Below are positions 1 to 64,000 of a stretch of 64,000 nt of DNA, piece after piece. Position 1 is the stretch's first letter. Each line of letters opens with the position of its first letter. Source of the DNA: Streptomyces sp. NBC_01260 (GTDB lineage Bacteria; Actinomycetota; Actinomycetes; Streptomycetales; Streptomycetaceae); contig NZ_CP108464.1 of the NCBI RefSeq assembly GCF_036226405.1, positions 7,564,001 to 7,628,000 of the forward strand. Reading direction: 5' to 3'. The notes beneath the pieces are model-generated. The model worked only from the letters and a program-made list of their open reading frames with translations, was not told the origin of the DNA and made no database searches. The translations under genes were made by a program, and so were the position numbers.

Positions 1-261
1 CCTGCGTGGACGCCGGAACGACTCTGTCGCCGAAGTCTCCACCACCATCCGGGCCGGACGGTCGGACCGCACCCACACGAGCGCGGAGGATGCCGTGACA
101 TCGCCCACCTGCACACCCCAGGCCGCATCCGGCCGGCCCGACCGCGCGAAGGCGGGGGCAGCCGCACCCACCACGGGAAGGGTGAACGCGGCCGAGGCGG
201 CGAGTGAACCGCGCAGCAGAGCACGGCGGTCGGGGGACGGAACACGCGGACGGTACGGCAT
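1..261 (-). CDS. PhoD-like alkaline phosphatase, N-terminal part (runs off left edge)
   Basis: Reading leftwards from an ATG at 261 gives 87 open codons to the window edge, so only the N-terminus is visible. It starts with a twin-arginine signal: PDRRALLRG at residues 10-18, a hydrophobic stretch, and a likely cleavage site after PAFA near residue 39, so the product should be exported by Tat. The following GVQVGDVTASSALVWVRS is typical of the N-terminal domain of PhoD-type phosphodiesterase/alkaline phosphatases, which use Fe/Ca centres outside the cell to release phosphate from esters. The catalytic domain lies outside the window. A GGAGG lies 7 bases before the ATG, supporting this start. 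The 126 bases to the next gene show no clear signal; no Pho box was recognised. Confidence 0.8.
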   Translation of the reverse strand, partial: MPYRPRVPSPDRRALLRGSLAASAAFTLPVVGAAAPAFARSGRPDAAWGVQVGDVTASSALVWVRSDRPARMVVETSATESFRRPRR

Positions 262-387
262 CGAAGCGCCTCCGGGGCAGCGGGTGGGGCGAACGGTCTG
301 CTGATCGACCGGGCCACCCTCGCGTCCGACGGAGGCGGGCACACCAACGCGAGGTGAATACCCGGTCTCCTGCGCCATCGAAGCCGC

Positions 388-1845
388 TCAGCGAAGGCCC
401 CGCTGGGCCTCGGCCAGCAGACGCACACCACGTGCGATGTCCACCGGCGCCAGTTGCGCGTATCCCAGCACCAGGCTCACACAACGGTCCGCGGGACGCA
501 CGGTTCCGCAGTCGCTCAGCAGCCGCAGTGCGATACCGGCACCGGCGGCGCGGGCGGCGAAACCGGTCTCGGGACCGTACCGTTCGGGCAGCCGGGCGAT
601 GATGTGAAGTCCTGCGGCGATGCCGCTGACCTCGGTGCCGGGGAAGTGCTCGGCCAGCGCCGCGGTCAGGGTGTCGCGGCGTTCCCGGTAGGCGCGCTGG
701 CAGCGCCGCAGCTGACGGTCATAGCCTCCCCGGGCGATGAAATCGGCGAGTACCGCCTGGTCGACAGCGGGATTGCCGAGATCCATCGTGCGCTTGCGGG
801 CGACGATCTCGTCCGTCATGGACGCCGGCGCCAGCAGCCATCCCAGCCGCAGACCGGGTGCCAGCGACTTGCTCACCGACCCGGTGTACGCGACGTGCTC
901 CGGATCCAGGCCCTGCAGGGCGCCGACGGGCGCCCGGTCGTAGCGGAAGTCACCGTCGTAGTCGTCCTCCACGATCACCCCGTCGACGCTCCTCGCCCAG
1001 TCCAGGAGCAGACTGCGGCGAGCGGCGGAGTACGCGATTCCGGTGGGGTACTGATGGGCCGGGGTGGTCATCACGGCACGGACCCCGGAGCGCACGAGCG
1101 GCTCGGCGGCCAGGCCTTCGTCATCGAGCGGCAGCCGGGACGTGGCGAGCCCCGTCGAGGCGAAGAGGGAGGCGTGTTCGGGGCTCCCGGGATCCTCGAC
1201 ACCGACCGTGCGCATCCCGCGTCCGTGCAGCACGAAGCCGAGCAGGGTGGTGGCCTGCGCCACGCCCGAACAGACCAGCAGGCGCTCCGGATCGGCCACC
1301 ACCCCGCGACGCCTCGTCAGCAGGGCCGCGAGGGCGACCCGCAGCTCGGGCAGTCCCCGCGGATCGGGATAGCCCAGCGCGCTGTGCGGCAGCCTGCCGA
1401 GCACCGAACGGTGAGTGGCGGCCCAGGCGCTGCGCGGAAAGAGCGAGAGATCCGGAGTACCTGGCCGGAAGTCGACGAGCGTGCCGGGGGCGCGCGGGGC
1501 GAGATCGCGCGCCCGGTCCGCCGCTGCCCGCACCGATCCGCTCACCCACGTTCCCGCCCCGCGCCCGCTGTGCAGATAGCTCTCGGCGGTCAGCTGCTCG
1601 TACGCCTCGGTGACCAGACCGCGTGAGACACCGAGATCGGTGGCGAGTTCACGACTGGACGGAAGCCGTGTCCCCGGCGTCAGCCGGCCGGAGCGGACCG
1701 CTTCGCGCAATGCCGACTGGAGGGCGCGACCGCGCCCGCGGGTTGGAGCGGACGCTGCCGGAAGCAGCAGTTCCCAGGCGGCGGAGACCGATTCCCGGTC
1801 GCTGCCACCGCCGGCCGAACCTGGATTGGTCCCCGAAGATGTCAT
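388..1845 (-). CDS. MocR-type (GntR/aminotransferase) transcriptional regulator
   Basis: A 485-residue protein with the two-part MocR/PdxR layout. Residues about 35-105 form a GntR winged helix (GTRLPSSRELATDLGVSRG), and the rest is a fold-type I aminotransferase-like domain. The PLP lysine is visible in the motif TGSVSKSLAPGLRLGW, and VEDDYDGDFRYD is the usual cofactor-binding stretch. MocR proteins usually sense PLP or an amino-compound adduct and activate or repress a neighbouring gene. Here the neighbour is a drug/metabolite-type exporter starting 47 bases away on the other strand, which is the expected regulatory target. This is inferred from context; the ligand is unknown. Length is normal for the family. 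Confidence 0.9.
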   Translation of the reverse strand: MTSSGTNPGSAGGGSDRESVSAAWELLLPAASAPTRGRGRALQSALREAVRSGRLTPGTRLPSSRELATDLGVSRGLVTEAYEQLTAESYLHSGRGAGTWVSGSVRAAADRARDLAPRAPGTLVDFRPGTPDLSLFPRSAWAATHRSVLGRLPHSALGYPDPRGLPELRVALAALLTRRRGVVADPERLLVCSGVAQATTLLGFVLHGRGMRTVGVEDPGSPEHASLFASTGLATSRLPLDDEGLAAEPLVRSGVRAVMTTPAHQYPTGIAYSAARRSLLLDWARSVDGVIVEDDYDGDFRYDRAPVGALQGLDPEHVAYTGSVSKSLAPGLRLGWLLAPASMTDEIVARKRTMDLGNPAVDQAVLADFIARGGYDRQLRRCQRAYRERRDTLTAALAEHFPGTEVSGIAAGLHIIARLPERYGPETGFAARAAGAGIALRLLSDCGTVRPADRCVSLVLGYAQLAPVDIARGVRLLAEAQRGLR

Positions 1846-1851
1846 GGAAGT

Positions 1852-1868
1852 GGACCTTAAACCGGACC
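1852..1868. promoter_or_regulatory. Repeated GGACC boxes between mocR-type gene and exporter
   Basis: The short divergent gap holds GGACC at 1852-1856 and again at 1864-1868, a 12-base spacing, with the inverted form GGTCC at 1828-1832 just inside the regulator gene. Paired direct plus inverted half-sites are a known pattern for MocR operators. That these are the binding sites is an inference from position. Confidence 0.4.
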
Positions 1869-1892
1869 GCCGGGCTGCCTAGCGTCGGTGCC

Positions 1893-2975
1893 ATGAACCT
1901 GACTTACCTGCGCGGGGCCCTTCTCGCCACCATCGCCTGCATCCTCGTGGGTGCCTCCTTCACCGCCAACAGCGTCCTGGGCGACTACCCCTACGCGGGT
2001 GGCCAGGCACTGCGCTACGGCCTGGCCGGCCTGCTGCTCCTGCCGCTTCTGCGGCGGGGCGGAGCGCCCCCGCCCGCCGCCACACTGCGCACGCTCGGCG
2101 CCCGGCAGTGGGCGCGGCTCGCGCTGCTCGCGGCTGTCGGAATGGTCGGCTTCAATCTGGCCGTCCTGGTCGCCGAGCGGACTGCGGAACCTGCCGTTCC
2201 GGGCGTTTTCGTCGGGTGCGCCCCGATCATCGTCGCGGTGCTTGTGCCGCTGCTGGACGGGCGCCGGCCGGCACGCGCCGTGCTCTACGCCGCCGCGCTG
2301 GTCGCCGCGGGTGCCTTCACGGTCCAGGGCTGGGGCCGCACGGACACGGCGGGCATCCTCTGTTCCGTCGGCGCGCTGGCCGGTGAGGTGGGCTTCGCCG
2401 TGATCGCCGTACCCGTCCTGCGTCCACTCGGCCCGAAACTGCTGTCCGCCACGGTCTGTGTGATCGCCGCCGCGGAGTCGGCGGCACTGGGGCTGCTGCT
2501 GGACGGCGGCGGCTTCCTGCGGGTGCCCTCACCCGCTGAGACGGCGGCGCTGGTGTGGCAGGCCGCCGTGGTCACGGTCGTCGGATTCGTCTGCTGGTAC
2601 ATGGGCATGCAGCGCATCGGCGCCGAGCGCGCCACGCTCTTCTCCGGTCTGATCCCGGTCTCCGCCGCGCTCACCGCCCCACTGGTCGGCGCCGGTTCGT
2701 ACGGTGTCGCGCAGGCCGCAGGCAGCTGTCTGGTCGCGCTGGGGGTCGCGCTCGGGTCGGGCGTCCTGCACCGGCGCGGGCCCGTGCCCGGGACGGACTC
2801 AGCGGCTGGTGTCGAGAATCACCCGCGCCACGAGAGCCGGGTCGTCGTTCATCGGGACATGGCCGCAGCCGGGCAGCCGGACCAGCCGGGCGCCGGGGAC
2901 GGTGTGCTTGGCCCGGATTCCCTGGCGGCGCAGGAGCAGCCGGTCGCTGCTGCCCCAGGCGATGGTCACCGGTAG
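1893..2975 (+). CDS. EamA/DMT-family membrane transporter
   Basis: The ATG at 1893 gives a 360-residue protein, of which about residues 1-300 are a ten-helix EamA (drug/metabolite transporter) fold. Two related halves of five hydrophobic helices can be followed, the first starting TYLRGALLATIACILVGAS and the second around CSVGALAGEVGFAVIAVPV. It should sit in the cytoplasmic membrane and export a small metabolite; the substrate is unknown. The hydrophobic part ends near LGSGVLHRRG. The remaining ~60 residues are hydrophilic and are read from the strand opposite the 3' end of the convergent hydrolase gene (177-base overlap), so this tail is probably a run-on without function. Divergent from the MocR-type gene, its likely regulator. 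Confidence 0.88.
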   Translation: MNLTYLRGALLATIACILVGASFTANSVLGDYPYAGGQALRYGLAGLLLLPLLRRGGAPPPAATLRTLGARQWARLALLAAVGMVGFNLAVLVAERTAEPAVPGVFVGCAPIIVAVLVPLLDGRRPARAVLYAAALVAAGAFTVQGWGRTDTAGILCSVGALAGEVGFAVIAVPVLRPLGPKLLSATVCVIAAAESAALGLLLDGGGFLRVPSPAETAALVWQAAVVTVVGFVCWYMGMQRIGAERATLFSGLIPVSAALTAPLVGAGSYGVAQAAGSCLVALGVALGSGVLHRRGPVPGTDSAAGVENHPRHESRVVVHRDMAAAGQPDQPGAGDGVLGPDSLAAQEQPVAAAPGDGHR

Positions 2976-3629
2976 TTCCGGCACATCGTCGGTGAACAGG
3001 ACATCGCGTCCGGCGGCCAGCGTCTGGTGGAATCCGGTCGCCTCGCGCAGGGCGACCGTCTCCAGGACCGCGGCCTGTGGTGAACGGCGCCCGGGCCGGG
3101 CATAGATGGTACTGGTCAGGACCGTCCGGCCGGCCCGGGTGCGGGAGAGCCGTTCGACGAGCGGCAGCGGCATCGAACCGGCCGCCAGCCGCATGGCGCG
3201 CAGCGTGCCGAACGCGTAGCGCCGCTCGCGCTCGGTCCAGAACCCGGCGGGCGAGAGCGCCGTCACCGAGCGCACGAGCTTCTCGCGCCCCAACTCCAGT
3301 GCCAGCAGCCCACCGAGCGAGTTCCCCGCGACATGGGGGCGGTCCAGGCCCAGCGCCTCGCAGAAGGTCCCGAGCAGCGGTGCCACGGTGGCCAGGTCGT
3401 ACGGGACGCCGTCGGGCAGCGCGGGGGAGGCGCCGAAGCCGGGCAGGTCGACGGCGATGACGTCCCGTTCCACTGCGAGCACGGGGATCACCGGGTCCCA
3501 GGCCTGGCGGTGGTGGCCGATGCCGTGGAGCAGCAGCAGCGGCTCGCCGGCCCCCGTCCGCTGGTACGCGACGGACACGGTCCGCGGTCCGCGGGGTGAC
3601 TCGACGGTGAACGAGACCGTGGCTGCCAT
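2799..3629 (-). CDS. Alpha/beta-fold hydrolase
   Basis: A 276-residue alpha/beta hydrolase. The oxyanion-hole motif LLLHGIGHHRQAWDPVIP is near residues 34-51, the nucleophile elbow is GNSLGG (Ser near residue 103), and the catalytic His is in GCGHVPMNDD near the C-terminus. No signal peptide, so probably cytoplasmic; the substrate cannot be told. The start at 3629 is preferred over an upstream in-frame ATG at 3686 because GGGAG lies 7 bases before it and homology begins there. The gene is divergent from an ECF41-type sigma factor gene, and such sigma factors often act on one adjacent enzyme gene, so this hydrolase may be its target (inference). Confidence 0.85.
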   Translation of the reverse strand: MAATVSFTVESPRGPRTVSVAYQRTGAGEPLLLLHGIGHHRQAWDPVIPVLAVERDVIAVDLPGFGASPALPDGVPYDLATVAPLLGTFCEALGLDRPHVAGNSLGGLLALELGREKLVRSVTALSPAGFWTERERRYAFGTLRAMRLAAGSMPLPLVERLSRTRAGRTVLTSTIYARPGRRSPQAAVLETVALREATGFHQTLAAGRDVLFTDDVPELPVTIAWGSSDRLLLRRQGIRAKHTVPGARLVRLPGCGHVPMNDDPALVARVILDTSR

Positions 3630-3781
3630 GGAATTGCTCCCGGATGTTGCGGCGCGGAGGGCCGTGCCCGCAGGCGACTTAGACAATGCGTCAACAACAA
3701 TTACCGCCAGGTAGACCGGAGTTCAAGAGGTCCGGGCGATTCGAACTGGACACCGTGCGGCACGTCGGCTGGGATGGGACG

Positions 3782-4666
3782 GTGACAACCGACACCGTGA
3801 CCGACGTCTTCGAAGAGCACCGGCCCGTACTCACCGGGGTGGCCTACCGCATGCTCGGCCGGATCGCCGACGCGGAGGACGTGGTCCAGGAGGCGTGGCT
3901 CCGGTGGTCGTCCGCGGCGCGGGAAGATGTGCGCGAACCGCGTGCCTTCCTCGTCAGGATCGTCACCCGCCTCGCCATAGACCGGCTGCGTCAGCTCCGG
4001 ACGCGGCGTGAGGCGTACGTCGGGCCCTGGCTGCCGGAACCCCTCGTCACCGACTTCGGGCCCGCCGTGCCCGACACGGCGGAGCAGGCCCTGCTCGCCG
4101 ACTCCGTCTCCGTAGCGGTGCTCGTCGTCCTCGAATCGCTGTCCCCACTGGAGCGCGCCGTCTTCGTCCTGCGCGAGGCCTTCGGCTTTCCGTACGGAGA
4201 GATCGCCACGGCGCTCGACCGGACCGAGGCCGCCGTCCGCCAGCTCGCCGGGCGCGCCCGGCGTCATGTGGAGGAGCGCAAGCCGCGCTACGACGTCGAT
4301 CCCGTCCACCGTCGTGACCTCACGGAGCGCTTTCTCGCGGCGGCGGCGGGCGGCGACATCGAGGAGCTGCTCGCGCTCCTCGCGCCGGACGTGCGGCTCG
4401 TCGGCGACAGCGGCGGGAAGTCGAAGGCTCCGCTGCGGATCCTGGAGAGCGCGGACAAGGTCAGCCGCTTCCTTCACGCCGTCGCCCACGAGCCGATCCC
4501 GGATCTGGAGGTCCGGAGCCTGGAGCTGAACGGCGGGCCGGCGCTGCTCGTCCTCATCGCCGGAAAGCCCGATTCCGTCATGCAGGTCGATGTGCGGGAT
4601 GGGCTCATCCAGTGTGTATATATCATGCGGAATCCTGACAAACTCACCACTTTCGTCGGCGCGTAG
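3782..4666 (+). CDS. ECF41-type RNA polymerase sigma factor (SigJ-like) with SnoaL-like tail
   Basis: Starting at GTG 3782 (GGGA 6 to 10 bases upstream) the protein has 294 residues. Region 2 is recognisable in VFEEHRPVLTGVAYRMLGR and AEDVVQEAWLRW, region 4 in LSPLERAVFVLREAFGF followed by a helix-turn-helix with AAVRQLAGRARRH. The C-terminal ~110 residues form a SnoaL-like domain typical of the ECF41 group, including a GDSGGK stretch resembling the conserved DGGGK motif of that tail. In this group the tail replaces a separate anti-sigma factor. No anti-sigma gene is adjacent, which agrees. A longer reading from ATG 3686 has no ribosome site and would overlap the divergent hydrolase control region. 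Confidence 0.88.
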   Translation: MTTDTVTDVFEEHRPVLTGVAYRMLGRIADAEDVVQEAWLRWSSAAREDVREPRAFLVRIVTRLAIDRLRQLRTRREAYVGPWLPEPLVTDFGPAVPDTAEQALLADSVSVAVLVVLESLSPLERAVFVLREAFGFPYGEIATALDRTEAAVRQLAGRARRHVEERKPRYDVDPVHRRDLTERFLAAAAGGDIEELLALLAPDVRLVGDSGGKSKAPLRILESADKVSRFLHAVAHEPIPDLEVRSLELNGGPALLVLIAGKPDSVMQVDVRDGLIQCVYIMRNPDKLTTFVGA

Positions 4667-4969
4667 CCGACCGGATCCACTGGCCGCTTCAACCGGTGTG
4701 CCACCTTCCGGTTGCCTCCGGCCGGCAGCGCCCACATCGCTCCCGGAGCCCCACGGACCTGCCCGGACGTGGGGCTTTGTGCTGCGCGAGGCGAACCGGT
4801 GCACGAACGTCCTGTGAACGCTCTGCGGCAGAGCCCCGTTTCGCAGCGTTACCGGCTAAGGATTGGTCTTGACCAAGGGGATGCGCCGTCCTATGGTCGC
4901 AACGTTAAGACAGGAACCTTTAATAAATAACGTCGCGGAAAAGCCGCTGGGCGATTGCGGAGGACAAGG
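4667..4969 (+). promoter_or_regulatory. Promoter and GntR-type palindromic operator
   Basis: This 303-base gap has no gene. Near its right end TTGGTC-TT-GACCAA (4863-4876) is a perfect 6+6 palindrome with a 2-base centre, close to the AGTGGTCTAGACCACT form bound by DasR/HutC-type GntR proteins. A good promoter overlaps it: TTGACC at 4869-4874, 17 bases, TATGGT at 4892-4897. Binding there would block the -35 box, so autorepression by the GntR gene downstream is the simplest reading. An AT-rich patch (4919-4930) lies in the leader. The left part, 4667-4860, shows nothing recognisable. Confidence 0.65.
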
Positions 4970-5737
4970 GTGGGGACCACGCAGCTGGAATCGGTACCGG
5001 AGCCGAAGTACTGGCACCTCAAGACCGTGCTCAGTGAGGCACTCGACTCGGACTTTGCGGTGGGGGAGATCCTTCCCAACGAGCGGGAGCTCGCCGCCCG
5101 GTTCGGCGTCGCCCGGGCCACGCTCCGGCAGGCACTGGAGCAGCTCGAACTCGAAGGCAGGCTGCAGCGCCGCCGGGGTGTCGGGACCACGGTCGCGCCG
5201 CCGCGCGTGGGCGTGGCCGTTTCCACCGCTCAGCACGACTGGAGCGGAGGCGGCGCGGGCGAGGCGTGGCAGCCGGTGGACTGCCGGACCGCGGCCGCAC
5301 CCGCGGCGGTGGCCGGTGCGCTCGACGTGGGGGGCGAGGAGCCCGTCCACATCGTGCGTCGGATCAGGGTCTCCCACGGGCAGGCCGTCGCGGCGGAGCT
5401 GCTGTACGTGCCGTCGTCCTCGGTTCCCGAACTCTCCTCCATAGACGCTTCGTCCGGTACTGCCAGGGCCCGCAGCGTCGTACGTGAACTGCACCGGCTC
5501 GGGCTCGACGGCCAGGACCGTTCGGTGGAACTCGGTTCGGCCCGCGCGGACGATGCCAAGGAGCTCGACCGGCTTCCCGGGGCTCCTGTCCTCGTCGTCA
5601 CCACCCGGTACCTCGCCGCAGGCGGCACGGCTGCCGTGTCCGTTGCCACCTACCGGGCCGACACCTGCCGGCTCACCTTCGGTGACTCGGGCGACGTGGA
5701 GATCAGCCACCACGACCAGGAGCGCCAGGCGTCCTGA
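4970..5737 (+). CDS. GntR/HutC-family transcriptional regulator
   Basis: A 255-residue regulator. Residues ~12-75 are a GntR winged helix (NERELAARFGVARATLRQAL); the remainder is a UTRA effector domain of the HutC subfamily, ending RLTFGDSGDVEI. UTRA domains commonly bind phosphosugars or small acids. The GTG at 4970 is chosen because GGAGG lies 6 bases before it; an upstream TTG at 4955 has no ribosome site. The gene has its own promoter overlapped by a palindrome (4863-4876), and it is followed by a ROK-type regulator on the opposite strand, which suggests carbohydrate control, but no transport or sugar-enzyme gene is adjacent. It is not DasR itself judging by the helix-turn-helix sequence. 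Confidence 0.88.
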   Translation: MGTTQLESVPEPKYWHLKTVLSEALDSDFAVGEILPNERELAARFGVARATLRQALEQLELEGRLQRRRGVGTTVAPPRVGVAVSTAQHDWSGGGAGEAWQPVDCRTAAAPAAVAGALDVGGEEPVHIVRRIRVSHGQAVAAELLYVPSSSVPELSSIDASSGTARARSVVRELHRLGLDGQDRSVELGSARADDAKELDRLPGAPVLVVTTRYLAAGGTAAVSVATYRADTCRLTFGDSGDVEISHHDQERQAS

Positions 5738-5794
5738 CCGCGTGCCTCCCGGTCGCCCGCCGGGACCCGCACCGCACCGTACGGCCCGTCGCGC

Positions 5795-6952
5795 TCAGCG
5801 GCGGGCCGTCACTGTTCCCTCCACCGCGAAGAGCTGCTCCTCGACGTGGTCGAGCGCCAGCCGCAGGGCACCCGTGGCCACAGCGGCCTCGCCGAGCAGC
5901 GACAGCGCCACCCGTGGGGGCCGAAGACAGTAGCGGGCCAGCTCACCGCGGAGCGGGTCGAGTACCCCGTCCAGCCCGGCTGCCCAGCCCCCGACGACCA
6001 CCAGCTCGGGATCGAGCGCCAGCACCAGCGCCGCCACATCGTGGACCAGCCGCTGAATGAACCGCTCGACCGCCGCCTGCGCCTGCTTGTCGCCGTGCCG
6101 CGCCTTCGCGAACACGGCGGCCACCGCATGCTCGTCAAGCGGGTCCAGCGGGGTGTCCGTCGTGGACAGCAGCCTCTCCGGTGTGACGTCACGGCCGAGG
6201 AGGTGCAGCGCACCGATCTCGCCGGCTGCACCGCCGAAGCCGCGGTGCAGCCGTCCGCCGATCAGAGAACCCGCTCCCGGACTCAGCCCCGCCAGCACGA
6301 ACACGATGTCGTCGGACTCCGTGGCCGCGCCCTTCCAGTGCTCGGCGACGGCAGCGGCGTTCGCATCGTTCTCCACGAGCACAGGGCAGCGGAAGGAGCG
6401 CCGCAGCCGCTCACCTAGGGCCAGGCCGGTCCAGTCCGGCAGCGCGGTGCCCAGCCGGACGGTGCCGTCGGCCTCCACGATGCCCGGGCTGCCGACCCCG
6501 ACCGCCCGCAGGCTGCTGCGGGCCACGCCGGTCCGCCGCAGGACTTCGGCGACCACGGTCCGCACCTTGTCGAGGCGGTCGTCGGCGCAGGCGGTCTCCG
6601 ACACGTCACGCGAGCCGGCGCCGATGATCCGGCCGTCCAGGCCCGACAGCAGCGCCGAGACCCGGTGCGGGCCGATCTCGATGCCCAGCAGATGTCCGGC
6701 CTCGGCACGGAACCGGAACCTGCGGGCCGGACGGCCCTGCCGTCGTGCCTCGGCACCGTCGGGCGCCGACTCGACGACCAGGCCGGCCTCGAAGAGCCCC
6801 TCCACCACGCCCTCGACCGTCGGCCGCGACAGACCGGTGATCCGGGTCAGGTCCGTGAGGGTCGGGGAACCGGCACCCCTGAGAGCGTGCAGCACCACCG
6901 CGGAATTGATTCGACGCAGCAGCGACGGGTCCCCACCGGTCAGCCGGCCCAC
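5795..6952 (-). CDS. ROK-family transcriptional regulator
   Basis: A 385-residue ROK (repressor, ORF, kinase) protein. An N-terminal MarR-like winged helix (about residues 10-65, TDLTRITGLSRPTVEG) precedes the sugar-kinase-like domain, which starts with the nucleotide-binding stretch LGIEIGPHRVSALLSG and has the catalytic-type NDANAAA. The usual zinc motif CxCGxxGC after GEIG is absent: here GEIGALHLLGRDVTPERLL has no cysteines, so this looks like a regulator without a zinc site and probably without kinase activity. Start is GTG at 6952 with GGGAGG 8 bases upstream. Such proteins typically repress sugar-use genes; targets are not evident here. Confidence 0.87.
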   Translation of the reverse strand: MGRLTGGDPSLLRRINSAVVLHALRGAGSPTLTDLTRITGLSRPTVEGVVEGLFEAGLVVESAPDGAEARRQGRPARRFRFRAEAGHLLGIEIGPHRVSALLSGLDGRIIGAGSRDVSETACADDRLDKVRTVVAEVLRRTGVARSSLRAVGVGSPGIVEADGTVRLGTALPDWTGLALGERLRRSFRCPVLVENDANAAAVAEHWKGAATESDDIVFVLAGLSPGAGSLIGGRLHRGFGGAAGEIGALHLLGRDVTPERLLSTTDTPLDPLDEHAVAAVFAKARHGDKQAQAAVERFIQRLVHDVAALVLALDPELVVVGGWAAGLDGVLDPLRGELARYCLRPPRVALSLLGEAAVATGALRLALDHVEEQLFAVEGTVTARR

Positions 6953-7051
6953 GGTGTGTCCTCCCAGCTCGTGCGCATGTCAGGCGGATCGTACTCGTTG
7001 CTCCGGGGCAGGGCGACCGCGGGACGCAACGCCGTCCGGGACGAGCCGGGA

Positions 7052-7702
7052 TCAGCCGGGGGCGACGAATCCGGACTCATAGGCGGCGATGACCGCCTGG
7101 GTGCGGTCCCGGGCGCCCAACTTCGCCAGCACGGCGCTGACATGGGTCTTCACCGTCTCTACACCCACTACGAGCCTGGCGGCGATCTCGGCGTTGGACA
7201 GGCCCCGGGCCATCAGCCGCAGCACAGCAGCCTCGCGCTCGGTGAGCGAAGCCCGGTCCATGGTCTCCCGCGCCTTGCTCGTGCCGTATTCGGCGGCGAG
7301 CTGCCGGACGGCCGCCGGGAACAACAGGGACTCGCCCTCCGCCACCAGCCGCACCGCGTGCACGATCTCGGCCGGCCGGGCCCGCTTGAGGAGGAAACCG
7401 TCCGCCCCCGCGCGCAACGCCTCGTAGACGTACTCGTCGTTCTCGAACGTCGTCACCACCAGGATCTTCGGCGGATCGGGCACCGTGCGCAGCACCACCC
7501 GAGTCGCCTCGATGCCGTCCATCAGTGGCATACGGACGTCCATCGCCACCACGTCGGGGCGCAGCTGACGCACCAGCGGGATCACCGCGGCTCCGTCCCC
7601 CGCCTCACCGACGACCTCGATATCGGGCTGGGCCTCCAGGACCGCACGCAGACCTGCGCGGACCAGGGGTTCGTCATCGACCAGGAGAACGGTAACCGGC
7701 AT
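7052..7702 (-). CDS. NarL/FixJ-family response regulator
   Basis: A 216-residue two-component response regulator. The receiver domain starts [16 protein letters not shown]; the phospho-acceptor is Asp55 in [13 protein letters not shown], and the lysine of the active site is in LKRARPAE. The C-terminal LuxR-type helix-turn-helix is [20 protein letters not shown]...[14 protein letters not shown]. The ATG at 7702 lies 4 bases after the stop of the sensor kinase gene, so the two are co-transcribed and likely translationally coupled. The pair is divergent from an ABC export system, its likely target. Confidence 0.93.
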
Positions 7703-7706
7703 CCGG

Positions 7707-8888
7707 TCAGCGTATGCGCCCCAGCGGAAGGCTCGCGTGCACCATCCACTCCTCTCCGTACAGGCCGGTCTTGGCATTTCCGCCCAGCAGGGCGGCTCTC
7801 TCTCGGATACCGCGCAGCCCGCTTCCATCTCCCGGCGTACCGGTCGAACCCGTGAACGGGTTGGTTACCTCCAGCTCCAGCCGTCCCTCCGCGACGGTGA
7901 TACGTACCCGCACGGGGACGGCCCCCGAGTGCCGCAGGACATTGGTGAGGGATTCCTGAAGGATGCGGTACCCCTCACGGGACACCGACCCAGGTACCTG
8001 CTCCAGCGGACCGGACACCTCGGCATCGACCTTGGCCCCGGCCCCGCGGGCGGAGTCCAGCAATCGGTCCGCTTCGCTCAGCGACGGCCGTTGCCCGGGA
8101 GTCGGACCTGACTCGCGCAGCACCCTCAGCACCCGGTCCAGATCTTCGAGCGCGTTACGGCCGGTCTCCTCGATCGCCGCCAGAGCCCGTTCGGTGAACT
8201 CCGGGTCGCGCGCCGCCCTTGCGGCACCCGCCTGCACCACGGCCACCGTCAGAGCATGCCCGATCGAGTCGTGCAGCTCTCGCGCGATCCGATTTCGTTC
8301 GAGGAGCTGCTCGGTGCGTTCCTCCAGCGCAGTCAGCCGCTGGACCGGCGTCGGGCCCAGCAGCCAACGCGCGGCCGCAGTGATCAGCTCCCCGCAGCCC
8401 ACGACCACGGAGAGCATGACCAGCAGCGGAACAGGAGCCAGAACCGCAGCCCACCAGTGCGTTCCCAGACCGGCGGCAAGCCATTGGTCGCTCGGTTTCG
8501 TGCCGAACGCCGAGCGGACGAGGTCGACCGTTGTGGCCGGCAGCCACACCGTGGCGAGGCCGGCGAGCGTCGCGCACAGCAGCCGCACCTCCAGCCAGAG
8601 CGCGGTCCGCCAGCGTTCGGACCAAGAGGTGGACGGTGCCACCGAGATGGTCGCGTCAGGGTCTCCGCGCTCCGCGGGCGTGAGCAGCAGCTGCCCCTGG
8701 ATCCCCTCGGCGAGCCGCGTGCCGGGTATCAGCCCGACCAGTGCCGCGAGGACGACGGGTACCCACGGCGTATCCATCGAGATGAACAGCCACACGCTCA
8801 CGACGGCCTGCGGCATGAGCAGATGCAGCCAACGGGTATAGGTGACCGGCGTGATCAGTGGGTGGAGGAAGCGGAGCATGCAGCTCAT
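7707..8888 (-). CDS. Two-component sensor histidine kinase (HisKA_3)
   Basis: Taken from ATG 8888, 393 residues. The first ~175 residues contain about four membrane helices (for example [22 protein letters not shown] split by a short loop, and [18 protein letters not shown]), with no large extracellular domain, so it probably senses something in or at the membrane. A dimerisation/phospho-acceptor helix has [14 protein letters not shown] with His206, the HisKA_3 signature, followed by an ATPase domain ending [17 protein letters not shown]. The frame stays open far upstream, but that stretch lies opposite the ABC ATPase gene and lacks kinase features. ATG 8879 is an alternative start; neither has a strong ribosome site. 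Confidence 0.9.
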
Positions 8889-8987
8889 CGTGCCAGCGTG
8901 CTCGGGTGCAGCGGCTCCCCCGAGCGAGGGAGATGATCCACACCTGCGGGGGAGGAGTGTCGTCGGCGGGGCCGCCAGGCTGAGGAC

Positions 8988-9929
8988 ATGACCAGCATCG
9001 ATGTCCACGAGCTCACCAAGGACTACGGCGCGACCCGCGCCGTGGACCACCTCACCTTCAGCGTGCGGCCAGGCCGGGTCACCGGATTCCTCGGGCCCAA
9101 CGGGGCAGGCAAGTCCACCACCATGCGGCTGGTCCTCGGGCTCGACCGGCCCACGGGGGGCACCGCCGCCATCGGCGGGCAGGCGTACGCGGCTCTGGAC
9201 GATCCGCTGCGCCACGTCGGGGTGCTCCTCGATCCGCAGGCCGCTCACGGTTCGCGGACGGCCCGCAACCACCTTCTGGCGCTCGCGACGAGCAACGGCA
9301 TGGGCCGCGGCAGGGTCGAGGAGGTGCTGGAAGAGGCAGGCCTCGCCAAGGTCGGCGGACGCCGGATCAAGACGTTCTCTCTCGGGATGCGCCAGCGGCT
9401 GGGCATAGCGGCGGCGCTGCTCGGTGACCCGGAGGTGGTCATGCTGGACGAGCCGTCGAACGGGCTGGATCCGGAGGGCATCGTCTGGATCCGGGAACTG
9501 ATGAAGCGGCTTGCCCGGGAGGGCCGCACGGTGCTCGTCTCCAGTCACCTTATGAACGAGACGTCGTCGTTCGCCGACCATTTGATCGTGCTCGGTAGAG
9601 GGCGGCTCCTCATCGATCTGCCGATGCAGGAATTCCTCGACTCCCGCAGCCGGCCCAGGGTGCGGATGCGCACGACTGAATCCTCCCGGCTCGGTGAGGT
9701 TCTGAAACGCAAGGGATACCGGGCCGCGCAGGGCGAGGGCGGCCGTTGGACCGTCGAGGACGTGAAGGCGGAGGAGATCGGAGCGATGGCAGCCAGAGAG
9801 GGCATTGCGGTCCTTGAGCTCGTCGACGAGCAGGCCACGCTGGAACAGGCCTACCTGGACCTCACCGCCGATGCCGCGGAATTCGCTTCCGCCGCTGTCC
9901 CGCCCACCACCACCCGTCAGGAGGCCTGA
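8988..9929 (+). CDS. ABC transporter ATP-binding protein
   Basis: A 313-residue ABC ATPase of the export (ABC-2) class. Walker A is GPNGAGKST (residues ~36-44), the signature is FSLGMRQRLGIA and Walker B is VVMLDEPSNGLDPEG, followed by the switch His in VSSHL. The C-terminal ~90 residues are the extra domain common in bacitracin/lantibiotic-type and NatA-like exporters. The ATG at 8988 follows GAGGAC. The permease gene begins 2 bases after its stop, so the two form an operon. It is transcribed away from the two-component genes, an arrangement typical for antimicrobial-peptide or membrane-stress exporters controlled by the adjacent kinase (inference). Confidence 0.93.
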   Translation: MTSIDVHELTKDYGATRAVDHLTFSVRPGRVTGFLGPNGAGKSTTMRLVLGLDRPTGGTAAIGGQAYAALDDPLRHVGVLLDPQAAHGSRTARNHLLALATSNGMGRGRVEEVLEEAGLAKVGGRRIKTFSLGMRQRLGIAAALLGDPEVVMLDEPSNGLDPEGIVWIRELMKRLAREGRTVLVSSHLMNETSSFADHLIVLGRGRLLIDLPMQEFLDSRSRPRVRMRTTESSRLGEVLKRKGYRAAQGEGGRWTVEDVKAEEIGAMAAREGIAVLELVDEQATLEQAYLDLTADAAEFASAAVPPTTTRQEA

Positions 9930-9931
9930 CC

Positions 9932-10669
9932 ATGTCGACAACCGCAATCCTGCGCTCCGAGTGGATCAAGATCAGATCGGTGCGCTCCATCTCGGGATCC
10001 CTGATCGCCGTCTTCCTCGTCACCATGGTCGTCACGGTGCTCACTTTCGCCACCGTCGGTCAGGCCGAGGCGGACAACGCGGACGCCGAACTCGTCTTCG
10101 GCGCCTTCTACGCGCTGAACTTCGGTCAGATCGCGGCCATCAGCTTCGGTGCGACGGCGATTTCGTCCGAGTACCTCAATGGCGCGCTGCGCATGTCGCT
10201 CGCGGCCGTTCCGCGCCGCATCCACTTCTACACGGTCAAGATGTCACTCGTCGGGGGAGCGGCTCTGGCGGTCGGCCTCGTCACCGCCTTCAGCACGTTT
10301 CTGCTGGGGCAACTGTTCATGGGTGAGTACGCCATCGGCCTGGGGGAACCAGGCGCCCTGCGGGCGGCGTTCGGAGGCGGGATATATCTGGCTCTGATGG
10401 CACTCCTCGCGGCGGGGCTGACGGTCCTGCTGCGCAGCGCGGTTGCCGTGCTCAGTCTGCTCATCCCCTTCATCCTGATCGTCTCGTTCGTGGTCGGGGA
10501 CGTCGCGGGCAGTGCGGCCGACTATCTGCCGGACCGGGCCGGACAGTTGGTGCTGCACCAGCACCCGGAGGGCAGCCTGGGGCCCTGGGCAGGGCTGGCC
10601 GTCACCGCGGCCTGGGCCGCGGCGGCACTGTTGGCCGGATGGTGGGCGCTGCGACGCCGCGACGCCTAG
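9932..10669 (+). CDS. ABC-2-type transporter permease
   Basis: A 245-residue membrane protein with about six hydrophobic segments, for example GSLIAVFLVTMVVTVLTFA near residue 24 and AVLSLLIPFILIVSFVVG near 172. It opens with TTAILRSEWIKIRSVRS, the cytoplasmic lead-in usual for ABC-2 permeases coupled to NatA-like ATPases. Its ribosome site GGAGG is inside the end of the ATPase gene. The stop codon TAG (10667-10669) shares its G with the first base of the IS5-type element that follows, so the insertion replaced everything downstream but left the protein complete. Any further gene of this operon has been separated from it. Confidence 0.9.
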   Translation: MSTTAILRSEWIKIRSVRSISGSLIAVFLVTMVVTVLTFATVGQAEADNADAELVFGAFYALNFGQIAAISFGATAISSEYLNGALRMSLAAVPRRIHFYTVKMSLVGGAALAVGLVTAFSTFLLGQLFMGEYAIGLGEPGALRAAFGGGIYLALMALLAAGLTVLLRSAVAVLSLLIPFILIVSFVVGDVAGSAADYLPDRAGQLVLHQHPEGSLGPWAGLAVTAAWAAAALLAGWWALRRRDA

Positions 10670-10684
10670 GTCCTGTTTCTCGGA

Positions 10685-11242
10685 TCATGTACGGAGCCAG
10701 ATCATGAGTGCTGCGAGTGTGACGGTGCCGAGGTAGATGTAGGCGCGTTTCTCGTAGCGGGTCGCGACGGCGCGGAAGCCTTTGAGGCGGTTGATGGTGC
10801 GTTCGACGGTGTTGCGCTTCTTGTAGAGCTCGCTGTCGAAACCGGTAGGCCGACCGCCGCGTGAACCTCGGTTCTTGCGGTGTCTCTGCTGGTCGAGACG
10901 TTCGGGGATGGTGTGCCGGATTCCGCGTCGTCGCAGGTAGCGGCGGTTCTTCCGGGACGTGTAGGCCTTGTCCGCCAAGACATGGTCGGGCCGGGTGCGT
11001 GGCCGGCCGACTCCGGCTCGCGGCACCAGAACCTGTTCCAGCACCCGCTCGAGCTGGGGTCCGTCTCCGTAGTGTCCGGGTGTCAGGACGAAGGCGAGGG
11101 GCCGGCATCGTCCCTCGGCAACGAGGTGGATCTTGGTGGTGAATCCTCCGCGGGAACGTCCCAGACATTCGCCGACCTGACCACCTCCTCCAGGCGGATG
11201 GTCAGTCTCCGCAGTACCGGATCGACCTGGTTCGTCCCCCAC
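10685..11242 (-). CDS. IS5-type transposase, second reading frame
   Basis: C-terminal half of the transposase, in the -1 frame relative to the first part. It contains the typical GRSRGGFTTKIHLVAEGR stretch, the second acidic residue in HVLADKAYTS, and the end ERTINRLKGFRAVATRYEKR with the final Glu of the DDE triad in NTVERTINR. Lacks a convincing start of its own (GTG at 11242), as expected if it is only translated as a frameshift fusion. Ends inside the left inverted repeat. Confidence 0.8.
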   Translation of the reverse strand: MGDEPGRSGTAETDHPPGGGGQVGECLGRSRGGFTTKIHLVAEGRCRPLAFVLTPGHYGDGPQLERVLEQVLVPRAGVGRPRTRPDHVLADKAYTSRKNRRYLRRRGIRHTIPERLDQQRHRKNRGSRGGRPTGFDSELYKKRNTVERTINRLKGFRAVATRYEKRAYIYLGTVTLAALMIWLRT

Positions 11243-11616
11243 TTGGCCCCCCTTTGAGGGACGGCGGCCGGGGGCGCTTTCCTCGCACCGGCGGCGTGCT
11301 GGTGGGCTCGCACGGCTGTCGAGTCCACCGACACGTCCCAGTCGATGCCGCCCTCGGCGTCCTCGGCTACCTGGATGCGAGACAGCAGCATCTGCCAGGT
11401 TCCATCGGCTGACCAGCGACGATGTCGTTTATAGACCGTCTCCCATGGCCCGAATCGCTCCGGCAGATCCCGCCACTGCACGCCGGTCCGCACCCGGTAG
11501 AGAACCCCGTTGATCACCCGGCGGTGATCGCTCCACCGACCTCCACGCGTACCACCAGGAGGTAGGAACGACTCCAGCCGATCCCACTCCGCATTCGTCA
11601 GATCCCCACGGCCCAT
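11083..11616 (-). CDS. IS5-type transposase, first reading frame
   Basis: N-terminal half of an IS427-group transposase, from ATG 11616 (GRGDLTNAEWDRLESFLPP). It has the DUF4096-like start, then WDVSVDSTAVRAHQHAAGA with the first catalytic Asp. The in-frame 3' end after about TNQVDPVLRRLTIRLEE is out of register with the family. The rest of the enzyme is in the -1 frame, which overlaps this one from 11083 to 11242. Members of this group make the full enzyme by a -1 ribosomal frameshift; G-runs near 11237-11251 lie in the overlap, so the split is probably normal for the family and not damage. Confidence 0.8.
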   Translation of the reverse strand: MGRGDLTNAEWDRLESFLPPGGTRGGRWSDHRRVINGVLYRVRTGVQWRDLPERFGPWETVYKRHRRWSADGTWQMLLSRIQVAEDAEGGIDWDVSVDSTAVRAHQHAAGARKAPPAAVPQRGAKWGTNQVDPVLRRLTIRLEEVVRSANVWDVPAEDSPPRSTSLPRDDAGPSPSS

Positions 11617-11675
11617 GAACCCAGCCTGGCCCCAACACCCCTCGCAGGTCAGGAGATCCGAGAAACAGGACCTAA

Positions 11676-11794
11676 TACTCCAGCCGGACTTCTTCATTGG
11701 CGCTGGTCAACGGCTTGGGCGTGGGGAGTGTAGCGGGCTGGAACGGGAGTGGGGCGGTTCTTTGCCGGGCCGTCCCACGAACGTGTGGCCGCGC
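11676..11794 (+). repeat. Left 119-bp terminal inverted repeat
   Basis: Perfect inverted copy of 13116-13234. It contains part of the untranslated lead to the transposase gene. Confidence 0.9.
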
Positions 11795-11830
11795 TGCTTG
11801 GAGTGGCAACGTTCCGGGCAGCCCGCTCGC

Positions 11831-13057
11831 ATGAGTGATTCACCAACGGGCCTGTGGGAAGAGGGACTTGCTGAGCTGCTCTTGCGGATCGGAGGACGTT
11901 TTTCCCGCGTGGAATCCCGGCGTCGGATGCGGGACTACGTTCGTGGGCTTCTTGGCCCTGTGGGCCGCAAGAACGGCTGGCAGCTCGCCGAATACGCTGG
12001 CCACGCCACCCCCGACGGGCTGCAGCACCTGCTTTCCCGGAGTCGCTGGGAGGCCGACGAGGTCCGCGATGACCTGCACACCTACGTCGCCGAGTACCTC
12101 GGTGCGGACAACGGCGTGCTGATCATCGACGACACCGGCTTCGTGAAGAAGGGCACCACCTCCGCCGGCGTCCAACGCCAGTATTCCGGCACCGCAGGCC
12201 GCACCGAGAATTGCCAGATCGGGGTCTTCGCCGCCTACGCCACCTTCCGCGGCCACACCCTGGTCGACCGCGAGCTCTACCTGCCCAAGTCCTGGACCGA
12301 GGACCGTGAACGCTGTCGGGCTGCCCGTGTCCCCGACGACCGCGTCTTCGCCACCAAGGGAGAGCTGGCGCGGGCCATCATCCTGCGTGCCCTCGCCTCG
12401 CCCCTGCCCGTCGGCTGGGTCACCGCGGACTCCGCCTACGGCCAGGACTCCCACTTCCGCCGCTTCCTCGAAGACCACCAGCTCTCCTACGTCGTGGCCG
12501 TGCCCAAGTCCCAGCAGGTCCACGGTCCGCGCATCGACCACCTCATCGGCCACGCCCCGCCCGAAGCCTGGCAGCGGCTGTCAGCAGGAAGCGGCGCGAA
12601 GGGCGAGCGTTTCTACGACTGGGCCGCAGCCCGCCTGCCCGCTGTGTGGGAATTCGACGGCGACGAACCGACCCGGCAGCGCTGGATGCTGGCCCGCCGC
12701 AGCATCGCCAAGCCCGACGAACTCGCCTACTACCTCGCCAGCGCACCCCTGGAAGCCACCGTCGCCGACCTCGTACGCGTCGCCGGCTGCCGCTGGAAGG
12801 TCGAGGAATGCTTCCAGAGCGCGAAGAACGAATGCGGCCTGGACCAGTACGAAGTCCGCCGCTACGTGGGCTGGTACCGGCACATCACACTCGCGATGCT
12901 CGCGCATGCCTTCCTCGCAGTCCTGGCCGGCCAGGAACGAGAAAAGGGGGCACCGAGCGGGACACACCCGACCTCGTGGACCTCACACCGGCCGAAATTC
13001 GACGTCTGCTGGCAGTTGAACCCAGCCGCCGTACTCCGGACCGCGACCACGCGATGA
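11831..13057 (+). CDS. IS701-family transposase (DDE_5), likely -1 frameshift near 3' end
   Basis: From ATG 11831 (SDSPTGLWEEGLAELLLRI) a 408-residue reading gives a DDE_5-type transposase: first Asp in NGVLIIDDTGFVKKG, second in VGWVTADSAYGQD, final Glu in GCRWKVEECFQSAKNECGLD. After about residue 370 (GQEREKG, nucleotides 12941-12950, A4G5) the in-frame tail is unlike the family, whereas the -1 frame continues with the expected TERDTPDLVDLTPAEIRRLL and WRRRHQARARHCHYKRR and stops at 13203 inside the right repeat. Either a programmed -1 frameshift on the A4G5 run or a recent mutation; the sequence alone does not settle which. Confidence 0.8.
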   Translation: MSDSPTGLWEEGLAELLLRIGGRFSRVESRRRMRDYVRGLLGPVGRKNGWQLAEYAGHATPDGLQHLLSRSRWEADEVRDDLHTYVAEYLGADNGVLIIDDTGFVKKGTTSAGVQRQYSGTAGRTENCQIGVFAAYATFRGHTLVDRELYLPKSWTEDRERCRAARVPDDRVFATKGELARAIILRALASPLPVGWVTADSAYGQDSHFRRFLEDHQLSYVVAVPKSQQVHGPRIDHLIGHAPPEAWQRLSAGSGAKGERFYDWAAARLPAVWEFDGDEPTRQRWMLARRSIAKPDELAYYLASAPLEATVADLVRVAGCRWKVEECFQSAKNECGLDQYEVRRYVGWYRHITLAMLAHAFLAVLAGQEREKGAPSGTHPTSWTSHRPKFDVCWQLNPAAVLRTATTR

Positions 13058-13115
13058 GGTGGTCCCACTGGCGTCGCCGACATCAAGCACGCGCCCGCCA
13101 CTGCCACTACAAGCG

Positions 13116-13234
13116 GCGCGGCCACACGTTCGTGGGACGGCCCGGCAAAGAACCGCCCCACTCCCGTTCCAGCCCGCTACACTCCCCACGCCCAAGCCGT
13201 TGACCAGCGCCAATGAAGAAGTCCGGCTGGAGTA
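13116..13234 (-). repeat. Right 119-bp terminal inverted repeat
   Basis: Perfect inverted copy of 11676-11794. The -1 frame of the transposase ends within it. Confidence 0.9.
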
Positions 13235-13237
13235 CTA

Positions 13238-13394
13238 AGCCTGTCCGGCTGATCATGCCGGGGTGACGGCGTCTGGCACGGCACCTCGCAGCGTTCCCGA
13301 AACGACCGAACCCCTTCGATGTCAGCTCTGGCGCCTTGCGGTGCACCGCGCCGGACGCCGCGCCTTACCCGGCCCTGATCCGTCGGACAGCCGC
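13238..13394. repeat. MITE-like element, diverged copy
   Basis: About 155 bp with short inverted ends (CCTGTCC near 13240-13246 and GGACAG at 13385-13390). Internally it shares GGCACCTCGC and GCCTTGCG.TGCACCGC with the better preserved element at 41711-41874 in the same order and spacing. No coding capacity. The remaining 63 bases to the next gene show nothing. Confidence 0.55.
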
Positions 13395-13457
13395 TGGTGC
13401 TGCTCCGCGCAAGTTCGTGGAGGGCTGTCGGCAGGCGCGCTGGACACGTCGGAGGTG

Positions 13458-14336
13458 TCAGGCGAAGGAGAACTGTGCGGCGGCTTCGGCGGGCGTGGTT
13501 GCCTGGCGGCGTCCGGGGACATCGTGGACGGTGGTTGCGCCCTCGGAGCGGAGCTGCTCGGCGCCGGCGTCCCGGATCATGATCGTGGCGTAGGCACGGA
13601 CGTCTTCGGCGGTGAGGTCCGTGCGGCGTCGCTCCGTGTACTGCTGAACGAGGTCGGTGACGGCCGGGTTGAATCGCAGCATGGTTACCGGGGCGTTGAA
13701 GCGCCTGGCGATGGCGATGAGCCGTGCGCGCGCCTGCGGTGTGACGTTCGTTGACTCGGCGACAGCGCTGCGTCCGGTAGCGAGCCTGGCGACGATCCTG
13801 CGGTCACGTTCGTCGAAGATCCGTGCGTCCGCCTCGTCGGATTCCGCTTCTGCGGGGGAGGTGCCGAAAAGCTCCGCGCGGATCTCGTCGCTGGATACCA
13901 CGGCTTCCGCGTCGATCTGCCGGCGCGCGATCAGTGCCCGAACGAAGCTGGTCTTGCCCGAGGCTGGTGGGCCGACGAGGACGACGAGTCCTGCCGGCAC
14001 CTGGATGGCCGGTGCGAGGGCATTGAGGTAGAGGTCGCCCGCGCAGTCGAGGGCTTCTTTTGGGGAGCCTGTGGGCAGTCCGCTGGGCAGGGTGTTGTCC
14101 CGGTAGCTGTGGTTGCTGGCCAGGTAGAGGGCGAAGCCCCAGGTGTGCAGCACGCCGGTGAAGCGCAGGCGGCACAGCGGGACGCTCTTCGCGCTGGGCA
14201 ATTCGGCTGCGACGTAGGCGAATCCGGCGCGGAAGCGGACTGCGATGGCGTCCACGTACGGCCAGCGCTCGTGGGCGTGGCGGTTCAGGCGCTGGCGCAG
14301 ATGGTGCTGCATCGATTCCGGGGGGTTCTTCGGCAC
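13458..14336 (-). CDS. Fusion of a Streptomyces-type unknown domain with an AAA_33/polynucleotide-kinase-like P-loop kinase
   Basis: A 292-residue protein in two parts. Residues 1-105 (HHLRQRLNRHAHERWPYVDA, CRLRFTGVLHTWGFALYLAS) match in pattern a small stand-alone protein family common in Streptomyces and of unknown function. Residues 114-290 are a P-loop kinase: Walker A GPPASGKTS at 122-130, a T4-PNK/zeta-like VSSDEIRAELFG at 148-158, an R-rich lid and AESTNVTPQARARL at 193-205. Such domains phosphorylate nucleic acid ends, small molecules or cell-wall precursors; the substrate cannot be told. Start is GTG 14336 with a weak ribosome site. It sits alone between mobile elements, so it may be cargo or a surviving native gene. 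Confidence 0.75.
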   Translation of the reverse strand: MPKNPPESMQHHLRQRLNRHAHERWPYVDAIAVRFRAGFAYVAAELPSAKSVPLCRLRFTGVLHTWGFALYLASNHSYRDNTLPSGLPTGSPKEALDCAGDLYLNALAPAIQVPAGLVVLVGPPASGKTSFVRALIARRQIDAEAVVSSDEIRAELFGTSPAEAESDEADARIFDERDRRIVARLATGRSAVAESTNVTPQARARLIAIARRFNAPVTMLRFNPAVTDLVQQYTERRRTDLTAEDVRAYATIMIRDAGAEQLRSEGATTVHDVPGRRQATTPAEAAAQFSFA

Positions 14337-14482
14337 GTGCCCATCCTGCCGGGTGCGACGGGCCGCCCGCCACGGTCATTGGCCGTGCGTGGTGAGCGAG
14401 GGGCGGGGACGGCGGTTGCGGTGTCGATCGACCGGCGAGTCCGCGAGCGGCTGTTGAGGACGGTGGCGTCGGTGAAAGTCAG

Positions 14483-15370
14483 ATGACGAGGACGGTGGCG
14501 TTGGCGAAGTCGGAGGTGCGGGTGGTGTTGCGGGCCTGGATCGTGCTCGCGGCGGCGGACGGGCTCGCCAACGGCGCGATTGCCCGGGAACTGGAGATCA
14601 GCGTGAATATCGTGCGCAAGTGGGGCGGGCGGTTCGCCGCCCTGGGCCCGGACGGCCTGCGGGATGCCGAACGGTCGGGGCGGCCGAAGTCCTACGGATA
14701 CGGACCCGACGTGCGCGTGGCGATCGAGGCCTCGATCAGCGCGCCGCCGCATCCGGGGGTGACCTGGTCACACCGGGCCATCGCCCAGCGGGTGGCAGGC
14801 ACATGCTTCGCGCCACTCTCCGCCTCTCAGGTCGGCCGGATCCTGGCCGGTCTGGATCTGAAGCCGCACAAGGTCCGTGGCTGGCTCACTCGCAGGGACA
14901 CCCCGATTTCTGGCAGCGAGCTGCTGGGGTGTGCGCTCTCTGTCCCGGTCCGCCCGAGGGGCGGCGTTGCTCTCGATCGACGAGAAGACCGCGATCGCCG
15001 CCCGTTTACGTCGCCTTACGTCGCCGTCCCGGCCGTCCAGCGCGCCGAGGTGAACCCGACCGGCAGGAGTTGCAGTACCGGCGCCACGGCACGGCCTCCC
15101 TCGTCGCCGCGTGCGACGTCCGCACCGGCGAGGTACTCACGGAGACGATCGTCGGCAACGACGCGGCGACCTGCACCGACTTCCTGGACCGACTCGACCG
15201 GGCGATCGCCCTCGGCGGGGAGATCCGTGTCGTGCTCGGCGACGGTTCCTCGCACACCGCCAGGCACACCAGGACATGCCTGGTGACGCATCCAACGAGA
15301 CCGCCGACCCTTACCGATGGACCCACCGAAGGCACACCGCTCAAGGCCGCCTGGTCCACACCCTCCACGA
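14483..15370 (+). pseudogene. IS630-family transposase relic
   Basis: From ATG 14483 the first ~135 codons give the IS630 N-terminus: helix-turn-helix ANGAIARELEISVNIVRKWG, then RPKSYGYGPDVRVAIEA and WSHRAIAQRVAG. Near 14890-14910 the frame shifts; the catalytic part continues in pieces in other frames (RTGEVLTETIVGNDAATCTDFLDRLD and RVVLGDGSSHTARHTRTC, nucleotides about 15060-15290). The C-terminal third with the final Glu is missing and replaced by low-complexity sequence. At least two frameshifts and a 3' truncation, so inactive. No inverted repeats were found. Confidence 0.75.
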
Positions 15371-15437
15371 ACTTCCGCGGAGCAGCCCCAGGACGGCGGT
15401 GCGACGCACGACGCGCGACACCGAAGTGCTGCTGTCC

Positions 15438-15477
15438 CGCCGGGTCGCCGGGTCGCCGGGTCGCCGGGTCGCCGGGA
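15438..15477. repeat. 8-bp tandem repeat CGCCGGGT, five units
   Basis: Four exact copies and a fifth ending in A, within a gene-free stretch (15371-15580) between the IS630 relic and the next gene. The rest of that stretch shows nothing recognisable. Confidence 0.85.
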
Positions 15478-15580
15478 ACCCGGGACGCCGGGGCACTGCG
15501 GTGCGGGGCGAGGTGGCTGAAATCGGCTCAAAGTATGGAGGGAGGCTTCGGTTGTCAGTGCAGGAGGGTTTACTGACGGC

Positions 15581-16018
15581 ATGACGAGCGCACATCAGCT
15601 CCGCCTCATCGACGGGATGCGCACCCGGGAGTTTCCAGTGGAGCGCATCCGGTCGGGCACGGGAGTCAGCGGGCCCGGCTACCACACCGCCTTCCTGCAC
15701 GTGGACGACGATGGCTGGGACGAGGACGCGGCGGCGCGGCTGGAGCACCGGGCGCAGTGTCTCGCGGAGCACGATGCGCTGGTCACCTTGCTCGGTGCGC
15801 GCTGGGGGGAGCCGCAGACGATCAGTCTGTGGAGCGCGCAGGAGCGCATGATGTCCGGCGAGGTGATACCCGACCCCTGGGCCGAGACGGTTGCGGGTTG
15901 TGAATTCTTCCGGCTCTGGCACATCGAGGAACGCTGGATCGCCCTGGGTCTCTGCCTGGAGGATGACGGGCCCGGGTGCGAGCTGACCGTCGTGGTGACG
16001 GAGATAGACCCGCCGTGA
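15581..16018 (+). CDS. Conserved-looking hypothetical protein, 145 aa
   Basis: Not recognised. The ATG at 15581 gives a 145-residue acidic, soluble protein with codon use like its neighbours (strong GC at third positions), suggesting a real gene. Visible features are a Trp/Glu-rich middle (WGEPQTISLWSAQERMMSGE) and a C-terminal part with WHIEERWIALGLCLEDD, reminiscent of small Streptomyces proteins of unknown role. No membrane segment or signal. A GGAGG about 18 bases upstream (15563) is rather far for a ribosome site. It follows the IS630 relic and is convergent with mug. Confidence 0.6.
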   Translation: MTSAHQLRLIDGMRTREFPVERIRSGTGVSGPGYHTAFLHVDDDGWDEDAAARLEHRAQCLAEHDALVTLLGARWGEPQTISLWSAQERMMSGEVIPDPWAETVAGCEFFRLWHIEERWIALGLCLEDDGPGCELTVVVTEIDPP

Positions 16019-16096
16019 GGCGCGTGGATCGCTTCAGGCGTGTGAGCGGAGGGCAGCGTCGTCCCTGCTGACCGAGGGGCACCGGGACAACTGTTT

Positions 16097-16127
16097 CGGC
16101 GGCCGGGCCGGTTCGGGGCGGCCGCCG
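16097..16127. terminator. Possible bidirectional terminator
   Basis: CGGCGGCC (16097-16104) pairs with GGCCGCCG (16120-16127) around a 15-base loop, between two convergent genes. No U-tract, as usual in this GC range. Confidence 0.4.
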
Positions 16128-16157
16128 GGCGCCGTACCGGTAGCAGCGCCTCGGCAG

Positions 16158-16721
16158 TCAGGCCCCGGCGGTGTCGGTGAGGTGGCCCGTGGCGACGGCC
16201 GTGCGGAGCCGTCCGTACTCCTCGGCCATCGTCTGAGCGGTCCAGTGGGCGTTGAGGCCGCTGGGGTTGGGCAGGGCCCAGACGTGCGCTCCGCCGATCG
16301 TCCGTTCCTGTGGTCCGATTTGGGCCCGCCGTTCACCGAAGGCCGTCCGGTAGGCCGTGATGCCGACCACCGCCAGCCACTGCGGCCGTAGCCGTTCCAC
16401 CTTCGCGGTGAGGATCTCTCCCCCCGCGCGGAACTCCTCGGCGGACAGTTCGTCGGCCCGGGCCGTGGCTCTGGCGACCACATTGGTGATGCCGAGCCCG
16501 TACTGGAGCAGCTCGGACTGTTCGCAGGGCCTCAACTGCCGTGATGTGAAACCCGACCGATGGAGGACCGGCCAGAAGCGATTGCCGGGGAAGGCGAAAT
16601 GGTGGCCCGTGGCACCAGTCATCAGGCTCGGATTGATTCCGCAGAACAGCACACGCAGGCCGCCCGCGACCACATCAGGAACAGTGCGGTCACGGGCGGC
16701 CTGGAGCTCATCAGGTGTCAT
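16158..16721 (-). CDS. mug: G/U mismatch-specific uracil-DNA glycosylase
   Basis: A 187-residue Mug/TDG-type glycosylase that removes uracil (and related damaged bases) opposite guanine. The active-site motif appears as GINPSLMTGATGHHFAFPGN (residues ~29-48), with the catalytic Asn in GINPS, and the DNA-intercalating motif as PNPSGLNAHW near residue 154. Length is normal. The ATG at 16721 is preferred over a much longer reading that would run into purB. It starts 19 bases after the stop of purB on the same strand and is probably co-transcribed with it. Confidence 0.92.
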   Translation of the reverse strand: MTPDELQAARDRTVPDVVAGGLRVLFCGINPSLMTGATGHHFAFPGNRFWPVLHRSGFTSRQLRPCEQSELLQYGLGITNVVARATARADELSAEEFRAGGEILTAKVERLRPQWLAVVGITAYRTAFGERRAQIGPQERTIGGAHVWALPNPSGLNAHWTAQTMAEEYGRLRTAVATGHLTDTAGA

Positions 16722-16740
16722 CGTCCGTTGGCGCGGGCCA

Positions 16741-18183
16741 TCAGAGGATGGAGCCCGGCGTGTATCCGGCGGCCTCCGGGTGCTGCTTGGTGATCTCCTC
16801 GATGCGGGAGACGAGTGCTGTGACCTGGTCGCCCGCGGCGCCCGTGAACAAGAGCTTGTCGGCCATGAGTTCGTCCAGCTGGGCACGGTCCAGCGGAATG
16901 CGCTCGTCGGCGGCCAGCTTGTCCAGCAGTTCGTTGCGCTCGGTGCCCTGCTCGCGCATGGCCAGGGCGGAAGCGACCGCGTTCTCCTTGATGGCCTCGT
17001 GGGCGACCTCACGCCCGACACCCGCGCGGACGGCACCCATCAGCACCTTCGTCGTGGCGAGGAACGGCAGGTAGCGATCCAGCTCACGGGCGACGACGGC
17101 CGGGAAGGCGCCGAACTCGTCGAGCACCGTAAGGAAGGTCTCCACCAGACCGTCGAACGCGAAGAAGGCGTCCGGCAGCGCCACCCGGCGGACCACGGAG
17201 CAGGACACATCGCCCTCGTTCCACTGGTCACCCGCCAGCTCGCCGGTCATCGACGCGTATCCGCGCAGGATCACCATCAGGCCGTTGACACGCTCGCAGG
17301 AGCGGGTGTTCATCTTGTGCGGCATCGCGGACGAGCCGACCTGGCCGGGCTTGAAGCCCTCGGTCACCAGCTCATGGCCGGCCATCAGCCGGATGGTCTT
17401 CGCGACCGAGGACGGCGCGGCGGCCAGTTGCACCAGTGCGGTTACCACGTCGTAGTCGAGCGAGCGCGGATAGACCTGGCCGACCGAGGTGAAGGCCTGC
17501 GCGAAGCCGAGGTGGCCGGCGATGCGCTGTTCCAGGTCGGCCAGCTTCCTGGCGTCGCCGCCCAGGAGGTCGAGCATGTCCTGGGCCGTGCCGACGGGCC
17601 CCTTGATGCCGCGGAGCGGATAGCGGCCCAGCAGGTCCTCAAGGCGGCCGTAGGCCACCAGCAGCTCGTCAGCCGCCGTCGCAAAGCGCTTGCCGAGCGT
17701 CGTGGCCTGCGCAGCGACATTGTGGGAGCGTCCGGCGATGACCAGTTCGCGGTACTCTCCCGCGAGCCTGCCGAGCCGGGCCAGCACGGCCACGGTGCGG
17801 TCGCGCATCAGTTCCAGGGAGAGCCGGATCTGGAGCTGTTCGACATTCTCGGTGAGGTCCCGGGACGTCATGCCCTTGTGGACCTGCTCATGGCCGGCGA
17901 GAGCGTTGAATTCCTCGATGCGGGCCTTGACGTCATGCCGGGTGACCTTCTCGCGCTCGGCGATCGAGGCCAGGTCGACCTGGTCAAGGACGCGCTCGTA
18001 ATCAGCGAGAGCGGCGTCGGGTACCTCGATCCCGAGGTCCTTCTGGGCGCGCAGCACCGCCAGCCACAGCTGACGTTCCAGCTTCACCTTCTGCTCGGGG
18101 GACCAAAGGACGGCCAGCTCCGTGGAGGCGTAGCGGCCGGCCAGGACATTGGGGATGCGAGGCTTCGCAGACACAGCAGTCAC
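16741..18183 (-). CDS. purB: Adenylosuccinate lyase
   Basis: A 480-residue member of the fumarase/aspartase superfamily. It cleaves adenylosuccinate to AMP and fumarate, and SAICAR to AICAR, in purine synthesis. The superfamily signature is GSSAMPHKMNTRSCERV (serine of the flexible loop included). Other features are HDVKARIEEFNALAG and MTSRDLTENVEQLQIR near residues 95-130 and SHNVAAQATTLGKRFA near 165. Start is GTG 18183, which gives the usual PRIPNVLAGRYAS N-terminus; the frame is open further upstream, but that part bears no resemblance to the enzyme. Followed closely by mug. Confidence 0.95.
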   Translation of the reverse strand: MTAVSAKPRIPNVLAGRYASTELAVLWSPEQKVKLERQLWLAVLRAQKDLGIEVPDAALADYERVLDQVDLASIAEREKVTRHDVKARIEEFNALAGHEQVHKGMTSRDLTENVEQLQIRLSLELMRDRTVAVLARLGRLAGEYRELVIAGRSHNVAAQATTLGKRFATAADELLVAYGRLEDLLGRYPLRGIKGPVGTAQDMLDLLGGDARKLADLEQRIAGHLGFAQAFTSVGQVYPRSLDYDVVTALVQLAAAPSSVAKTIRLMAGHELVTEGFKPGQVGSSAMPHKMNTRSCERVNGLMVILRGYASMTGELAGDQWNEGDVSCSVVRRVALPDAFFAFDGLVETFLTVLDEFGAFPAVVARELDRYLPFLATTKVLMGAVRAGVGREVAHEAIKENAVASALAMREQGTERNELLDKLAADERIPLDRAQLDELMADKLLFTGAAGDQVTALVSRIEEITKQHPEAAGYTPGSIL

Positions 18184-18272
18184 GTGTCGTGATTCTACTG
18201 GCGGTTTGTGCAGGTCGGCGCCGCGGCCCGGTTTGTGGGTTGCTACGAGTGTCCGTCCGCGAGTGCCGCCCC

Positions 18273-18323
18273 TGGCCGCGTGGTGATGGCCGCGTGGTGA
18301 TGGCCGCGTGGTGATGGCCGCGG
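18273..18323. repeat. 14-bp tandem repeat upstream of purB
   Basis: TGGCCGCGTGGTGA three times exactly (18273-18286, 18287-18300, 18301-18314) followed by a partial copy, about 90 bp before the purB start. It lies in the leader/promoter region; copy number may vary between strains. Confidence 0.85.
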
Positions 18324-18329
18324 TGGGCG

Positions 18330-18702
18330 CATCGCGACGCCGCGCGACTTCGGTGTCCGTTTGGCTGATCGGGCCGAAGCCCGGCTCCATGCGGTCTAGC
18401 CCGTCCGCGAAGGCCGCCATGATCTTCTTGGCCGCGAGACGTACGGCACAGCACCCCCACTGGCGTGCCCCCTCGGACCCCGCCTGGCTCTCCGGCGTCT
18501 CGATGGTGTCGCACGGCACCGGACAGCTGCCCGCCGGCGATGCGTCCAGGCAGTTGCGGAGCGGCGCCGCAGCCTCGGCCGAGTCCGCCACGCGCCCGAT
18601 TACCGAGAGCACCACCACCACCGCCACCGGACGGTCAGGTCCAGCGTCCGGGCGGCCGCGCACCACATCGTCTTCGCGTCCGTCGGGCCAAGTGCACATG
18701 GC
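18330..18702 (-). other. Possible decayed or unannotated coding segment
   Basis: The 632 bases between purB and the SGNH gene hold no clear gene. However, one minus-strand frame here has codon bias like real genes and reads as a plausible protein: a short hydrophobic run PVAVVVVLSVIGRVA, then cysteines (RNCLDASPAGSCPVPC, QWGCCAVRLAAKK). It has no stop before purB and no good start (ATG 18702 is possible), so if real it is a remnant. Not recognised. Confidence 0.3.
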
Positions 18703-18815
18703 CCGTAGCCCTGGGAGCAACTCCCTTACGAGGCCAGGAGGCAGAGCCGGACCAGAGCCGGGCTCGGTTGCACGGAGGCAGAGCCGGGCGCAGTGACCCG
18801 GCGGGGGGCGGGTGG

Positions 18816-19658
18816 CTATTCGCCCGCGTGCACCCGTCGCCACGCGGCAACCGGGCCCGGGGCGCCGGCATCGTCAGGTGTCACCCAGAAGGCCCGGCCC
18901 TGCTCGGCGCTGAACTGCGCTCCCGTACGTCCGTCCCCCGATGAGCGGCCGGTCAGGCGTCGTCCTATCCAGGGGAACAGGTGCTCACGGGCGAAGCGCA
19001 GATCGTCGACGCGCCGGGTGGCCCAGGGCGGTAGGTCAGCCAGGGGCAGCCGCGACTGCCAGTCGTTCTCCGGGGGCAGACCCAGCGTCTGCCACACCGC
19101 CTCGGCCACCCTGCGATGTCCCTCGGCGGTCAGATGCAGCCGGTCGACATCCCACATCCGGGGGTCGCTCAGCACCTGTGCGCCGTACAGATCGACGACC
19201 TCCGCGCCATGCCGGGCAGCCAGATCGTCAACGAGGAGGAACAACTCCTCCATCCGCGGCCGGAACCGTTCCATCACGGGTCCATTGCGCCCGGGGCTGC
19301 GCATGAGCACCAGTTTCTTGCATGACGGTGCGAGGCGCTCCACGGCCTCTTCCAGCCGCTCGCGGACCATACCCATGTCGCACTTGGGGCGCAGGGTGTC
19401 GTTGAGCCCGCCGACCAGCGTCACGACATCCGCCCGCAGGCCCGCGGCGACGTCCACCTGTTCGTCGACGATCTGGCCGATGAGCTTCCCGCGCACGGCG
19501 AGGTTGGCGTAACGGAATCCGGGAGTCCGGGCTGCGAGCCGGGTGGCGAGCAGGTCGGCCCAGCCCCGGTACGAACCGTCGGGCAGCCGGTCCGACATGC
19601 CCTCGGTGAACGAGTCGCCGATCGCGACGAGACTGGTGTAGGTGGCATTCATTTCCAT
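18816..19658 (-). CDS. SGNH/GDSL-family hydrolase
   Basis: A 280-residue SGNH esterase/lipase-like protein. Block I with the nucleophile Ser is AIGDSFTEGMSDR (Ser near residue 16), block III is VGGLNDTLRP, and the block V Asp/His pair is in MWDVDRLHLTAEGHRRVAE. No signal peptide, so it appears cytoplasmic, unlike many secreted members. The C-terminal ~70 residues (WQSRLPLADLPPWATRRVDD, WIGRRLTGRSSGDG) are an extension often found in actinobacterial homologues. ATG 19658 or ATG 19652 are both possible starts. The substrate is unknown. Confidence 0.88.
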   Translation of the reverse strand: MEMNATYTSLVAIGDSFTEGMSDRLPDGSYRGWADLLATRLAARTPGFRYANLAVRGKLIGQIVDEQVDVAAGLRADVVTLVGGLNDTLRPKCDMGMVRERLEEAVERLAPSCKKLVLMRSPGRNGPVMERFRPRMEELFLLVDDLAARHGAEVVDLYGAQVLSDPRMWDVDRLHLTAEGHRRVAEAVWQTLGLPPENDWQSRLPLADLPPWATRRVDDLRFAREHLFPWIGRRLTGRSSGDGRTGAQFSAEQGRAFWVTPDDAGAPGPVAAWRRVHAGE

Positions 19659-19659
19659 G

Positions 19660-19677
19660 GCGATGCGATCGTATCGC
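19660..19677. promoter_or_regulatory. Near-palindrome immediately upstream of the SGNH gene
   Basis: GCGATGCGATCGTATCGC pairs with itself at 8 of 9 positions and ends one base before the start codon of the SGNH gene. It could be an operator or only a chance GC palindrome. Confidence 0.3.
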
Positions 19678-19836
19678 GGGGCCGCCCGGCCTCTCCCTGA
19701 CGGCCGGGGCGGAAGGGGCATGGCCCGGGCCCGAACCCGGGTACAGCGGGCCCGACCCTGAACCACGGCCCAGGGCCGGAAGGTCCGGGTCCAGACCGGG
19801 ACGCAGCCCCAGCCCTGGACCCGGACCCCTCGGGGA

Positions 19837-20856
19837 TCAGCGAGCCTGCGGCCGTCCCACGAGTTCCCGGAGCACGTCCTCCATGGTCACCATTCCGGCC
19901 AGCCGGTTTTCCTCGTCGACGACCGCCGCAAGGTGCGTACGGCTGCGCCGCAGCGCGGTCAGTACGTCGTCGAGCGGCGTGGACGCCCGTACTCGAGCGA
20001 TCGGCCGCATCGCCGTCACCGGGAACGGCACATCGCGGGGCGTGACATCGAGGGCGTCCTTCACATGGAGGTAGCCCAGGATCCGCTGTTCACTGTCCAT
20101 CACCGGGAAACGCGAGAACCCGGTCTCGGAGGAGAGCCGCTCCAGCTCCTCGGGGGTCGTTCCGACCCTCGTGTACATCACCCGGTCCACCGGCAGCACC
20201 ACATCGCGCACGGGCCGGCGGCCCAGCTCCAGCGCGTGGTGCAGCCGCTCCGCCGCCCGGTCGTCGACCAGTCCGGCATCCCCCGCGTCCTTGACCAGAC
20301 GGGCGAGCTCGTCGTCCGAGAAGGTGGCCGAGACCTCGTCCTTGGTCTCCACCCGCAGCAGTTTCAGCAGAGCGTTGGCGAAGGCGTTGATCGCGAAGAT
20401 CACCGGACGCAGTGCCCGGGCCAGCGTCACCAGCGGCGGACCGAGCAGGAGCGCGGTCCGCACGGGCTCGGCGAGCGCGATGTTCTTCGGCACCATCTCG
20501 CCCAGCAGCATGTGCAGATAGGTCGCCACGGACAGCGCGATCACGAACGAGATCGGATGGATCAGCCCGTGCGGCATGCCCACGGCGTTGAAGACCGGCT
20601 CCAGCAGATGGGCGATGGCCGGTTCCGCGACGATACCGAGGACCAGGGTGCACAGTGTGATGCCCAGCTGCGCCGCGGCGAGCAGCGCGGAGACGTGTTC
20701 CAGTCCCCAGATGACGCTGCGCGCACGCCGGTTCCCGTCCTCCGCCTGCGGCTCGATCTGACTGCGCCGTACGGAGATGAGGGCGAACTCCGCACCGACG
20801 AAGAAGGCGTTCACGACCAGAGTCATCAGGCCGATGAAGAGCTGTACGGCGGTCAT
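19837..20856 (-). CDS. CNNM/HlyC-CorC family membrane protein (short form)
   Basis: A 339-residue protein with an N-terminal CNNM (DUF21) domain of about four membrane segments (VQLFIGLMTLVVNAFFVGAE at the start, HMLLGEMVPKNIALAEP as the conserved P-K-N motif) followed by a pair of CBS domains (FPVMDSEQRILGYLHVKDAL and LAAVVDEENRLAGMVTMEDV). These proteins are linked to Mg/Co ion homeostasis, with CBS domains sensing nucleotides. Unlike its upstream neighbour it ends right after the second CBS domain and lacks the C-terminal CorC_HlyC domain. Its ATG overlaps the stop of the neighbour by 4 bases, so the two are translationally coupled and probably act together. Confidence 0.9.
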   Translation of the reverse strand: MTAVQLFIGLMTLVVNAFFVGAEFALISVRRSQIEPQAEDGNRRARSVIWGLEHVSALLAAAQLGITLCTLVLGIVAEPAIAHLLEPVFNAVGMPHGLIHPISFVIALSVATYLHMLLGEMVPKNIALAEPVRTALLLGPPLVTLARALRPVIFAINAFANALLKLLRVETKDEVSATFSDDELARLVKDAGDAGLVDDRAAERLHHALELGRRPVRDVVLPVDRVMYTRVGTTPEELERLSSETGFSRFPVMDSEQRILGYLHVKDALDVTPRDVPFPVTAMRPIARVRASTPLDDVLTALRRSRTHLAAVVDEENRLAGMVTMEDVLRELVGRPQAR

Positions 20857-22190
20857 CGATCGTCCTCCGCGGGCTCGTCGGAGCCGGGCAGCGGCGCGTG
20901 CAGCAGTGCCCGTGCGGCGCGGCGCCCGGAGGCGTCCACCACGTCGAGCCGCCAGCCGGCGAACTCGACCGAATCACCCACGGTGGGGATCCGGCCCACC
21001 TCCGAGGCAATCAGCCCGGCAAGGGTCTCGTACGGTCCGTCCGGCACTCTCAGTCCGATCCTCTTCAGCTGATCGGTCCGGGCCGCGCCGTCGGCCGACC
21101 ACAGGGTGCGTCCGTCGGCGTCCTCACCGGCCGGTGCGAGATCCGGCGTCTCGTGCGGGTCGTGCTCGTCCCGCACCTCGCCGACGACTTCCTCGACGAT
21201 GTCCTCCAGTGTCACGACGCCGGCCGTGCCGCCGTACTCGTCGATGACGACCGCCATGGCGAGCTTGCCGGAGAGCCGGTCCAGCAACCGGTCCACGGTC
21301 AGCGTCTCCGGTACGAGCAGCGGCTCGCGCAGCATGTCGGCGATCCGCTTACGGGGTCGCTGTTCGGCGGGGATCGCCAGCACGTCCTTGATGTGGGCGA
21401 CGCCGACGACGGTGTCGAGGCTGCCCCGGTACACGGGGAACCGGGACAGCCCGGTCGCCCGGGTGGCGTTGGCGACGTCCTCCGCCGTGGCCCGGAGTTC
21501 CAGTGCGGTGACCTGGACCCGCGGGGTCATCACGTTTTCCGCGGTGAGCTCCGACAGATTGAGGGTGCGAACGAAGAGTTCGGCGGTGTCCGCCTCCAGA
21601 GCGCCGGCCTTGGCGGAGTGCCGGGCCAGGGCCACCAGCTCCTGGGGGCTGCGGGCCGTTGCCAGCTCCTCGGCGGGCTCGAGCCCGAAACGGCGCACTA
21701 TCCGGTTGGCCGTGTTGTTGAGGTGGCTGATGAAGGGCCGGAAAACGGCGGTGAAGGCCCGCTGCGGGGTCGCCACGGTCTTCGCGACCGCGAGCGGCGA
21801 GGAGATCGCCCAGTTCTTCGGGACGAGCTCGCCGACGACCATCAGGAACACGGTGGACAGGGCGGTACCGATGACCAGTGCCACGGACGACGACACGCTG
21901 GATGACAGCCCGACGGCCTCGAGCGGTCCCCGGATCAGTTTCGCGATCGAGGATTCGGAGAGCATGCCGACCACAAGGTTGGTGACGGTGATGCCGAGCT
22001 GGGCCCCGGAGAGCTGGAAGGTGAGGCTGCGCACCGCCTTCATGGCGCTCGATGCGCCACGTTCACCCTGCTCCACGGCCCGTTCGAGCTGGCCGCGGTC
22101 GACCGTGGTCAGGGAGAACTCCGCGGCGACGAAGGCGCCGCAGGCAAGGGAGAGCAGTACCGCCACGAGCAGCAGAAGCACTTCGATCAT
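20853..22190 (-). CDS. CNNM/HlyC-CorC family membrane protein (full-length form)
   Basis: A 445-residue member of the same family: CNNM membrane domain at residues 1-200 (VLLLLVAVLLSLACGAFVAA, GELVPKNWAISSPLAVAK), paired CBS domains (FPVYRGSLDTVVGVAHIKDV and MAVVIDEYGGTAGVVTLEDI), then a CorC_HlyC domain after about residue 355 ending in RLDVVDASGRRAARALLHAP. Start ATG 22190 has GGAGGTGAACCG directly upstream, a strong ribosome site. It is the first gene of a two-gene operon with the shorter paralogue. Likely role in divalent-cation efflux or homeostasis; the haemolysin name often given to the family is historical. Confidence 0.92.
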   Translation of the reverse strand: MIEVLLLLVAVLLSLACGAFVAAEFSLTTVDRGQLERAVEQGERGASSAMKAVRSLTFQLSGAQLGITVTNLVVGMLSESSIAKLIRGPLEAVGLSSSVSSSVALVIGTALSTVFLMVVGELVPKNWAISSPLAVAKTVATPQRAFTAVFRPFISHLNNTANRIVRRFGLEPAEELATARSPQELVALARHSAKAGALEADTAELFVRTLNLSELTAENVMTPRVQVTALELRATAEDVANATRATGLSRFPVYRGSLDTVVGVAHIKDVLAIPAEQRPRKRIADMLREPLLVPETLTVDRLLDRLSGKLAMAVVIDEYGGTAGVVTLEDIVEEVVGEVRDEHDPHETPDLAPAGEDADGRTLWSADGAARTDQLKRIGLRVPDGPYETLAGLIASEVGRIPTVGDSVEFAGWRLDVVDASGRRAARALLHAPLPGSDEPAEDDR

Positions 22191-22515
<325 letters not shown>

Positions 22516-22941
22516 TCACCCCCGCAGTGGCTTCACCCAGCGTCGCCAGTGGTCCTCGCGGTGGTAGCCGGCCGCGTCCCAGGTGTGGTGGGCGGACTCG
22601 TTGGCCTCCAGGACCATGGCGTCGACACGTCGTCCGCCGAGCGCGGCGAACCGCTGTTCCGCCGCTTCCATCAGAGCGGTGGCGATGCCTTGCCGGCGGC
22701 AGTCCGGGGCAACGGCCAGCCGGTAGGCGGAGCACCGCCACCCGTCGAAACCGGCAATGACGGTTCCGACCAGGACCCCGTCACGCTCCGCGAGGAGCAG
22801 GGCTTCGGGGTCTCGTGCGACGAGCCGTCCCACCCCGTCGCGGTCGTCGCTGATGCTCGTTCCCTCTGCCGCCGCGCGCCAGAATCGCAGCACGGAGTCG
22901 ATGTCCGTGGAGGTGGCGTGACGGATGTGGATATCACTCAT
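22516..22941 (-). CDS. GNAT-family N-acetyltransferase
   Basis: A 141-residue GCN5-type acetyltransferase. The acetyl-CoA binding motif A is YRLAVAPDCRRQGIATALME, preceded by the beta-strand LVGTVIAGFDGWR and followed by VDAMVLEANESAHHTWDAAG. The start at ATG 22941 (MSDIHIRHATSTDID) is where family similarity begins; no ribosome site is evident, so it may be leaderless or start upstream. The acceptor substrate is unknown. It ends near the hexanucleotide repeat and stands alone. Confidence 0.88.
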   Translation of the reverse strand: MSDIHIRHATSTDIDSVLRFWRAAAEGTSISDDRDGVGRLVARDPEALLLAERDGVLVGTVIAGFDGWRCSAYRLAVAPDCRRQGIATALMEAAEQRFAALGGRRVDAMVLEANESAHHTWDAAGYHREDHWRRWVKPLRG

Positions 22942-23025
22942 CGGGTGAGCCAAGCAGAATGCCACTCCGTACAGCGAGCGAATTCCGACCCGGTCACGCC
23001 CCACGGATGTGCACCCGCACCGGCC

Positions 23026-24318
23026 TCAGCTCAGGTGTACCGGCAGCGACTCGATGCCGTAGACGATCGACAGCTTGCGGAAGGCGAGATCCTGCGGCGG
23101 CACAGCGAGCCGCATACCGGGAAACCGCCGGACCAGAGCCGGGTAGGCCGAGCGCAGTTCCATCCGCGCCAGTTCGGCGCCGATGCAGCGGTGGATGCCG
23201 TGGCCGAAGGCGAGATGTCCTGCCGGGGTGGTGCGGTCCGGGTCGAAGCGGCCGTCGTCCATGACGTACGACTCGTCCCGGTTGGCGCCGCTCAGGGAGC
23301 AGAGCACCATGTCCCCGCGCGGAATGACGGCCCCGGCTATCTCGATGTCCTCACGGGCGAACCGGGGGAAGGCGAGCTGTACGGCGGAGAGGTAGCGCAG
23401 CACCTCTTCGACGAACGGCGCGGTCATGGTGTCGTCCGTACGCAGCCGAGTGAGGACGTCCTCGTTCTGCAGCAGTACGAGGGAGCCGAGCGCGATCGTG
23501 CTGGCCGTCGTCTCGAACCCGCCGGTGAGCACGCCGTCGGCGAGGCCCGCGAGTTCCTCGTCGTCGACGCTGTCGCCGTGCTCCCGCACGATCATGCCGA
23601 GCAGACCGTCACCCGGCTTCGCTCGCTGCGCCCTGACGACCTCCCTGAAGTAGTCCAGTGATGCGGACATGGCGCCGAAGGGCGCGGTGGTTCCGCCGAA
23701 GAGGTCGAAGCGGTCCATGGCCAGCTGCTGGAAGTCGTCGCGGTCCTTGTAGGGCACGCCGAGCAGTTCGCAGATGGTGAGGGAGGGTATGGGCAGCGCG
23801 AACTCGTGCACCAGGTCGACCGGGCCCCGCACCGCCTCCATCGCGTCGAGGCGCTCCTCGACGATGGCATCGATCCTGGGAGTCAGGCGGCGGAGCCGGC
23901 GCATCGTGAACTCAGGGGTGAGGATGCGGCGCAGCCGCGTGTGCACGGGCGGATCGCTGAACCCGAGTCCGCCGGGGCTCTGAGTGGCGGCGATCCCGGC
24001 ATTCGTGGCGAGATGGGCGAAGTCCGTGCTGAAACCTTCGGCGGAGCCGAGTACGGCCTTCGATTCCTCGTACCCGGTGACCACCCAGGCGTCCATGCCG
24101 AACGGCAGCGAGACCTTGGACACCGGAGCGGCCGCTCGGGCGCCGGCCAGTTGCCGGACCGGGTCCAGGCCGTCCCTGCGCAGCAGCATCAGTAGATCCT
24201 CGGGCAGCAGCCTGATCGTGGAGGACCCGATTCCGTGCTTCTGAATCCTGGCCAGGTAGCTACGGCCGAACCTGGCGGTGATACGAGAACGGAACGTCGT
24301 ACTCAATGTGCACTCCAT
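23026..24318 (-). CDS. Cytochrome P450
   Basis: A soluble bacterial-class P450 of about 430 residues. The haem-ligand loop is FGHGIHRCIGAELARMELR with the axial Cys. The K-helix ExxR is in FVEEVLRYLS, and the I-helix oxygen-activation motif is GGFETTAS, where most relatives have AGxET; the acidic/Thr pair is kept. A redox partner (ferredoxin) is not adjacent. ATG 24318 is taken as start, but TTG 24306 has GGAG 6 bases upstream and is an equally good choice. On the minus strand CATAAT at 24409-24404 could be a -10 box. The gene is not within an obvious biosynthetic cluster, so the substrate is unknown. Confidence 0.92.
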   Translation of the reverse strand: MECTLSTTFRSRITARFGRSYLARIQKHGIGSSTIRLLPEDLLMLLRRDGLDPVRQLAGARAAAPVSKVSLPFGMDAWVVTGYEESKAVLGSAEGFSTDFAHLATNAGIAATQSPGGLGFSDPPVHTRLRRILTPEFTMRRLRRLTPRIDAIVEERLDAMEAVRGPVDLVHEFALPIPSLTICELLGVPYKDRDDFQQLAMDRFDLFGGTTAPFGAMSASLDYFREVVRAQRAKPGDGLLGMIVREHGDSVDDEELAGLADGVLTGGFETTASTIALGSLVLLQNEDVLTRLRTDDTMTAPFVEEVLRYLSAVQLAFPRFAREDIEIAGAVIPRGDMVLCSLSGANRDESYVMDDGRFDPDRTTPAGHLAFGHGIHRCIGAELARMELRSAYPALVRRFPGMRLAVPPQDLAFRKLSIVYGIESLPVHLS

Positions 24319-24627
24319 GAGTCGTCGCGGGATCTGGACGGTTGGCACGCACTTCGGCGCCGGGCCTTGCCCAACCGCGCAGACGTCGCCTGCCTGACCT
24401 GGAATTATGACTACTTGTTCGGACGAGGGGGTGATCGGGTGGGGTATCCGTCGGTCACCTTCCGACCGTAGGCGTGCGACGGCGCCGACGCCTGTGCCCG
24501 GCCGGCCTGCGGGGATGAGCGCGGCGGCCTGCCGAGATGCGCCGGGCGGCCGGGACGCGGCGCGCCGCTGCACGGTCCGACGGCGTGCGATCCGTCGTCG
24601 GGCCGCGGTCGTCCGCGCCGGTTCCCC

Positions 24628-24657
24628 TTGCCGATGCTAGCGATCTCGCGCTAGCTT
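24628..24657 (+). promoter_or_regulatory. Promoter and palindromic operator of toxin-antitoxin pair
   Basis: TTGCCG (24628-24633) and TAGCTT (24652-24657) with 18 bases between them fit a promoter. The -10 box ends 6 bases before the GTG at 24664, so the transcript is expected to be leaderless. Inside lies a perfect inverted repeat, GCTAGCG-ATCTCG-CGCTAGC (24636-24655), the expected place for an autoregulatory operator bound by the antitoxin. The preceding bases to 24319 hold no gene. Confidence 0.65.
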
Positions 24658-24663
24658 GATGGG

Positions 24664-24891
24664 GTGCCCAAGACTCAGCTGAACGTACGAGTGGACGAGG
24701 CCACCGCCGAGGCCGCGCGGCAACGCGCGCTCCAGAGGGGGATGAGCGTGAACCGTTACATAGAGGAGCTCGTCAAACAGGATGCGGGCGAGGTGGGACA
24801 CACCTTCGTCGAAGCAGCCGCCGACTTCATGAAGCAGTACGAATCGGTGTTCGCCGAGGAGTTCGGCCCGGAGCGCGAAGGCACCCGTTGA
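24664..24891 (+). CDS. Ribbon-helix-helix type antitoxin
   Basis: A 75-residue protein. The first ~45 residues form a ribbon-helix-helix DNA-binding fold (TQLNVRVDEATAEAARQRAL, GMSVNRYIEELVKQ); the acidic C-terminal part (FVEAAADFMKQYESVFAEEF) would wrap the toxin. Starts with GTG 24664, apparently leaderless, right behind a palindrome in the promoter. Its stop overlaps the TTG start of the toxin gene (TTGA), so the two are translationally coupled. This is the standard layout of a type II toxin-antitoxin operon. Confidence 0.85.
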   Translation: MPKTQLNVRVDEATAEAARQRALQRGMSVNRYIEELVKQDAGEVGHTFVEAAADFMKQYESVFAEEFGPEREGTR

Positions 24892-25259
24892 ATCTCCGGA
24901 TCCATCTTTCCTGGCTGCTCATGGTCGCCGAGCACAAGACCCCCGGCGACCCTCAGGTCACCGATTGGGGCGCACTCGTCGCCGCCGTCGCCCGGCACGA
25001 GGCGGAGATCTTCGGCAGCCCCGTCTACAGCGATCCGCACTCCAGGGCGGCGTCACTGCTGCAGTTGCTGCTGCACGTGCCCGCGCTGGAACGGTCCAAC
25101 GCGATGTTTGCCTCCGCCGTGGCCTATAGCTATCTCGTCGCGTCGGGACTGAAGGTCATCACCTCACCCGAGCAGGTGCGCGACCTGGCGCTGCTGGTCA
25201 AGGAGGGCAAGGCGGACGTTCGCGCCATCGCCGACGAGCTACGCCAGTGGAGCCTGTGA
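24888..25259 (+). CDS. Fic/Doc-like toxin component with degenerate Fic motif
   Basis: A 123-residue protein shaped like Doc (the short Fic-fold kinase toxin): helices ASLLQLLLHVPALERSNAMF and AVAYSYLVASGLKV, and a C-terminal VKEGKADVRAIADELRQWS like the end of Doc. The Fic core HxFx(D/E)GN(K/R)R is only partly kept: His63 and Asn71 are there, but Phe is lost, Gly becomes Ser, and both the Lys/Arg and the final Arg are replaced (SNAM). Canonical Doc uses these residues to phosphorylate EF-Tu, so the chemistry here is uncertain; it may be altered or lost. The TTG start overlaps the antitoxin stop. Confidence 0.72.
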   Translation: MNLRIHLSWLLMVAEHKTPGDPQVTDWGALVAAVARHEAEIFGSPVYSDPHSRAASLLQLLLHVPALERSNAMFASAVAYSYLVASGLKVITSPEQVRDLALLVKEGKADVRAIADELRQWSL

Positions 25260-25351
25260 GCGGCTGACCGCCCCCGGCGGCAGGGGGCCGGGTCCGCGGA
25301 GGCCTGGGGCTCGTGACCCGGTACGGACACGGCGTCCGAGGCCTCGCGCGG

Positions 25352-26050
25352 TCAGCGGGGCGCGGAACGCCCCTGCTCCTGCGCTGCGGGCCGTCGGGCC
25401 ACGCCCAGCACGCAGGCGGACGTGGGGAGCCGGACACCGGCCTCGGGAATGCGGATGCCCCGATGGGTCTCCACCACGAATCCGGCCGCCTCGATCGCGG
25501 CCAGCGCGTCGCGTGACGTGTGACAGCCACCGGTCAGCAGCGGCCAGACGGTCCGGTCCAGGACCCGCTGGGTGGCGGCCATGGCCCTGTCGTCGGCCCG
25601 CACGTGTTCGAAGAAGCGCAGCTCACCGCCCGGCCGCAGGACCCGCCGGAGCTCCGCGAGCGACCGCCGCACGTCCCGTACGGTGCACAGCACCAGCGAG
25701 GCGACGGCAGCGTCGAACGTCTCGTCCCGCACCGGCAGCGCCTCCGCCGTACCCGGTACGACATTCACCGGGATTCCGGCGCCGAGCGCGGACCGTACCG
25801 CCAACTGCCGCAGTGTGCGCTCCGGTTCGACCGCCACCACCTCGGAGACCGTGGGCGGGTAATGGGCGAAGTTGAGGCCGTTGCCCGCCCCGATCTCGAT
25901 GACCCGCCCCGAGAGCCCGGACAGCAGCTCCGCCCGCACCCCGGCGATGCCCGCGCTGGTCTCCGCGGCCACGCTCATCCGGGCGTAGCAGCGGGCGAAG
26001 ACGGGATGGTGCACCGTGTCCTCAGGAGTCTTCGTGCTCCGCAACCGCAT
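25352..26050 (-). CDS. Class I SAM-dependent methyltransferase
   Basis: A 232-residue methyltransferase. The SAM-binding motif I is VIEIGAGNGLNFAHYP near residue 50, motif II is VVAVEPERTLRQLA, and post-motif regions TFDAAVASLVLCTVRDVRRS and VLRPGGELRFFEHVRA follow. This pattern is close to the UbiE/METTL7-like group acting on small molecules or thiols; the substrate is unknown. Start ATG 26050 is supported by GAGGAGG 7-8 bases upstream; the frame is open for a further 18 codons without a ribosome site. Stands between the toxin-antitoxin pair and the biotin genes with no obvious link. Confidence 0.9.
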   Translation of the reverse strand: MRLRSTKTPEDTVHHPVFARCYARMSVAAETSAGIAGVRAELLSGLSGRVIEIGAGNGLNFAHYPPTVSEVVAVEPERTLRQLAVRSALGAGIPVNVVPGTAEALPVRDETFDAAVASLVLCTVRDVRRSLAELRRVLRPGGELRFFEHVRADDRAMAATQRVLDRTVWPLLTGGCHTSRDALAAIEAAGFVVETHRGIRIPEAGVRLPTSACVLGVARRPAAQEQGRSAPR

Positions 26051-26237
26051 GACGGACCTCCTCGGCATGGCAGAACTCCTCGACGGGACGGACTTCCCCG
26101 ACATGGCCGGCGAGCGGGAACCGGGGCGACTGGTGCGCGCCGGCCCGGTTCGCTCGACCGGTCAGGTTCGCCTGCCCCGATTCTGCCCCGTTTCGATCCG
26201 TCCCACTTCGATCCGTCCGGCCGATCCGCCCGCTCTG

Positions 26238-26930
26238 TCAGTCGTCGGACGGACGGACCCCGCCCAGCTGTGCGGCCAGCCAGCTCCCGGCCCGTGCACG
26301 GAACTCCGCGGGCCGCAGCGATCCCGCACCCGCCGGGACCACGCCCAGCAGAGGTGCCCCCGCGGCCACCGGGAGATCCGTCAGATTGCAGCGCTCCGCC
26401 AGATCCGGTTCGGCGGGCATGCTGCCGACCACCACTCCGAGGCAGTCGAGTCCCCGGGCGCGCAGTGCCTCCGCGGTCAGGGCCGTGGAGTTGAGTGTGC
26501 CGAGCCCGGCCGGCGCCACCACGAGGACCGGCGCCGACAGCAGCCGGGCCGCATCCGCCAGCGTGGCCCCGTCGTCGTCGAACCGTACGAGCAGCCCGCC
26601 CGCGCCCTCGACCAGGACGAGATCGTGCTCGGCCGCCAGTTTCTCGGCCGCCTCGGCCACCTCGTACGGGCGCACTGGCGCGAGCCCGGCCCGTCTGGCG
26701 GCCGTGGCGGGCGCCAACGGTTCGGGGAAACGGGCCAGTTCGACTGCCGTCACGTGGCCGCCCGCCAGTCGCGCGACCTCGGCGGCGTCGCCCGGCTCAC
26801 CCGGCGCCAGACCCGTCTGGGCCGGTTTGAGCACGGCCACCCGACGGCCCGCCGAGGCCGCCGCCACGGCCGCGGTCACGATCGTCTTGCCGATCTCCGT
26901 GCCGGTTCCCGTCACCACCAGAACGTTCAT
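26238..26930 (-). CDS. bioD: Dethiobiotin synthetase
   Basis: A 230-residue BioD, which uses ATP and CO2 to close the ureido ring of dethiobiotin from 7,8-diaminopelargonate. The P-loop is [16 protein letters not shown] (residues 6-21), the substrate-binding VLKPAQTGL follows, and the Walker B-like [11 protein letters not shown] is near residue 108. Length is normal. The ATG at 26930 lies one base after the bioA stop, so bioB-bioA-bioD are one operon in pathway-compatible order. Confidence 0.95.
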
Positions 26931-26931
26931 C

Positions 26932-28236
26932 TCAGCCCTCCCGCGCCGCAGCGCACACCGCGCGGCAGATCCGTGCCACATCGTCGTCGCCGGTCACATA
27001 CGGCGGCATGGTGTAGACGAGATCGCGGAACGGCCGCAGCCACACGCCCTCGCGCACCGCCGCCCGGGTAGCGGCAGCCATGTCCACCTCGTGATCGAGC
27101 TGTACGACGCCGATGGCACCGAGCACCCGCACGTCCCGGACGCCGGGCAGTCCGGCCGCGGCGGACAGTCCGTCGCGCAGCCCGGCTCCGATCCGCTTGA
27201 CCTCCTGCTCCCAGTCCTGGCCGAGCAACAGGTCGATGGAGGCGCAGGCCACCGCCGAGGCGAGCGGATTGCCCATGAACGTCGGGCCGTGGGCGAGCAC
27301 CGGCACCTCACCGCGTGAGATGCCCTCGGCCACCGCTGTCGTGCACAGCGTCGCGGCCATCGTCAGATAGCCGCCGGTCAGGGCCTTGCCCACGCACATC
27401 ACATCGGGTGAGACCCCGGCGTGTTCCGCGGCGAAGAGCTTCCCCGTACGGCCGAATCCGGTGGCGATCTCGTCGAACACCAGCAGCACACCGTGCGCGT
27501 CGCACGCCTCGCGCAGTACGCGCAGATAGGCCGGCGAGTGGAACCGCATCCCGCCGGCCCCTTGCACCACCGGCTCCACGATCACCGCGGCCAGTTCATC
27601 GGCGTGGTGCGCGATCAGTTCCCGCAGATGCGTCGCGTACGCGGCATCCGGCTCCGCGTCGAAGCCGGCGGGGGGCTCGTCCGCGAAGACCTGCCTCGGC
27701 AGCGCCCCCGACCACAGCTCGTGCATGCCGCCCTCGGGGTCACACACCGACATGGGCTGCCAGGTGTCCCCGTGGTAGCCCCCGCGCCAGGTCAGCAGCC
27801 GTTGCTTGGCGGGCCGGCCGGCCGAACGCCAGTACTGCAGGCACATCTTCACGGCGACCTCGACCGAGACCGAGCCGGAGTCGGCGAGGAAGACGTGCCG
27901 CAACGGTTCCGGGGTGATCTCGACCAGCCGGGCCGCCAGCCGCACGGCGGGCTCATGGGTGAGCCCGCCGAACATCACATGGCTCATCCGGTCCAGCTGG
28001 CCGCGCGCCGCCTCGTTGAGCACCGGATGGTTGTAGCCGTGCACGGCCGACCACCAGGACGACATGCCGTCGACCAACTCGTGCTGCCCGTGGGCCGGTT
28101 CGGCGAGCCGGAGCCGTACCCCGGACGCGGACTCCACGACCAGCGGCTCCTGCCGGCCCGGCATCGGGCCGTACGGGTGCCAGACGTGGGCCCGGTCCAG
28201 TGCGCGCAGATCGGCGGGGGAGAGCGGCTCAGGCAT
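26932..28236 (-). CDS. bioA: Adenosylmethionine-8-amino-7-oxononanoate aminotransferase
   Basis: A 434-residue class III aminotransferase that converts 8-amino-7-oxononanoate (KAPA) to 7,8-diaminononanoate with SAM as amino donor. It begins with the BioA hallmark [11 protein letters not shown], has [15 protein letters not shown] in the substrate pocket, the PLP-associated Asp in [15 protein letters not shown], and the Schiff-base Lys in [14 protein letters not shown]. Its ATG lies inside the last codons of bioB (8-base overlap), giving translational coupling. The end is 1 base before bioD. Confidence 0.95.
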
Positions 28237-29401
28237 TGGGTGCGAGATCCGTCCCCGCGCCGCGACGGCGGACCGCCACCAGATCCGTGCGTGCCGCGGA
28301 GGCCTGCGCGGGTTCCGCGGGAGCGGCCTCCGCTTCCGGCCCGTCGCCGCAGGGCGCGCACCCGCCGGAGTGCGAACCGCAGCCGCCGCCCGTCTCCGCG
28401 CGGTGCCGGGGGAGCGTGGTCGTACCCGCTCCCTCGACCTCGAAACCGGCGTCCGCGATCATGTCGAGGTCGGCCTGCCCGGCCTGGCCCTCGCTCGTCA
28501 GATAGTCGCCCAGGAAGATCGAGTTGACCAGGTGCAGGGCGAGCGGCTGCATCGAGCGCAGATGCACCTCGCGCCCGCCCGCGAGCCGTACCTCCACATC
28601 CGGGCAGACGAACCGCACCATCGCCAGGATCCGCAGGCAGCGCTGCGGCGTCAGGTTCCACTCCTTGGCGAGCGGGGTCCCCTCGAACGGGATCAGGAAG
28701 TTGACCGGCACCGAGTCGGGGTCCAGTTCGCGCAGCGCGAAGACGACATCGACCAGATCGGAGTCGCTCTCACCCATTCCGGCGATCAGCCCCGAGCAGG
28801 CGGAGAGACCGGCCGCCTGCGCCTGGTGCACCGTCTCCACCCGGTCCGCGTAGGTGTGGGTGGTCGTGATCTCCCCGTACGTCCCCTCGGACGTGTTGAG
28901 GTTGTGGTTGTACGCGTCGGCCCCGGCGGACCGCAGCCGGCCGGCCTGCCCGTCGGAGAGCAGACCGAGGCAGGCGCAGACCTCGACGCCCTCGTTCTGT
29001 TCCTTGATCGCCTCGATGGTCTGCGACACCCGGTCGACATCGCGGTCGGTCGGACCCCGGCCGCTGGCCACCAGACAGACGCGCTTGGCGCCGCCCGCCA
29101 CCCCGGCGGCGGCCGCCTTCGACGCCTCGTCGGGCTTCAGCCAGGTGTACTTGAGGATCTCGGCCTTGGAGCCCAGCCGCTGCGAACAGTACGAGCAGTC
29201 CTCGGGGCAGAGCCCCGACTTCAGATTGACCAGATAGTTCAGCTTCACGCGCCGCCCGAACCACTGGCGGCGCACCTTTCCGGCTGCGGCCACCACATCA
29301 AGCAGATCGTCGTCCGGGGTGGCCAGTACGGCGAGCGCTTCTTCACGGGTCGGCAGCTCGCGCCGCAGACCCTTGTCCGCCAGCGTGTTCAGGAGGTCCA
29401 T
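28229..29401 (-). CDS. bioB: Biotin synthase
   Basis: A 390-residue radical-SAM enzyme that inserts sulfur into dethiobiotin. The [4Fe-4S] motif is [11 protein letters not shown], and the auxiliary cluster ligands are in the conserved regions around [18 protein letters not shown] and [12 protein letters not shown]. The C-terminal extension of about 60 residues after FEVEGAGT is Cys/His/Gly-rich ([16 protein letters not shown]), a feature of actinobacterial BioB. Start ATG 29401 has AGGATC 6 bases upstream; the frame is open slightly further. First gene of the operon, divergent from bioF. Confidence 0.95.
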
Positions 29402-29543
29402 GGCGACGATCCTGACGCACGGCACGCCTCCGAGCCAAGGAAGAACCTAACAACAGTGAGGCCTGAGGGTGTGTGCATGGCCACACCCTGTCCGGCTTCG
29501 CCCCCGGTTAAGGTCTGTGAGTTGCCTACAAATGGGACCGCAC
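29402..29543. promoter_or_regulatory. Divergent control region between bioB operon and bioF
   Basis: 142 bases separate the two start codons, so both promoters must lie here. An AACCTAAC stretch at 29444-29451 and a GGTTAAGGT stretch at 29507-29515 stand out against the GC-rich surroundings. TACAAA (29526-29531) could be a -10 box for bioF. No clear BirA-type or BioQ-type palindrome was found by eye. Confidence 0.4.
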
Positions 29544-30686
29544 ATGCCCTTCGCCCCGTTCGACTGGATCGATGACGAGGCCCGCCGTCGCGCGGACACC
29601 GGACTCGTCCGGACGCTCCGGCCCCGGCCCGCCGAAACGGAACTGCTGGATCTCGCGAGCAACGACTACCTCGGCCTGACCAGACACCCTGAGGTGACCG
29701 CGGCAGCGGCCGACGCGGCGCGCCGCTGGGGTGCGGGGGCCACCGGGTCCCGGCTGGTCACCGGTTCCACCGCACTGCACGCCGAGCTCGAACAGGAACT
29801 GGCCGATTTCTGCGGATTCCAGGCGGCCCTCGTGCTGTCCTCCGGCTACGCGGCCAACCTCGCCGCCCTCACCGCCCTCACCGGCCGGGGCTCCCTGATC
29901 GTGTCGGACGCGGGCAACCACGCCTCGATCGTCGACGGCTGCCGGCTCTCCCGGGCCGAGACCGCCGTCGTGCCGCACGCCGACCCGGCGGCCGTGCGCA
30001 AGACGCTGCACGCGCACGACGGCAGGGCGCTGGCGGTCACCGACTCGGTCTTCTCCGTCGACGGCGACGCCGCGCCACTGGCCGCACTGGCCGAGGTCTG
30101 CCGCGACGAGGGCGCCGCGCTGCTCGTCGACGACGCGCACGGCCTGGGGGTGCTCGGGGAAGGCGGGCGCGGCGCGCTCGCGGCCGCCGGCCTCGCGGGC
30201 GGCGACGGCGTCGTCGCCACGCTCACCCTCTCCAAGTCCCTGGGCAGCCAGGGCGGCGCGGTCCTCGGCCCCGCCCGGGTCATCGACCACCTGGTCAACA
30301 CGGCCCGTACGTTCATCTTCGACACCGGGCTCGCCCCGGCCGCCGCCGGCGCCGCACTGGGCAGCCTCCGGCTGCTGCGCCGCGAACCGGAACGAGCGGG
30401 CCGGGCCCGTACGGTCGCCACCGCGCTGTACGAGCAGCTGACGGCCGCCGGTCTGACCGCCGTACGGCCGGACGCGGCCGTGGTCTCGGTACGCGCGCCG
30501 TCGGCCGACGCCGCGGTCCGCTGGGCGGCCGACTGCCGTACGGCCGGTATGGCGGTCGGGTGCTTCCGGCCGCCCTCGGTACCGGACGGCGTCTCCCGGC
30601 TGCGGCTGACGGCGCGCGCGGACCTGACGGACGAGCAGATCACGACCGCGGTCGCGATCGTACGGCGGACCGCTCCGGACGCCTGA
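29544..30686 (+). CDS. bioF: 8-amino-7-oxononanoate synthase
   Basis: A 380-residue PLP enzyme of the alpha-oxoamine synthase family, joining pimeloyl-thioester and alanine to KAPA. Typical stretches are LLDLASNDYLGLTRHPEV, GAGATGSRLVTGSTALHAEL and LLVDDAHGLGVLGEGGRG; the Schiff-base Lys is in TLTLSKSLGSQGGAV. Start ATG 29544 has GGGA 8 bases upstream; earlier in-frame ATGs lack a site. It is transcribed away from bioB. No gene for making pimeloyl-ACP (bioC/bioH/bioI type) is nearby, as is common in actinomycetes. Confidence 0.95.
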   Translation: MPFAPFDWIDDEARRRADTGLVRTLRPRPAETELLDLASNDYLGLTRHPEVTAAAADAARRWGAGATGSRLVTGSTALHAELEQELADFCGFQAALVLSSGYAANLAALTALTGRGSLIVSDAGNHASIVDGCRLSRAETAVVPHADPAAVRKTLHAHDGRALAVTDSVFSVDGDAAPLAALAEVCRDEGAALLVDDAHGLGVLGEGGRGALAAAGLAGGDGVVATLTLSKSLGSQGGAVLGPARVIDHLVNTARTFIFDTGLAPAAAGAALGSLRLLRREPERAGRARTVATALYEQLTAAGLTAVRPDAAVVSVRAPSADAAVRWAADCRTAGMAVGCFRPPSVPDGVSRLRLTARADLTDEQITTAVAIVRRTAPDA

Positions 30687-30701
30687 GACGGCATGGCCGT
30701 C
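30687..30701. terminator. Small hairpin after bioF
   Basis: GACGGC-ATG-GCCGTC starts right after the bioF stop codon, between bioF and a convergent small gene. A weak terminator candidate. Confidence 0.35.
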
Positions 30702-30731
30702 GTCCGGCGCCGTGACCGGTCCGCCGTCGCG

Positions 30732-30938
30732 TCAGCGGACCGAGCGGAGGCTCAGACCGGAGACGAAGGAGGTCCAGGCCGCGGCCGAGAACTGCAACGG
30801 TGGCCTGGACACATCCTTGGAGTCGCGCACGGCCAGCCGCCTGCCGTCGAACGGCGCGGCTTCCACGCAGTTGTTCATTCCCGTGCTGCGGCTGCTGCGC
30901 CGCCACCGTAACGCGTGCTGTGCGAGGCAATCCGACAT
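30732..30938 (-). CDS. DUF397-domain protein
   Basis: A 68-residue protein of the DUF397 family: WRRSSRSTGMNNCVEAAPF, VRDSKDVSRPPLQFSAAAW and a short Val/Gly tail are the family pattern. In Streptomyces these small proteins are encoded beside an XRE-type regulator and an ATP-binding protein, as here, and several such sets influence development or antibiotic production. DUF397 proteins are thought to bind and antagonise the regulator, toxin-antitoxin style, but that is family-level knowledge. GGGGGGCG precedes ATG 30938. It starts 25 bases after the regulator's stop and is probably in its operon. Confidence 0.9.
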   Translation of the reverse strand: MSDCLAQHALRWRRSSRSTGMNNCVEAAPFDGRRLAVRDSKDVSRPPLQFSAAAWTSFVSGLSLRSVR

Positions 30939-30963
30939 GACGCCCCCCTCGGGCAGTCCGTAG

Positions 30964-31824
30964 TTACTGACCGGCGCGGTCGATCGCGGCGATCAGGTCC
31001 AACGAGTGCTCCGGCGACAGCGCGTGCGCCTGCAGAGTGCGGAATGCCGAGCTGTACGCCTCGAGGTCTTCTTTCCGCTCCAGGTAGAGGCTACTCGTCA
31101 AATGGTCAAGAACGACCACATCTAGATCAGAAATGCTCGGAAAGGAGAAGATAACGAAAGGTCCGGTGAGGCCGACATAGCCGCCGACCGAGAAGGGCAG
31201 CAACTGAAGATTCACATGCGGTAGTTGGGCCAGCCGGACGAGATGGCGCAACTGCTCCCTCATCACCCGCCGGCCGCCGACCGCGCGCCTCAGCACCGCC
31301 TCGTCGAGCACCGCGCTCAGCCGCAGCGGCGGATCGCTCCGGAGCACCCCCTGCCGGGCGAGCCGCACCTCCACCAGCGAGTCCAGCTGGCCGGCCGGCA
31401 GCCCGTCGAGCGCGGCCCGGGTCACCGCCCGTGCGTAGTCGGCGGTCTGCAACAGGCCGGGCACCACCGAGGTCTCCAGCGTGCGGGCGGTGCGCGCCTG
31501 GGACTCCAGGCTGATGAAGTCGCGGTACTGGGGCGGGATGAGGCCGCGGTAGGCGTGCCACCAGCCCGCGCCGCCACCGCCCGCCGAACCGGCGAGCGCC
31601 TTCAGGACCTTCCGCAACTGCGGGTCGTCCACGGCGTACGTGTCCAGCAGCCGGGTGACATCGCCGGCCCGCACCCCACTGACACCCGTCTCGATCCGGC
31701 TCACCTTCGACTGGTGCCAGCCGAGCAGCTGCGCGGCGTCCCGGCTGGTGAGTCCTGATGCATGGCGCAGACTCCGCAGCTCCTCCCCGAGCTTGCGGCG
31801 CCGCACCGCAGGGCCGTGCTGCAT
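30964..31824 (-). CDS. XRE-family regulator with DUF5753 (WhiJ/Scr1-like)
   Basis: A 286-residue regulator. The N-terminal helix-turn-helix is LGEELRSLRHASGLTSRDAA / LLGWHQSKVSRIETG (residues ~10-50). The rest is the DUF5753 domain (WWHAYRGLIPPQYRDFISLE, ETSVVPGLLQTADYARAV, LSAVLDEAVLRR, VNLQLLPFSVGGYVG). This is the WhiJ-like class found in many copies in Streptomyces, usually with a DUF397 gene and an anti-sigma-like ATPase gene, both present here. ATG 31824 has a strong GGGAGGGAGG ribosome site 6 bases upstream. Confidence 0.92.
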   Translation of the reverse strand: MQHGPAVRRRKLGEELRSLRHASGLTSRDAAQLLGWHQSKVSRIETGVSGVRAGDVTRLLDTYAVDDPQLRKVLKALAGSAGGGGAGWWHAYRGLIPPQYRDFISLESQARTARTLETSVVPGLLQTADYARAVTRAALDGLPAGQLDSLVEVRLARQGVLRSDPPLRLSAVLDEAVLRRAVGGRRVMREQLRHLVRLAQLPHVNLQLLPFSVGGYVGLTGPFVIFSFPSISDLDVVVLDHLTSSLYLERKEDLEAYSSAFRTLQAHALSPEHSLDLIAAIDRAGQ

Positions 31825-31910
31825 GTGGTGCCTCCCTCCCTCTCCCTGCCGAGCGGACAGTGTGCCGCTCCCGCACGGCATCGGGGGAAGAGTTCACCGC
31901 TTTGAGCGAC

Positions 31911-31926
31911 AGATATATGCATATCT
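31911..31926. promoter_or_regulatory. AT-rich palindrome in the divergent WhiJ-type control region
   Basis: AGATATATGCATATCT has perfect 6-base arms (AGATAT/ATATCT) and is the only AT-rich stretch for kilobases, midway between the regulator and the ATP-binding protein gene. It likely contains a -10 element and/or the operator for the XRE protein. Confidence 0.5.
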
Positions 31927-32026
31927 TGGTGGATCGTCGTTACAGAGGGCAGCATCAATGGCAATCTGGCGCGAAGCACAGCGGACCGATCGCGGGTCGT
32001 TCCGGGTGGGAAAGGGGCGGCCGGCC

Positions 32027-32458
32027 ATGGCGGACCATCAAGAGGCAAGCGTCACTCTGCCGAGCGAGGCGGTCTCGGTCTCCGCGGCCCGGAGGTATGT
32101 GGCCCGGGTACTGGCCGAATGGGGACTGTCCGACGGGAGCGAGTCCGCGGACACCATCCGGCTGATCGTCTCGGAGCTCGCGACCAACGCGGTCCAGCAC
32201 ACGTTCGGCCAGTCGCCCACCTTCACCGTGGACCTCCGGCTGGAGCGCGAGGAACAGCTGCACCTCGGGGTGACGGACAGTCACCCCCGCTGGCCCCAGC
32301 GGCTGCCCGCCGCCGTCCAGCAGGACAACGGGCGCGGCATGGTGATCATCCGTTCCCTGGCCAAGGAGTACGGTGGCCGGCTGACCGTCACACCCACCGC
32401 CGACGGCGGCAAGACCGTCTGGATCGTCCTCCCCTGGAACGTCCCCGTCCAGAGCTGA
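32027..32458 (+). CDS. Anti-sigma-factor-like ATP-binding protein (HATPase_c_2)
   Basis: A 143-residue GHKL ATPase of the RsbW/SpoIIAB-like type. The N box is LIVSELATNAVQHTFG, followed by HLGVTDSHPRWPQRL and the G box NGRGMVIIRSLAKEYGG. Such proteins bind or phosphorylate anti-anti-sigma factors; in Streptomyces many are encoded next to WhiJ-type regulators and their partners are unknown. ATG 32027 begins the conserved part; ATG 31958, with GAGGG 8 bases upstream, would add 23 residues and is a serious alternative. Divergent from the XRE gene. Confidence 0.87.
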   Translation: MADHQEASVTLPSEAVSVSAARRYVARVLAEWGLSDGSESADTIRLIVSELATNAVQHTFGQSPTFTVDLRLEREEQLHLGVTDSHPRWPQRLPAAVQQDNGRGMVIIRSLAKEYGGRLTVTPTADGGKTVWIVLPWNVPVQS

Positions 32459-32483
32459 CCGGACCCGCGCATCGCCGCCCGGG

Positions 32484-33401
32484 TCACTGCGGTGCGGCGG
32501 CCCGTCCGAACCCGCTCCGCAACAGGGCCCGCAGAGTCGCCGCCGCGGCGCTCGACCGGTCACCGCGGTGCACCACCGAGATCGTCCGGCGGAACGCGGC
32601 GGGATCCAGCCTCCGTACGGACAGCGGCGTCGGCGACATCGCCGCGACCATCTCGGGAACCACCGCGATCCCGATGCCCGCGCTGACCAGGGCGCACACC
32701 AGCGCATAACCGGGCGACTCGCAGACCACCGCGGGCAGTGCGCCCGCCTCGGCCAGGGCACTCTCCACGCCGCGCCGCGGCGGATGCGTGGGCGCGCTGC
32801 TGATCAGCGGCCGGCCCGCGAGGTCCGTCACCGGAAGCCGCCCGCTGCCGTCGGCCAGGACCTGCCCGACGGCGGTGATCAGCACCAGTTCCTCGACCAG
32901 CAGGGGCTCGGCACTGACGCCCGAGGGCAGCGGCGTCGCGGCGGCCGGTTCGTACGCGTGCGTCAGCGCGAGATCGACCTCGCCCGCCGCCACCGCCGCC
33001 ACCCCGCCCGGCGGCTCGTACTCCGTGACGACCAGCTCCACATCCGGGTGCGCCCGGCGGAAGGCGCTCAGCACGGGAGGCAGCAGATGGATGCCGGCCG
33101 TGGTGAAGGTGCCGACTCGCAGGCGTCCTCCGGAGAGTCCGGCGAGACGGGCCAGCTCGTGGCGGGCCTGGTCCATCTCGTCCAGGACCCGCCGAGCCCG
33201 GCCGGCGAGCAGCTCGCCCGCGGCGGTGAGACGGGCGCCCCGGTGGTGCCGGACCAGCAGCGCGGCACCGGCCTCCCGCTCCAGCTTGGCGAGCTGCTGG
33301 GAGAGCGCGGGGGCCGTGTAGCCCAGGCGGGCGGCGGCCCGGGTGATCGAACCGGCCTCGGCGACCGCCACCAGCGCCGCGAGCCGTGTCGGGTCGTACA
33401 T
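32484..33401 (-). CDS. LysR-family transcriptional regulator
   Basis: A 305-residue LysR-type regulator: N-terminal winged helix (LAALVAVAEAGSITRAAARL, APALSQQLAKLEREAG) and a periplasmic-binding-protein-like effector domain (GRLRVGTFTTAGIHLLPPVL). It is divergent from a LysE/RhtB-type exporter gene starting 72 bases away, the standard setting for a regulator that activates amino-acid export when the effector accumulates. The effector is unknown. Confidence 0.92.
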   Translation of the reverse strand: MYDPTRLAALVAVAEAGSITRAAARLGYTAPALSQQLAKLEREAGAALLVRHHRGARLTAAGELLAGRARRVLDEMDQARHELARLAGLSGGRLRVGTFTTAGIHLLPPVLSAFRRAHPDVELVVTEYEPPGGVAAVAAGEVDLALTHAYEPAAATPLPSGVSAEPLLVEELVLITAVGQVLADGSGRLPVTDLAGRPLISSAPTHPPRRGVESALAEAGALPAVVCESPGYALVCALVSAGIGIAVVPEMVAAMSPTPLSVRRLDPAAFRRTISVVHRGDRSSAAAATLRALLRSGFGRAAAPQ

Positions 33402-33473
33402 TAAGCATTCCTTTTGGCAGACCCATAAGATTGCAAGTACATGCTAAAGGCTGTTCGGGTCCAGGGTGGAGCC
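33402..33473. promoter_or_regulatory. LysR-type control region with interrupted dyad
   Basis: AGCAT (33404-33408) and ATGCT (33441-33445) form an interrupted dyad in the 72-base divergent gap, and TTGGCA (33415-33420) may be a -35 box for the exporter. LysR proteins bind such sites between divergent genes; the assignment is positional. Confidence 0.35.
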
Positions 33474-34127
33474 ATGGACGCCCAACTGACTGCCTTCCTC
33501 GGAGTCGCCGCCGCCATGGTCGCGCTGCCCGGAGCGGACTTCGCCGTCGTCGTACGCAACGCTCTCGCCTCGCGGTCGGCGGGGGTGGCCACCGCGCTCG
33601 GCGTCGCCGGGGGGCTGCTCGTCCACACCGCGCTCGCCGTCGCCGGGCTGGCCGCCGTGCTGGTGGCGGTGCCGGTGCTGTTCCGCACGGTTCAGTTCCT
33701 CGGCGGGGTGTACGTGCTCTACCTGGGCGTCAGCGCGCTGCGCTCGGCCCGGCGCCGCGACGGGCGGGCGCACGCCCCCGAAACCGCGGCGGACCGGCCG
33801 GACGGCGGGCAGGCCGCAGTCGGGGCCCGGCGCGCACTGCGCCAGGGCTTCCTGACCAACGCGCTGAACCCCAAGGCGCCGGTGCTCTTCCTCAGCCTGC
33901 TGCCGCAGTTCGTCCCTGCCGGGGCCGACCCGCTGCCCAGGACGCTGCTGCTCGCCGTGATCGTCGTGCTGCTCGCACTGATCTGGTTCCCGGCCGTGGC
34001 GCTCCTGGTGGACCGCCTGGGCCGGTGGCTGCGCCGGCCGCGTACCGCCCGGGCGATCGAGGGCGGCAGCGGCGCGGCACTCACCGCACTCGGTGCGGTG
34101 CTGGTGACCGGCACCCTGCTGCACTGA
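33474..34127 (+). CDS. LysE/RhtB-family amino-acid exporter
   Basis: A 217-residue membrane protein with about six hydrophobic helices (LTAFLGVAAAMVALPGADFA at the start, LLLAVIVVLLALIWFPAVAL later) and the family motif FLTNALNPKAPVLFLSLLPQF near residue 133. It exports an amino acid or related compound across the cytoplasmic membrane. Start ATG 33474 has GGTGGAG just upstream, and an upstream ATG (33441) lies in the promoter dyad. Divergent LysR gene is the likely regulator. Confidence 0.9.
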   Translation: MDAQLTAFLGVAAAMVALPGADFAVVVRNALASRSAGVATALGVAGGLLVHTALAVAGLAAVLVAVPVLFRTVQFLGGVYVLYLGVSALRSARRRDGRAHAPETAADRPDGGQAAVGARRALRQGFLTNALNPKAPVLFLSLLPQFVPAGADPLPRTLLLAVIVVLLALIWFPAVALLVDRLGRWLRRPRTARAIEGGSGAALTALGAVLVTGTLLH

Positions 34128-34164
34128 TCCCAGGTGCGGATCATCCGGTGGCGGGGCACAGGCG

Positions 34165-34638
34165 TCAGCGGACCCGCCCGTAGAAGACGCTCTTCGTCCA
34201 GATCCTCTCCAGCCGCACCACGGCGCCGGTCTTCGGCGAGTGCCAGATTCTTCCGCTGCCCGCGTAGATGCCCACGTGGAAGATGCTGCGGCCGGAGTGG
34301 AAGAAGACCAGATCGCCACGTTGCCGCTTCGAGGCCGGGATGTGGCGGGTCTTGTTGTACTGCTGCTGCGCCGTACGAGGAAGCTTCTTGCCCACTCTTT
34401 TGAACGAGTAGAGCGTCAGCCCCGAACAGTCGAAACGGCTGGGGCCGGTGGCGCCCCACCGGTACGGCGATCCCTTCTTCGACGCGGCGATGTCGAGCGC
34501 CTTCAACGAATGAGTCGCGGCCTGGGCGTCGGTCACGGCGCCGGGGACGAACAGCGTGCCGCCGACGGCGGCGAGAGTCATGACCGAGGCCGTTGTGGCC
34601 CTGGCAAGCAGATACGGGACATGAACCTGCGCACTCAT
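34165..34638 (-). CDS. Secreted NlpC/P60 peptidoglycan endopeptidase
   Basis: A 157-residue secreted cell-wall hydrolase. The first ~40 residues are a signal peptide (hydrophobic ASVMTLAAVGGTLFVPGAV, cleavage likely after AQA). The NlpC/P60 domain carries the catalytic Cys71 in RFDCSGLTLYSF, His121 in IFHVGIYAG and a polar third residue His133 in RIWHSPKTG. It cuts stem peptides in peptidoglycan. It is a minimal, single-domain form without LysM or coiled-coil parts. GAAGGG lies 6 bases before ATG 34638. The leader contains a c-di-AMP riboswitch, which ties wall remodelling to that second messenger. Confidence 0.92.
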   Translation of the reverse strand: MSAQVHVPYLLARATTASVMTLAAVGGTLFVPGAVTDAQAATHSLKALDIAASKKGSPYRWGATGPSRFDCSGLTLYSFKRVGKKLPRTAQQQYNKTRHIPASKRQRGDLVFFHSGRSIFHVGIYAGSGRIWHSPKTGAVVRLERIWTKSVFYGRVR

Positions 34639-34649
34639 GCGCAACCCTT

Positions 34650-34825
34650 CGTCAGCCGCCTGTGAAGGATGACCTGTCGGGTTCGGGCTGGCGAAGTTGC
34701 CCGGCCGCACAAGGCGGCTTCACCCCGAGGGACAACCGGAGGTCCGGTCGGCCCGTTGTGCTCGGGTCCTCCACTCCTGCCGATCCACTCCTGTCGACCA
34801 GGCATCCGGGCGGCGGCAGGACTCG
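34650..34825 (-). promoter_or_regulatory. ydaO/yuaA-type c-di-AMP riboswitch
   Basis: In the leader of the NlpC/P60 gene the minus strand reads CCGAACCCGACAGG...CACAGGCGGC (34655-34687), close to the conserved 3' core of the ydaO class. Upstream it has GAGGACCCGAG and CTCGGGGTGAAGCC, matching the GGGGGACCC / GGGGTGAA blocks, and GCCGCC near 34810 that can pair with GGCGGC to close P1. This class in actinobacteria controls wall-hydrolase genes, exactly the gene type found here. The exact 5' border is uncertain. The remaining gap to 35143 shows no gene. Confidence 0.75.
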
Positions 34826-35143
34826 GCGTCCGCCCGGACCGCCCCGCCGCGGTGGCGGGGGCTTGTCGTCCCAGGGATCTTGACTCACCGACCGCCGGAT
34901 TTCCGAGGTGAAACGGTGACATGTGAGGCTCATCACGACTGATCTGATCGGGTGGACAGGGGGTTTTACGGGGAGTTGCCGGGCCTCCCCTGCCCGTGCC
35001 GTACCAGCGGCGAAACGGGAGATTTCACCCATGGGCCACCTCGAAAGCGCAAGTTGAGCTGTCCCTCCTGCGAGGTGACACCTACGCCGAACGAGCGAGA
35101 TAATTCGGTCCACCCGTCGGGCGTGTCGGCGCAATGGAGTTGA

Positions 35144-35452
35144 TCAACTCGTCGGGGCCGGCGGCACGGTGACCCGCCCGGCGCGGCGCTCGCCGTCCAG
35201 TACCCGTAGCGCCCGCGTCAACGTGGCGGAGTGGATCCGGGCTTCACCCCGCTCGTGCATCAGTGCGAGCGCGTCCCGCAGCGCCGCGGCGTGCGAGGCG
35301 AGTGCCTGTGCGGCGCGCAGGGCCCGGTAGGTGTCGTCGGCGCGGGCCGGGTTGATCCGGCCCAACTGGTCGACTACCTCCAGATAGCGGTCGATGAACT
35401 CGCCCTCCGCGCGGGTCAGGGCGGGCAGCGGCGGGAACTCCGGTGGCTGCAT
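35144..35452 (-). CDS. Hypothetical protein, 102 aa, coupled to ClpP-like gene
   Basis: Not recognised. A 102-residue, mostly helical protein (EGEFIDRYLEVVDQLGRINP, LASHAAALRDALALMHERG) with good codon bias. It starts 7 bases after the ClpP-like stop codon, so the two are in one operon and may work together. No membrane segment, signal or DNA-binding motif was seen. Could be an adaptor or a small partner of the ClpP-like protein (guess from position). Confidence 0.6.
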   Translation of the reverse strand: MQPPEFPPLPALTRAEGEFIDRYLEVVDQLGRINPARADDTYRALRAAQALASHAAALRDALALMHERGEARIHSATLTRALRVLDGERRAGRVTVPPAPTS

Positions 35453-35459
35453 CGGGGCT

Positions 35460-36095
35460 TCACCGCGCGACGGGCGGTGGCAGTGCGGGCCCGCGGCTCT
35501 GCACGATGTGGTCGATCAGCCCATAGGCCTTGGCGCCCTCGGCGTCGAGGATGAGATCGCGCTCGGTGTCGGCGGTGATCTGCTCGGCGGAGCGTCCGGT
35601 GTGGCGGACCAGCATGCCCGTCAGCGTCTCGCGCATCCGGGCCAGTTCCCGGGCCTCGATCTCCAGGTCGGACGGCTGCCCCTGCAACGGTTCGGCGAGT
35701 TCCGGCTGTTGCATCACGACCCGTGCGCCGGGCAGCGCGTGCCGTCGGCCGGGGGCTCCCGCGGCCAGCAGTACGGCCGCGCCGGCGCCCGCCTGGCCGA
35801 GGCAGAAGGTCTCCACCTCGCAGGTGAGGAACGCCATCGTGTCGTAGACCGCGGTCATGGCTCCGAACGAGCCGCCGGGGGAGTTGATGTAGAGCTGGAT
35901 GGGCCGGTCGGGTGCGTCGTGCTCCAGGTACATGAACTGCGCGACCAGGTCGTTGGCCGCAGTGTCGTCGACCGGGGTGCCGAGGAAGACGACCCGTTCG
36001 GCCAGCAGTTTGGAGTACGGGTCGAGCGTGCGGGTCCCCTGGGACGTGCGCTCGGTGAACTCGGGCAGTACGTAGCGGGCGGCGGGGCGGTGCAT
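35460..36095 (-). CDS. ClpP-like protein lacking catalytic Ser and His
   Basis: A 211-residue ClpP-fold protein: [60 protein letters not shown] and [19 protein letters not shown] follow the family closely. The active site is not kept. The motif GQAASMGA reads GQAGAGAA, putting Ala104 in place of the nucleophile Ser, and RVMIHQP reads RVVMQQP with Gln129 for the catalytic His. The Asp (TERD, Asp180) remains. It is therefore probably an inactive subunit, comparable in principle to ClpR of plants and cyanobacteria, acting in mixed rings or as a regulator. Start ATG 36095; no ATPase gene nearby. Confidence 0.88.
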
Positions 36096-36162
36096 GGCGA
36101 AGACCTCTCCTCCGGGGCGCGCAGGGGCCCGTGGGGGTGCCTGCGCGCGCTTCTGTGGAAAA

Positions 36163-36187
36163 TGTACAGGACGTACAGAAGATTATG
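36163..36187 (-). promoter_or_regulatory. Promoter -10 box and dyad upstream of ClpP-like gene
   Basis: On the minus strand CATAAT (36187-36182) is a good -10 box. Just downstream TGTAC-N5-GTACA (36163-36177) is a perfect 5+5 dyad near the expected transcription start, and the same bases can be read as two direct CTGTAC copies. Likely a repressor or activator site for the ClpP-like operon. Confidence 0.45.
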
Positions 36188-36277
36188 GTGAGGAGCGTGC
36201 CCTAGTGATCCAAGGGAAACAACAGATCAGACGCGGTTTCGCTCTTGGCTTGAGAGACGAAATCTGACAATCTCTCA

Positions 36278-36730
36278 CACAGCAGGTCGAGAGGGCCCGT
36301 CCTTGAAGCCCAGCAGGGCCTCCAACTGCGCGGACGCCGACCGCATGTCATCGGCCGTCGGATGTACGTACACCCGCTTGGTGAAGCCGACGTTCGTGTG
36401 CGCTGCCCACGCCGCCAGAACCGTGTCCGGCACACCGTTCATCGCCAGGAACGTGAGACAGCTGTGGCGGGCTTCGTGCAGGCGTGTCAGCCTTCCGGGC
36501 CTTGCGCGGGACGGTGATGTACTCGGCGACGTTCCGGGCCACCACGCGGCGCCTGACGGCCAGCCGGAGGGCTGCGCACAGGCGGCCCAGCCCCGTCGGC
36601 CGTCGTCGTGCGCAGGCCGGTGCCGGCCCTTCCTCCGCGGCGCCGCGCCGACACCAGCAGCCAGGCGACCATCGACTTGACGTGCTCTTCCGTGCGCTCC
36701 TGCAGGCGCAGGTGGCCCGGGCGCATGCGT
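36278..36730 (-). pseudogene. Tyrosine-type integrase relic (C-terminal half, several frameshifts)
   Basis: The minus strand encodes pieces of an actinobacterial phage/ICE integrase in different frames: HVKSMVAWLLVSARRRG (about 36640-36690), RLCAALRLAVRRRVVARNVA (about 36530-36600), and the catalytic end LHEARHSCLTFLAMNGVP, DTVLAAWAAHTNVGFTKRVY (36290-36490) with the Arg and the nucleophile Tyr of the family. At least two frameshifts separate them and the N-terminal DNA-binding domain is missing, so it is inactive. It marks one end of a decayed integrative element; the region 36188-36277 next to it may hold an attachment remnant but no tRNA was seen. Confidence 0.75.
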
Positions 36731-36731
36731 G

Positions 36732-37120
36732 GAGGCGGGGGTCGCCGCTCGGGCCGGCTTGGAACGGCAAGCGCATGCGGCGCTCGGTCTGGCCTGGTAC
36801 GACATCGAGGAGCGGGCCGCCGGCGACCCGTCGGGCAGCAGCTTCGGGTCGGGGCACCTACGGGGCTTCGAAGGCGTGTGTGAGCTATACGTCGGTGATC
36901 CGGGGCGGGCGCACGACCGGTTCGAGGCGTCGGCGTCGGAGCTGGTCGCACCTCGGGAACGGGTGCAACGGGCGATCGTGACGACGGACCAGGCGCCGGC
37001 CCGTATCCGGATGGGTGACCCTCGGTCGGCCGCTGATCTCCTGCACGGGTGCGTTCTTGCCGCGAGGGGGCGCGCCCGCAGGACCGTCATCGGCAGTGCT
37101 CCGCCCGCGGCAGCAGGAGT
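36732..37120 (+). pseudogene. C-terminal fragment of an XRE-type regulator
   Basis: The plus strand reads ALGLAWYDIEERAAGDPSGS, FEGVCELYVGDPGRAHDRF and VTTDQAPARIRMGDPRSAAD, which is the TPR-like C-terminal part of a Streptomyces XRE-family regulator of the kind carried by integrative elements. The helix-turn-helix part and start are missing (it begins at the integrase relic) and the 3' end runs into the opposite strand of the monooxygenase gene. A truncated remnant. Confidence 0.6.
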
Positions 37121-38790
37121 CAGGCGAAGGTTCGGCGCAGATGCGCCGTCAGGCGTTCCGGTACGGCCGGGTGGAAGCGTCCGGAGAGGTAGCCGTCCGG
37201 GCGGATCAGGAGGGCCTCGCCGTCACGCGGCGCATAGGCGTCGCGGAACTCGCCCGCCGCGTCGCGCACCCGCGGCGGGCGCAGGCCGACCGGGCGGGCG
37301 TCCTCCGGCACCTCTGCGGCGGTGATCAGATAGGCGTCGAGCAGGCCGTGGGCAGCGCGATGCGCCGCGGCGGCGCAGGCCTCGAGCTGGGCGGCGCCGT
37401 CGCCCGAGGCGTGCTCCGAGTCCGCGAACAGCAGCAGCACGTGCCGCGGGGTGCGCAGCAGGTCGAACAGCCGTCGCGGGTAGGAGGCGAGGTCGCTCAG
37501 CAGGCCGCGGCAGTCCGGTGCCCGGTCGCCGGGGGCAGGACCGGCCGCGGGTGTGCCGTCCGCCGCCTGCTGCTGGACCAACGGGCTGTCCGGGTAGGCG
37601 ACCAGCAGTTGGGCCTGGCGCCGCAGCAGCATCTCGGCGTCGTCCCCGTCGCTGCTGAGGCCGGTGCCGGCATGGCGGACGGTGCGGGCATGGTGGACGG
37701 TGCGGCCGACCACCTCCTGCGCGACCGGGTGGCGTTCGGCGTGATAGCTCTCCAGCACGTCGTCCGTGGCCAGACCGCGGACGGTCAGGGCCAGCTTCCA
37801 GGCGAGGTTGTAGGCGTCCTGCACGCCGGTGTTCAGACCCTGCCCGCCGATAGGCGGGTGGATGTGCGCGGCGTCCCCGGCGACGAAGAGGCGGCCGTTC
37901 CGGTAGCGGTCCACCATGCGGTGGCTGGTCCGGAAGGCGGACGACCAGCGCAGCGTGGAGGCGGTCGTCGGCTCCGGGGCCAGCCGGTCGAGCACGGCCT
38001 GGATCTGGCCGAGGTCCGGTCCGTGGCCCCCCAGGCCGAGGCCGATCCCATCCGGCGCGCTCGAGCCGCCTTCGCCCCCCGCTTGGGAGCCGGGGCGCAG
38101 CATCGACAGCCAGTACCGCCGAACGCCCGGCATCGGAATGCAGACGAGCATGTCGTCCATCGCACCGTTCGCGTCCCGGTTCACGGCCCGCATGCTGTAG
38201 CCGGCGGGCAGTTCCCAGTCGACCTCGACGTCGCCGATCATGTACTGCTCGGGGAAGGCGTCGCCCTCGAAGGTCAGCCCGGCCGCCTTGCGGACCAGGC
38301 TGTGCGCGCCGTCGCAGCCCACGACGTAGCGGGCGTGCAGACGCTCGATCCGGCCGTCCGCGTGCGCGAGGACGGCCTCGACCTCGTCCGGGCGCATCTC
38401 CACCGAGCGGAGCTCGGTCGCCCGCTCCACCTCCGTGCCGAAGCCGGCAAGATGCTCGGCGAGCAGCCGCTCGGTCGCGGACTGGGGCAGCGTGGCGAAG
38501 GGATAGGGGATCTCGGGCGACAGAGTCAGCTCGACCCGGGGGGCCGGCTTGCCGTCGATGAAGACCAGCTGGCCCAGGTGCGGCACCGCGTGGTCCAGCA
38601 CCCCGCGGACCAGGCCCATGGTGTCCCACACCTCCAGCGTGCGGGGCAGGACGCCGATGGCCTTGGCATAGGGTTTCGGGACGGCCAGCCGATCGACGAT
38701 GCGGCAGCCCACGCCGTGTCGCCGCAGCTCGGCCGCCGCCGTCAGGCCCACCGGGCCTGCGCCCACCACGAGTACGTCGACATCGGCCAT
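37120..38790 (-). CDS. FAD-dependent aromatic monooxygenase
   Basis: A 556-residue flavoprotein hydroxylase of the PheA/TfdB-type group. FAD binding is shown by VLVVGAGPVGLTAAAELRR at the N-terminus, by YVVGCDGAHSLVRKAAGL near residue 155 and by GRLFVAGDAAHIHPPIGGQG near residue 305. The C-terminal ~150 residues form the thioredoxin-like domain usual in this class (EALLIRPDGYLSGRF). It would hydroxylate an aromatic or polyketide-type substrate using NAD(P)H and O2. ATG 38790 has GGGAGCC 6-12 bases upstream. It is intact although it lies among decayed integrative-element genes, so it may be cargo under selection. Confidence 0.9.
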   Translation of the reverse strand: MADVDVLVVGAGPVGLTAAAELRRHGVGCRIVDRLAVPKPYAKAIGVLPRTLEVWDTMGLVRGVLDHAVPHLGQLVFIDGKPAPRVELTLSPEIPYPFATLPQSATERLLAEHLAGFGTEVERATELRSVEMRPDEVEAVLAHADGRIERLHARYVVGCDGAHSLVRKAAGLTFEGDAFPEQYMIGDVEVDWELPAGYSMRAVNRDANGAMDDMLVCIPMPGVRRYWLSMLRPGSQAGGEGGSSAPDGIGLGLGGHGPDLGQIQAVLDRLAPEPTTASTLRWSSAFRTSHRMVDRYRNGRLFVAGDAAHIHPPIGGQGLNTGVQDAYNLAWKLALTVRGLATDDVLESYHAERHPVAQEVVGRTVHHARTVRHAGTGLSSDGDDAEMLLRRQAQLLVAYPDSPLVQQQAADGTPAAGPAPGDRAPDCRGLLSDLASYPRRLFDLLRTPRHVLLLFADSEHASGDGAAQLEACAAAAHRAAHGLLDAYLITAAEVPEDARPVGLRPPRVRDAAGEFRDAYAPRDGEALLIRPDGYLSGRFHPAVPERLTAHLRRTFA

Positions 38791-38855
38791 GATCAGGCTC
38801 CCTCGTCGTCCGGCTTGCTTTCCGAGCCGTGTGCTGCACCAGGTTGCGCCGACCC

Positions 38856-38908
38856 GAAAGGGTTGAGGTTCCCCCGCAGTGCGGAACCGGAGAAATCAAA
38901 ACCCTTTC
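38856..38908. promoter_or_regulatory. Inverted repeat upstream of the monooxygenase
   Basis: GAAAGGGTT (38856-38864) and AACCCTTTC (38900-38908) are perfect inverted copies, 35 bases apart, in the short leader of the monooxygenase gene. Possible two-site operator or a stem in the transcript. TTGGCA nearby on the minus strand (38917-38912) may be a -35 box. Confidence 0.4.
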
Positions 38909-38920
38909 TTTGCCAATAGC

Positions 38921-39151
38921 TTACCGAGCCACATGAGACGGCGTCTTGAACCGTGTCCTATGTGGGGTCGGCCCGTTGGCCTGTGTAGAGCGCCGCGGCG
39001 ATACGGCGCCCCCCGGTCGGGCCGAGCTCCAACGTTCCGTCGTCCGTCTTGATTTCAGGCGGATGTCGCCCGAGTCGAGGGTGGTGACGGTGGTGGTGCC
39101 GTTCGCGTTCTTACGCGGCTGAGGGGCCACGATGGGCCGGTCCTGGCTCAT
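38921..39151 (-). pseudogene. Small integrative-element gene, frameshifted
   Basis: From ATG 39151 the reading SQDRPIVAPQPRKNANGTTT / VTTLDSGDIRLK is regular, but then a one-base loss (around 39053) puts the rest out of frame. The neighbouring frame continues sensibly as IKTDDGTLELGPTGGRRIAA / ALYTGQRADPT and stops near 38958. The original gene would have been about 65 codons. Function unknown; such short genes accompany pSAM2-like elements. Its ATG overlaps the old stop of the upstream gene (ATGA). Confidence 0.6.
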
Positions 39152-39550
39152 GTCTGGTCCTCGACGATCGGCACGAGCAGCTTCCGCACGACACTCGCCC
39201 GAGCCGACTGCGGCAGGGACCGCAGCAGCACGATGACGGGGTCCGGGCGCATCTCCCCCGTGCGGTCCAGGACCCCCTGAATGCCGTAAGGGGATCGACT
39301 CGACCTCGACCACGGTCGGACCGAACGCCTTCAGTAGCACCGGAACCGGCAGCATCTTCACGTGGACGGTCAGATCGGCTGCGTCCAGGCCGCGCTGCTC
39401 CAGGTGGTCGGCCCGCGCCGCGGCCAGCCGCTCGTTCATCTGCCGCAGCGCGTGCAGGTGGGTTTCAGTCCGGCGAATCTCCGCCTCGACGTCCGTGGGC
39501 GTGGAGTAGCCCATCGCCTCGCCGTAGTTCGCGTTCGCCCGGTACGCCAT
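39148..39550 (-). pseudogene. Integrative-element gene of unknown function, frameshifted
   Basis: From ATG 39550 it reads AYRANANYGEAMGYSTPTDV and a coiled helix RTETHLHALRQMNERLAAAR, then VHVKMLPVPVLLKAFGPTVV. An extra base near 39288 shifts the frame. The expected continuation YGIQGVLDRTGEMRPDPVIV / LLRSLPQSARASVVRKLLVP is in another frame and ends with TGA at 39150, overlapping the next gene. Without the extra base it would be about 130 residues. Not recognised; probably part of the same decayed element. Confidence 0.6.
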
Positions 39551-39559
39551 GTACGGGAC

Positions 39560-39745
39560 CTACGAGCCGTCCCTGTCGGTGGTGTGGGGCCACTGGCACC
39601 AGCTGGGGCACTCCTCAACGAGGACGCCGCCGTCCTTGAGCTGGTAGGTGGTGGTGCGGTCCTCGACCGGCGCGGCAATGAACGCGGGGGTGACGATGCC
39701 GCCGCACGGCTTGAACGTGGCGGGGGCGGAAGTGGAAGTACGCAC
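39560..39745 (-). CDS. Small protein with ECPSWC motif (DUF6907-like)
   Basis: A 61-residue protein starting at GTG 39745, where GAGGAG lies 6 bases upstream. It has TTYQLKDGGVLVEECPSWCQ near the end; the CPxWC motif with nearby His is typical of small proteins carried by Streptomyces integrative elements and plasmids (DUF6907-like). Its two cysteines and His could bind a metal. It ends 9 bases before the next, frameshifted gene. The 265 bases upstream (39746-40010) hold no gene that could be recognised. Confidence 0.6.
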   Translation of the reverse strand: MRTSTSAPATFKPCGGIVTPAFIAAPVEDRTTTYQLKDGGVLVEECPSWCQWPHTTDRDGS

Positions 39746-40010
39746 GGTGATCTCCTCGAAGCAGAGCAGGTTTCGTGGGGCCCCGTCCGGCGGGCATGGA
39801 CACACAGGCCGGGGCCGTCCCGAGACGGCGGGACACCGGGGTGGAGCAGGAGCAGGGAGGTCAGGCGGCTCTACCGTCTTGATCGGGTTGATCGAGCCGT
39901 TCGCAGGGTTGGGTAGCCCAGGGGTGCTGGGTGTGGCTATCAGGCGGCTGCCGTCTCGTGGCTCTCCTCGCTTCGCCGCCCGGCGCCCCACGACGACTCG
40001 GCCGCCGATT

Positions 40011-41711
40011 AAGGGCTTGCAGATCATTAACACGGTGTCTTGATCTTGATGCTGGTGTCGCCGGTCAGTGCGAGGACCCTGGCTTGGAGGACTGTGAGGG
40101 ACGCGGGTGGGGTCTTCGCGGGCGGGATAGTGATGCCCTGGGCCTCGAGCAGTCTTCTGTTCTTGAGGAGAGTGCGGTGCATGGCCGTGCGGCTGCTGGC
40201 GAACAGTACGGCGAGTGGTTCCGCGGCCAGGGCGACCCGCAGGTGGAGCACGGTGGCCAGGACCTGTTCAGGGAAGGTAAGTCGGGGTGGGCGACCTCGC
40301 TGAGTATCCCCGTCGGGAGCCAACATTGTCGTGAGGTTGTCCAGTTGCTGGCGGGGCATCCCGGTCAGGGAAGGATCGGTCAGTAGGGCCTGGTCCCACT
40401 GTGTGTCAGCGGCCTGCGGGGCTCGTGCCGCCGGGATGGCAGGGCGTGTCTGGGGGTGCAGTGCATAGTTCCAGTCGGCGTGGAAGGCATGCCGGGTCAG
40501 CGGCAGGGCAGCCATCTCTGCGTCGCCGATCTTCACCCCGATGGGATAGCTGTTGGTGTCAAGCGCGGCTTTCACGCGCAGTCCGGTGCGGGTGGTGGTC
40601 GCTGCGATGCTGTTCACGATGACTTCGTGGCTGGTCAGCGGGCGGCCGCGCCAGTTCATGGTGATGTGCGAGAAGAGCCGGTGCTCGATCTTGTTCCACT
40701 TTGACGTGCCCGGCGGTAGGTGGCACACGGTGATGGTCAGTCCCGTTTCGGCGGCGAGCCGTGCGAGTTCGAGTTTCCAGGCCCGGGTGCGGTAACCGTT
40801 CGAGCCGCCCGCGTCGGCGGTGACGAGCAGTCGCGTCGCTTGCGGGTAGGCGGCCCGACCCTGGCCGCACCACCAGCGGCGGATCGATTCCACTGCGAAT
40901 GCGGCGGTGTCGTGATCGGTGCCCACGTTGACCCAGCCGGTGTTCGCCGCGAGGTCGTAGATCCCGTACGGGACGGCCTTGCCCAGCCGGGGGTCGGCGA
41001 AGTCATGGACGTTCACCGGCGCCGGATCAGCCGCAGGCCGCCACTGGAGACCGTTGTTCTTGAACTCGCCGACGAGTTCCTTCTTCTTGGTGTCCACGCT
41101 GATCACCGGCTGGCCAGCGTCCCGGTGATCACGGGCCTGCTCGTTGAGATAGCGGAACTGGGCATCTCGGTCGGGATGTTGGCTTCCCTCGATGGTCTTG
41201 GCGTTGGCCTGCAGACTGAAGCCTTCCTCTCGCAGCAGGTCCGCGACGGTGTCCGCACTGACTTTGTGTCCGGTTCGGGCGAGTTCCCGCGCCAGAGTGC
41301 GGGTCGACTTCACCGTCCACCGCAGCGGCGACATCGGATCGCCTCGCTCGTCTGGCTCGACAAGCGTCAGGAGAGCCGGCCGCAGCCCCGGATCGAGATC
41401 TGCGACCCTCTTGCGGCCTCCGCCCGGCCGCCGCACTCTCCCCAGAGGCTCCTCGCCGGCCTCCAACTCGGACACGCCCTTGCGGACCGTGGTCTCACTC
41501 ATCGAGGCCGCCCGCGCGACGGCCCGAACGCCACCGTGTCCCAGAGCACGGGCCTCTGCGGCCATCAGCAGCCGTCGTTGCCGCTCATCCAGATGAGGGA
41601 ACAACACCTCGAACTTCATGGTGAGTTGGGCACAGGCCTCTTCCAGGATGCGCATACCACATCAACGAGCCAAGGGACGGGAAGCAACACCTTGATGATC
41701 TGCAAGCCCTA
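40011..41711 (-). mobile_element. ISAzo13-family insertion sequence
   Basis: About 1.7 kb. The ends share AGGGCTTGCAGATCAT in inverted orientation (from 40012 on the left; ending at 41710 on the right), with imperfect continuation. One intact transposase gene fills it. The right end touches a MITE-like element directly at the bases CCCTAAGGG. Confidence 0.75.
40027..41655 (-). CDS. ISAzo13-family transposase
   Basis: A 542-residue, apparently intact transposase. An N-terminal helix-turn-helix (VRAVARAASMSETTVRKGVS) is followed by RPGGGRKRVADLDPGL and a DDE domain: first Asp in VISVDTKKKELVGEF, second in LLVTADAGGSNGYR, Glu in SKWNKIEHRLFSHITMNWRG. Length is normal for the family. The start ATG 41655 lies about 55 bases inside the right end. 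The long C-terminal part after EQVLATVLHLRVAL (an extra helix-turn-helix) is also common in this group. Confidence 0.9.
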   Translation of the reverse strand: MRILEEACAQLTMKFEVLFPHLDERQRRLLMAAEARALGHGGVRAVARAASMSETTVRKGVSELEAGEEPLGRVRRPGGGRKRVADLDPGLRPALLTLVEPDERGDPMSPLRWTVKSTRTLARELARTGHKVSADTVADLLREEGFSLQANAKTIEGSQHPDRDAQFRYLNEQARDHRDAGQPVISVDTKKKELVGEFKNNGLQWRPAADPAPVNVHDFADPRLGKAVPYGIYDLAANTGWVNVGTDHDTAAFAVESIRRWWCGQGRAAYPQATRLLVTADAGGSNGYRTRAWKLELARLAAETGLTITVCHLPPGTSKWNKIEHRLFSHITMNWRGRPLTSHEVIVNSIAATTTRTGLRVKAALDTNSYPIGVKIGDAEMAALPLTRHAFHADWNYALHPQTRPAIPAARAPQAADTQWDQALLTDPSLTGMPRQQLDNLTTMLAPDGDTQRGRPPRLTFPEQVLATVLHLRVALAAEPLAVLFASSRTAMHRTLLKNRRLLEAQGITIPPAKTPPASLTVLQARVLALTGDTSIKIKTPC

Positions 41712-41874
41712 AGGGCTGTCCCGCAATTCCCGGCGGGCGCGCGACGACAGCTACGGCACCTCGCCGCGTTGTCGGAACGTCCACATACATCCAGTATGCG
41801 GACGCCCCTCCGCCTTGCGATGCACCGCATCTGACGCCGCGCGCTGATCCGCCAGGAATTGCGGGACAGCCCTT
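41711..41874. repeat. MITE-like element, 164 bp
   Basis: Bounded by inverted repeats that read AAGGGCTGTCCCGCAATTCC at 41711-41730 and its complement at 41855-41874; the match even continues outwards for 5 more bases. No coding capacity. The inside contains CTACGGCACCTCGCCGCGTT and CCGCCTTGCGATGCACCGC, which recur in the diverged copy at 13238-13394. TA on both sides fits a TA target duplication. It may be mobilised in trans by an IS5/IS630-type transposase; which one is unknown. Confidence 0.75.
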
Positions 41875-41970
41875 AGGGCGTGCCGGTAAACAACTTGCTG
41901 TCGAACACCCTGCTTGAGCAGCGGTGTCAAGGGCTACAACACGCAAGTTAATGCTCTGCACGCCCTTAGG
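41871..41970. repeat. Second small inverted-repeat element, about 100 bp
   Basis: CCTTAGGGCGTGC (41871-41883) and GCACGCCCTTAGG (41958-41970) are perfect 13-bp inverted ends, with a further partial match inside (CAACTTGC / GCAAGTTA). It abuts the previous element and shares its CCTTA. Probably the paired ends of an otherwise deleted insertion sequence, or another MITE. Confidence 0.5.
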
Positions 41971-42054
41971 AAGTGCGAACAAGTCGCTGAGTAGAGCAAT
42001 GCCGGCGAGGTCGTCCGTGGCACGAACAGAACGAACACGCACGTCAGGAGCACG

Positions 42055-42182
42055 ATGAGCCGCATATGGGCGGGGATCGACAGCGGCAAGGGCCACCACC
42101 ACGGCCTCGCACTGGACCAGATGGCAAGACCCTGTTGTCGCGGCGGGTCGCCAACGACGAGCCGGAGCTGCTGCAGGTCCTG
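42055..42182 (+). pseudogene. IS110-type transposase, N-terminal fragment
   Basis: From ATG 42055 the reading SRIWAGIDSGKGHHHGLALD is the start of an IS110-family transposase, with the first Asp of its DEDD site. After about 25 codons one base is missing (near 42118), and the next frame continues GKTLLSRRVANDEPELLQVL. It then changes abruptly to ISL3-type sequence. A 5' fragment joined to another element. Confidence 0.65.
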
Positions 42183-42478
42183 TCCTTGGTGACGGTGAAC
42201 TGTCTGATGCGGACCCCGCTGCCACGGCGTCCGACCCCTACGGTGGCCGGAATTGACGAGTTCGCCCTGCTCAGAGGCCAGCGCTACGCGACGATCATCA
42301 TCGATGCCGATACCGGACAGAGCGTTGAGGTCCTGCCCGACCACAAGAGGGCCACGGTCACCACCTGGCTGCGTGAACACCCCGGCATTCGCCTCATGTG
42401 CCGGGACGGTTCCGGCGGTTTCGCCCGGGCCACCACCGACGCCAACCCGGGAATCGTCCAGGTCGGCGACCGGTGGCA

Positions 42479-44902
42479 GTGCGCCATGAGGCGCCTTTTC
42501 GTATCCCCGACTCAGTCGGGAAGAATTCGGAAGGAAATTCTTGGGTCTGATGGCTTACCTAATCCGGAAACGGTGAGGGGACCGCAGCATGCCAGGAAAG
42601 TGACGGCCGGGCTCAGGCATTGGAGACGGGGCGTCGTGGGACCCGCGTGATATGGCGAAAGCTAGATTGCCTGAATCCCAATCCCCAGAAGATTGAAGGT
42701 CGAATCCACTGGAAAATGCCTGAAACCGGTGCCGCGCCCTGCGACGGCTTTGTGCCATGGTCGACGCAACCTCCGGAGCGCGGAGCGATGCCCAGTGAGG
42801 GCATTCAAGGGGATGAATGGGGCGCCTACCTCACGCTATTACGTACGACAAGGGCGAACATGGGATCGCCTAAGGGGTGAGATCTTCCTATGGCGACGGA
42901 AGTCCCGTAGTAGTCGCCGGAGTCACGACCGGCCAAGGAGGACGGGAAAGCCGTCCGCATCGAGCGAAGGGGGCCAGGTGATCGGACACTCAAGGATCGG
43001 GAGGTATGCGTAATGCAGAGCGTCGAAACGGTGCTGGGTGTCCTCCGTGAACGCGGCAGGCGTGGCCTGCCGTGCAGCGAATTGTATCGACAGCTCTTCA
43101 ATCCGCAGTTGTATCTGCTGGCCTACGGCCGTCTGTACTCCAACAAGGGGTCAATGACACCGGGGGTCAACGGGGAGACCGTGGACGGCATGTCGCTGGG
43201 CAAAATCGAGCACGTCATCGACGCGCTGCGTCACGAACGCTACCGGTGGAGCCCAGCCAGAAGGGTCTATATCCCAAAGGGGCGGGGCAGCACGAAGCTG
43301 CGCCCGCTCGGCCTGCCGCCCTGGAGTGACAAACTCGTCGGCGAGGTGATCCGTCTGCTGCTTGAGGCGTATTACGAGCCGACGTTCTCCAACTCCTCGC
43401 ACGGTTTCCGTCCCCGCCGGGGCTGTCACACCGCACTACGTGATGCGGCCAATACCTGGACGGGCACAGTTTGGTTTGTCGAGGGCGGCATCGCCCAGTG
43501 CTTCGATCGCCTTGACCATTCGGTCATGCTCCGAATCCTGGGTGAAAGAATCCAAGACAACCGGTTCCTGCGGCTGATGGGCAACCTGCTCAAGGCCGGA
43601 TACATGGAGGACTGGGTCTGGAACGCTACGCACAGCGGGAGTCCGCAAGGCGGTGCAGTTTCACCGATCCTGTCAAATATCTATCTGCACAAGATGGATG
43701 AGTACGTCGAGAATATTCTGATCCCGGAATACACCCGGGGAAGAGTCAGGCAGCCGAACCGTGCCTTTCATCGGGTGTGGGCGGCCATAAGACGCGCAGG
43801 CAAGCGCGATGACCGCACCGAGGTGCGGGAGCTGCGCAAGCAACTTCGCAGTGTGCCCAGCATGGATACTCATGATCCTGGCTACCGGCGACTGCGATAT
43901 ACGCGTTACGCCGACGACACCCTCCTCGGGTTCGCCGGACCGAAGGCAGAAGCCGAGGAAATCAAAGAGCGGCTGGCACAATTCATCCGTGACGAACTCA
44001 GGTTGGAACTGTCGCCGGAGAAGACCCTCATCACGCACGCCCGCACCCAGGCGGCGAGGTTCCTCGGCTACGAAATCACCGTGCACCACAACGACCGCAA
44101 GATCACCGGCGGACGTCGTTCCGTCAATGGGGTCATCAGATTGCGCGTCCCTCGTTCGGTGGTATCTGCCAAGCAAGCCCAGTACATGAAGCGCGGCAAA
44201 CCCGCGCGTCGGCCGGAACTGCTGAACCAGGACGATCACGTCATCCTCAGCACCTACGGGTCGGAGTACCGCGGCATCGTCCAGTACTACCTGCTGGCCG
44301 GCGACGTCTTTTCGACTCGCCCGGCTGCAACGGGTCATGGAGACCTCGATGCTGATGACGCTCGCCAACAAGCACCGCTCGCCGGTGTCGAAGATGGCCC
44401 GCAAGTACGCGGCCACCATCGAGACCCCGCACGGACTGCGCAAGTGCTTCGAAGCCCGGGTCGAACGCACCGGCAGGAAGCCACTGGTCGGACGGTTCGG
44501 AGGGATCCCGCTGCGACGGGACAAGAAGACGGTGATCAATGACCGTCGGCTGGCCCCGGTCAACACCAAACGCAAGGAGCTGGTCACCCGGCTCCTCGCC
44601 GGACGGTGCGAGTCCTGCGGGCAGATCAACGAGGTGGAAGTCCACCACGTCGCCAAGCTCGCAGACCTCGGACGATCAGGAACCCGGCCACCGTGGGCAG
44701 ATCTCATGGCCGCACGACATCGCAAAGCCCTTGTGGTCTGCGGAAGTCGTCACGCGGACATCCACGGCAAGAAGCCCGCCCCAGCACTCACGGAGTAGTC
44801 ACTGGAAAGCGACGTGCGGTGAAAGTCGCATGCGTCGTTTGGGCTGGGGGCCGTGGGAAAAGGACCTGCTCAGCAGGCACCTCGCCGACGGCCCACCAGT
44901 AC
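42479..44902 (+). mobile_element. Group II intron, 2,424 bp, sense orientation
   Basis: The 5' end is GTGCGCC (consensus GUGYG) and the 3' end is AGTAC (consensus AY). Domain V is visible at 44808-44841 as AGCGACGTGCGG, TGAAAG loop, TCGCATGCGTCGTTT, keeping the catalytic AGC triad, and a domain VI stem (GGGCCGT / ACGGCCC) follows. TGCCAT at 42753-42758 could be EBS1, able to pair with the last exon bases GTGGCA. An intron-encoded reverse transcriptase lies in domain IV. The splice ends are defined by restoration of the ISL3 reading frame. Confidence 0.87.
43013..44798 (+). pseudogene. ltrA: Intron-encoded reverse transcriptase/maturase with HNH domain, one frameshift
   Basis: From ATG 43013, domains appear in order: RT0-RT3 (GVNGETVDGMSLGK, STKLRPLGLPPWSDK), RT4 (FVEGGIAQCFDRLDH), RT5 with YADD (RYTRYADDTLLGFAG, bases 43907-43918), RT7, then domain X beginning HVILSTYGSEYRGIVQYYLL. 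At TTTT (44309-44312) the frame breaks. With one T fewer it would continue DVFRLARLQRVMETSMLMTL through the rest of domain X and an HNH endonuclease (CESCGQINEVEVHHVAKLAD) to the stop at 44798, about 594 residues in all. So RT motifs are intact but maturase X and the endonuclease are cut off. Confidence 0.85.
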
Positions 44903-45168
44903 CCTCTGGCACGGCCTGGCACGAAGCAGCACTGAAGGAGGTTGGCGGGCACGCCTCATGCTGGAGCAAGTACGGCCCACCACTGCCGCAGGGCAAGCGC
45001 GCGGATACCACAATGGAGCGCTGGCGGCAGATCCACGACCTCCTTGATCAGGGCGTCGGTCTGCTCGCCTGCGCCCGACGCCTGGACGTCTCGCTGAACA
45101 CCGTCAACCGCTACGCACGCGCCGCCGAACCGGACCGCATGGTCCGCGCCCCCGTCTACCGGTCCAGT

Positions 45169-45255
45169 TGAAGCGGCGGGCGGACTCGGCATAGGCGATG
45201 GGGTCGCCGGCGGCCGCCGCGGTGACGACCTCCTCGGCGTCCTGGCGGATTCCCG
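45169..45255 (-). pseudogene. Short coding remnant at the ISL3 right junction
   Basis: The minus strand reads RQDAEEVVTAAAAGDPIAYA / ESARFNWTG before it is cut by the end of the ISL3 fragment. It has codon bias like native genes and looks like the helical end of some enzyme, but is too short to identify. It shows that the mobile elements interrupted or deleted a native gene here. Confidence 0.35.
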
Positions 45256-45284
45256 TGCACCTCCTGTACGTCGTCACGAGTCGC

Positions 45285-47273
45285 TCAGCAGCGGCTGACG
45301 TCGATCCGGATCAGGTTGCGATTGCGGATGGCGTAGAACCTGCCGCGCTCGTCCACGGCGGCTCGCGGGATGCCGTACCAGTCGGCGTCGAGCGCGACCA
45401 GGTCGGTACGCGCGAATGTCTTCCGGTCGTAGCGGACGAAGTCTGAGCTGGACGCCCCGTATACATACCCCCGGTCGGCGAGCAGCGTCCCGTAGTTCGG
45501 CACCACCGGGCCGTGGTTGGCGGAGTGGATCACCTTTCGGGTGTGCAGGTCGATCACGAAGAAATCGCCCCTGAAGCACATGACGTACAGGTTCTGGCCG
45601 AGCACGGTGAGGCCAGTGATCCCGGTGGGCTTGGACTGCGGCGTCATCCGCCACAGCTCTCGCTTCCGGATCGGGTCCCACGCGACCAGGGTGCCGGCGG
45701 TGGCGGCGACGTTCTGGCCGCCGAGATAGGCCACGCCGTCGTGCGCCACGACGGCACGGATCATCTGGTCGTCATCGATCGGGTTGACGGCGACCGTGGT
45801 GGCGCCGTTTTTCGGGTCGAACGTCATCAGCGATCCGCCCAACTCGTAGTCGGACTGCAGCCCGATCATCATCAGTCGGTGACGATCGTCCCAGACGATC
45901 TGGTGCGGGCGGTTCTGCTCCGCCGGCAGATCGGCCAACTTGCGGGCCCATTCGTCGTCGATGTGCGGGTTGTACGCCAGGAGGCCGACCGCGTTGTACT
46001 GGGCGAGGTGGGCAGTGCCCCGGTGCAGCAGGATGTCCTTGGCTTCGCTCGTCGCCAGCACCCTGCTCTGTTTCCCGGTGCGCAGATCATGCCGTGCGAC
46101 CGAGTTCGTCCCGCCGACGTACACGTTGTGCGTGTCGGCGGCTATCGACATCGCCAACTGGGGCCCGATCGGGGCGCCTGCCGCGATCAGGTCCCATGAG
46201 GTGTCCGAGCCCGTGCTCGGATCGACCTCGAAGATCAGGCCGAAGGCCGAGACGACGATTACCTTGTCGTCGCGGATCCACAGGCCCCAGATCTCGCCGA
46301 ATTCCCCGTCCTCGGGCTTGATCTCGCGGAACGTACCGGTGCTCAACGTCAACTCGATCAGCGCGGCACCATTGAAGTACATCGTGTCGCCGAGCTTGCG
46401 CGGCAGCCTGAGGAAGTGCTGCTCACTCTGCACGAGTGTGTACTGGGTTGGGTCGTCGGCGTCCATGATGGCGACCGCTGCGCCGTCGTCGGTGGTCGAG
46501 CACACGTACAGCGTGCCGTCGTAGAGACCGATGTCGCGAACCTCTACTTGCCCCGTGAACTCCTTCGGCAGGATCGATGTGATCTTCTTCGTGGCGCGGT
46601 CCATGACAAAGAGTCCGGCCTTGGTGCTGGTCGGAGTGGCGCCGAGCGACGCGCCGGTGCCGATGTAGATCTTGTCCTGCGTGGCCAGCAGGCAGCGGAT
46701 CATCGGTACGTTCGGATCGGGGATCGCGATCTCGGTGAGCTCACCGGTGGCCGGGTCGTACTGGCGCAGCTTGGGCTGGGGCTCTCGGCCGCCGAAGAAG
46801 ATCTTGTTGTCCGGCGACGCACTGATCGCGTACGGATCGAGGCCGGGGATCGAGTGGAGATCCTCCTTGGGTGCGCCGGCCGCGGAGAGATCGAGCCGGA
46901 TGAAGCCCGGGCCCGGGGCGGAGTCGTACTCCCGGATCGCTGAGTACAGATACCGCCCGTCCGGGTCGACGGCGAGCAGCTGTGTGCTGATCCCGGGCCC
47001 CTCGGTGACACTGGTGACCTTCTCGGTGTCGAAGTCGAAGCCGATGATCCGCATCGGATCGATGTTGCGCGAGGCGATGTACGCCTTGTTTCCCACCGGA
47101 ATGGCAGCCGCGAGAGAGAAGTTGTTCACCCCCGGACCGAGGTCCGTGACCCGCACCCCTGACCTCGGCGTCGCCCTGGCGTCGGTCGCGGGGAGGCCGG
47201 CGACGGCCAGTGCACCCGCACCGACGGCCCCCCACTGCATCATCTGACGTCGTGTGATCGGTACGTCCTGCAT
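45285..47273 (-). CDS. Tat-exported beta-propeller protein (PQQ/lactonase-like fold)
   Basis: A 662-residue protein. The N-terminus is a twin-arginine signal (ITRRQMMQWGAVGAGALAVA, cleavage near DARA), so it is secreted folded. The rest is made of repeated blades of the kind VDPDGRYLYSAIRE, SASPDNKIFFGGREP, LYDGTLYVCSTTDDG, IAADTHNVYVGGTNS, VAHDGVAYLGGQNV and LTVLGQNLYVMCFRG, pointing to a seven- or eight-bladed propeller of the quinoprotein/lactonase type. No clear PQQ-binding residues were identified, so the enzymatic role is open. The gene precedes a scrambled ThuA-like gene and a cut GH2 gene; probably part of a former polysaccharide or sugar-use locus. Confidence 0.85.
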   Translation of the reverse strand: MQDVPITRRQMMQWGAVGAGALAVAGLPATDARATPRSGVRVTDLGPGVNNFSLAAAIPVGNKAYIASRNIDPMRIIGFDFDTEKVTSVTEGPGISTQLLAVDPDGRYLYSAIREYDSAPGPGFIRLDLSAAGAPKEDLHSIPGLDPYAISASPDNKIFFGGREPQPKLRQYDPATGELTEIAIPDPNVPMIRCLLATQDKIYIGTGASLGATPTSTKAGLFVMDRATKKITSILPKEFTGQVEVRDIGLYDGTLYVCSTTDDGAAVAIMDADDPTQYTLVQSEQHFLRLPRKLGDTMYFNGAALIELTLSTGTFREIKPEDGEFGEIWGLWIRDDKVIVVSAFGLIFEVDPSTGSDTSWDLIAAGAPIGPQLAMSIAADTHNVYVGGTNSVARHDLRTGKQSRVLATSEAKDILLHRGTAHLAQYNAVGLLAYNPHIDDEWARKLADLPAEQNRPHQIVWDDRHRLMMIGLQSDYELGGSLMTFDPKNGATTVAVNPIDDDQMIRAVVAHDGVAYLGGQNVAATAGTLVAWDPIRKRELWRMTPQSKPTGITGLTVLGQNLYVMCFRGDFFVIDLHTRKVIHSANHGPVVPNYGTLLADRGYVYGASSSDFVRYDRKTFARTDLVALDADWYGIPRAAVDERGRFYAIRNRNLIRIDVSRC

Positions 47274-47345
47274 GGTTGTGTGCTCCTTCGTCGGGTTCTG
47301 AGGATGCGCACGGGGAATTCATGGCCTTCCCCGTGGCCGGAGGGA

Positions 47346-48258
47346 TCAGCCCGCAGTCCAGCGCAGGCCGCCCAGAAGGTGGCCGCGGAAGGCCGGGTCG
47401 GTGTAGGCGTCAACCGCGTGGCCCAGCGATGTGTAGAACGAGCGGCCGGCGCCTGACTCCTTGCACCACACCAGGGGGTGATCGGCGCCCATGCCGCCTC
47501 CCTCGTAGCCGGCTTCGTCGATGGTGGCGAGGACCTGCACGCCGGGGCGCCGCGGATTGCTCCGGAAGTCGTACCACTCGTCGTTCCAGTCCCACCGCGG
47601 CGGAAGATGGCGCATCGATGGATGGCTCCGGTCCTCGACCAGCACGGTGCCGGACTGGAAGTCCGGGTGGCCGGCGAAGCGTGCGCCGAGCAACTCCCCG
47701 TAGTACGGCCAGTCGTACTCGGTGCACGCAGCGGAATGGATGCCCATGAAACCGCCACCGCCCGAGGTCCAGCGCCGCAGCGCCAGCTGCCCGTCCGGGG
47801 TGAGCACCTCGCCCATGACCACACCGCGCGCCATGCCTTCGAGGTGAACCGATGTGAGCAGCACGACGGCGTCGATCGGATTGGCCCGGATCTGCTCCTC
47901 GATCTCCATGGCGGCGGTCCTGAGCTCGCCTGCCCCGTCCACACGGGCGGGCGCGGGGGCGTGCAGCGAGACGATGTCGGAGACGGCCAGCAGCTCGTCG
48001 GTGCTCGCGGTAGAGCCCGCCGATCTCCAGGACGCGCTTGTTGCGCACGAGGGCGGGGCGGAGTGGATGACATGGGGATCCTCAGGACGATGGCCTAGCG
48101 TTGGTGAAGACCGAGGGGTCCTCGGAGGTCTCCACGGTGAAGCCGTGCTCCTCGCCCAGCTCACGCAGAGCCGCCTGCCCGGCGGGGATCGAGTCGTGGC
48201 GGTAGGCCGTGGTGCGGGTGAAGACGAGAACGTCCGACAGGCGGTCGGTCTGGGACAT
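47346..48258 (-). pseudogene. ThuA-domain gene, rearranged
   Basis: Reading from ATG 48258 gives the ThuA-type N-terminus SDVLVFTRTTAYRHDSIPAG, QAALRELGEEHGFTVETSED, then a stop near 48096. The ThuA C-terminal half (SGGGGFMGIHSAACTEYDWP, FAGHPDFQSGTVLVEDRSHP, WYDFRSNPRRPGVQVLATID, GRSFYTSLGHAVDAYTDPAF) is intact further on at 47346-47830. Between them lies foreign coding sequence resembling a D-2-hydroxyacid dehydrogenase (STDELLAVSDIVSLHAPAPA) in broken frames. ThuA proteins act in sugar-oxidation pathways. This is a mosaic of fragments; the 3' part has an open frame and might still be translated. Confidence 0.7.
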
Positions 48259-48311
48259 CTGGCACTCCGGGTTCTGACGCGCAGGGCGGTCGCGGTGATT
48301 GGCACTCTCGT

Positions 48312-50513
48312 GTGGCGGGGACGGCAGTTGGGCGAGGCCCTTGTAGGCGGCGAGACCGGCTGGAAGACCCCGGGGTGCGTGACTACTGGGGCCACAGCAT
48401 CGCGAAGCTGGCCGCCAAGTTCCGTGCCACGGACGGGGTCGTGGGCGGCGCCATCTGGGCTGCCATCGACGAGGTGTTCCATCTGCCGGACGGGCCGGTG
48501 GGATATGGCGAATGGGGCATCATCGACCTCTGGCGGCGCCGCAAGCCCGAGTTCTGGCTCACCAAGAAGGCCTACTCTCCGGTCCAGATCGCGGACGGGG
48601 TACTCACCGGTCTGACCCGCGGAAGGCCGATACGGGTCCCCGTCATGAACTGGCACGACCACAGCAACCTCGGCGAACTGACGGTGAGCTGGCGGGTCGG
48701 CAACCGGTCGGGCACCCTCCGCGGGGTCGACATCGCGCCCCGGAAGAGCGGCACGCTGACCGTTCCGGCCGGTGCCTGGTCCCCGGGCGACACCCTGCGG
48801 CTCACCTTCCGGCGCGGCACGGCGCTCGTGGACGACTACCGCTTCTCGCTCAACGCCCGGGCGAAGCCGTCGTTCCCGTCCGACCACGGCACAGTGCCCA
48901 CGGTCGGGGAGAGCGCGGACACGATCACGGTCACGGGTGTCGACGCTCCGTTCACGGTGGTGTTCGACAAGCACACCGCACGGCTCACCGAAGCGACCGC
49001 TGACGGAACCGTGGTCCTCACCGGGGGGCCGGAGCTGGTGATCTCCCGTACGGTACCCGGTCAGTGGGTGGGGGAGTCGGCGAGCGTGGCCACCGCCGAC
49101 GGTCAGGTGACCGTCACCCTGACGGGGAGGTTCGGCACCATCAGCACCACGATCAGGATGGCCGTGAGCCCCCGTGGCCTGCTGACCACGACCTACACGA
49201 TCGCCAACCCGCCCTCCGGTCAGGTCAGCGACGTCGGCGTACGGTACGTCCTCGCCGACGGCACGGACACCCTCAGCTGGCAGCGGGACGCCCAGTGGAC
49301 GGTGTACCCCGATGACCACATCGGCCGGGCCTCCGGCACCGCGACCCGCGGCCGGCCCGCCGGTGCCGACGGATACCGCACGAAGCCGGACTGGTCGTGG
49401 TCCCAGGACACGCACAGCTACTTCCTGTTCGGCAAGGACGGCGCCGCACACTGGACCAATGACTTCCGCAGCACCAAGGCGCAGGTCAGGGTAGCCAGGG
49501 CCACCACGGGGCAGGCAGGCCCGGGAGTGCAGGTCGAGTCGGACGGCGACGACTCGGTCCGGCTCGCACCGATGGAGCCGGCCCTGATCGACGACGCCTC
49601 CACGGACATCGTCTACACCGGCGCCTGGACCCATGCGGACGCGAGCGCGGGCTACACCGCCGGAGACCTGTTCGGCACGGAGTCCTTCACCGATGCGGCG
49701 GGAGCGACGGCGGAACTGACGTTCACGGGTACCGCGGTCGGCCTCTACTCCGCCCGGGCCGACAACCTCGGCATCGTGAAGATCTCGGTGGACGGTGGGC
49801 CCGCGGAGACCGTCGACCTCTACGGACCGGGCAAGGTTCCGGCCCAGCTCGCCTTCCGGAGCGCATCATTGGCGTACGGTCGGCACACCGTCAAGGTGGA
49901 GTGCACCGGCACCAAGAACGCCTCGTCGAAGGGGGCCTTCGCGCTCATTGACGCGTTCCAGGTGGTGGAACCGGTCATCGACAACGCTTCGGAGAAGGTC
50001 GTCTACAAGGGGTCATGGACCCATGCGGACTCGACCGGGACAGGGTCGGACGGCGACCTCGGCAGCACCGAATCCTTCAGCAGAAGCGCGGGTGACACGG
50101 CGACCGTCAGGTTCTGGGGCACGGGCGTCCGCGTCGTCTGTCCCAAGGGACCGAACCAGGGCATCGCGGAGATCTCCGTCGACGGCGGTCCCGCCACCGA
50201 GGTGGACCTCTACGCACCGGGCAAGCGGTTCCAGCAACGGGCGTTCGAGCGCACCGGTCTGACCGAGGGCGAGCACATCGTCCGCGTGCGGGTGACCGGC
50301 CGCAGGAACGCCGCTGCCACGGATGCCCATGTGGTCCTCGACGCGTTCGAGACGCTGACGAGCGACCTGTTCCCGCACCGGGCTCCCGGAGTCGCCCTGA
50401 TCGTCAGCGCCCGCATCAACTACCCGGACCTGGCCTGGGGCAACTACATCGATCCCGCGATCACGCTGCCGGCCGGCTGGAGCGGCACGGCACGGGTGCG
50501 ACTGCTGCCCTGA
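48312..50513 (+). pseudogene. 5'-truncated GH2-type glycosidase with C-terminal binding domains
   Basis: The open frame begins abruptly at the end of a glycoside hydrolase family 2 barrel: VRDYWGHSIAKLAAKFRATD, GGAIWAAIDEVFHLPDGPVG, GIIDLWRRRKPEFWLTKKAY. It goes on through beta-sandwich domains (ELTVSWRVGNRSGTLRGVDI) and two similar C-terminal modules, each with a VYTGAWTHAD / VYKGSWTHAD start and a GPAETVDLYGPGK / GPATEVDLYAPGK motif, probably sugar binding. The N-terminal sugar-binding domain and most of the barrel, with the catalytic acids, are missing, and no signal peptide remains. A deletion near 48300 joined it to the ThuA fragment. The 3' end is intact. Confidence 0.75.
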
Positions 50514-50535
50514 CAGCTGTCCGGGCGGCGCCAAC

Positions 50536-50589
50536 CGTCCCGGACCGCTCACCCGGGTCGCAACCGACCCGGGTGAGCGGTCCGGGACG
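50536..50589. terminator. Strong bidirectional terminator
   Basis: Perfect 24-base arms (50536-50559 and 50566-50589) around the loop GCAACC, between the convergent GH2 and FadR-type genes. Confidence 0.85.
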
Positions 50590-50591
50590 CC

Positions 50592-51287
50592 TCACAGTCC
50601 GAGGTCGTGACCGGTCTCCGCGAGGTGGGCGGTCATGGCCTCGGCCGCACGGTCCCCCTCGCCGGCGGCGATCGCGTCGGCGATGCGCCGGTGCGCCTCG
50701 ACCGTGGCCTCCTGCCCCGCGCCCCGGCGCTCCCGGCCGTGGTAGCTCGCCCTGCGGGAGTCGAGCAGGATCCCGTTCATCGCCGTGAGGACGAAGGAGA
50801 AGAGGCCGGATGCCGCCAGTTCCGCCACGGCCTGATGGAAGGCGAGGTCCGCGGCGATGAACGCCTCCCGGTCACCGGCCGCGCCACCCATCGCGTCCAG
50901 TGCGCGAACTACGTCCGTCATGGAGCCCTCACCCGTGGCGACCCGCACCGCGGCGCGCCGTGCGAGCTCCGCCTCGATCACGCGCCGGGTGTCGAGCAGG
51001 TCCACCATGTCCATCGAGTTCTGGCTGAGGCGGAAGTCGATGATCTGCTCCAGGACAGCGGGAGCGGGGACCGCCACACGTGCACGCCTGCCCTGGCTGG
51101 AGACGAGGACACCGCGGGCGACCAGGGTGCGGATCGCCTCACGCACGGCAAGACGGTTGACGCTGTGCCGCTCGGCGAGTTCACCCTCGGCCGGGATCTC
51201 GTCACCCGCGCGCAGACCGCGCAGCGTGATCTCGCCGATGATCTCCTGCGCCACGTGGTGGCTCAGTGTCGTCCGCCCGATCGTCAT
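50592..51287 (-). CDS. FadR-type GntR regulator (FCD domain)
   Basis: A 231-residue regulator. The winged helix is in EIPAEGELAERHSVNRLAVR / EAIRTLVARGVLVSSQGRR (residues ~28-68), and the effector-binding FCD domain follows with the metal-binding-type residues in DLLDTRRVIEAELARRAA, ADLAFHQAVAELAASG and EAHRRIADAIAAGEGDRAAE. FCD regulators usually respond to organic or sugar acids. It is divergent from an SDR dehydrogenase, with a palindrome in between, so it probably represses that gene and once also the neighbouring catabolic genes. Confidence 0.92.
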   Translation of the reverse strand: MTIGRTTLSHHVAQEIIGEITLRGLRAGDEIPAEGELAERHSVNRLAVREAIRTLVARGVLVSSQGRRARVAVPAPAVLEQIIDFRLSQNSMDMVDLLDTRRVIEAELARRAAVRVATGEGSMTDVVRALDAMGGAAGDREAFIAADLAFHQAVAELAASGLFSFVLTAMNGILLDSRRASYHGRERRGAGQEATVEAHRRIADAIAAGEGDRAAEAMTAHLAETGHDLGL

Positions 51288-51353
51288 GCGCTCACTCTCT
51301 CACCTTCCGGAAACACGGTCCGGGCCGTCTTCCGATTCCGAACCCCTGATCTC

Positions 51354-51372
51354 TTGGCAGCTTAGCTGCTAA
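51354..51372. promoter_or_regulatory. FadR-type operator candidate
   Basis: TTGGCAGCTTAGCTGCTAA is a 19-base near-palindrome (GCAGC / GCTGC arms and TT/AA ends, one mismatch pair) in the 214-base gap between the FadR-type gene and the SDR gene. Confidence 0.55.
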
Positions 51373-51501
51373 ATTCGGTCGTGCCCGCATCCGAGCGACA
51401 CGCCGAACGAGGCCCCGCGGCGCGGAATCGCCCGGCCGCCCTGCGGGCTTCGTGACCCACCTCGACGGCACCCCGCGCCACGCGCGGAACGGAGGACCGA
51501 C

Positions 51502-52257
51502 ATGACTGATCTGACCGGCGAAGTAGTACTGGTGACCGGTGCTGCCCGAGGCATCGGTGCGGCCGTCGCCACCATGGCGGCGGCGGCCGGCGCACGGGTG
51601 GGAGTGCTGGACATCGACGGCGGGGGCGCGCGGGAGACCGCGGCCCTCATCGGTCCGGCAGCGGCCTGGGCGGCATGCGACATCACCTGCGAGGACCAGG
51701 TCCATGACGCGGTGACCGCCTTGCGTGAGGAACTCGGCCCGGCTACCGGACTGGTCAACAACGCGGGGCGGAACTCCTACGCCGACGTGGTCACCATGAC
51801 CACCCAGCAGTGGGACGAGGTGTTCGGGGTCGACCTCAAAGGGGCGTGGCTCATGGCAAGGGCCGTCCTGCCGGCCATGACGGCCCAGGGGCGGGGCGCG
51901 ATCGTGAACATCGCCTCGATGCACGCCACGATGACCTGTCCCGGCATGTTCCCCTACGCCTCGGCCAAGGCTGGCCTGGTCGGCCTGACCCGCAGCATGG
52001 CCCTCGAGGTGGGACCGAAGGGAGTCCGGGTCAACGCGGTCAGCCCCGGCTACATCGAGACCGATCTCCTGGCCGAGTACTTCGACCAGGAGAAGCCCGA
52101 GGTGCGCCGGGAGGCGGTGGCCAAACATATCCTCGGCCGGCTCGGCACCCCCGACCAGGTCGCCTCCGTGGTCGCCTTCCTCCTGTCCGACGCCGCAGGC
52201 TTCGTCACCGGTGCCGACTGGGCCGTCGACGGAGGCGTGTCCGCCCGGTTCGCCTGA
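51502..52257 (+). CDS. SDR-family oxidoreductase
   Basis: A 251-residue classical short-chain dehydrogenase. The NAD(P) site is VLVTGAARGIGAAVA (residues ~9-23) with Asp in GVLDIDGGGA, suggesting NAD preference; NNAGRNSYADV, the catalytic Ser in VNIASMHATM and YASAK (Tyr/Lys) are all present, and the C-terminus has the usual DAAGFVTGADWAVDGG. It likely oxidises a sugar or sugar acid. GGAGG lies 6 bases before ATG 51502. Under probable control of the divergent FadR-type regulator. Confidence 0.92.
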   Translation: MTDLTGEVVLVTGAARGIGAAVATMAAAAGARVGVLDIDGGGARETAALIGPAAAWAACDITCEDQVHDAVTALREELGPATGLVNNAGRNSYADVVTMTTQQWDEVFGVDLKGAWLMARAVLPAMTAQGRGAIVNIASMHATMTCPGMFPYASAKAGLVGLTRSMALEVGPKGVRVNAVSPGYIETDLLAEYFDQEKPEVRREAVAKHILGRLGTPDQVASVVAFLLSDAAGFVTGADWAVDGGVSARFA

Positions 52258-52640
52258 GAAGCGGAAGCCGGATCCCGCCGCGGTGCGGCGGCGCTCAGAG
52301 CATGGCGGTGCGGGAGCTACGGGTGTTGGTGACCGTCACGGTCGCGGTGTCCGAGCGGTAGCGATCCTCGGACCATTCGACAGGGGTGCCGCGCTTTCCG
52401 AGGACCGGTTCGAAGTCCTTCCGAGCCCGTGCGGTCTCGGCCCGATCGCGTCATGTGAGGCGTCGATCCCCGCTGAGACCCGCCAGGATCCAGGGCGACC
52501 AGAAAACTCTTCGTCTCGCCTCGTCTCACACATCTCTCACAAACGAGAGCGCACGGGAGCACGCGAGAGCCTGTGACCTGGATAATCGCTGCCGCTACGG
52601 ACCAGGGCGAACCAGGTGGACATTACATAGGCTAGGGAGC
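52258..52640. pseudogene. Gap containing the 3' remnant of a GntR/UTRA regulator
   Basis: On the minus strand 52450-52295 reads FEPVLGKRGTPVEWSEDRYR / SDTATVTVTNTRS and stops at 52295: the end of a UTRA domain of a HutC-type regulator. The rest of the gene is missing. The stretch 52451-52627 shows nothing more than several CTCAC/GAGAG runs. Immediately before the next gene TAGGCT (52628-52633) is a likely -10 box, 7 bases ahead of the ATG, suggesting a leaderless message. Confidence 0.55.
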
Positions 52641-52925
52641 ATGGCCTACGAGATTCCGGTGACGCAAGCCCGAGCTGAGCTCGCCGAACTGATCAACCGT
52701 GTCGTTTACGGCGGTGAGCGAGTGGTGGTGACGCGGCACGGCAAGCCGCTCGTGGCGTTCGTATCGGCCGCTGACCTGGAGCGACTTGAGGACGAGGAGG
52801 CGGCGGAGCAGGAGCAGGTGATCAGCTCGGTCTCCTCGATCAGCTCCTTGTCGTCCGCTCCGGGTGAACGCCATCGCTTCGGTATCGCCGCGGAGCACCG
52901 GGGGCAGCAGAGTCCGGGGGACTGA
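52641..52925 (+). CDS. Phd/YefM-type antitoxin (orphan)
   Basis: A 94-residue protein. The first ~55 residues are the Phd/YefM DNA-binding fold: EIPVTQARAELAELINRVVY, GGERVVVTRHGKPLVAFVSA, ADLERLED. The C-terminal part (acidic, then Ser-rich VISSVSSISSLSSAP) is where a toxin would bind. No toxin gene follows; the next gene is convergent. In Streptomyces such single Phd-like genes are often conserved without a partner, so it may be a small regulator. It seems to be transcribed leaderless. Confidence 0.82.
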   Translation: MAYEIPVTQARAELAELINRVVYGGERVVVTRHGKPLVAFVSAADLERLEDEEAAEQEQVISSVSSISSLSSAPGERHRFGIAAEHRGQQSPGD

Positions 52926-52934
52926 TACGGAAAT

Positions 52935-52973
52935 GCCGTGCACCCCCGCCCGTGGAGGGCGGCGGGGCACGGC
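52935..52973. terminator. Bidirectional terminator
   Basis: GCCGTGC...GCACGGC with further pairing CCCCGCC / GGCGGGG inside forms a strong stem between two convergent genes. Confidence 0.7.
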
Positions 52974-52989
52974 TCTTCCGTGCGGTGTG

Positions 52990-53979
52990 TCAGCCGGCCA
53001 GTGCGGGGTGACGCTCGGGTGCGGCGGCGGAGTCCGCCTTCCTGGCCCTGCGCCGGCCGCCGATGACCACCGCGGTCAGTCCCAGCACGGTCCACAGGGT
53101 GAGGGTCAGGAGTGCTCGGCCCGCCGCGTTGCCGTCGAAGAACGCGACGGACCGCAGCAGCGATCCGCCCGCACCCGGCGGCAGCCACTGGCCGATCGTG
53201 CCGACCGGCCGGGGGAGGAGCTCGGGAGCGCTGGTGACGCCCGAGAAGGGGTTGCCCACCAGCACCATCAGCAGCGACCCCAGCCCGACGCCCGCTGTTC
53301 CGATCAGCGCGGCGAGCCCGGCCACCGTCGCGCCGATCGCGAGCACGGTGAGTCCGAACGCGCCCGCCTCACTCCACCAGTCGCCGGTCAGGACCCCGAG
53401 CCAGCTGTCCGTGAGCGCGGCGGACACCATCCCCACGAGGGCGGCGACCCCGAGCAGGGCCGCGGCCGCCCGGCCGCCGCGCAGGCCCAGCATGGTCACC
53501 GCGGCTCCGGCGGCCACGCCCGCGATAGCCAGGGGCAGGATGCTCGCGCCGAGGACGCTGCCGCGCGGATCCGTGGCCGGCGCCGCCACCGCGTCCGTGA
53601 CCGGGACCGGGGCGCCGTCCGGGGCCTGGGCGGTGACCGCGTCGTGCAGCAGTTGGGCGACCACCGGGCTCGCCGCGGACGCGGTCAGTAGCGCGGGGCC
53701 TTTCGCGGTGACCGCCACCGCCCCGTATACGGACCGGTGCTCGATCGCGGTGCGGGCGGCGGCCTCGGAGTCGTACCGGTGGATCTCGAAGGCGCCGTCA
53801 CGCTCTTCGAGCCGTCCTTGGAGCTGGTCGGCGGCCGGACCGGAGCCGACGACGCCGACGGGCAGCTCGCGCGGGGCCATCCGGGCGGCGGGCCAGGCGA
53901 AGGCCCAGAGGGCGAGGGCCACCACGGCGGGGACCAGGAGGACGACCGCCACCAGGCGGCGGTTGGGGGCAGTGGGCAT
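52990..53979 (-). CDS. ABC-2/YhgE-like integral membrane protein
   Basis: A 329-residue membrane protein with one N-terminal helix (LVAVVLLVPAVVALALWAFA), a ~110-residue extracytoplasmic region (VGVVGSGPAADQLQGRLEER, SVYGAVAVTAKGPALLTASA) and five or six C-terminal helices. This layout matches YhgE/Pip-type or ABC-2-like membrane proteins that often work in drug or phage-related export; no ATPase gene is adjacent, so its transport role is uncertain. It is divergent from a TetR regulator and the shared region has two TetR-type boxes, so it is probably the repressed target. Confidence 0.8.
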   Translation of the reverse strand: MPTAPNRRLVAVVLLVPAVVALALWAFAWPAARMAPRELPVGVVGSGPAADQLQGRLEERDGAFEIHRYDSEAAARTAIEHRSVYGAVAVTAKGPALLTASAASPVVAQLLHDAVTAQAPDGAPVPVTDAVAAPATDPRGSVLGASILPLAIAGVAAGAAVTMLGLRGGRAAAALLGVAALVGMVSAALTDSWLGVLTGDWWSEAGAFGLTVLAIGATVAGLAALIGTAGVGLGSLLMVLVGNPFSGVTSAPELLPRPVGTIGQWLPPGAGGSLLRSVAFFDGNAAGRALLTLTLWTVLGLTAVVIGGRRRARKADSAAAPERHPALAG

Positions 53980-54005
53980 GGCGGAGGGCTCGATTCAAAG
54001 AGAAT

Positions 54006-54081
54006 GATCGTTCGTTTTAAATGAGGGCCTCACTGTCCCGCCATGGCTGGGGCTTGTCAAGAAGGAACGTTCGTTTTAGAT
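54006..54081. promoter_or_regulatory. Two TetR boxes between membrane protein and tetR-type gene
   Basis: GATCGTTCGTTTTAAAT (54006-54022) and GAACGTTCGTTTTAGAT (54065-54081) are two near-identical boxes 59 bases apart, each with a GAACGTTC-like core. One lies near each gene. TAGATT (54078-54083) is a likely -10 box for the TetR gene, 6-7 bases from its ATG, so a leaderless transcript blocked by its own product is the natural reading. Confidence 0.65.
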
Positions 54082-54088
54082 TGAGGGC

Positions 54089-54718
54089 ATGGCCCGTGTA
54101 TCCCAGGAACACCTCGATGCCCGCCGCCGGCAGATCCTCGACGGCGCCGCGCGCTGCTTCGCCCGCGACGGGTTCCACGGCACCTCGATGCAGGACGTGC
54201 TGAAGGAGGTCGGGCTGTCGGCAGGTGCGGTGTACCGCTACTTCAGCGGCAAGGAGGATCTGATCGCGGCCATCGCGGGGGAGGCGGTCGCCGGCGTCCG
54301 GCAGGCGTTCGAACGGGCCACCCAGGTCAGCCCGCCGCCCACGCCCGATGTTCTGATCGGCCGCGTGGTGCGCACCCTGTTCGCCGAAGGTGTGGACGGG
54401 GGGCGCGGGCTGGACCGGCAGGCGTACGCCGGGCTGATCGTGCAGGTGTGGTCCGAGGCCCTGCGCAGCGACCGGCTGGCGGCCACTCTCATCGAGGCGT
54501 ACGAGGGGCTGCGGGCGTCCTGGTCCGAGCTGGTCAGGGCGTACCGGGAGCAGGGCGTGCTCGCCGCCGATGTGCCGGACGAGCGGGTCGCCCGCACACT
54601 GATCGCCGCCGCTCAGGGGTTCATCGTCCAGATGGCCATGTTCGGTGACCCCGGGCCCGAGACCATGGAGGACGGTCTGCGGGGGCTCATGGCCATGGAT
54701 GTGCAAAAGATCAGTTAA
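54089..54718 (+). CDS. TetR-family transcriptional repressor
   Basis: A 209-residue TetR regulator: RRRQILDGAARCFARDGFHG / TSMQDVLKEVGLSAGAVYRY is the standard helix-turn-helix (residues ~11-50), followed by a helical ligand-binding domain ending ERVARTLIAAAQGFIVQMAM. Start ATG 54089 has no separate ribosome site and a -10 box sits 6 bases upstream. It should repress itself and the divergent membrane-protein gene through the two boxes at 54006-54081. The ligand is unknown. Confidence 0.92.
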   Translation: MARVSQEHLDARRRQILDGAARCFARDGFHGTSMQDVLKEVGLSAGAVYRYFSGKEDLIAAIAGEAVAGVRQAFERATQVSPPPTPDVLIGRVVRTLFAEGVDGGRGLDRQAYAGLIVQVWSEALRSDRLAATLIEAYEGLRASWSELVRAYREQGVLAADVPDERVARTLIAAAQGFIVQMAMFGDPGPETMEDGLRGLMAMDVQKIS

Positions 54719-54856
54719 CGCGCCGGAAAAACTTCGGCTCTAACGTGCAATACCTCGCCGCGCGGCACCGGTTCGGCATTCAACAGTCTGTTGAGGGCGG
54801 CTAGTGTCGCGCTGCGCCCAGGGCCGGTACTGGGCGGACGACTGTGAGGTGGACAC

Positions 54857-55159
54857 GTGCAACTGACCCCGCACGAGCAGGAACGTCTGCTCATTCACGT
54901 AGCCGCGGATGTGGCGGAGAAGCGCCGCGCCCGCGGACTGCGGCTCAACCACCCGGAGGCGGTGGCCCTCATCACCTCCCATCTGATGGAGGGTGCCCGC
55001 GACGGCCGTACGGTCACGGAGCTGATGGCATCCGGGCGCAAGGTGCTCAGCCGTGACGACGTCATGGACGGCATAGCCGAGATGATCCATGACGTGCAGG
55101 TCGAGGCGACCTTCCCGGACGGCACCAAGCTCGTCACCGTCCACGATCCGATCGTCTGA
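54857..55159 (+). CDS. ureA: Urease gamma subunit
   Basis: A 100-residue UreA, the small subunit of urease, which hydrolyses urea to ammonia and carbamate. Typical stretches are [40 protein letters not shown] and the end [20 protein letters not shown]. Starts with GTG 54857 behind GAGGTGG. First gene of a six-gene operon ureA-ureB-ureC-ureF-ureG-ureD. Confidence 0.97.
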
Positions 55160-55169
55160 CGGGCCGCCG

Positions 55170-55481
55170 ATGATTCCGGGCGAGATCCTGTACGCGGACG
55201 GACCGGTGCCGCTCAACGCGGGCCGGACCGTCACCCGCCTCATCGTGCTCAACGCGGCCGACCGGCCTGTCCAGGTCGGCTCGCACTACCACTTCGCCGA
55301 GGCCAACCCCGGCCTGGAGTTCGACCGTACGGCAGCCCGCGGGCTGCGGCTGAACATCGCCGCCGGCACGGCCGTCCGCTTCGAGCCCGGCATACCCGTC
55401 GACATCGAACTCGTCCCCCTGGCCGGACGGCGGATCGTCCCGGGCCTGCGCGGCGAGACCGGAGGTGCTCTCGATGGCTGA
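55170..55481 (+). CDS. ureB: Urease beta subunit
   Basis: A 103-residue Ure[40 protein letters not shown] and [20 protein letters not shown] are the family pattern. Structural subunit that packs between UreA and UreC. ATG 55170 is chosen since family similarity starts there, 10 bases after ureA; it overlaps ureC by 8 bases. Confidence 0.96.
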
Positions 55482-57195
55482 ACTCCATCGCGCCGTGTAC
55501 GCGGACCTGTTCGGTCCCACCACCGGCGACCGGATCCGTCTCGCCGACACCGATCTGCTCGTGGAGATCGAGGAGGACCGCTGCGGCGGCCCCGGACTCG
55601 CGGGCGACGAGGCGGTGTTCGGCGGCGGCAAGGTGATCCGCGAGTCCATGGGCCAGGCGCGCACCACCCGCGCCGAAGGCGCCCCCGACACGGTCGTCAC
55701 CGGCGCCGTCATCATCGACCACTGGGGCATCGTCAAGGCGGACATCGGCATCCGCGACGGCCGGATCACCGGGATCGGCAAGGCAGGCAACCCGGACACC
55801 ATGGACGGCGTCCATCCGGAGCTGGTCATCGGTCCGGAGACCGAAATCGTCGCGGGCAACGGGAAGTTCATCACCGCGGGCGCCATCGACGCGCATGTGC
55901 ACTTCATCTCGCCGACCCTCATGGACCAGGCACTCTCGTCCGGCATCACCACGCTCGTCGGCGGCGGTACCGGTCCGGCTGAGGGCACCAAGGCCACCAC
56001 CATCACCCCGGGCCCCTGGCACCTCGCCCGGATGTTCGCGGCACTGGAGGCGTACCCCGTCAACATCGGTCTGCTCGGCAAGGGCAACACGATGTCCCGC
56101 GAGGCCATGCACTCCCAGCTGCGGGCAGGGGCGCTCGGGTTCAAGATCCACGAGGACTGGGGGGCGACACCCGCCGTCATCGACGCCTGCCTCGGCGTCT
56201 GCGAGGAGACCGGTGCCCAGCTGGCCATCCACACGGACACGCTCAACGAGGCCGGGTTCGTCGCCGACACCCTGGCCGCCATCGCCGGGCGCTCCATCCA
56301 CGCGTACCACACCGAAGGGGCGGGAGGCGGGCACGCGCCCGACATCATCAGTGTCGTCTCGGAGCCGTACGTCCTGCCCAGCTCCACCAACCCCACCCGG
56401 CCGCACACCGTCAACACCATCGAGGAACACCTCGACATGCTGATGGTCTGTCATCACCTCAACCCCGCCGTGCCGGAGGACCTGGCCTTCGCCGAATCAC
56501 GGATCCGGCCCTCCACCATCGCGGCGGAGGACATCCTCCACGACCTCGGCGCCATCTCGATCATCTCGTCCGACTCCCAGGCGATGGGCCGCATCGGGGA
56601 GGTCGTCCTGCGCACCTGGCAGACCGCGCACGTGATGAAGAGGCGTCGCGGCGCGCTGCCGGGCGACGGGCGTGCGGACAACCGCCGAGTCCGTCGCTAT
56701 GTCGCCAAATACACCATCAACCCCGCGGTGGCCCAGGGCCTCGACCAGGAGATCGGCTCGGTCGAGATCGGCAAGCTCGCCGATCTGGTGCTGTGGGAAC
56801 CGGCGTTCTTCGGCGTGAAACCGCAGACCGTCATCAAGGGCGGCCAGATCGCGTACGCGCAGATGGGCGACGCCAACGCCTCCATACCCACCCCGCAGCC
56901 CGTCCTGCCCCGGCCCATGTTCGGCGCCGTCGGCCGGGCCCCGGCCGCCAACTCGTTCAACTTCGTGGCAGCGGCGGCGATCGAGGACGGGCTGCCGGAG
57001 CGGCTCGCACTCGGGAAGCGGTTCGTCCCGATCACCAGCACCCGGGGGGTCGGCAAGGCCGACATGCGGGAGAACGACGCGCTGCCACGGGTCGACGTCG
57101 ACCCCGACAGCTTCGCCGTGACCATCGACGGCGAACCGGTCGAACCGGCACCCGCTGCCGAACTCCCCATGGCCCAGCGCTACTTCCTCTTCTGA
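55474..57195 (+). CDS. ureC: Urease alpha (catalytic) subunit
   Basis: A 573-residue UreC. The nickel ligands and active site can be seen: His141 and His143 in [11 protein letters not shown], the Lys to be carbamylated at 224 in [13 protein letters not shown], His in [12 protein letters not shown] and in [15 protein letters not shown], and the mobile-flap histidines in [20 protein letters not shown]. Length and ends are normal. The ATG at 55474 has GGAGG 8 bases upstream and lies inside the last codons of ureB. Confidence 0.97.
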
Positions 57196-57208
57196 GAACG
57201 GTCCCCTG

Positions 57209-57871
57209 ATGAGCCGTGCAGCCCTGCTCGTCCTGGCCGACGGCCGGTTCCCCGCCGGCGGCCATGCCCATTCCGGTGGCGCGGAACCGGCCGTCGGGGC
57301 GGGACGCATCCGCAACGCCGAGGACCTCGCCGACTTCTGCCGGGGCCGCCTCCACACCACCGGGCTCACCGCCGCCGCGCTCGCCGCGGCGGCCGCCCAC
57401 GGGCACGACCCGCTCGCCCTCGACGAGGCCGCCGACGCCCGCACCCCCTCGCCCGCGCTGCGCGCGGTGGCGCGCAGGCTAGGCCGCCAGCTGATGCGGG
57501 CGGCCCGCGCGACCTGGCCCAGCGGCGAACTCGACGCGCTCGCGCAGGCCCGTCCGCGAGGCGTCCACCAGCCCGTCGTGCTGGGTCTCACCGCCCGCGC
57601 GGCAGGGCTCGGGCCGGAGGACGCCGCGCACTGCGCCGCGTACGAAGCGGTGAGCGGACCGGCCACGGCGGTGGTCCGGCTGCTCTCCCTCAACCCGTTC
57701 GACGCCACCGCCGTCCTCGCCCGGCTCGCCCCCGAACTCGACCACGTCGCCGAACTGGCTGCCGCCGCAGCCTGCGGAAGCATCGACGAACTGCCCGCCG
57801 CGTCGGCCCCGTTGCTCGACATCACCGCCGAGGCCCACGCCGGATGGCCGGTCCGGCTGTTCGCCTCGTAA
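57209..57871 (+). CDS. ureF: Urease accessory protein UreF
   Basis: A 220-residue helical protein with [20 protein letters not shown] near the start, the UreF hallmark, then [20 protein letters not shown] and a C-terminus like that of other actinobacterial UreF. It works with UreD and UreG in loading nickel into the apo-enzyme. Starts 13 bases after ureC. Confidence 0.93.
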
Positions 57872-57921
57872 CCCCGCCCGCAGAAGAACTCGTTGACCCG
57901 AAACAGCACAGGAGCCGCACC

Positions 57922-58595
<674 letters not shown>

Positions 58596-58599
<4 letters not shown>

Positions 58600-59369
58600 G
58601 CGTCCGGGCCACCGCCCGCATCACCGCCGTACGCGACAGCCGCGGCGCGACCTCGCTCCCCGTCCTGGAGAGCGAGGGGCCGCTCGCCCTGCGTCGGACC
58701 AGGGCCGTGTCACCCGGCTCGGCCCGCGTCACCGTGGTCGGCGCGATGAGCGCGCCGCTCGGCGGTGACCGGCTCGCCATCGAGGTGCGCGCCGATCCCG
58801 GCGCCCGGCTCGCCGTCGACTCGGCCGCGGCCACACTCGCCCTGCCCGGCCCCGGGCCGGGGACCGGGGCCGCCCGCTACGAGGTGCGGCTGAGCGCGGG
58901 GGAGGGGGCCGAGCTCAGCTGGCTGCCGGAACAGCTCATCTCCGCGCACGGCAGCGAACTGATCACGCGGACCACCGCCGAACTCGCGCCCACCGCACGG
59001 CTGGTGCTGCGCGAGGAGCAGATCCTCGGCCGCCACGGAGAGAGCCCCGGCACCCTCCTCAGCAGGCTCACCGTCCGCCGTGCCGGGCGCCCGCTCCTCG
59101 ACCAGCAGGTGGCCTACGGGCCCGGGGCCCCCGGCGGCTGGAACGGCCCGGCCGTGCTCGGCGGCCACCGCGCCGTCGGGCAACTGCTCGTCGTGGAGCC
59201 GTCGTTCGACGACCGGAGCCCGGAAGGCAGGCTGCTGGGACCGACCGCCGTGCTCACCCGCCTCGCCGGCCCCGCCGTGCTGGTGACCGCGGTGGCCGCC
59301 GACGCGAGGGAGCTGCGGGCCGTGCTGGACCGTGCGCACGACGAGCTGACGGCCGCCGTGGCCGGCTGA
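58596..59369 (+). CDS. ureD: Urease accessory protein UreD
   Basis: A 257-residue UreD/UreH scaffold. Family features include [40 protein letters not shown] and [20 protein letters not shown]; the C-terminus is normal. Overlaps ureG by ATGA. Last gene of the operon. No ureE and no nickel-permease gene is present in the cluster, a common situation in Streptomyces. Confidence 0.94.
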
Positions 59370-59456
59370 ACACCGCTGAGCGCGGCCACCCTTCTGGCGC
59401 GCCACGACGACGCGACATGACGGGCGGCCCGGCAGCGCTCCACGGACCGTGAGCGC

Positions 59457-60506
59457 TCACCCCGTACGGTCGTACCGCTCCAGCCAGGCGTCCTCCGCCG
59501 CGTAGTCGAAGAGCCCCGCGCCGTACGCCCGCGCCATGGCGGGGTAGGCGTCCGTCCAGTCGCGCCCCGCCAACCGCGCGGTGATCCACTCGACGGACTC
59601 CGGGAGCGACTCTGCATAGCCCGTCACCGGCCGGTAGCCGAGCTCTCGTTCGGCGGCCGTCAGGTCGTACACGATGGGGTGCGGGGCGCCCCAGGGCGAC
59701 AGGCCGACCCCGTCGGGCGCGGCGGCGCCCGGCATCAGCACGGTCTCGGTCTGCCGTCCCAGCACCGCGTCGACCGCTTCGCCGATCTCCGCGACCGTAG
59801 GCGCCTGCGGATCGGCGGCGTTGAGCACCCGGGAGCCGGGCCGCAGGGCGGCCAGCCGGATCAGCTCGGCGGCGTTGGCGGCATGGAGCGGATGGAAGCG
59901 CGACCTTCCCCCGTAAGCCAGCACGCGCCGGGCGCGGCCGTCCAGAGCGCGTTTCACGAAGTAGAGCTCGCGCGGTGAGCGGCAGTACGGACCATGGACC
60001 GCACCCGCCCGCAACAGCGTGACGGGCAGCGCGTCACCGGCCGCGAGGAGATCCTGTTCCAGCCGGATCTTCCGGGTCCCGTACGTGGTCTCGCCCGGTG
60101 GGACGGTGGGCTGCGACTCAGGGATCGGCACCGGGTAGCACGGCGACCCGTCGGGTTCGCCCTGCGTATCGAAACTGCGGCCGCGGTCGTCCTCGTACAC
60201 CGCACCGCTGGAGACGACCACGGCCGACCCGATCCGGTCCGCGAGGTCCGTCAGCTGCCGGGCGTGCTGCCGCCCGTACGCCACCATGTCGACCAGTACG
60301 TCGCAGCCGTCGCCGAGCGCCGCCGCGAGCGCGCCCTCCTCGTCGCGGTCCAGTGCCGCCGTGCGTACCCCCTCGTCCCAGCGCTCGTCACGGCCGCCGC
60401 CGCGCGAGGCCGCGGTCACCGTCCAGCCGTCCTCGACGAGTGAGCGCACCGCGGCCCGTCCGATCTGGCCCGTCGCTCCCAGCACCCATGCGTGTCCCTT
60501 GCTCAT
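59457..60506 (-). CDS. NAD-dependent epimerase/dehydratase family protein
   Basis: A 349-residue extended-SDR protein. The nucleotide site is WVLGATGQIGRAAVRSLVED at the N-terminus, and the active-site residues are SSGAVYED and the Tyr/Lys in TTYGTRKIRLEQDLL. VTLLRAGAVHGPYCRSPREL and FHPLHAANAAELIRLAALRP fit sugar-nucleotide epimerases or reductases. Start ATG 60506 (MSKGHAWVLGATG). Substrate unknown; stands alone between urease and the acyltransferase. Confidence 0.88.
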   Translation of the reverse strand: MSKGHAWVLGATGQIGRAAVRSLVEDGWTVTAASRGGGRDERWDEGVRTAALDRDEEGALAAALGDGCDVLVDMVAYGRQHARQLTDLADRIGSAVVVSSGAVYEDDRGRSFDTQGEPDGSPCYPVPIPESQPTVPPGETTYGTRKIRLEQDLLAAGDALPVTLLRAGAVHGPYCRSPRELYFVKRALDGRARRVLAYGGRSRFHPLHAANAAELIRLAALRPGSRVLNAADPQAPTVAEIGEAVDAVLGRQTETVLMPGAAAPDGVGLSPWGAPHPIVYDLTAAERELGYRPVTGYAESLPESVEWITARLAGRDWTDAYPAMARAYGAGLFDYAAEDAWLERYDRTG

Positions 60507-60570
60507 GAACCGCACGCTAGGGGGAGTGCGGAGCCCGGACCAGCGGGGTTCACCGACCGCGAATCCGCCG

Positions 60571-61284
60571 TCAGCGTCGCAGTTTCGGGAACTTTCCCGG
60601 GCGTTGTGCCTGCTCGGCGGCCTTCACCTTGGCCGCGTACTCGTCGACGTACTCCTGGCCGGAGAGGCCGAGGATCGCGTACATGATCTCGTCGGTGACC
60701 GCCCGGACCGCCGCCTTCTCGTTCTCCAGCCCGGCGTAGCGGGAGAAGTCCAGCGGCTCACCGAAGCGGATGGTGACCTGCTTGATCCGCGGGACGACCT
60801 TGCCGGGTGGCTGGATCTCGAACGTGCCGACCATGGCGCACGGCACCACCGGCACCTGTGCCCTGATCGCCATGACCGCGACCCCGACCTTGCCCTTGTA
60901 GAGCCGTCCGTCGTGCGAACGGGTGCCCTCCGGGTAGATGCCCAGCAGCTCGCCCCTGCTCAGCACCCCGAGCCCCTCGCGGATCGCCGCCTGCCCCGCC
61001 TCCTTTCCGGACCGGTCGACCGGGATCTGGCCGGCGCTCCGGAAGAACGCGGCGGTCAGCCTGCCCTTCACACCGGGGCCGGTGAAGTACTCCGCCTTCG
61101 CGAGGAAGGTGATACGCCGTTTGATGATCGCGGGCATCAGGAAGTGGTCGGAGAACGACAGATGATTACCGGCCACGATCGCCGCACCGTCCGCCGGAAT
61201 GTGCTCCGTGCCCTCGATGACGGGGCGGAAGAACAGCCGCAGCAGCGGCCCCAGGACGACGTACTTGAGCAGGTAATAGAACAC
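60571..61284 (-). CDS. plsC: 1-acyl-sn-glycerol-3-phosphate acyltransferase (PlsC-like)
   Basis: A 237-residue membrane-associated acyltransferase. Motif I HxxxxD appears as NHLSFSDHFLM, motif II as FFRSAGQIPVDRSG, motif III as IYPEGTRSHDGRLYKG. A hydrophobic N-terminus (FYYLLKYVVLGPLLRLFF) anchors it. It should transfer an acyl group to lysophosphatidic acid in phospholipid synthesis. Several paralogues are common in Streptomyces, so the exact acceptor is not certain. Confidence 0.9.
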   Translation of the reverse strand: MFYYLLKYVVLGPLLRLFFRPVIEGTEHIPADGAAIVAGNHLSFSDHFLMPAIIKRRITFLAKAEYFTGPGVKGRLTAAFFRSAGQIPVDRSGKEAGQAAIREGLGVLSRGELLGIYPEGTRSHDGRLYKGKVGVAVMAIRAQVPVVPCAMVGTFEIQPPGKVVPRIKQVTIRFGEPLDFSRYAGLENEKAAVRAVTDEIMYAILGLSGQEYVDEYAAKVKAAEQAQRPGKFPKLRR

Positions 61285-61491
61285 GGGGCGGCTCCCAGTT
61301 CGGCCGGATCGGCTCCACAGCTGCGTTTTGCCAGGTCAGCGGAGACCTCAGCAGAGGACACCTTATGTGCAGCCGTCGTCCCGTCTACCCGTACTCGGGC
61401 GGGTCGATGCCGCAAGTGCCTCGTCCGGCGCGATGGATTCGAGGCGGCGGACACCGCGGGGCGGGGCGCCCACCCGGGGCCGTACCGGCGG

Positions 61492-61989
61492 TCAGGCGGA
61501 GCGGCGCTGTTCGTGGACGGCCTTCATGAGGTCCTCGATGGCGGACCGGGCCTCGACGTCGCGCTCTTCGTCGATCGCTTCGAGCGCGGCGGCCGCGGCC
61601 TCGCGGATGTGGTGCGGGAGGTTGTCGGCGGCCGTGAGCCGGTACGCGGCCTGGCGGCGCGCCGTGCGCTCGGCGGGGTGCACCGCGTCGGGGCCGGAGA
61701 GAGGGAAGACGGAGACCCCGTAGGCGGATATCCCCAGCACCACCATCTCCCCGATCGCGTCGGCGTACCCGCGCGCGACGGCCTTCCCCCGGTCCTCCTT
61801 GATGGTCGTGATCATTCGGCGGCGCGACAGGACCGTGCCGAGCGCTGCGCCGCCTCCCAGCGAGAGGCCGCAGGTGACGGCGAGGAACGGTCCGTCCCAG
61901 ACGAAGCCGGTGAGTGCTCCCAGTCCCGCGAGGGCGACGGTCCACGCGGCCGCCACCCGATGGCCTGTCGTCTCCGGTGCGGTGTCCAT
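61492..61989 (-). CDS. Hypothetical membrane protein, 165 aa
   Basis: Not recognised. Two membrane segments near the N-terminus (AAAWTVALAGLGALTGFVWD and AVTCGLSLGGGAALGTVLSR), then a soluble part with ARGYADAIGEMVVLGISAYG and a helical, charged C-terminus (HHIREAAAAALEAIDEERDV / EARSAIEDLMKAVHEQRRSA). ATG 61989 is taken as start. Codon bias supports a real gene. The long upstream extension of the frame looks artificial. Confidence 0.65.
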   Translation of the reverse strand: MDTAPETTGHRVAAAWTVALAGLGALTGFVWDGPFLAVTCGLSLGGGAALGTVLSRRRMITTIKEDRGKAVARGYADAIGEMVVLGISAYGVSVFPLSGPDAVHPAERTARRQAAYRLTAADNLPHHIREAAAAALEAIDEERDVEARSAIEDLMKAVHEQRRSA

Positions 61990-61998
61990 GGGGGGAGT

Positions 61999-62241
61999 GT
62001 GCCATCCGATGACGACAGAACCGGGGCCGGGTGGCCTGCCGTCGCGGCGCGACGCGCGGCCCAGGAAGAGCGCCACACGGCCGAGCGGACCGCGGCGGCC
62101 CTCGCGGAGACGAAGGCGGCGGCCGCCGAGGGCATCGATCCGGTGCTGGTGGCGGCGACCCTGCGCACCCTCCTCGCCGTCCTGGACGCCGACCGGGCCC
62201 CCGGACCGGTGGCCCTCACCGCCGCCGGGACGAGGCCGTGA
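61999..62241 (+). CDS. Possible small helical protein, coupled to the dehydrogenase remnant
   Basis: From GTG 61999 an 80-residue reading is helical and Ala-rich (AERTAAALAETKAAAAEGID / PVLVAATLRTLLAVLDADRA), with native-like codon use. Its stop overlaps the GTG of the next gene. The start is uncertain and it might be an artefact or a remnant of another gene. Not recognised. Confidence 0.35.
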   Translation: MPSDDDRTGAGWPAVAARRAAQEERHTAERTAAALAETKAAAAEGIDPVLVAATLRTLLAVLDADRAPGPVALTAAGTRP

Positions 62242-62984
62242 GCCGCGCGAAGGAGAACAGCATCGCCACCGTGGCCGTGCGCCGCACCGTCCACACCGGC
62301 GCCATCGGCCACTCCGTGTCGAGGATCGCCGGGCAGGGCCTGATCGGCATCGGCTTCGTCTCCGGGATGCCCAACACGGTCTACACCGGGGTCAAGGGTG
62401 CCGCCGTGGCCACCAGCCCCCTCGCCATCGCCGTTCCCGCCGGGCACCGGGACCCGCTGCTCCTCGACATGGCCACCGTCACCATCGCCCTCGGCAGGAT
62501 CCGCCGGGCGAGGGCGAGCGGGACGCCACTGCCCGAGGGGGCCGCGGCCACCGCGGACGGCACCCCCACCACCGACCCGGCCGAAGCCGTCATGCCGCTG
62601 CCGCTGGGCGGTGCCAAGGGCTCCGGGATGTCGCTCGCCTTCGAGCTGATCACCAGTGTGCTCGTCGGCGCGCCGATCTTCTCCGCCTTCCACTCGGACG
62701 GTCCCCAGGGCCGCAAGCACCGGCAGAACGCGCTGCTGGTCGCGATCGACCCGGCGGCCTTCGGCGACCCGGACACCTTCGTCGCCTCCGTGGACACCAC
62801 CCTGGACACCCTCAAGCGGCTGCCTCCGGCGGAGGCAGCGGACGGGGTCTTCTACCCGGGCGAACGCAGCGCCGCCACGGCCGTGGCCCGTGGCGCGAGC
62901 GGAATCGCGGTGGCGCCCAAGGTCTGGCAGCAGCTGACCGCTGCCGCCGCCGAGGCGGGTGTCACCGTCCCGGACGTGATCTGA
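62238..62984 (+). pseudogene. Malate/L-lactate dehydrogenase (Ldh_2) family, 5'-truncated
   Basis: 248 codons of an Ldh_2/AllD-type NAD(P)-dependent dehydrogenase: IATVAVRRTVHTGAIGHSVS, KGAAVATSPLAIAVPAGHRD, LLLDMATVTIALGRIRRARA, LPLGGAKGSGMSLAFELITS and a normal C-terminus (AEAGVTVPDVI). Full-length relatives have about 100-110 more residues at the N-terminus, including the catalytic His in a LRGxxSHG-like motif; these are missing and the preceding frame does not supply them. Therefore probably inactive, unless the truncated protein has another use. Confidence 0.65.
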
Positions 62985-63016
62985 ACGCGGCTGCGCCCGC
63001 CCCGCGGGCATGACAC

Positions 63017-63046
63017 CGCCCCCTGCCGGATGTCCGGCAGGGGGCG
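63017..63046. terminator. Bidirectional terminator
   Basis: Perfect 14-base arms CGCCCCCTGCCGGA (63017-63030) and TCCGGCAGGGGGCG (63033-63046) with a 2-base centre, between convergent genes. Confidence 0.85.
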
Positions 63047-63097
63047 GGCCGTTGGGTGACCTCCTCGCCCGGTCGGTTACCCGAGCGGGCGGAAAGG

Positions 63098-64000
63098 TCA
63101 GGGGGCGGTGCCCCAGGAGAGCGCGCCGGTCACGTACACGCCGATCTTCGGCGCGTCGGCGTAGCTCGTGGTCGTCGAACGGCTGTAGTCGTCCGCCTCG
63201 TTGAAGTTGGACCAGTCGCTCTTGTTCAGCCGCAGCTGCATCTCGCCCGTGGAGGCGCCCGCGGCGAGCGTGCCGCTGCCGAAACCGACCTCCAGGTAGT
63301 GGCTGGCACCGGCCGCCGAGCTGCCGGAGGACTTCACGCCGAGGGACAGGTTTCCACAGCCGATCACCGCGTAGTCGCACGCCGTGCCGAAGGTGGAGGC
63401 CCCGGCCTCGGGGGTGAACCAGTAGCGCACCTTCACCGTGGACAGATCCACCGCGGTGCTGCCGGTGTTGACCAGTTGCAGACCCATCCGGATCTGGTTG
63501 TCGGTGGGGGAGGAGTCGGTGTTCTTGTACTGGACCTTGAGCGAGCCCGTGCCGGTGCCGCCGCCCGCGGACGTGGTGGCCGATACGGCGGCGGAGGCCG
63601 CCGACACATTCCCGGCCGCGTCCTTGGCCTTGACCGTGTAGCTGTAGGCGGTCGAGGCCGTCAGACCGGTGTCCGTGTACGAGGTCGTGGTGGTGGAGCC
63701 CACCCGCACGCCGCCGCGGAACACGTCGTAGCCGCTCACCCCGACGTTGTCGGTCGACGCGGTCCAGGACAGCGAGACGCTGCCGCTGGTCTTCGCCGTG
63801 ACGGTCACACCGGTGGGCGCGGTCGGCGCCTGGGTGTCACTGCCGCCGCCGTTGCCGCCGCCGAGCGCCGGGTAGGCGTTGCGCACGAGCTCCTGGAACT
63901 GCGCGGAGAACCAGTGACCCGCGAGCGGGGAGTTCGGCAGGGCGCCGGTCAGGCTGTTGCCGTTGCGGCCGTTACCGGTGTACGTGGGGTCGCACATCCG
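63098..64000 (-). CDS. GH6-type cellulase/cellobiohydrolase, C-terminal part (runs off right edge)
   Basis: 301 codons are visible. The first ~45 residues are the end of a GH6 catalytic domain (RMCDPTYTGNGRNGNSLTGA, HWFSAQFQELVRNAYPALGG). A Gly/Ser linker leads to a fibronectin type III domain (APTGVTVTAKTSGSVSLSWT, TASTAYSYTVKAKDAAGNVS) and then, after a second linker, a family 3 carbohydrate-binding module (SLKVQYKNTDSSPTDNQIRM, VRYWFTPEAG, YLEVGFGSGTLAAGASTGEM, WSNFNEADDYS). It is a secreted cellulose-degrading exo- or endoglucanase; signal and active-site parts lie beyond the edge. Confidence 0.88.
   Translation of the reverse strand, partial: RMCDPTYTGNGRNGNSLTGALPNSPLAGHWFSAQFQELVRNAYPALGGGNGGGSDTQAPTAPTGVTVTAKTSGSVSLSWTASTDNVGVSGYDVFRGGVRVGSTTTTSYTDTGLTASTAYSYTVKAKDAAGNVSAASAAVSATTSAGGGTGTGSLKVQYKNTDSSPTDNQIRMGLQLVNTGSTAVDLSTVKVRYWFTPEAGASTFGTACDYAVIGCGNLSLGVKSSGSSAAGASHYLEVGFGSGTLAAGASTGEMQLRLNKSDWSNFNEADDYSRSTTTSYADAPKIGVYVTGALSWGTAP

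Follow-up and report, generated by a model that had tools for sequence, protein, structure and literature searches.

Several group II introns are known from the genes of other mobile elements. RmInt1 lies in the transposase gene of ISRm2011-2 and has been proposed to limit the spread of that element (PMC4238363), and copies of E.c.I4 in E. coli occupy defined sites within IS3-like transposases (PMC3522654). For Ll.LtrB and Ef.PcfG, the homing site is a single conserved position in a relaxase gene, recognised through IBS1, IBS2 and delta' (PMC5072309). In Thermosynechococcus elongatus, EBS families correspond to clades with different targets, which enter both introns and insertion elements (PMC2882425), and nested bacterial introns are already known (PMC4424553).

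The intron described here is of a kind already known, each of its elements having a published precedent in RmInt1, E.c.I4, Ll.LtrB or the T. elongatus introns. Like RmInt1, it is a group II intron inside the transposase gene of an insertion sequence (PMC4238363), whereas RmInt1 is a class D, IIB-like intron whose protein lacks an endonuclease domain (PMC8914252) and the present lineage has an HNH domain. E.c.I4 differs in its hosts and in the IS family that it enters, and is a single intron in contrast to the clade with many targets found here. The likeness to Ll.LtrB and Ef.PcfG is that the target is one conserved motif of a mobile gene and that LtrA is the best of eight solved structures matched by the protein of a related intron, L003 (371.5 bits; the next reached 129.1). 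Their target, however, is the relaxase gene of conjugative elements, whereas here it is ISL3 and other actinomycete transposases. The T. elongatus introns come from one genome and are partly without protein genes, while the present clade spans many genomes and has a long protein frame in 94 of its introns. Searches of open-licence PMC papers gave no description of the ISL3 site, of the matching to Trp or Phe, or of a clade as broad as the one reported below.

The window, by which we mean the whole stretch of 64,000 nucleotides of Streptomyces sp. NBC_01260 that was analysed, contains the following features, with positions counted from its first base.

42055..42191, + strand: N-terminal IS110 transposase remnant in two frames (tblastn of the IS110 protein L016)
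42165..42478, + strand: ISL3 5' exon fragment, residues 139-244 of the paralogue (PF01610, NF033550, tblastn 57%)
42467..42478, + strand: target bases -12 to -1, with IBS2 at 42467-42471 and IBS1 at 42473-42478 (covariation, 107 introns)
42479..44902, + strand: group II intron (3' match to RF00029, empty site in L163, sole full copy in the genome)
42698..42702, + strand: EBS2 (GGTCG) in a hairpin loop (covariation, consensus fold)
42752..42758, + strand: probable delta base (42752, G) and EBS1 (42753-42758, TGCCAT) in a hairpin loop (covariation, consensus fold)
43013..44308, + strand: intron protein, first part, reverse transcriptase (PF00078, 86.3 bits; 91% identity to L003)
44309..44312, + strand: T run with a one-base frame shift of the intron protein (sequence, ORFs, alignment)
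44310..44798, + strand: intron protein, second part, HNH endonuclease domain in the shifted frame (PF21368; 90% identity to L003)
44805..44902, + strand: domains V and VI (RF00029, 50.2 bits; fold of 44799-44902)
44903..45168, + strand: ISL3 3' exon fragment, C-terminal part missing and frame soon lost (tblastn, L163 alignment)

The intron is 2424 bases long, beginning with GTGCGCC and ending with AGTAC. Group II introns have the terminal consensus GUGYG...AY, which its termini (GTGCG...AC) fit, and the same start and end are common to most relatives at the ISL3 site. The Rfam model RF00029 (Intron_gpII), with a gathering score of 40, matches the 3' part of the intron on the forward strand and stops exactly at the proposed 3' end, 44902. 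Between 41900 and 45400, at E up to 1, Rfam gave Intron_gpII only, the other group II models being without a match. The stretch containing domains V and VI (44799-44902) folds with a z of -4.09, and none of 200 shuffles was as low. L163, an intron-free ISL3 relative in another genome, gave two blastn pieces, window 42164-42478 and 44903-44989, whose counterparts in L163 (2440-2123, then 2122-2038) are adjacent with no base in between; the second piece is short because L163 is without a stretch further downstream. Across the joint L163 reads QVGDRWHLWHGLA, and two less close intron-free ISL3 genes of the window genome read QVADRWHLWHNL (L140, C1:7366188-7367627, uninterrupted) and QVADRFHLRQGL (L141) across the site. 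The exon bases with which EBS1 and EBS2 pair lie directly 5' of border 42478.

The borders given in the preliminary description (GTGCG and AC, joined at 42478/44903) are therefore exact, with the RF00029 end, the empty site of L163, the shared termini and the EBS pairing in agreement. It was also right that a group II intron lies inside an ISL3 gene in sense orientation, given the RF00029 match to domains V/VI and an ISL3 fragment that lies on the same strand. Neither outcome that it had named as refuting came about: Rfam found domain V/VI and the 5' consensus structure has compensatory changes, and the intron-free ISL3 relatives L140, L141 and L163 carry the proposed joint. A group I intron or an IStron is ruled out, since the 3' end is a group II domain V/VI and the protein combines a reverse transcriptase with HNH. 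An assembly artefact is unlikely, because 17 other loci with both ends, two of which (L021 and L064) are identical and probably one record, hold a full-length intron at the same site.

The protein of the window intron has decayed. The HNH domain is recognised in ORF 44337-44798 (PF21368, 43.6 bits), and the YADD motif of the reverse transcriptase is retained. At the motif A position aligned to Asp 159 of L003, a residue that we take from its motif to be a catalytic Asp, the window protein has Gly; 93 of the 94 intron proteins have Asp there, and Gly occurs in the window protein alone. With this Gly and the frame shift at 44309-44312, the reverse transcriptase is not intact. The window genome holds this sole full copy of the intron and otherwise one 79-base match. 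In the same genome, L140 offers an empty, unoccupied site that matches the intron (5/5 EBS2 pairs and 5/6 EBS1 pairs), as expected if the window copy is immobile. We conclude that the window copy is very probably a fossil.

The ISL3 gene around it is a fragment and not a full-length transposase. Its 5' exon matches PF01610 with 32 bits (cut-off 23) and NF033550 with 89.4 bits, below the cut-off of 180, over model positions 110-208 of 370. By tblastn, the copy spans residues 139-330 of the 518-aa uninterrupted paralogue L140, of which the 3' exon accounts for residues 246-330 at 62% in a frame that differs from the joint frame. In the joint frame the 3' exon is open for 48 codons; the ISL3 homology lies in another frame from about 44917, and blastn finds one extra base in the window, relative to L163, shortly past the joint. 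The earlier claim that splicing restores the ISL3 reading stands for the few codons of DRW-HLWHGLA and fails for a working transposase, which splicing cannot restore here because the copy lacks both ends and has lost its frame. The IS110-ISL3 fusion claimed upstream is real as DNA. Two tblastn segments, of 21 aa at 71% and 24 aa at 67% identity to the same IS110 protein (L016), lie in two frames, and the second-frame piece continues into the ISL3 fragment. The 42-aa IS110 piece had no match in Pfam. For the decayed integrative element that the preliminary description proposed, one integrase match was found, with a score under its cut-off.

Other elements were seen elsewhere in the window. An ISAzo13 element at 40012-41710, bounded by a 19-nt inverted repeat (40012-40030 / 41692-41710), carries a transposase on the reverse strand (40027-41655; NF033519, 603 bits, residues 19-401 of 542), the C-terminal 140 residues of which lie outside the NF033519 model; ISAzo13 is also targeted by a related intron (L078). 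An inverted repeat of 52 nt at 41685-41736 / 41849-41900, 83% complementary and 112 nt apart, is MITE-like. The reverse strand also holds a c-di-AMP riboswitch (34642-34814, 46.7 bits against 38) and a match to Rfam 5_ureB_sRNA (55637-55925, 63.5 bits against 40), which may reflect the conservation of a coding region rather than a small RNA.

Some match to the intron was present in 110 of 392 Streptomyces-genus genomes, and a plasmid search gave 73 matching records, 29 of which contain 80% or more of its length at a single place. When named genomes were scanned with ten aligned intact proteins, 249 relatives were found; the best 80 of these were used, so the list of target families below is a sample. 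The 5' and 3' ends of the introns in the fetched loci were located by nucleotide profiles. The protein tree represents 94 of 121 5' junctions, with 27 omitted as short frames or duplicates, and its row for the window includes the frame-shifted tail and therefore has an overlong branch.

The target-recognition sequences were read directly from covariation. In one scan, 20 upstream exon bases were compared with every well-filled column of the first 540 intron bases in 107 distinct 5' regions. The nine best pairs belong to antiparallel runs, of which one joins exon -1 to -5 to 42753-42757 and the other joins exon -8 to -11 to 42698-42701, and exon -6 and -12 prolong these runs at ranks 11 and 12. 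The runs 42753-42758 and 42698-42702 are EBS1 and EBS2, obtained without any site being assumed. Positions -1 to -5 are fully paired in 62/107 introns (mean 4.9 and maximum 12 in 1000 shuffles) and positions -8 to -11 in 78/107 (shuffled mean 17.0, maximum 27). Pairing is incomplete for EBS1 (-1 to -5) in 45/107 introns and for EBS2 (-8 to -11) in 29/107; many of these are IS5-type introns, in which the alignment of EBS1 may be off. In the window intron, EBS2 is paired at 5/5 positions, and EBS1 at 5/6 with one wobble.

In the group IIA arrangement, the delta base adjoins EBS1 and pairs with the +1 base. Here, the +1 base covaries best with column 42752, just 5' of EBS1 (0.74 observed against 0.42 expected, n=86, with the 3' ends of non-ISL3 branches assigned by rule), and in the ISL3 branch (n=17) this pair is Watson-Crick in 11 introns, a wobble in 2 and a mismatch in 4. 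Base 42752 is thus probably the delta base, with weaker support than for EBS1 and EBS2. A consensus fold of 24 relatives places the EBS1 and EBS2 runs both in hairpin loops, and at least one sequence is changed on both sides in 72 of its 147 pairs. When the 5' part was folded as a single sequence, it did no better than shuffles (z -0.70; 22/100 shuffles as good).

Twenty distinct introns lie at DR(W/F)-CA|, of which 12 have Trp hosts and 8 Phe hosts. In the Phe hosts (TTCCA or TTTCA) EBS1 is TGGAA in 8/8 introns, and in the Trp hosts it is TGCCA in ten and CGCCA in one; the twelfth Trp host, L055, matches over about its first 270 bases and is no longer intron at the EBS1 column. EBS1 thus matches the host codon in 19/19 ISL3-branch introns that retain it. 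The Trp/Phe state has changed at least five times on the protein tree. In a sign test of Trp/Phe against EBS1, 3/3 independent starred pairs agree (p 0.25), which is too few for significance. This set was chosen by DR[WF] before the junction, so that for the set alone a shared codon is circular. Independently of that choice, of the nine introns that share 85% or more DNA identity and whose 5' junction can be read, eight lie at the ISL3 codon (window, L003, L004, L019, L020, L021, L048 and L055). The exception, L044, has 85% identity over its first 784 bases and yet lies off the ISL3 site; its flank reads DAIRYIVDNGAKWQALP in antisense, which we take to be IS5-like. On the protein tree, the ISL3 group consists of 16/16 rows with the ISL3 label and contains no other label (support 84, not starred), and in 13 of these 16 proteins the frame stays open for 570 residues or more. 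Twelve more loci have an ISL3-type 3' end and no matching 5' end, and they continue with Leu (11) or Val (1) after a His codon whose first two bases were supplied by us. The arrangement, whose rarity the preliminary description had suggested, is shared by a branch of introns at the same ISL3 site, and introns in transposase genes are documented (PMC4238363, PMC3522654, PMC2882425).

We also compared the introns with their hosts. At the 18 loci with both ends, leaving aside the identical pair L021/L064, intron identity is 85.5-99.6% in the main group, 84-90% among L067-L070 and 76-80% from one group to the other, and the ISL3 5' exons of the compared loci mostly have 60-70% DNA identity. L019 and L048, both in one genome (G096), have introns that are 99.6% identical and 5' exons that are 66.6% identical, and for L004 and L021 the values are 94.6% and 66.0%; some pairs have closer flanks (L020/L003 79%, L063/L048 90.5%). 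The near-identical introns in unlike ISL3 hosts indicate that the introns moved between hosts. At eight loci (L004, L019, L020, L060, L061, L063, L066, L070) both exons are open in the joint frame, for at least 230 and at least 270 codons counted up to the next stop and not from a start, so that splicing could yield a full-length transposase. The exons are not both open in L003, L048, L069, L071 and the window, are open and short on one side in L062 and L068, and have part of a flank missing in L021/L064, L067, L055, L065 and L126. L003 has two bases more than L004 at or just past the 3' border, which shift its 3' exon into another frame, although its intron protein is full length. L004, from the soil Streptomyces NBC_01591, combines open exons with an intron protein of full length. 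Conservation alone accounts only partly for the choice of site: the insertion site ranks 142 of 1389 segments compared in 26 ISL3 genes (0.811 against a median of 0.701; 5/31 loci were dropped for want of a long frame with the motif), and is conserved without being the most conserved.

The targets of the wider clade are strongly clustered on the 94-protein tree, with 19 changes needed for 15 labels against a shuffled mean of 64.8. The labels are our reading of the motifs before each junction, with representatives checked by profile searches. The IS5b, IS481-like, IS1380-like, IS1182-like, IS3-like, LtrA-gene, VWx, VDLG and HATPase labels each occupy one side of a starred branch. The ISL3 label needs one change, IS5a two, domain V six and the unassigned targets 13. 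Of ten partial proteins searched, NCBIfam named nine, namely ISL3, IS5 (twice), IS1380, IS1182, ISAzo13, IS6, IS3 and IS701, with ISL3, ISAzo13 and IS701 above the curated cut-off. Pfam matched five of the ten, with HATPase_c_2 in L093, DDE domains in L013 and L011, a DDE-associated domain in L036 and rve, below its cut-off, in L116. Profile checks of L096, L089, L113, L112 and L136 gave no match; since the checked representatives were without one, the IS481-like, the LtrA-gene and one HATPase label come mainly from motif reading. The IS6 and ISAzo13 targets are single rows each, the latter being L078. Several insertion codons may be close to DDE catalytic residues.

Of 11 loci whose flanks were joined and folded, nine (L015, L018, L086, L121, L124, L125, L131, L133 and L139) gave a hairpin of domain V form that carries a two-base bulge, and L014 and L123 showed no such fold. 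On the basis of these predicted folds, the introns at the nine loci appear to be lodged inside other group II introns; searches of open-licence PMC papers gave no report of bacterial group II introns within domain V of other introns. Two branches lie in RsbW-like ATPase genes, which are not mobile DNA. In one, L093 matches HATPase_c_2 with 33.4 bits (cut-off 27.4) and L027, L038, L075, L094, L102 and L108 were assigned by motif; the other consists of L039, assigned by motif reading, and L136, which has no Pfam match.

From these observations, we are highly confident that the window holds the decayed copy of a mobile group II intron whose protein is LtrA-like and whose target recognition is LtrB-like, from a branch fixed on one ISL3 site. 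The borders, the empty site, the target pairing, the shared site, the unlike hosts and the decay are observed. Members of the branch come mostly from Streptomyces and other actinomycetes, and its site is the His codon of the ISL3 motif DR(W/F)-H-L. The RNA of a live member would base-pair with positions -12 to -8 and -6 to -1, enter the sense strand of an ISL3 gene with an empty site by reverse splicing, and serve as template for the intron protein, a retrohoming pathway whose chemistry we infer; splicing from the mRNA in vivo would not disturb the transposase frame. The window shows such an insertion, with an ISL3 copy that has lost both ends and its frame and an intron protein that has lost its reverse transcriptase Asp and its frame, the decay presumably having followed the insertion.

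It could be argued that the shared codon reflects common descent, with a single arrival in ISL3 genes followed by co-inheritance, and the 16 ISL3-inserted introns do form one group on the protein tree. We regard this as very improbable, because the identities of introns and hosts are uncoupled, as in the pairs L019/L048 and L004/L021, and because EBS1 follows the host codon through its repeated changes. The intron might act as a brake on ISL3 transposition and be retained for it instead of being a plain parasite, as has been proposed for RmInt1 in ISRm2011-2 (PMC4238363); the eight ISL3 loci at which both exons are open in the joint frame would suit such a role. The data do not separate a brake from plain parasitism, and the patchy distribution over the sampled Streptomyces genomes, with many fragments, fits turnover without retention, which makes retention as a brake unlikely.

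The window intron itself may still be active, its RNA splicing or the protein of another intron mobilising it in trans, as domain V/VI, EBS1 and EBS2 are intact and such trans-mobilisation is described for T. elongatus (PMC2882425). Its own protein, however, is frame-shifted and without the Asp, no close helper is seen in a genome with one full copy and the 79-base match, and the matching site in L140 has stayed unoccupied. Continued activity is thus quite unlikely.

We consider it likely that the window copy is the fossil of one member of a broad LtrA-like clade of hyperparasites of repeated genes, in which each branch keeps to a single conserved sequence, coding or from a ribozyme core, and retargets by matched EBS changes, the ISL3 branch toggling between Trp and Phe alleles of one codon. 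On this reading the targets would be ISL3, two IS5 types, IS481-like, IS1380, IS1182 and IS3 elements, the protein gene of another intron and RsbW-like ATPases, with domain V entered more than once and IS6 and ISAzo13 as single rows. The window locus is ordinary by itself, and the clade behind it merits description. With readable borders, diverse natural targets and EBS1 and EBS2 taken directly from covariation, the clade offers material for studying the way in which a retroelement shifts from one target to another, and the ISL3 branch allows the intron to be traced together with its host codon through repeated matched changes. The clade suggests natural rules for retargeting LtrA-like introns of high-GC actinomycetes.
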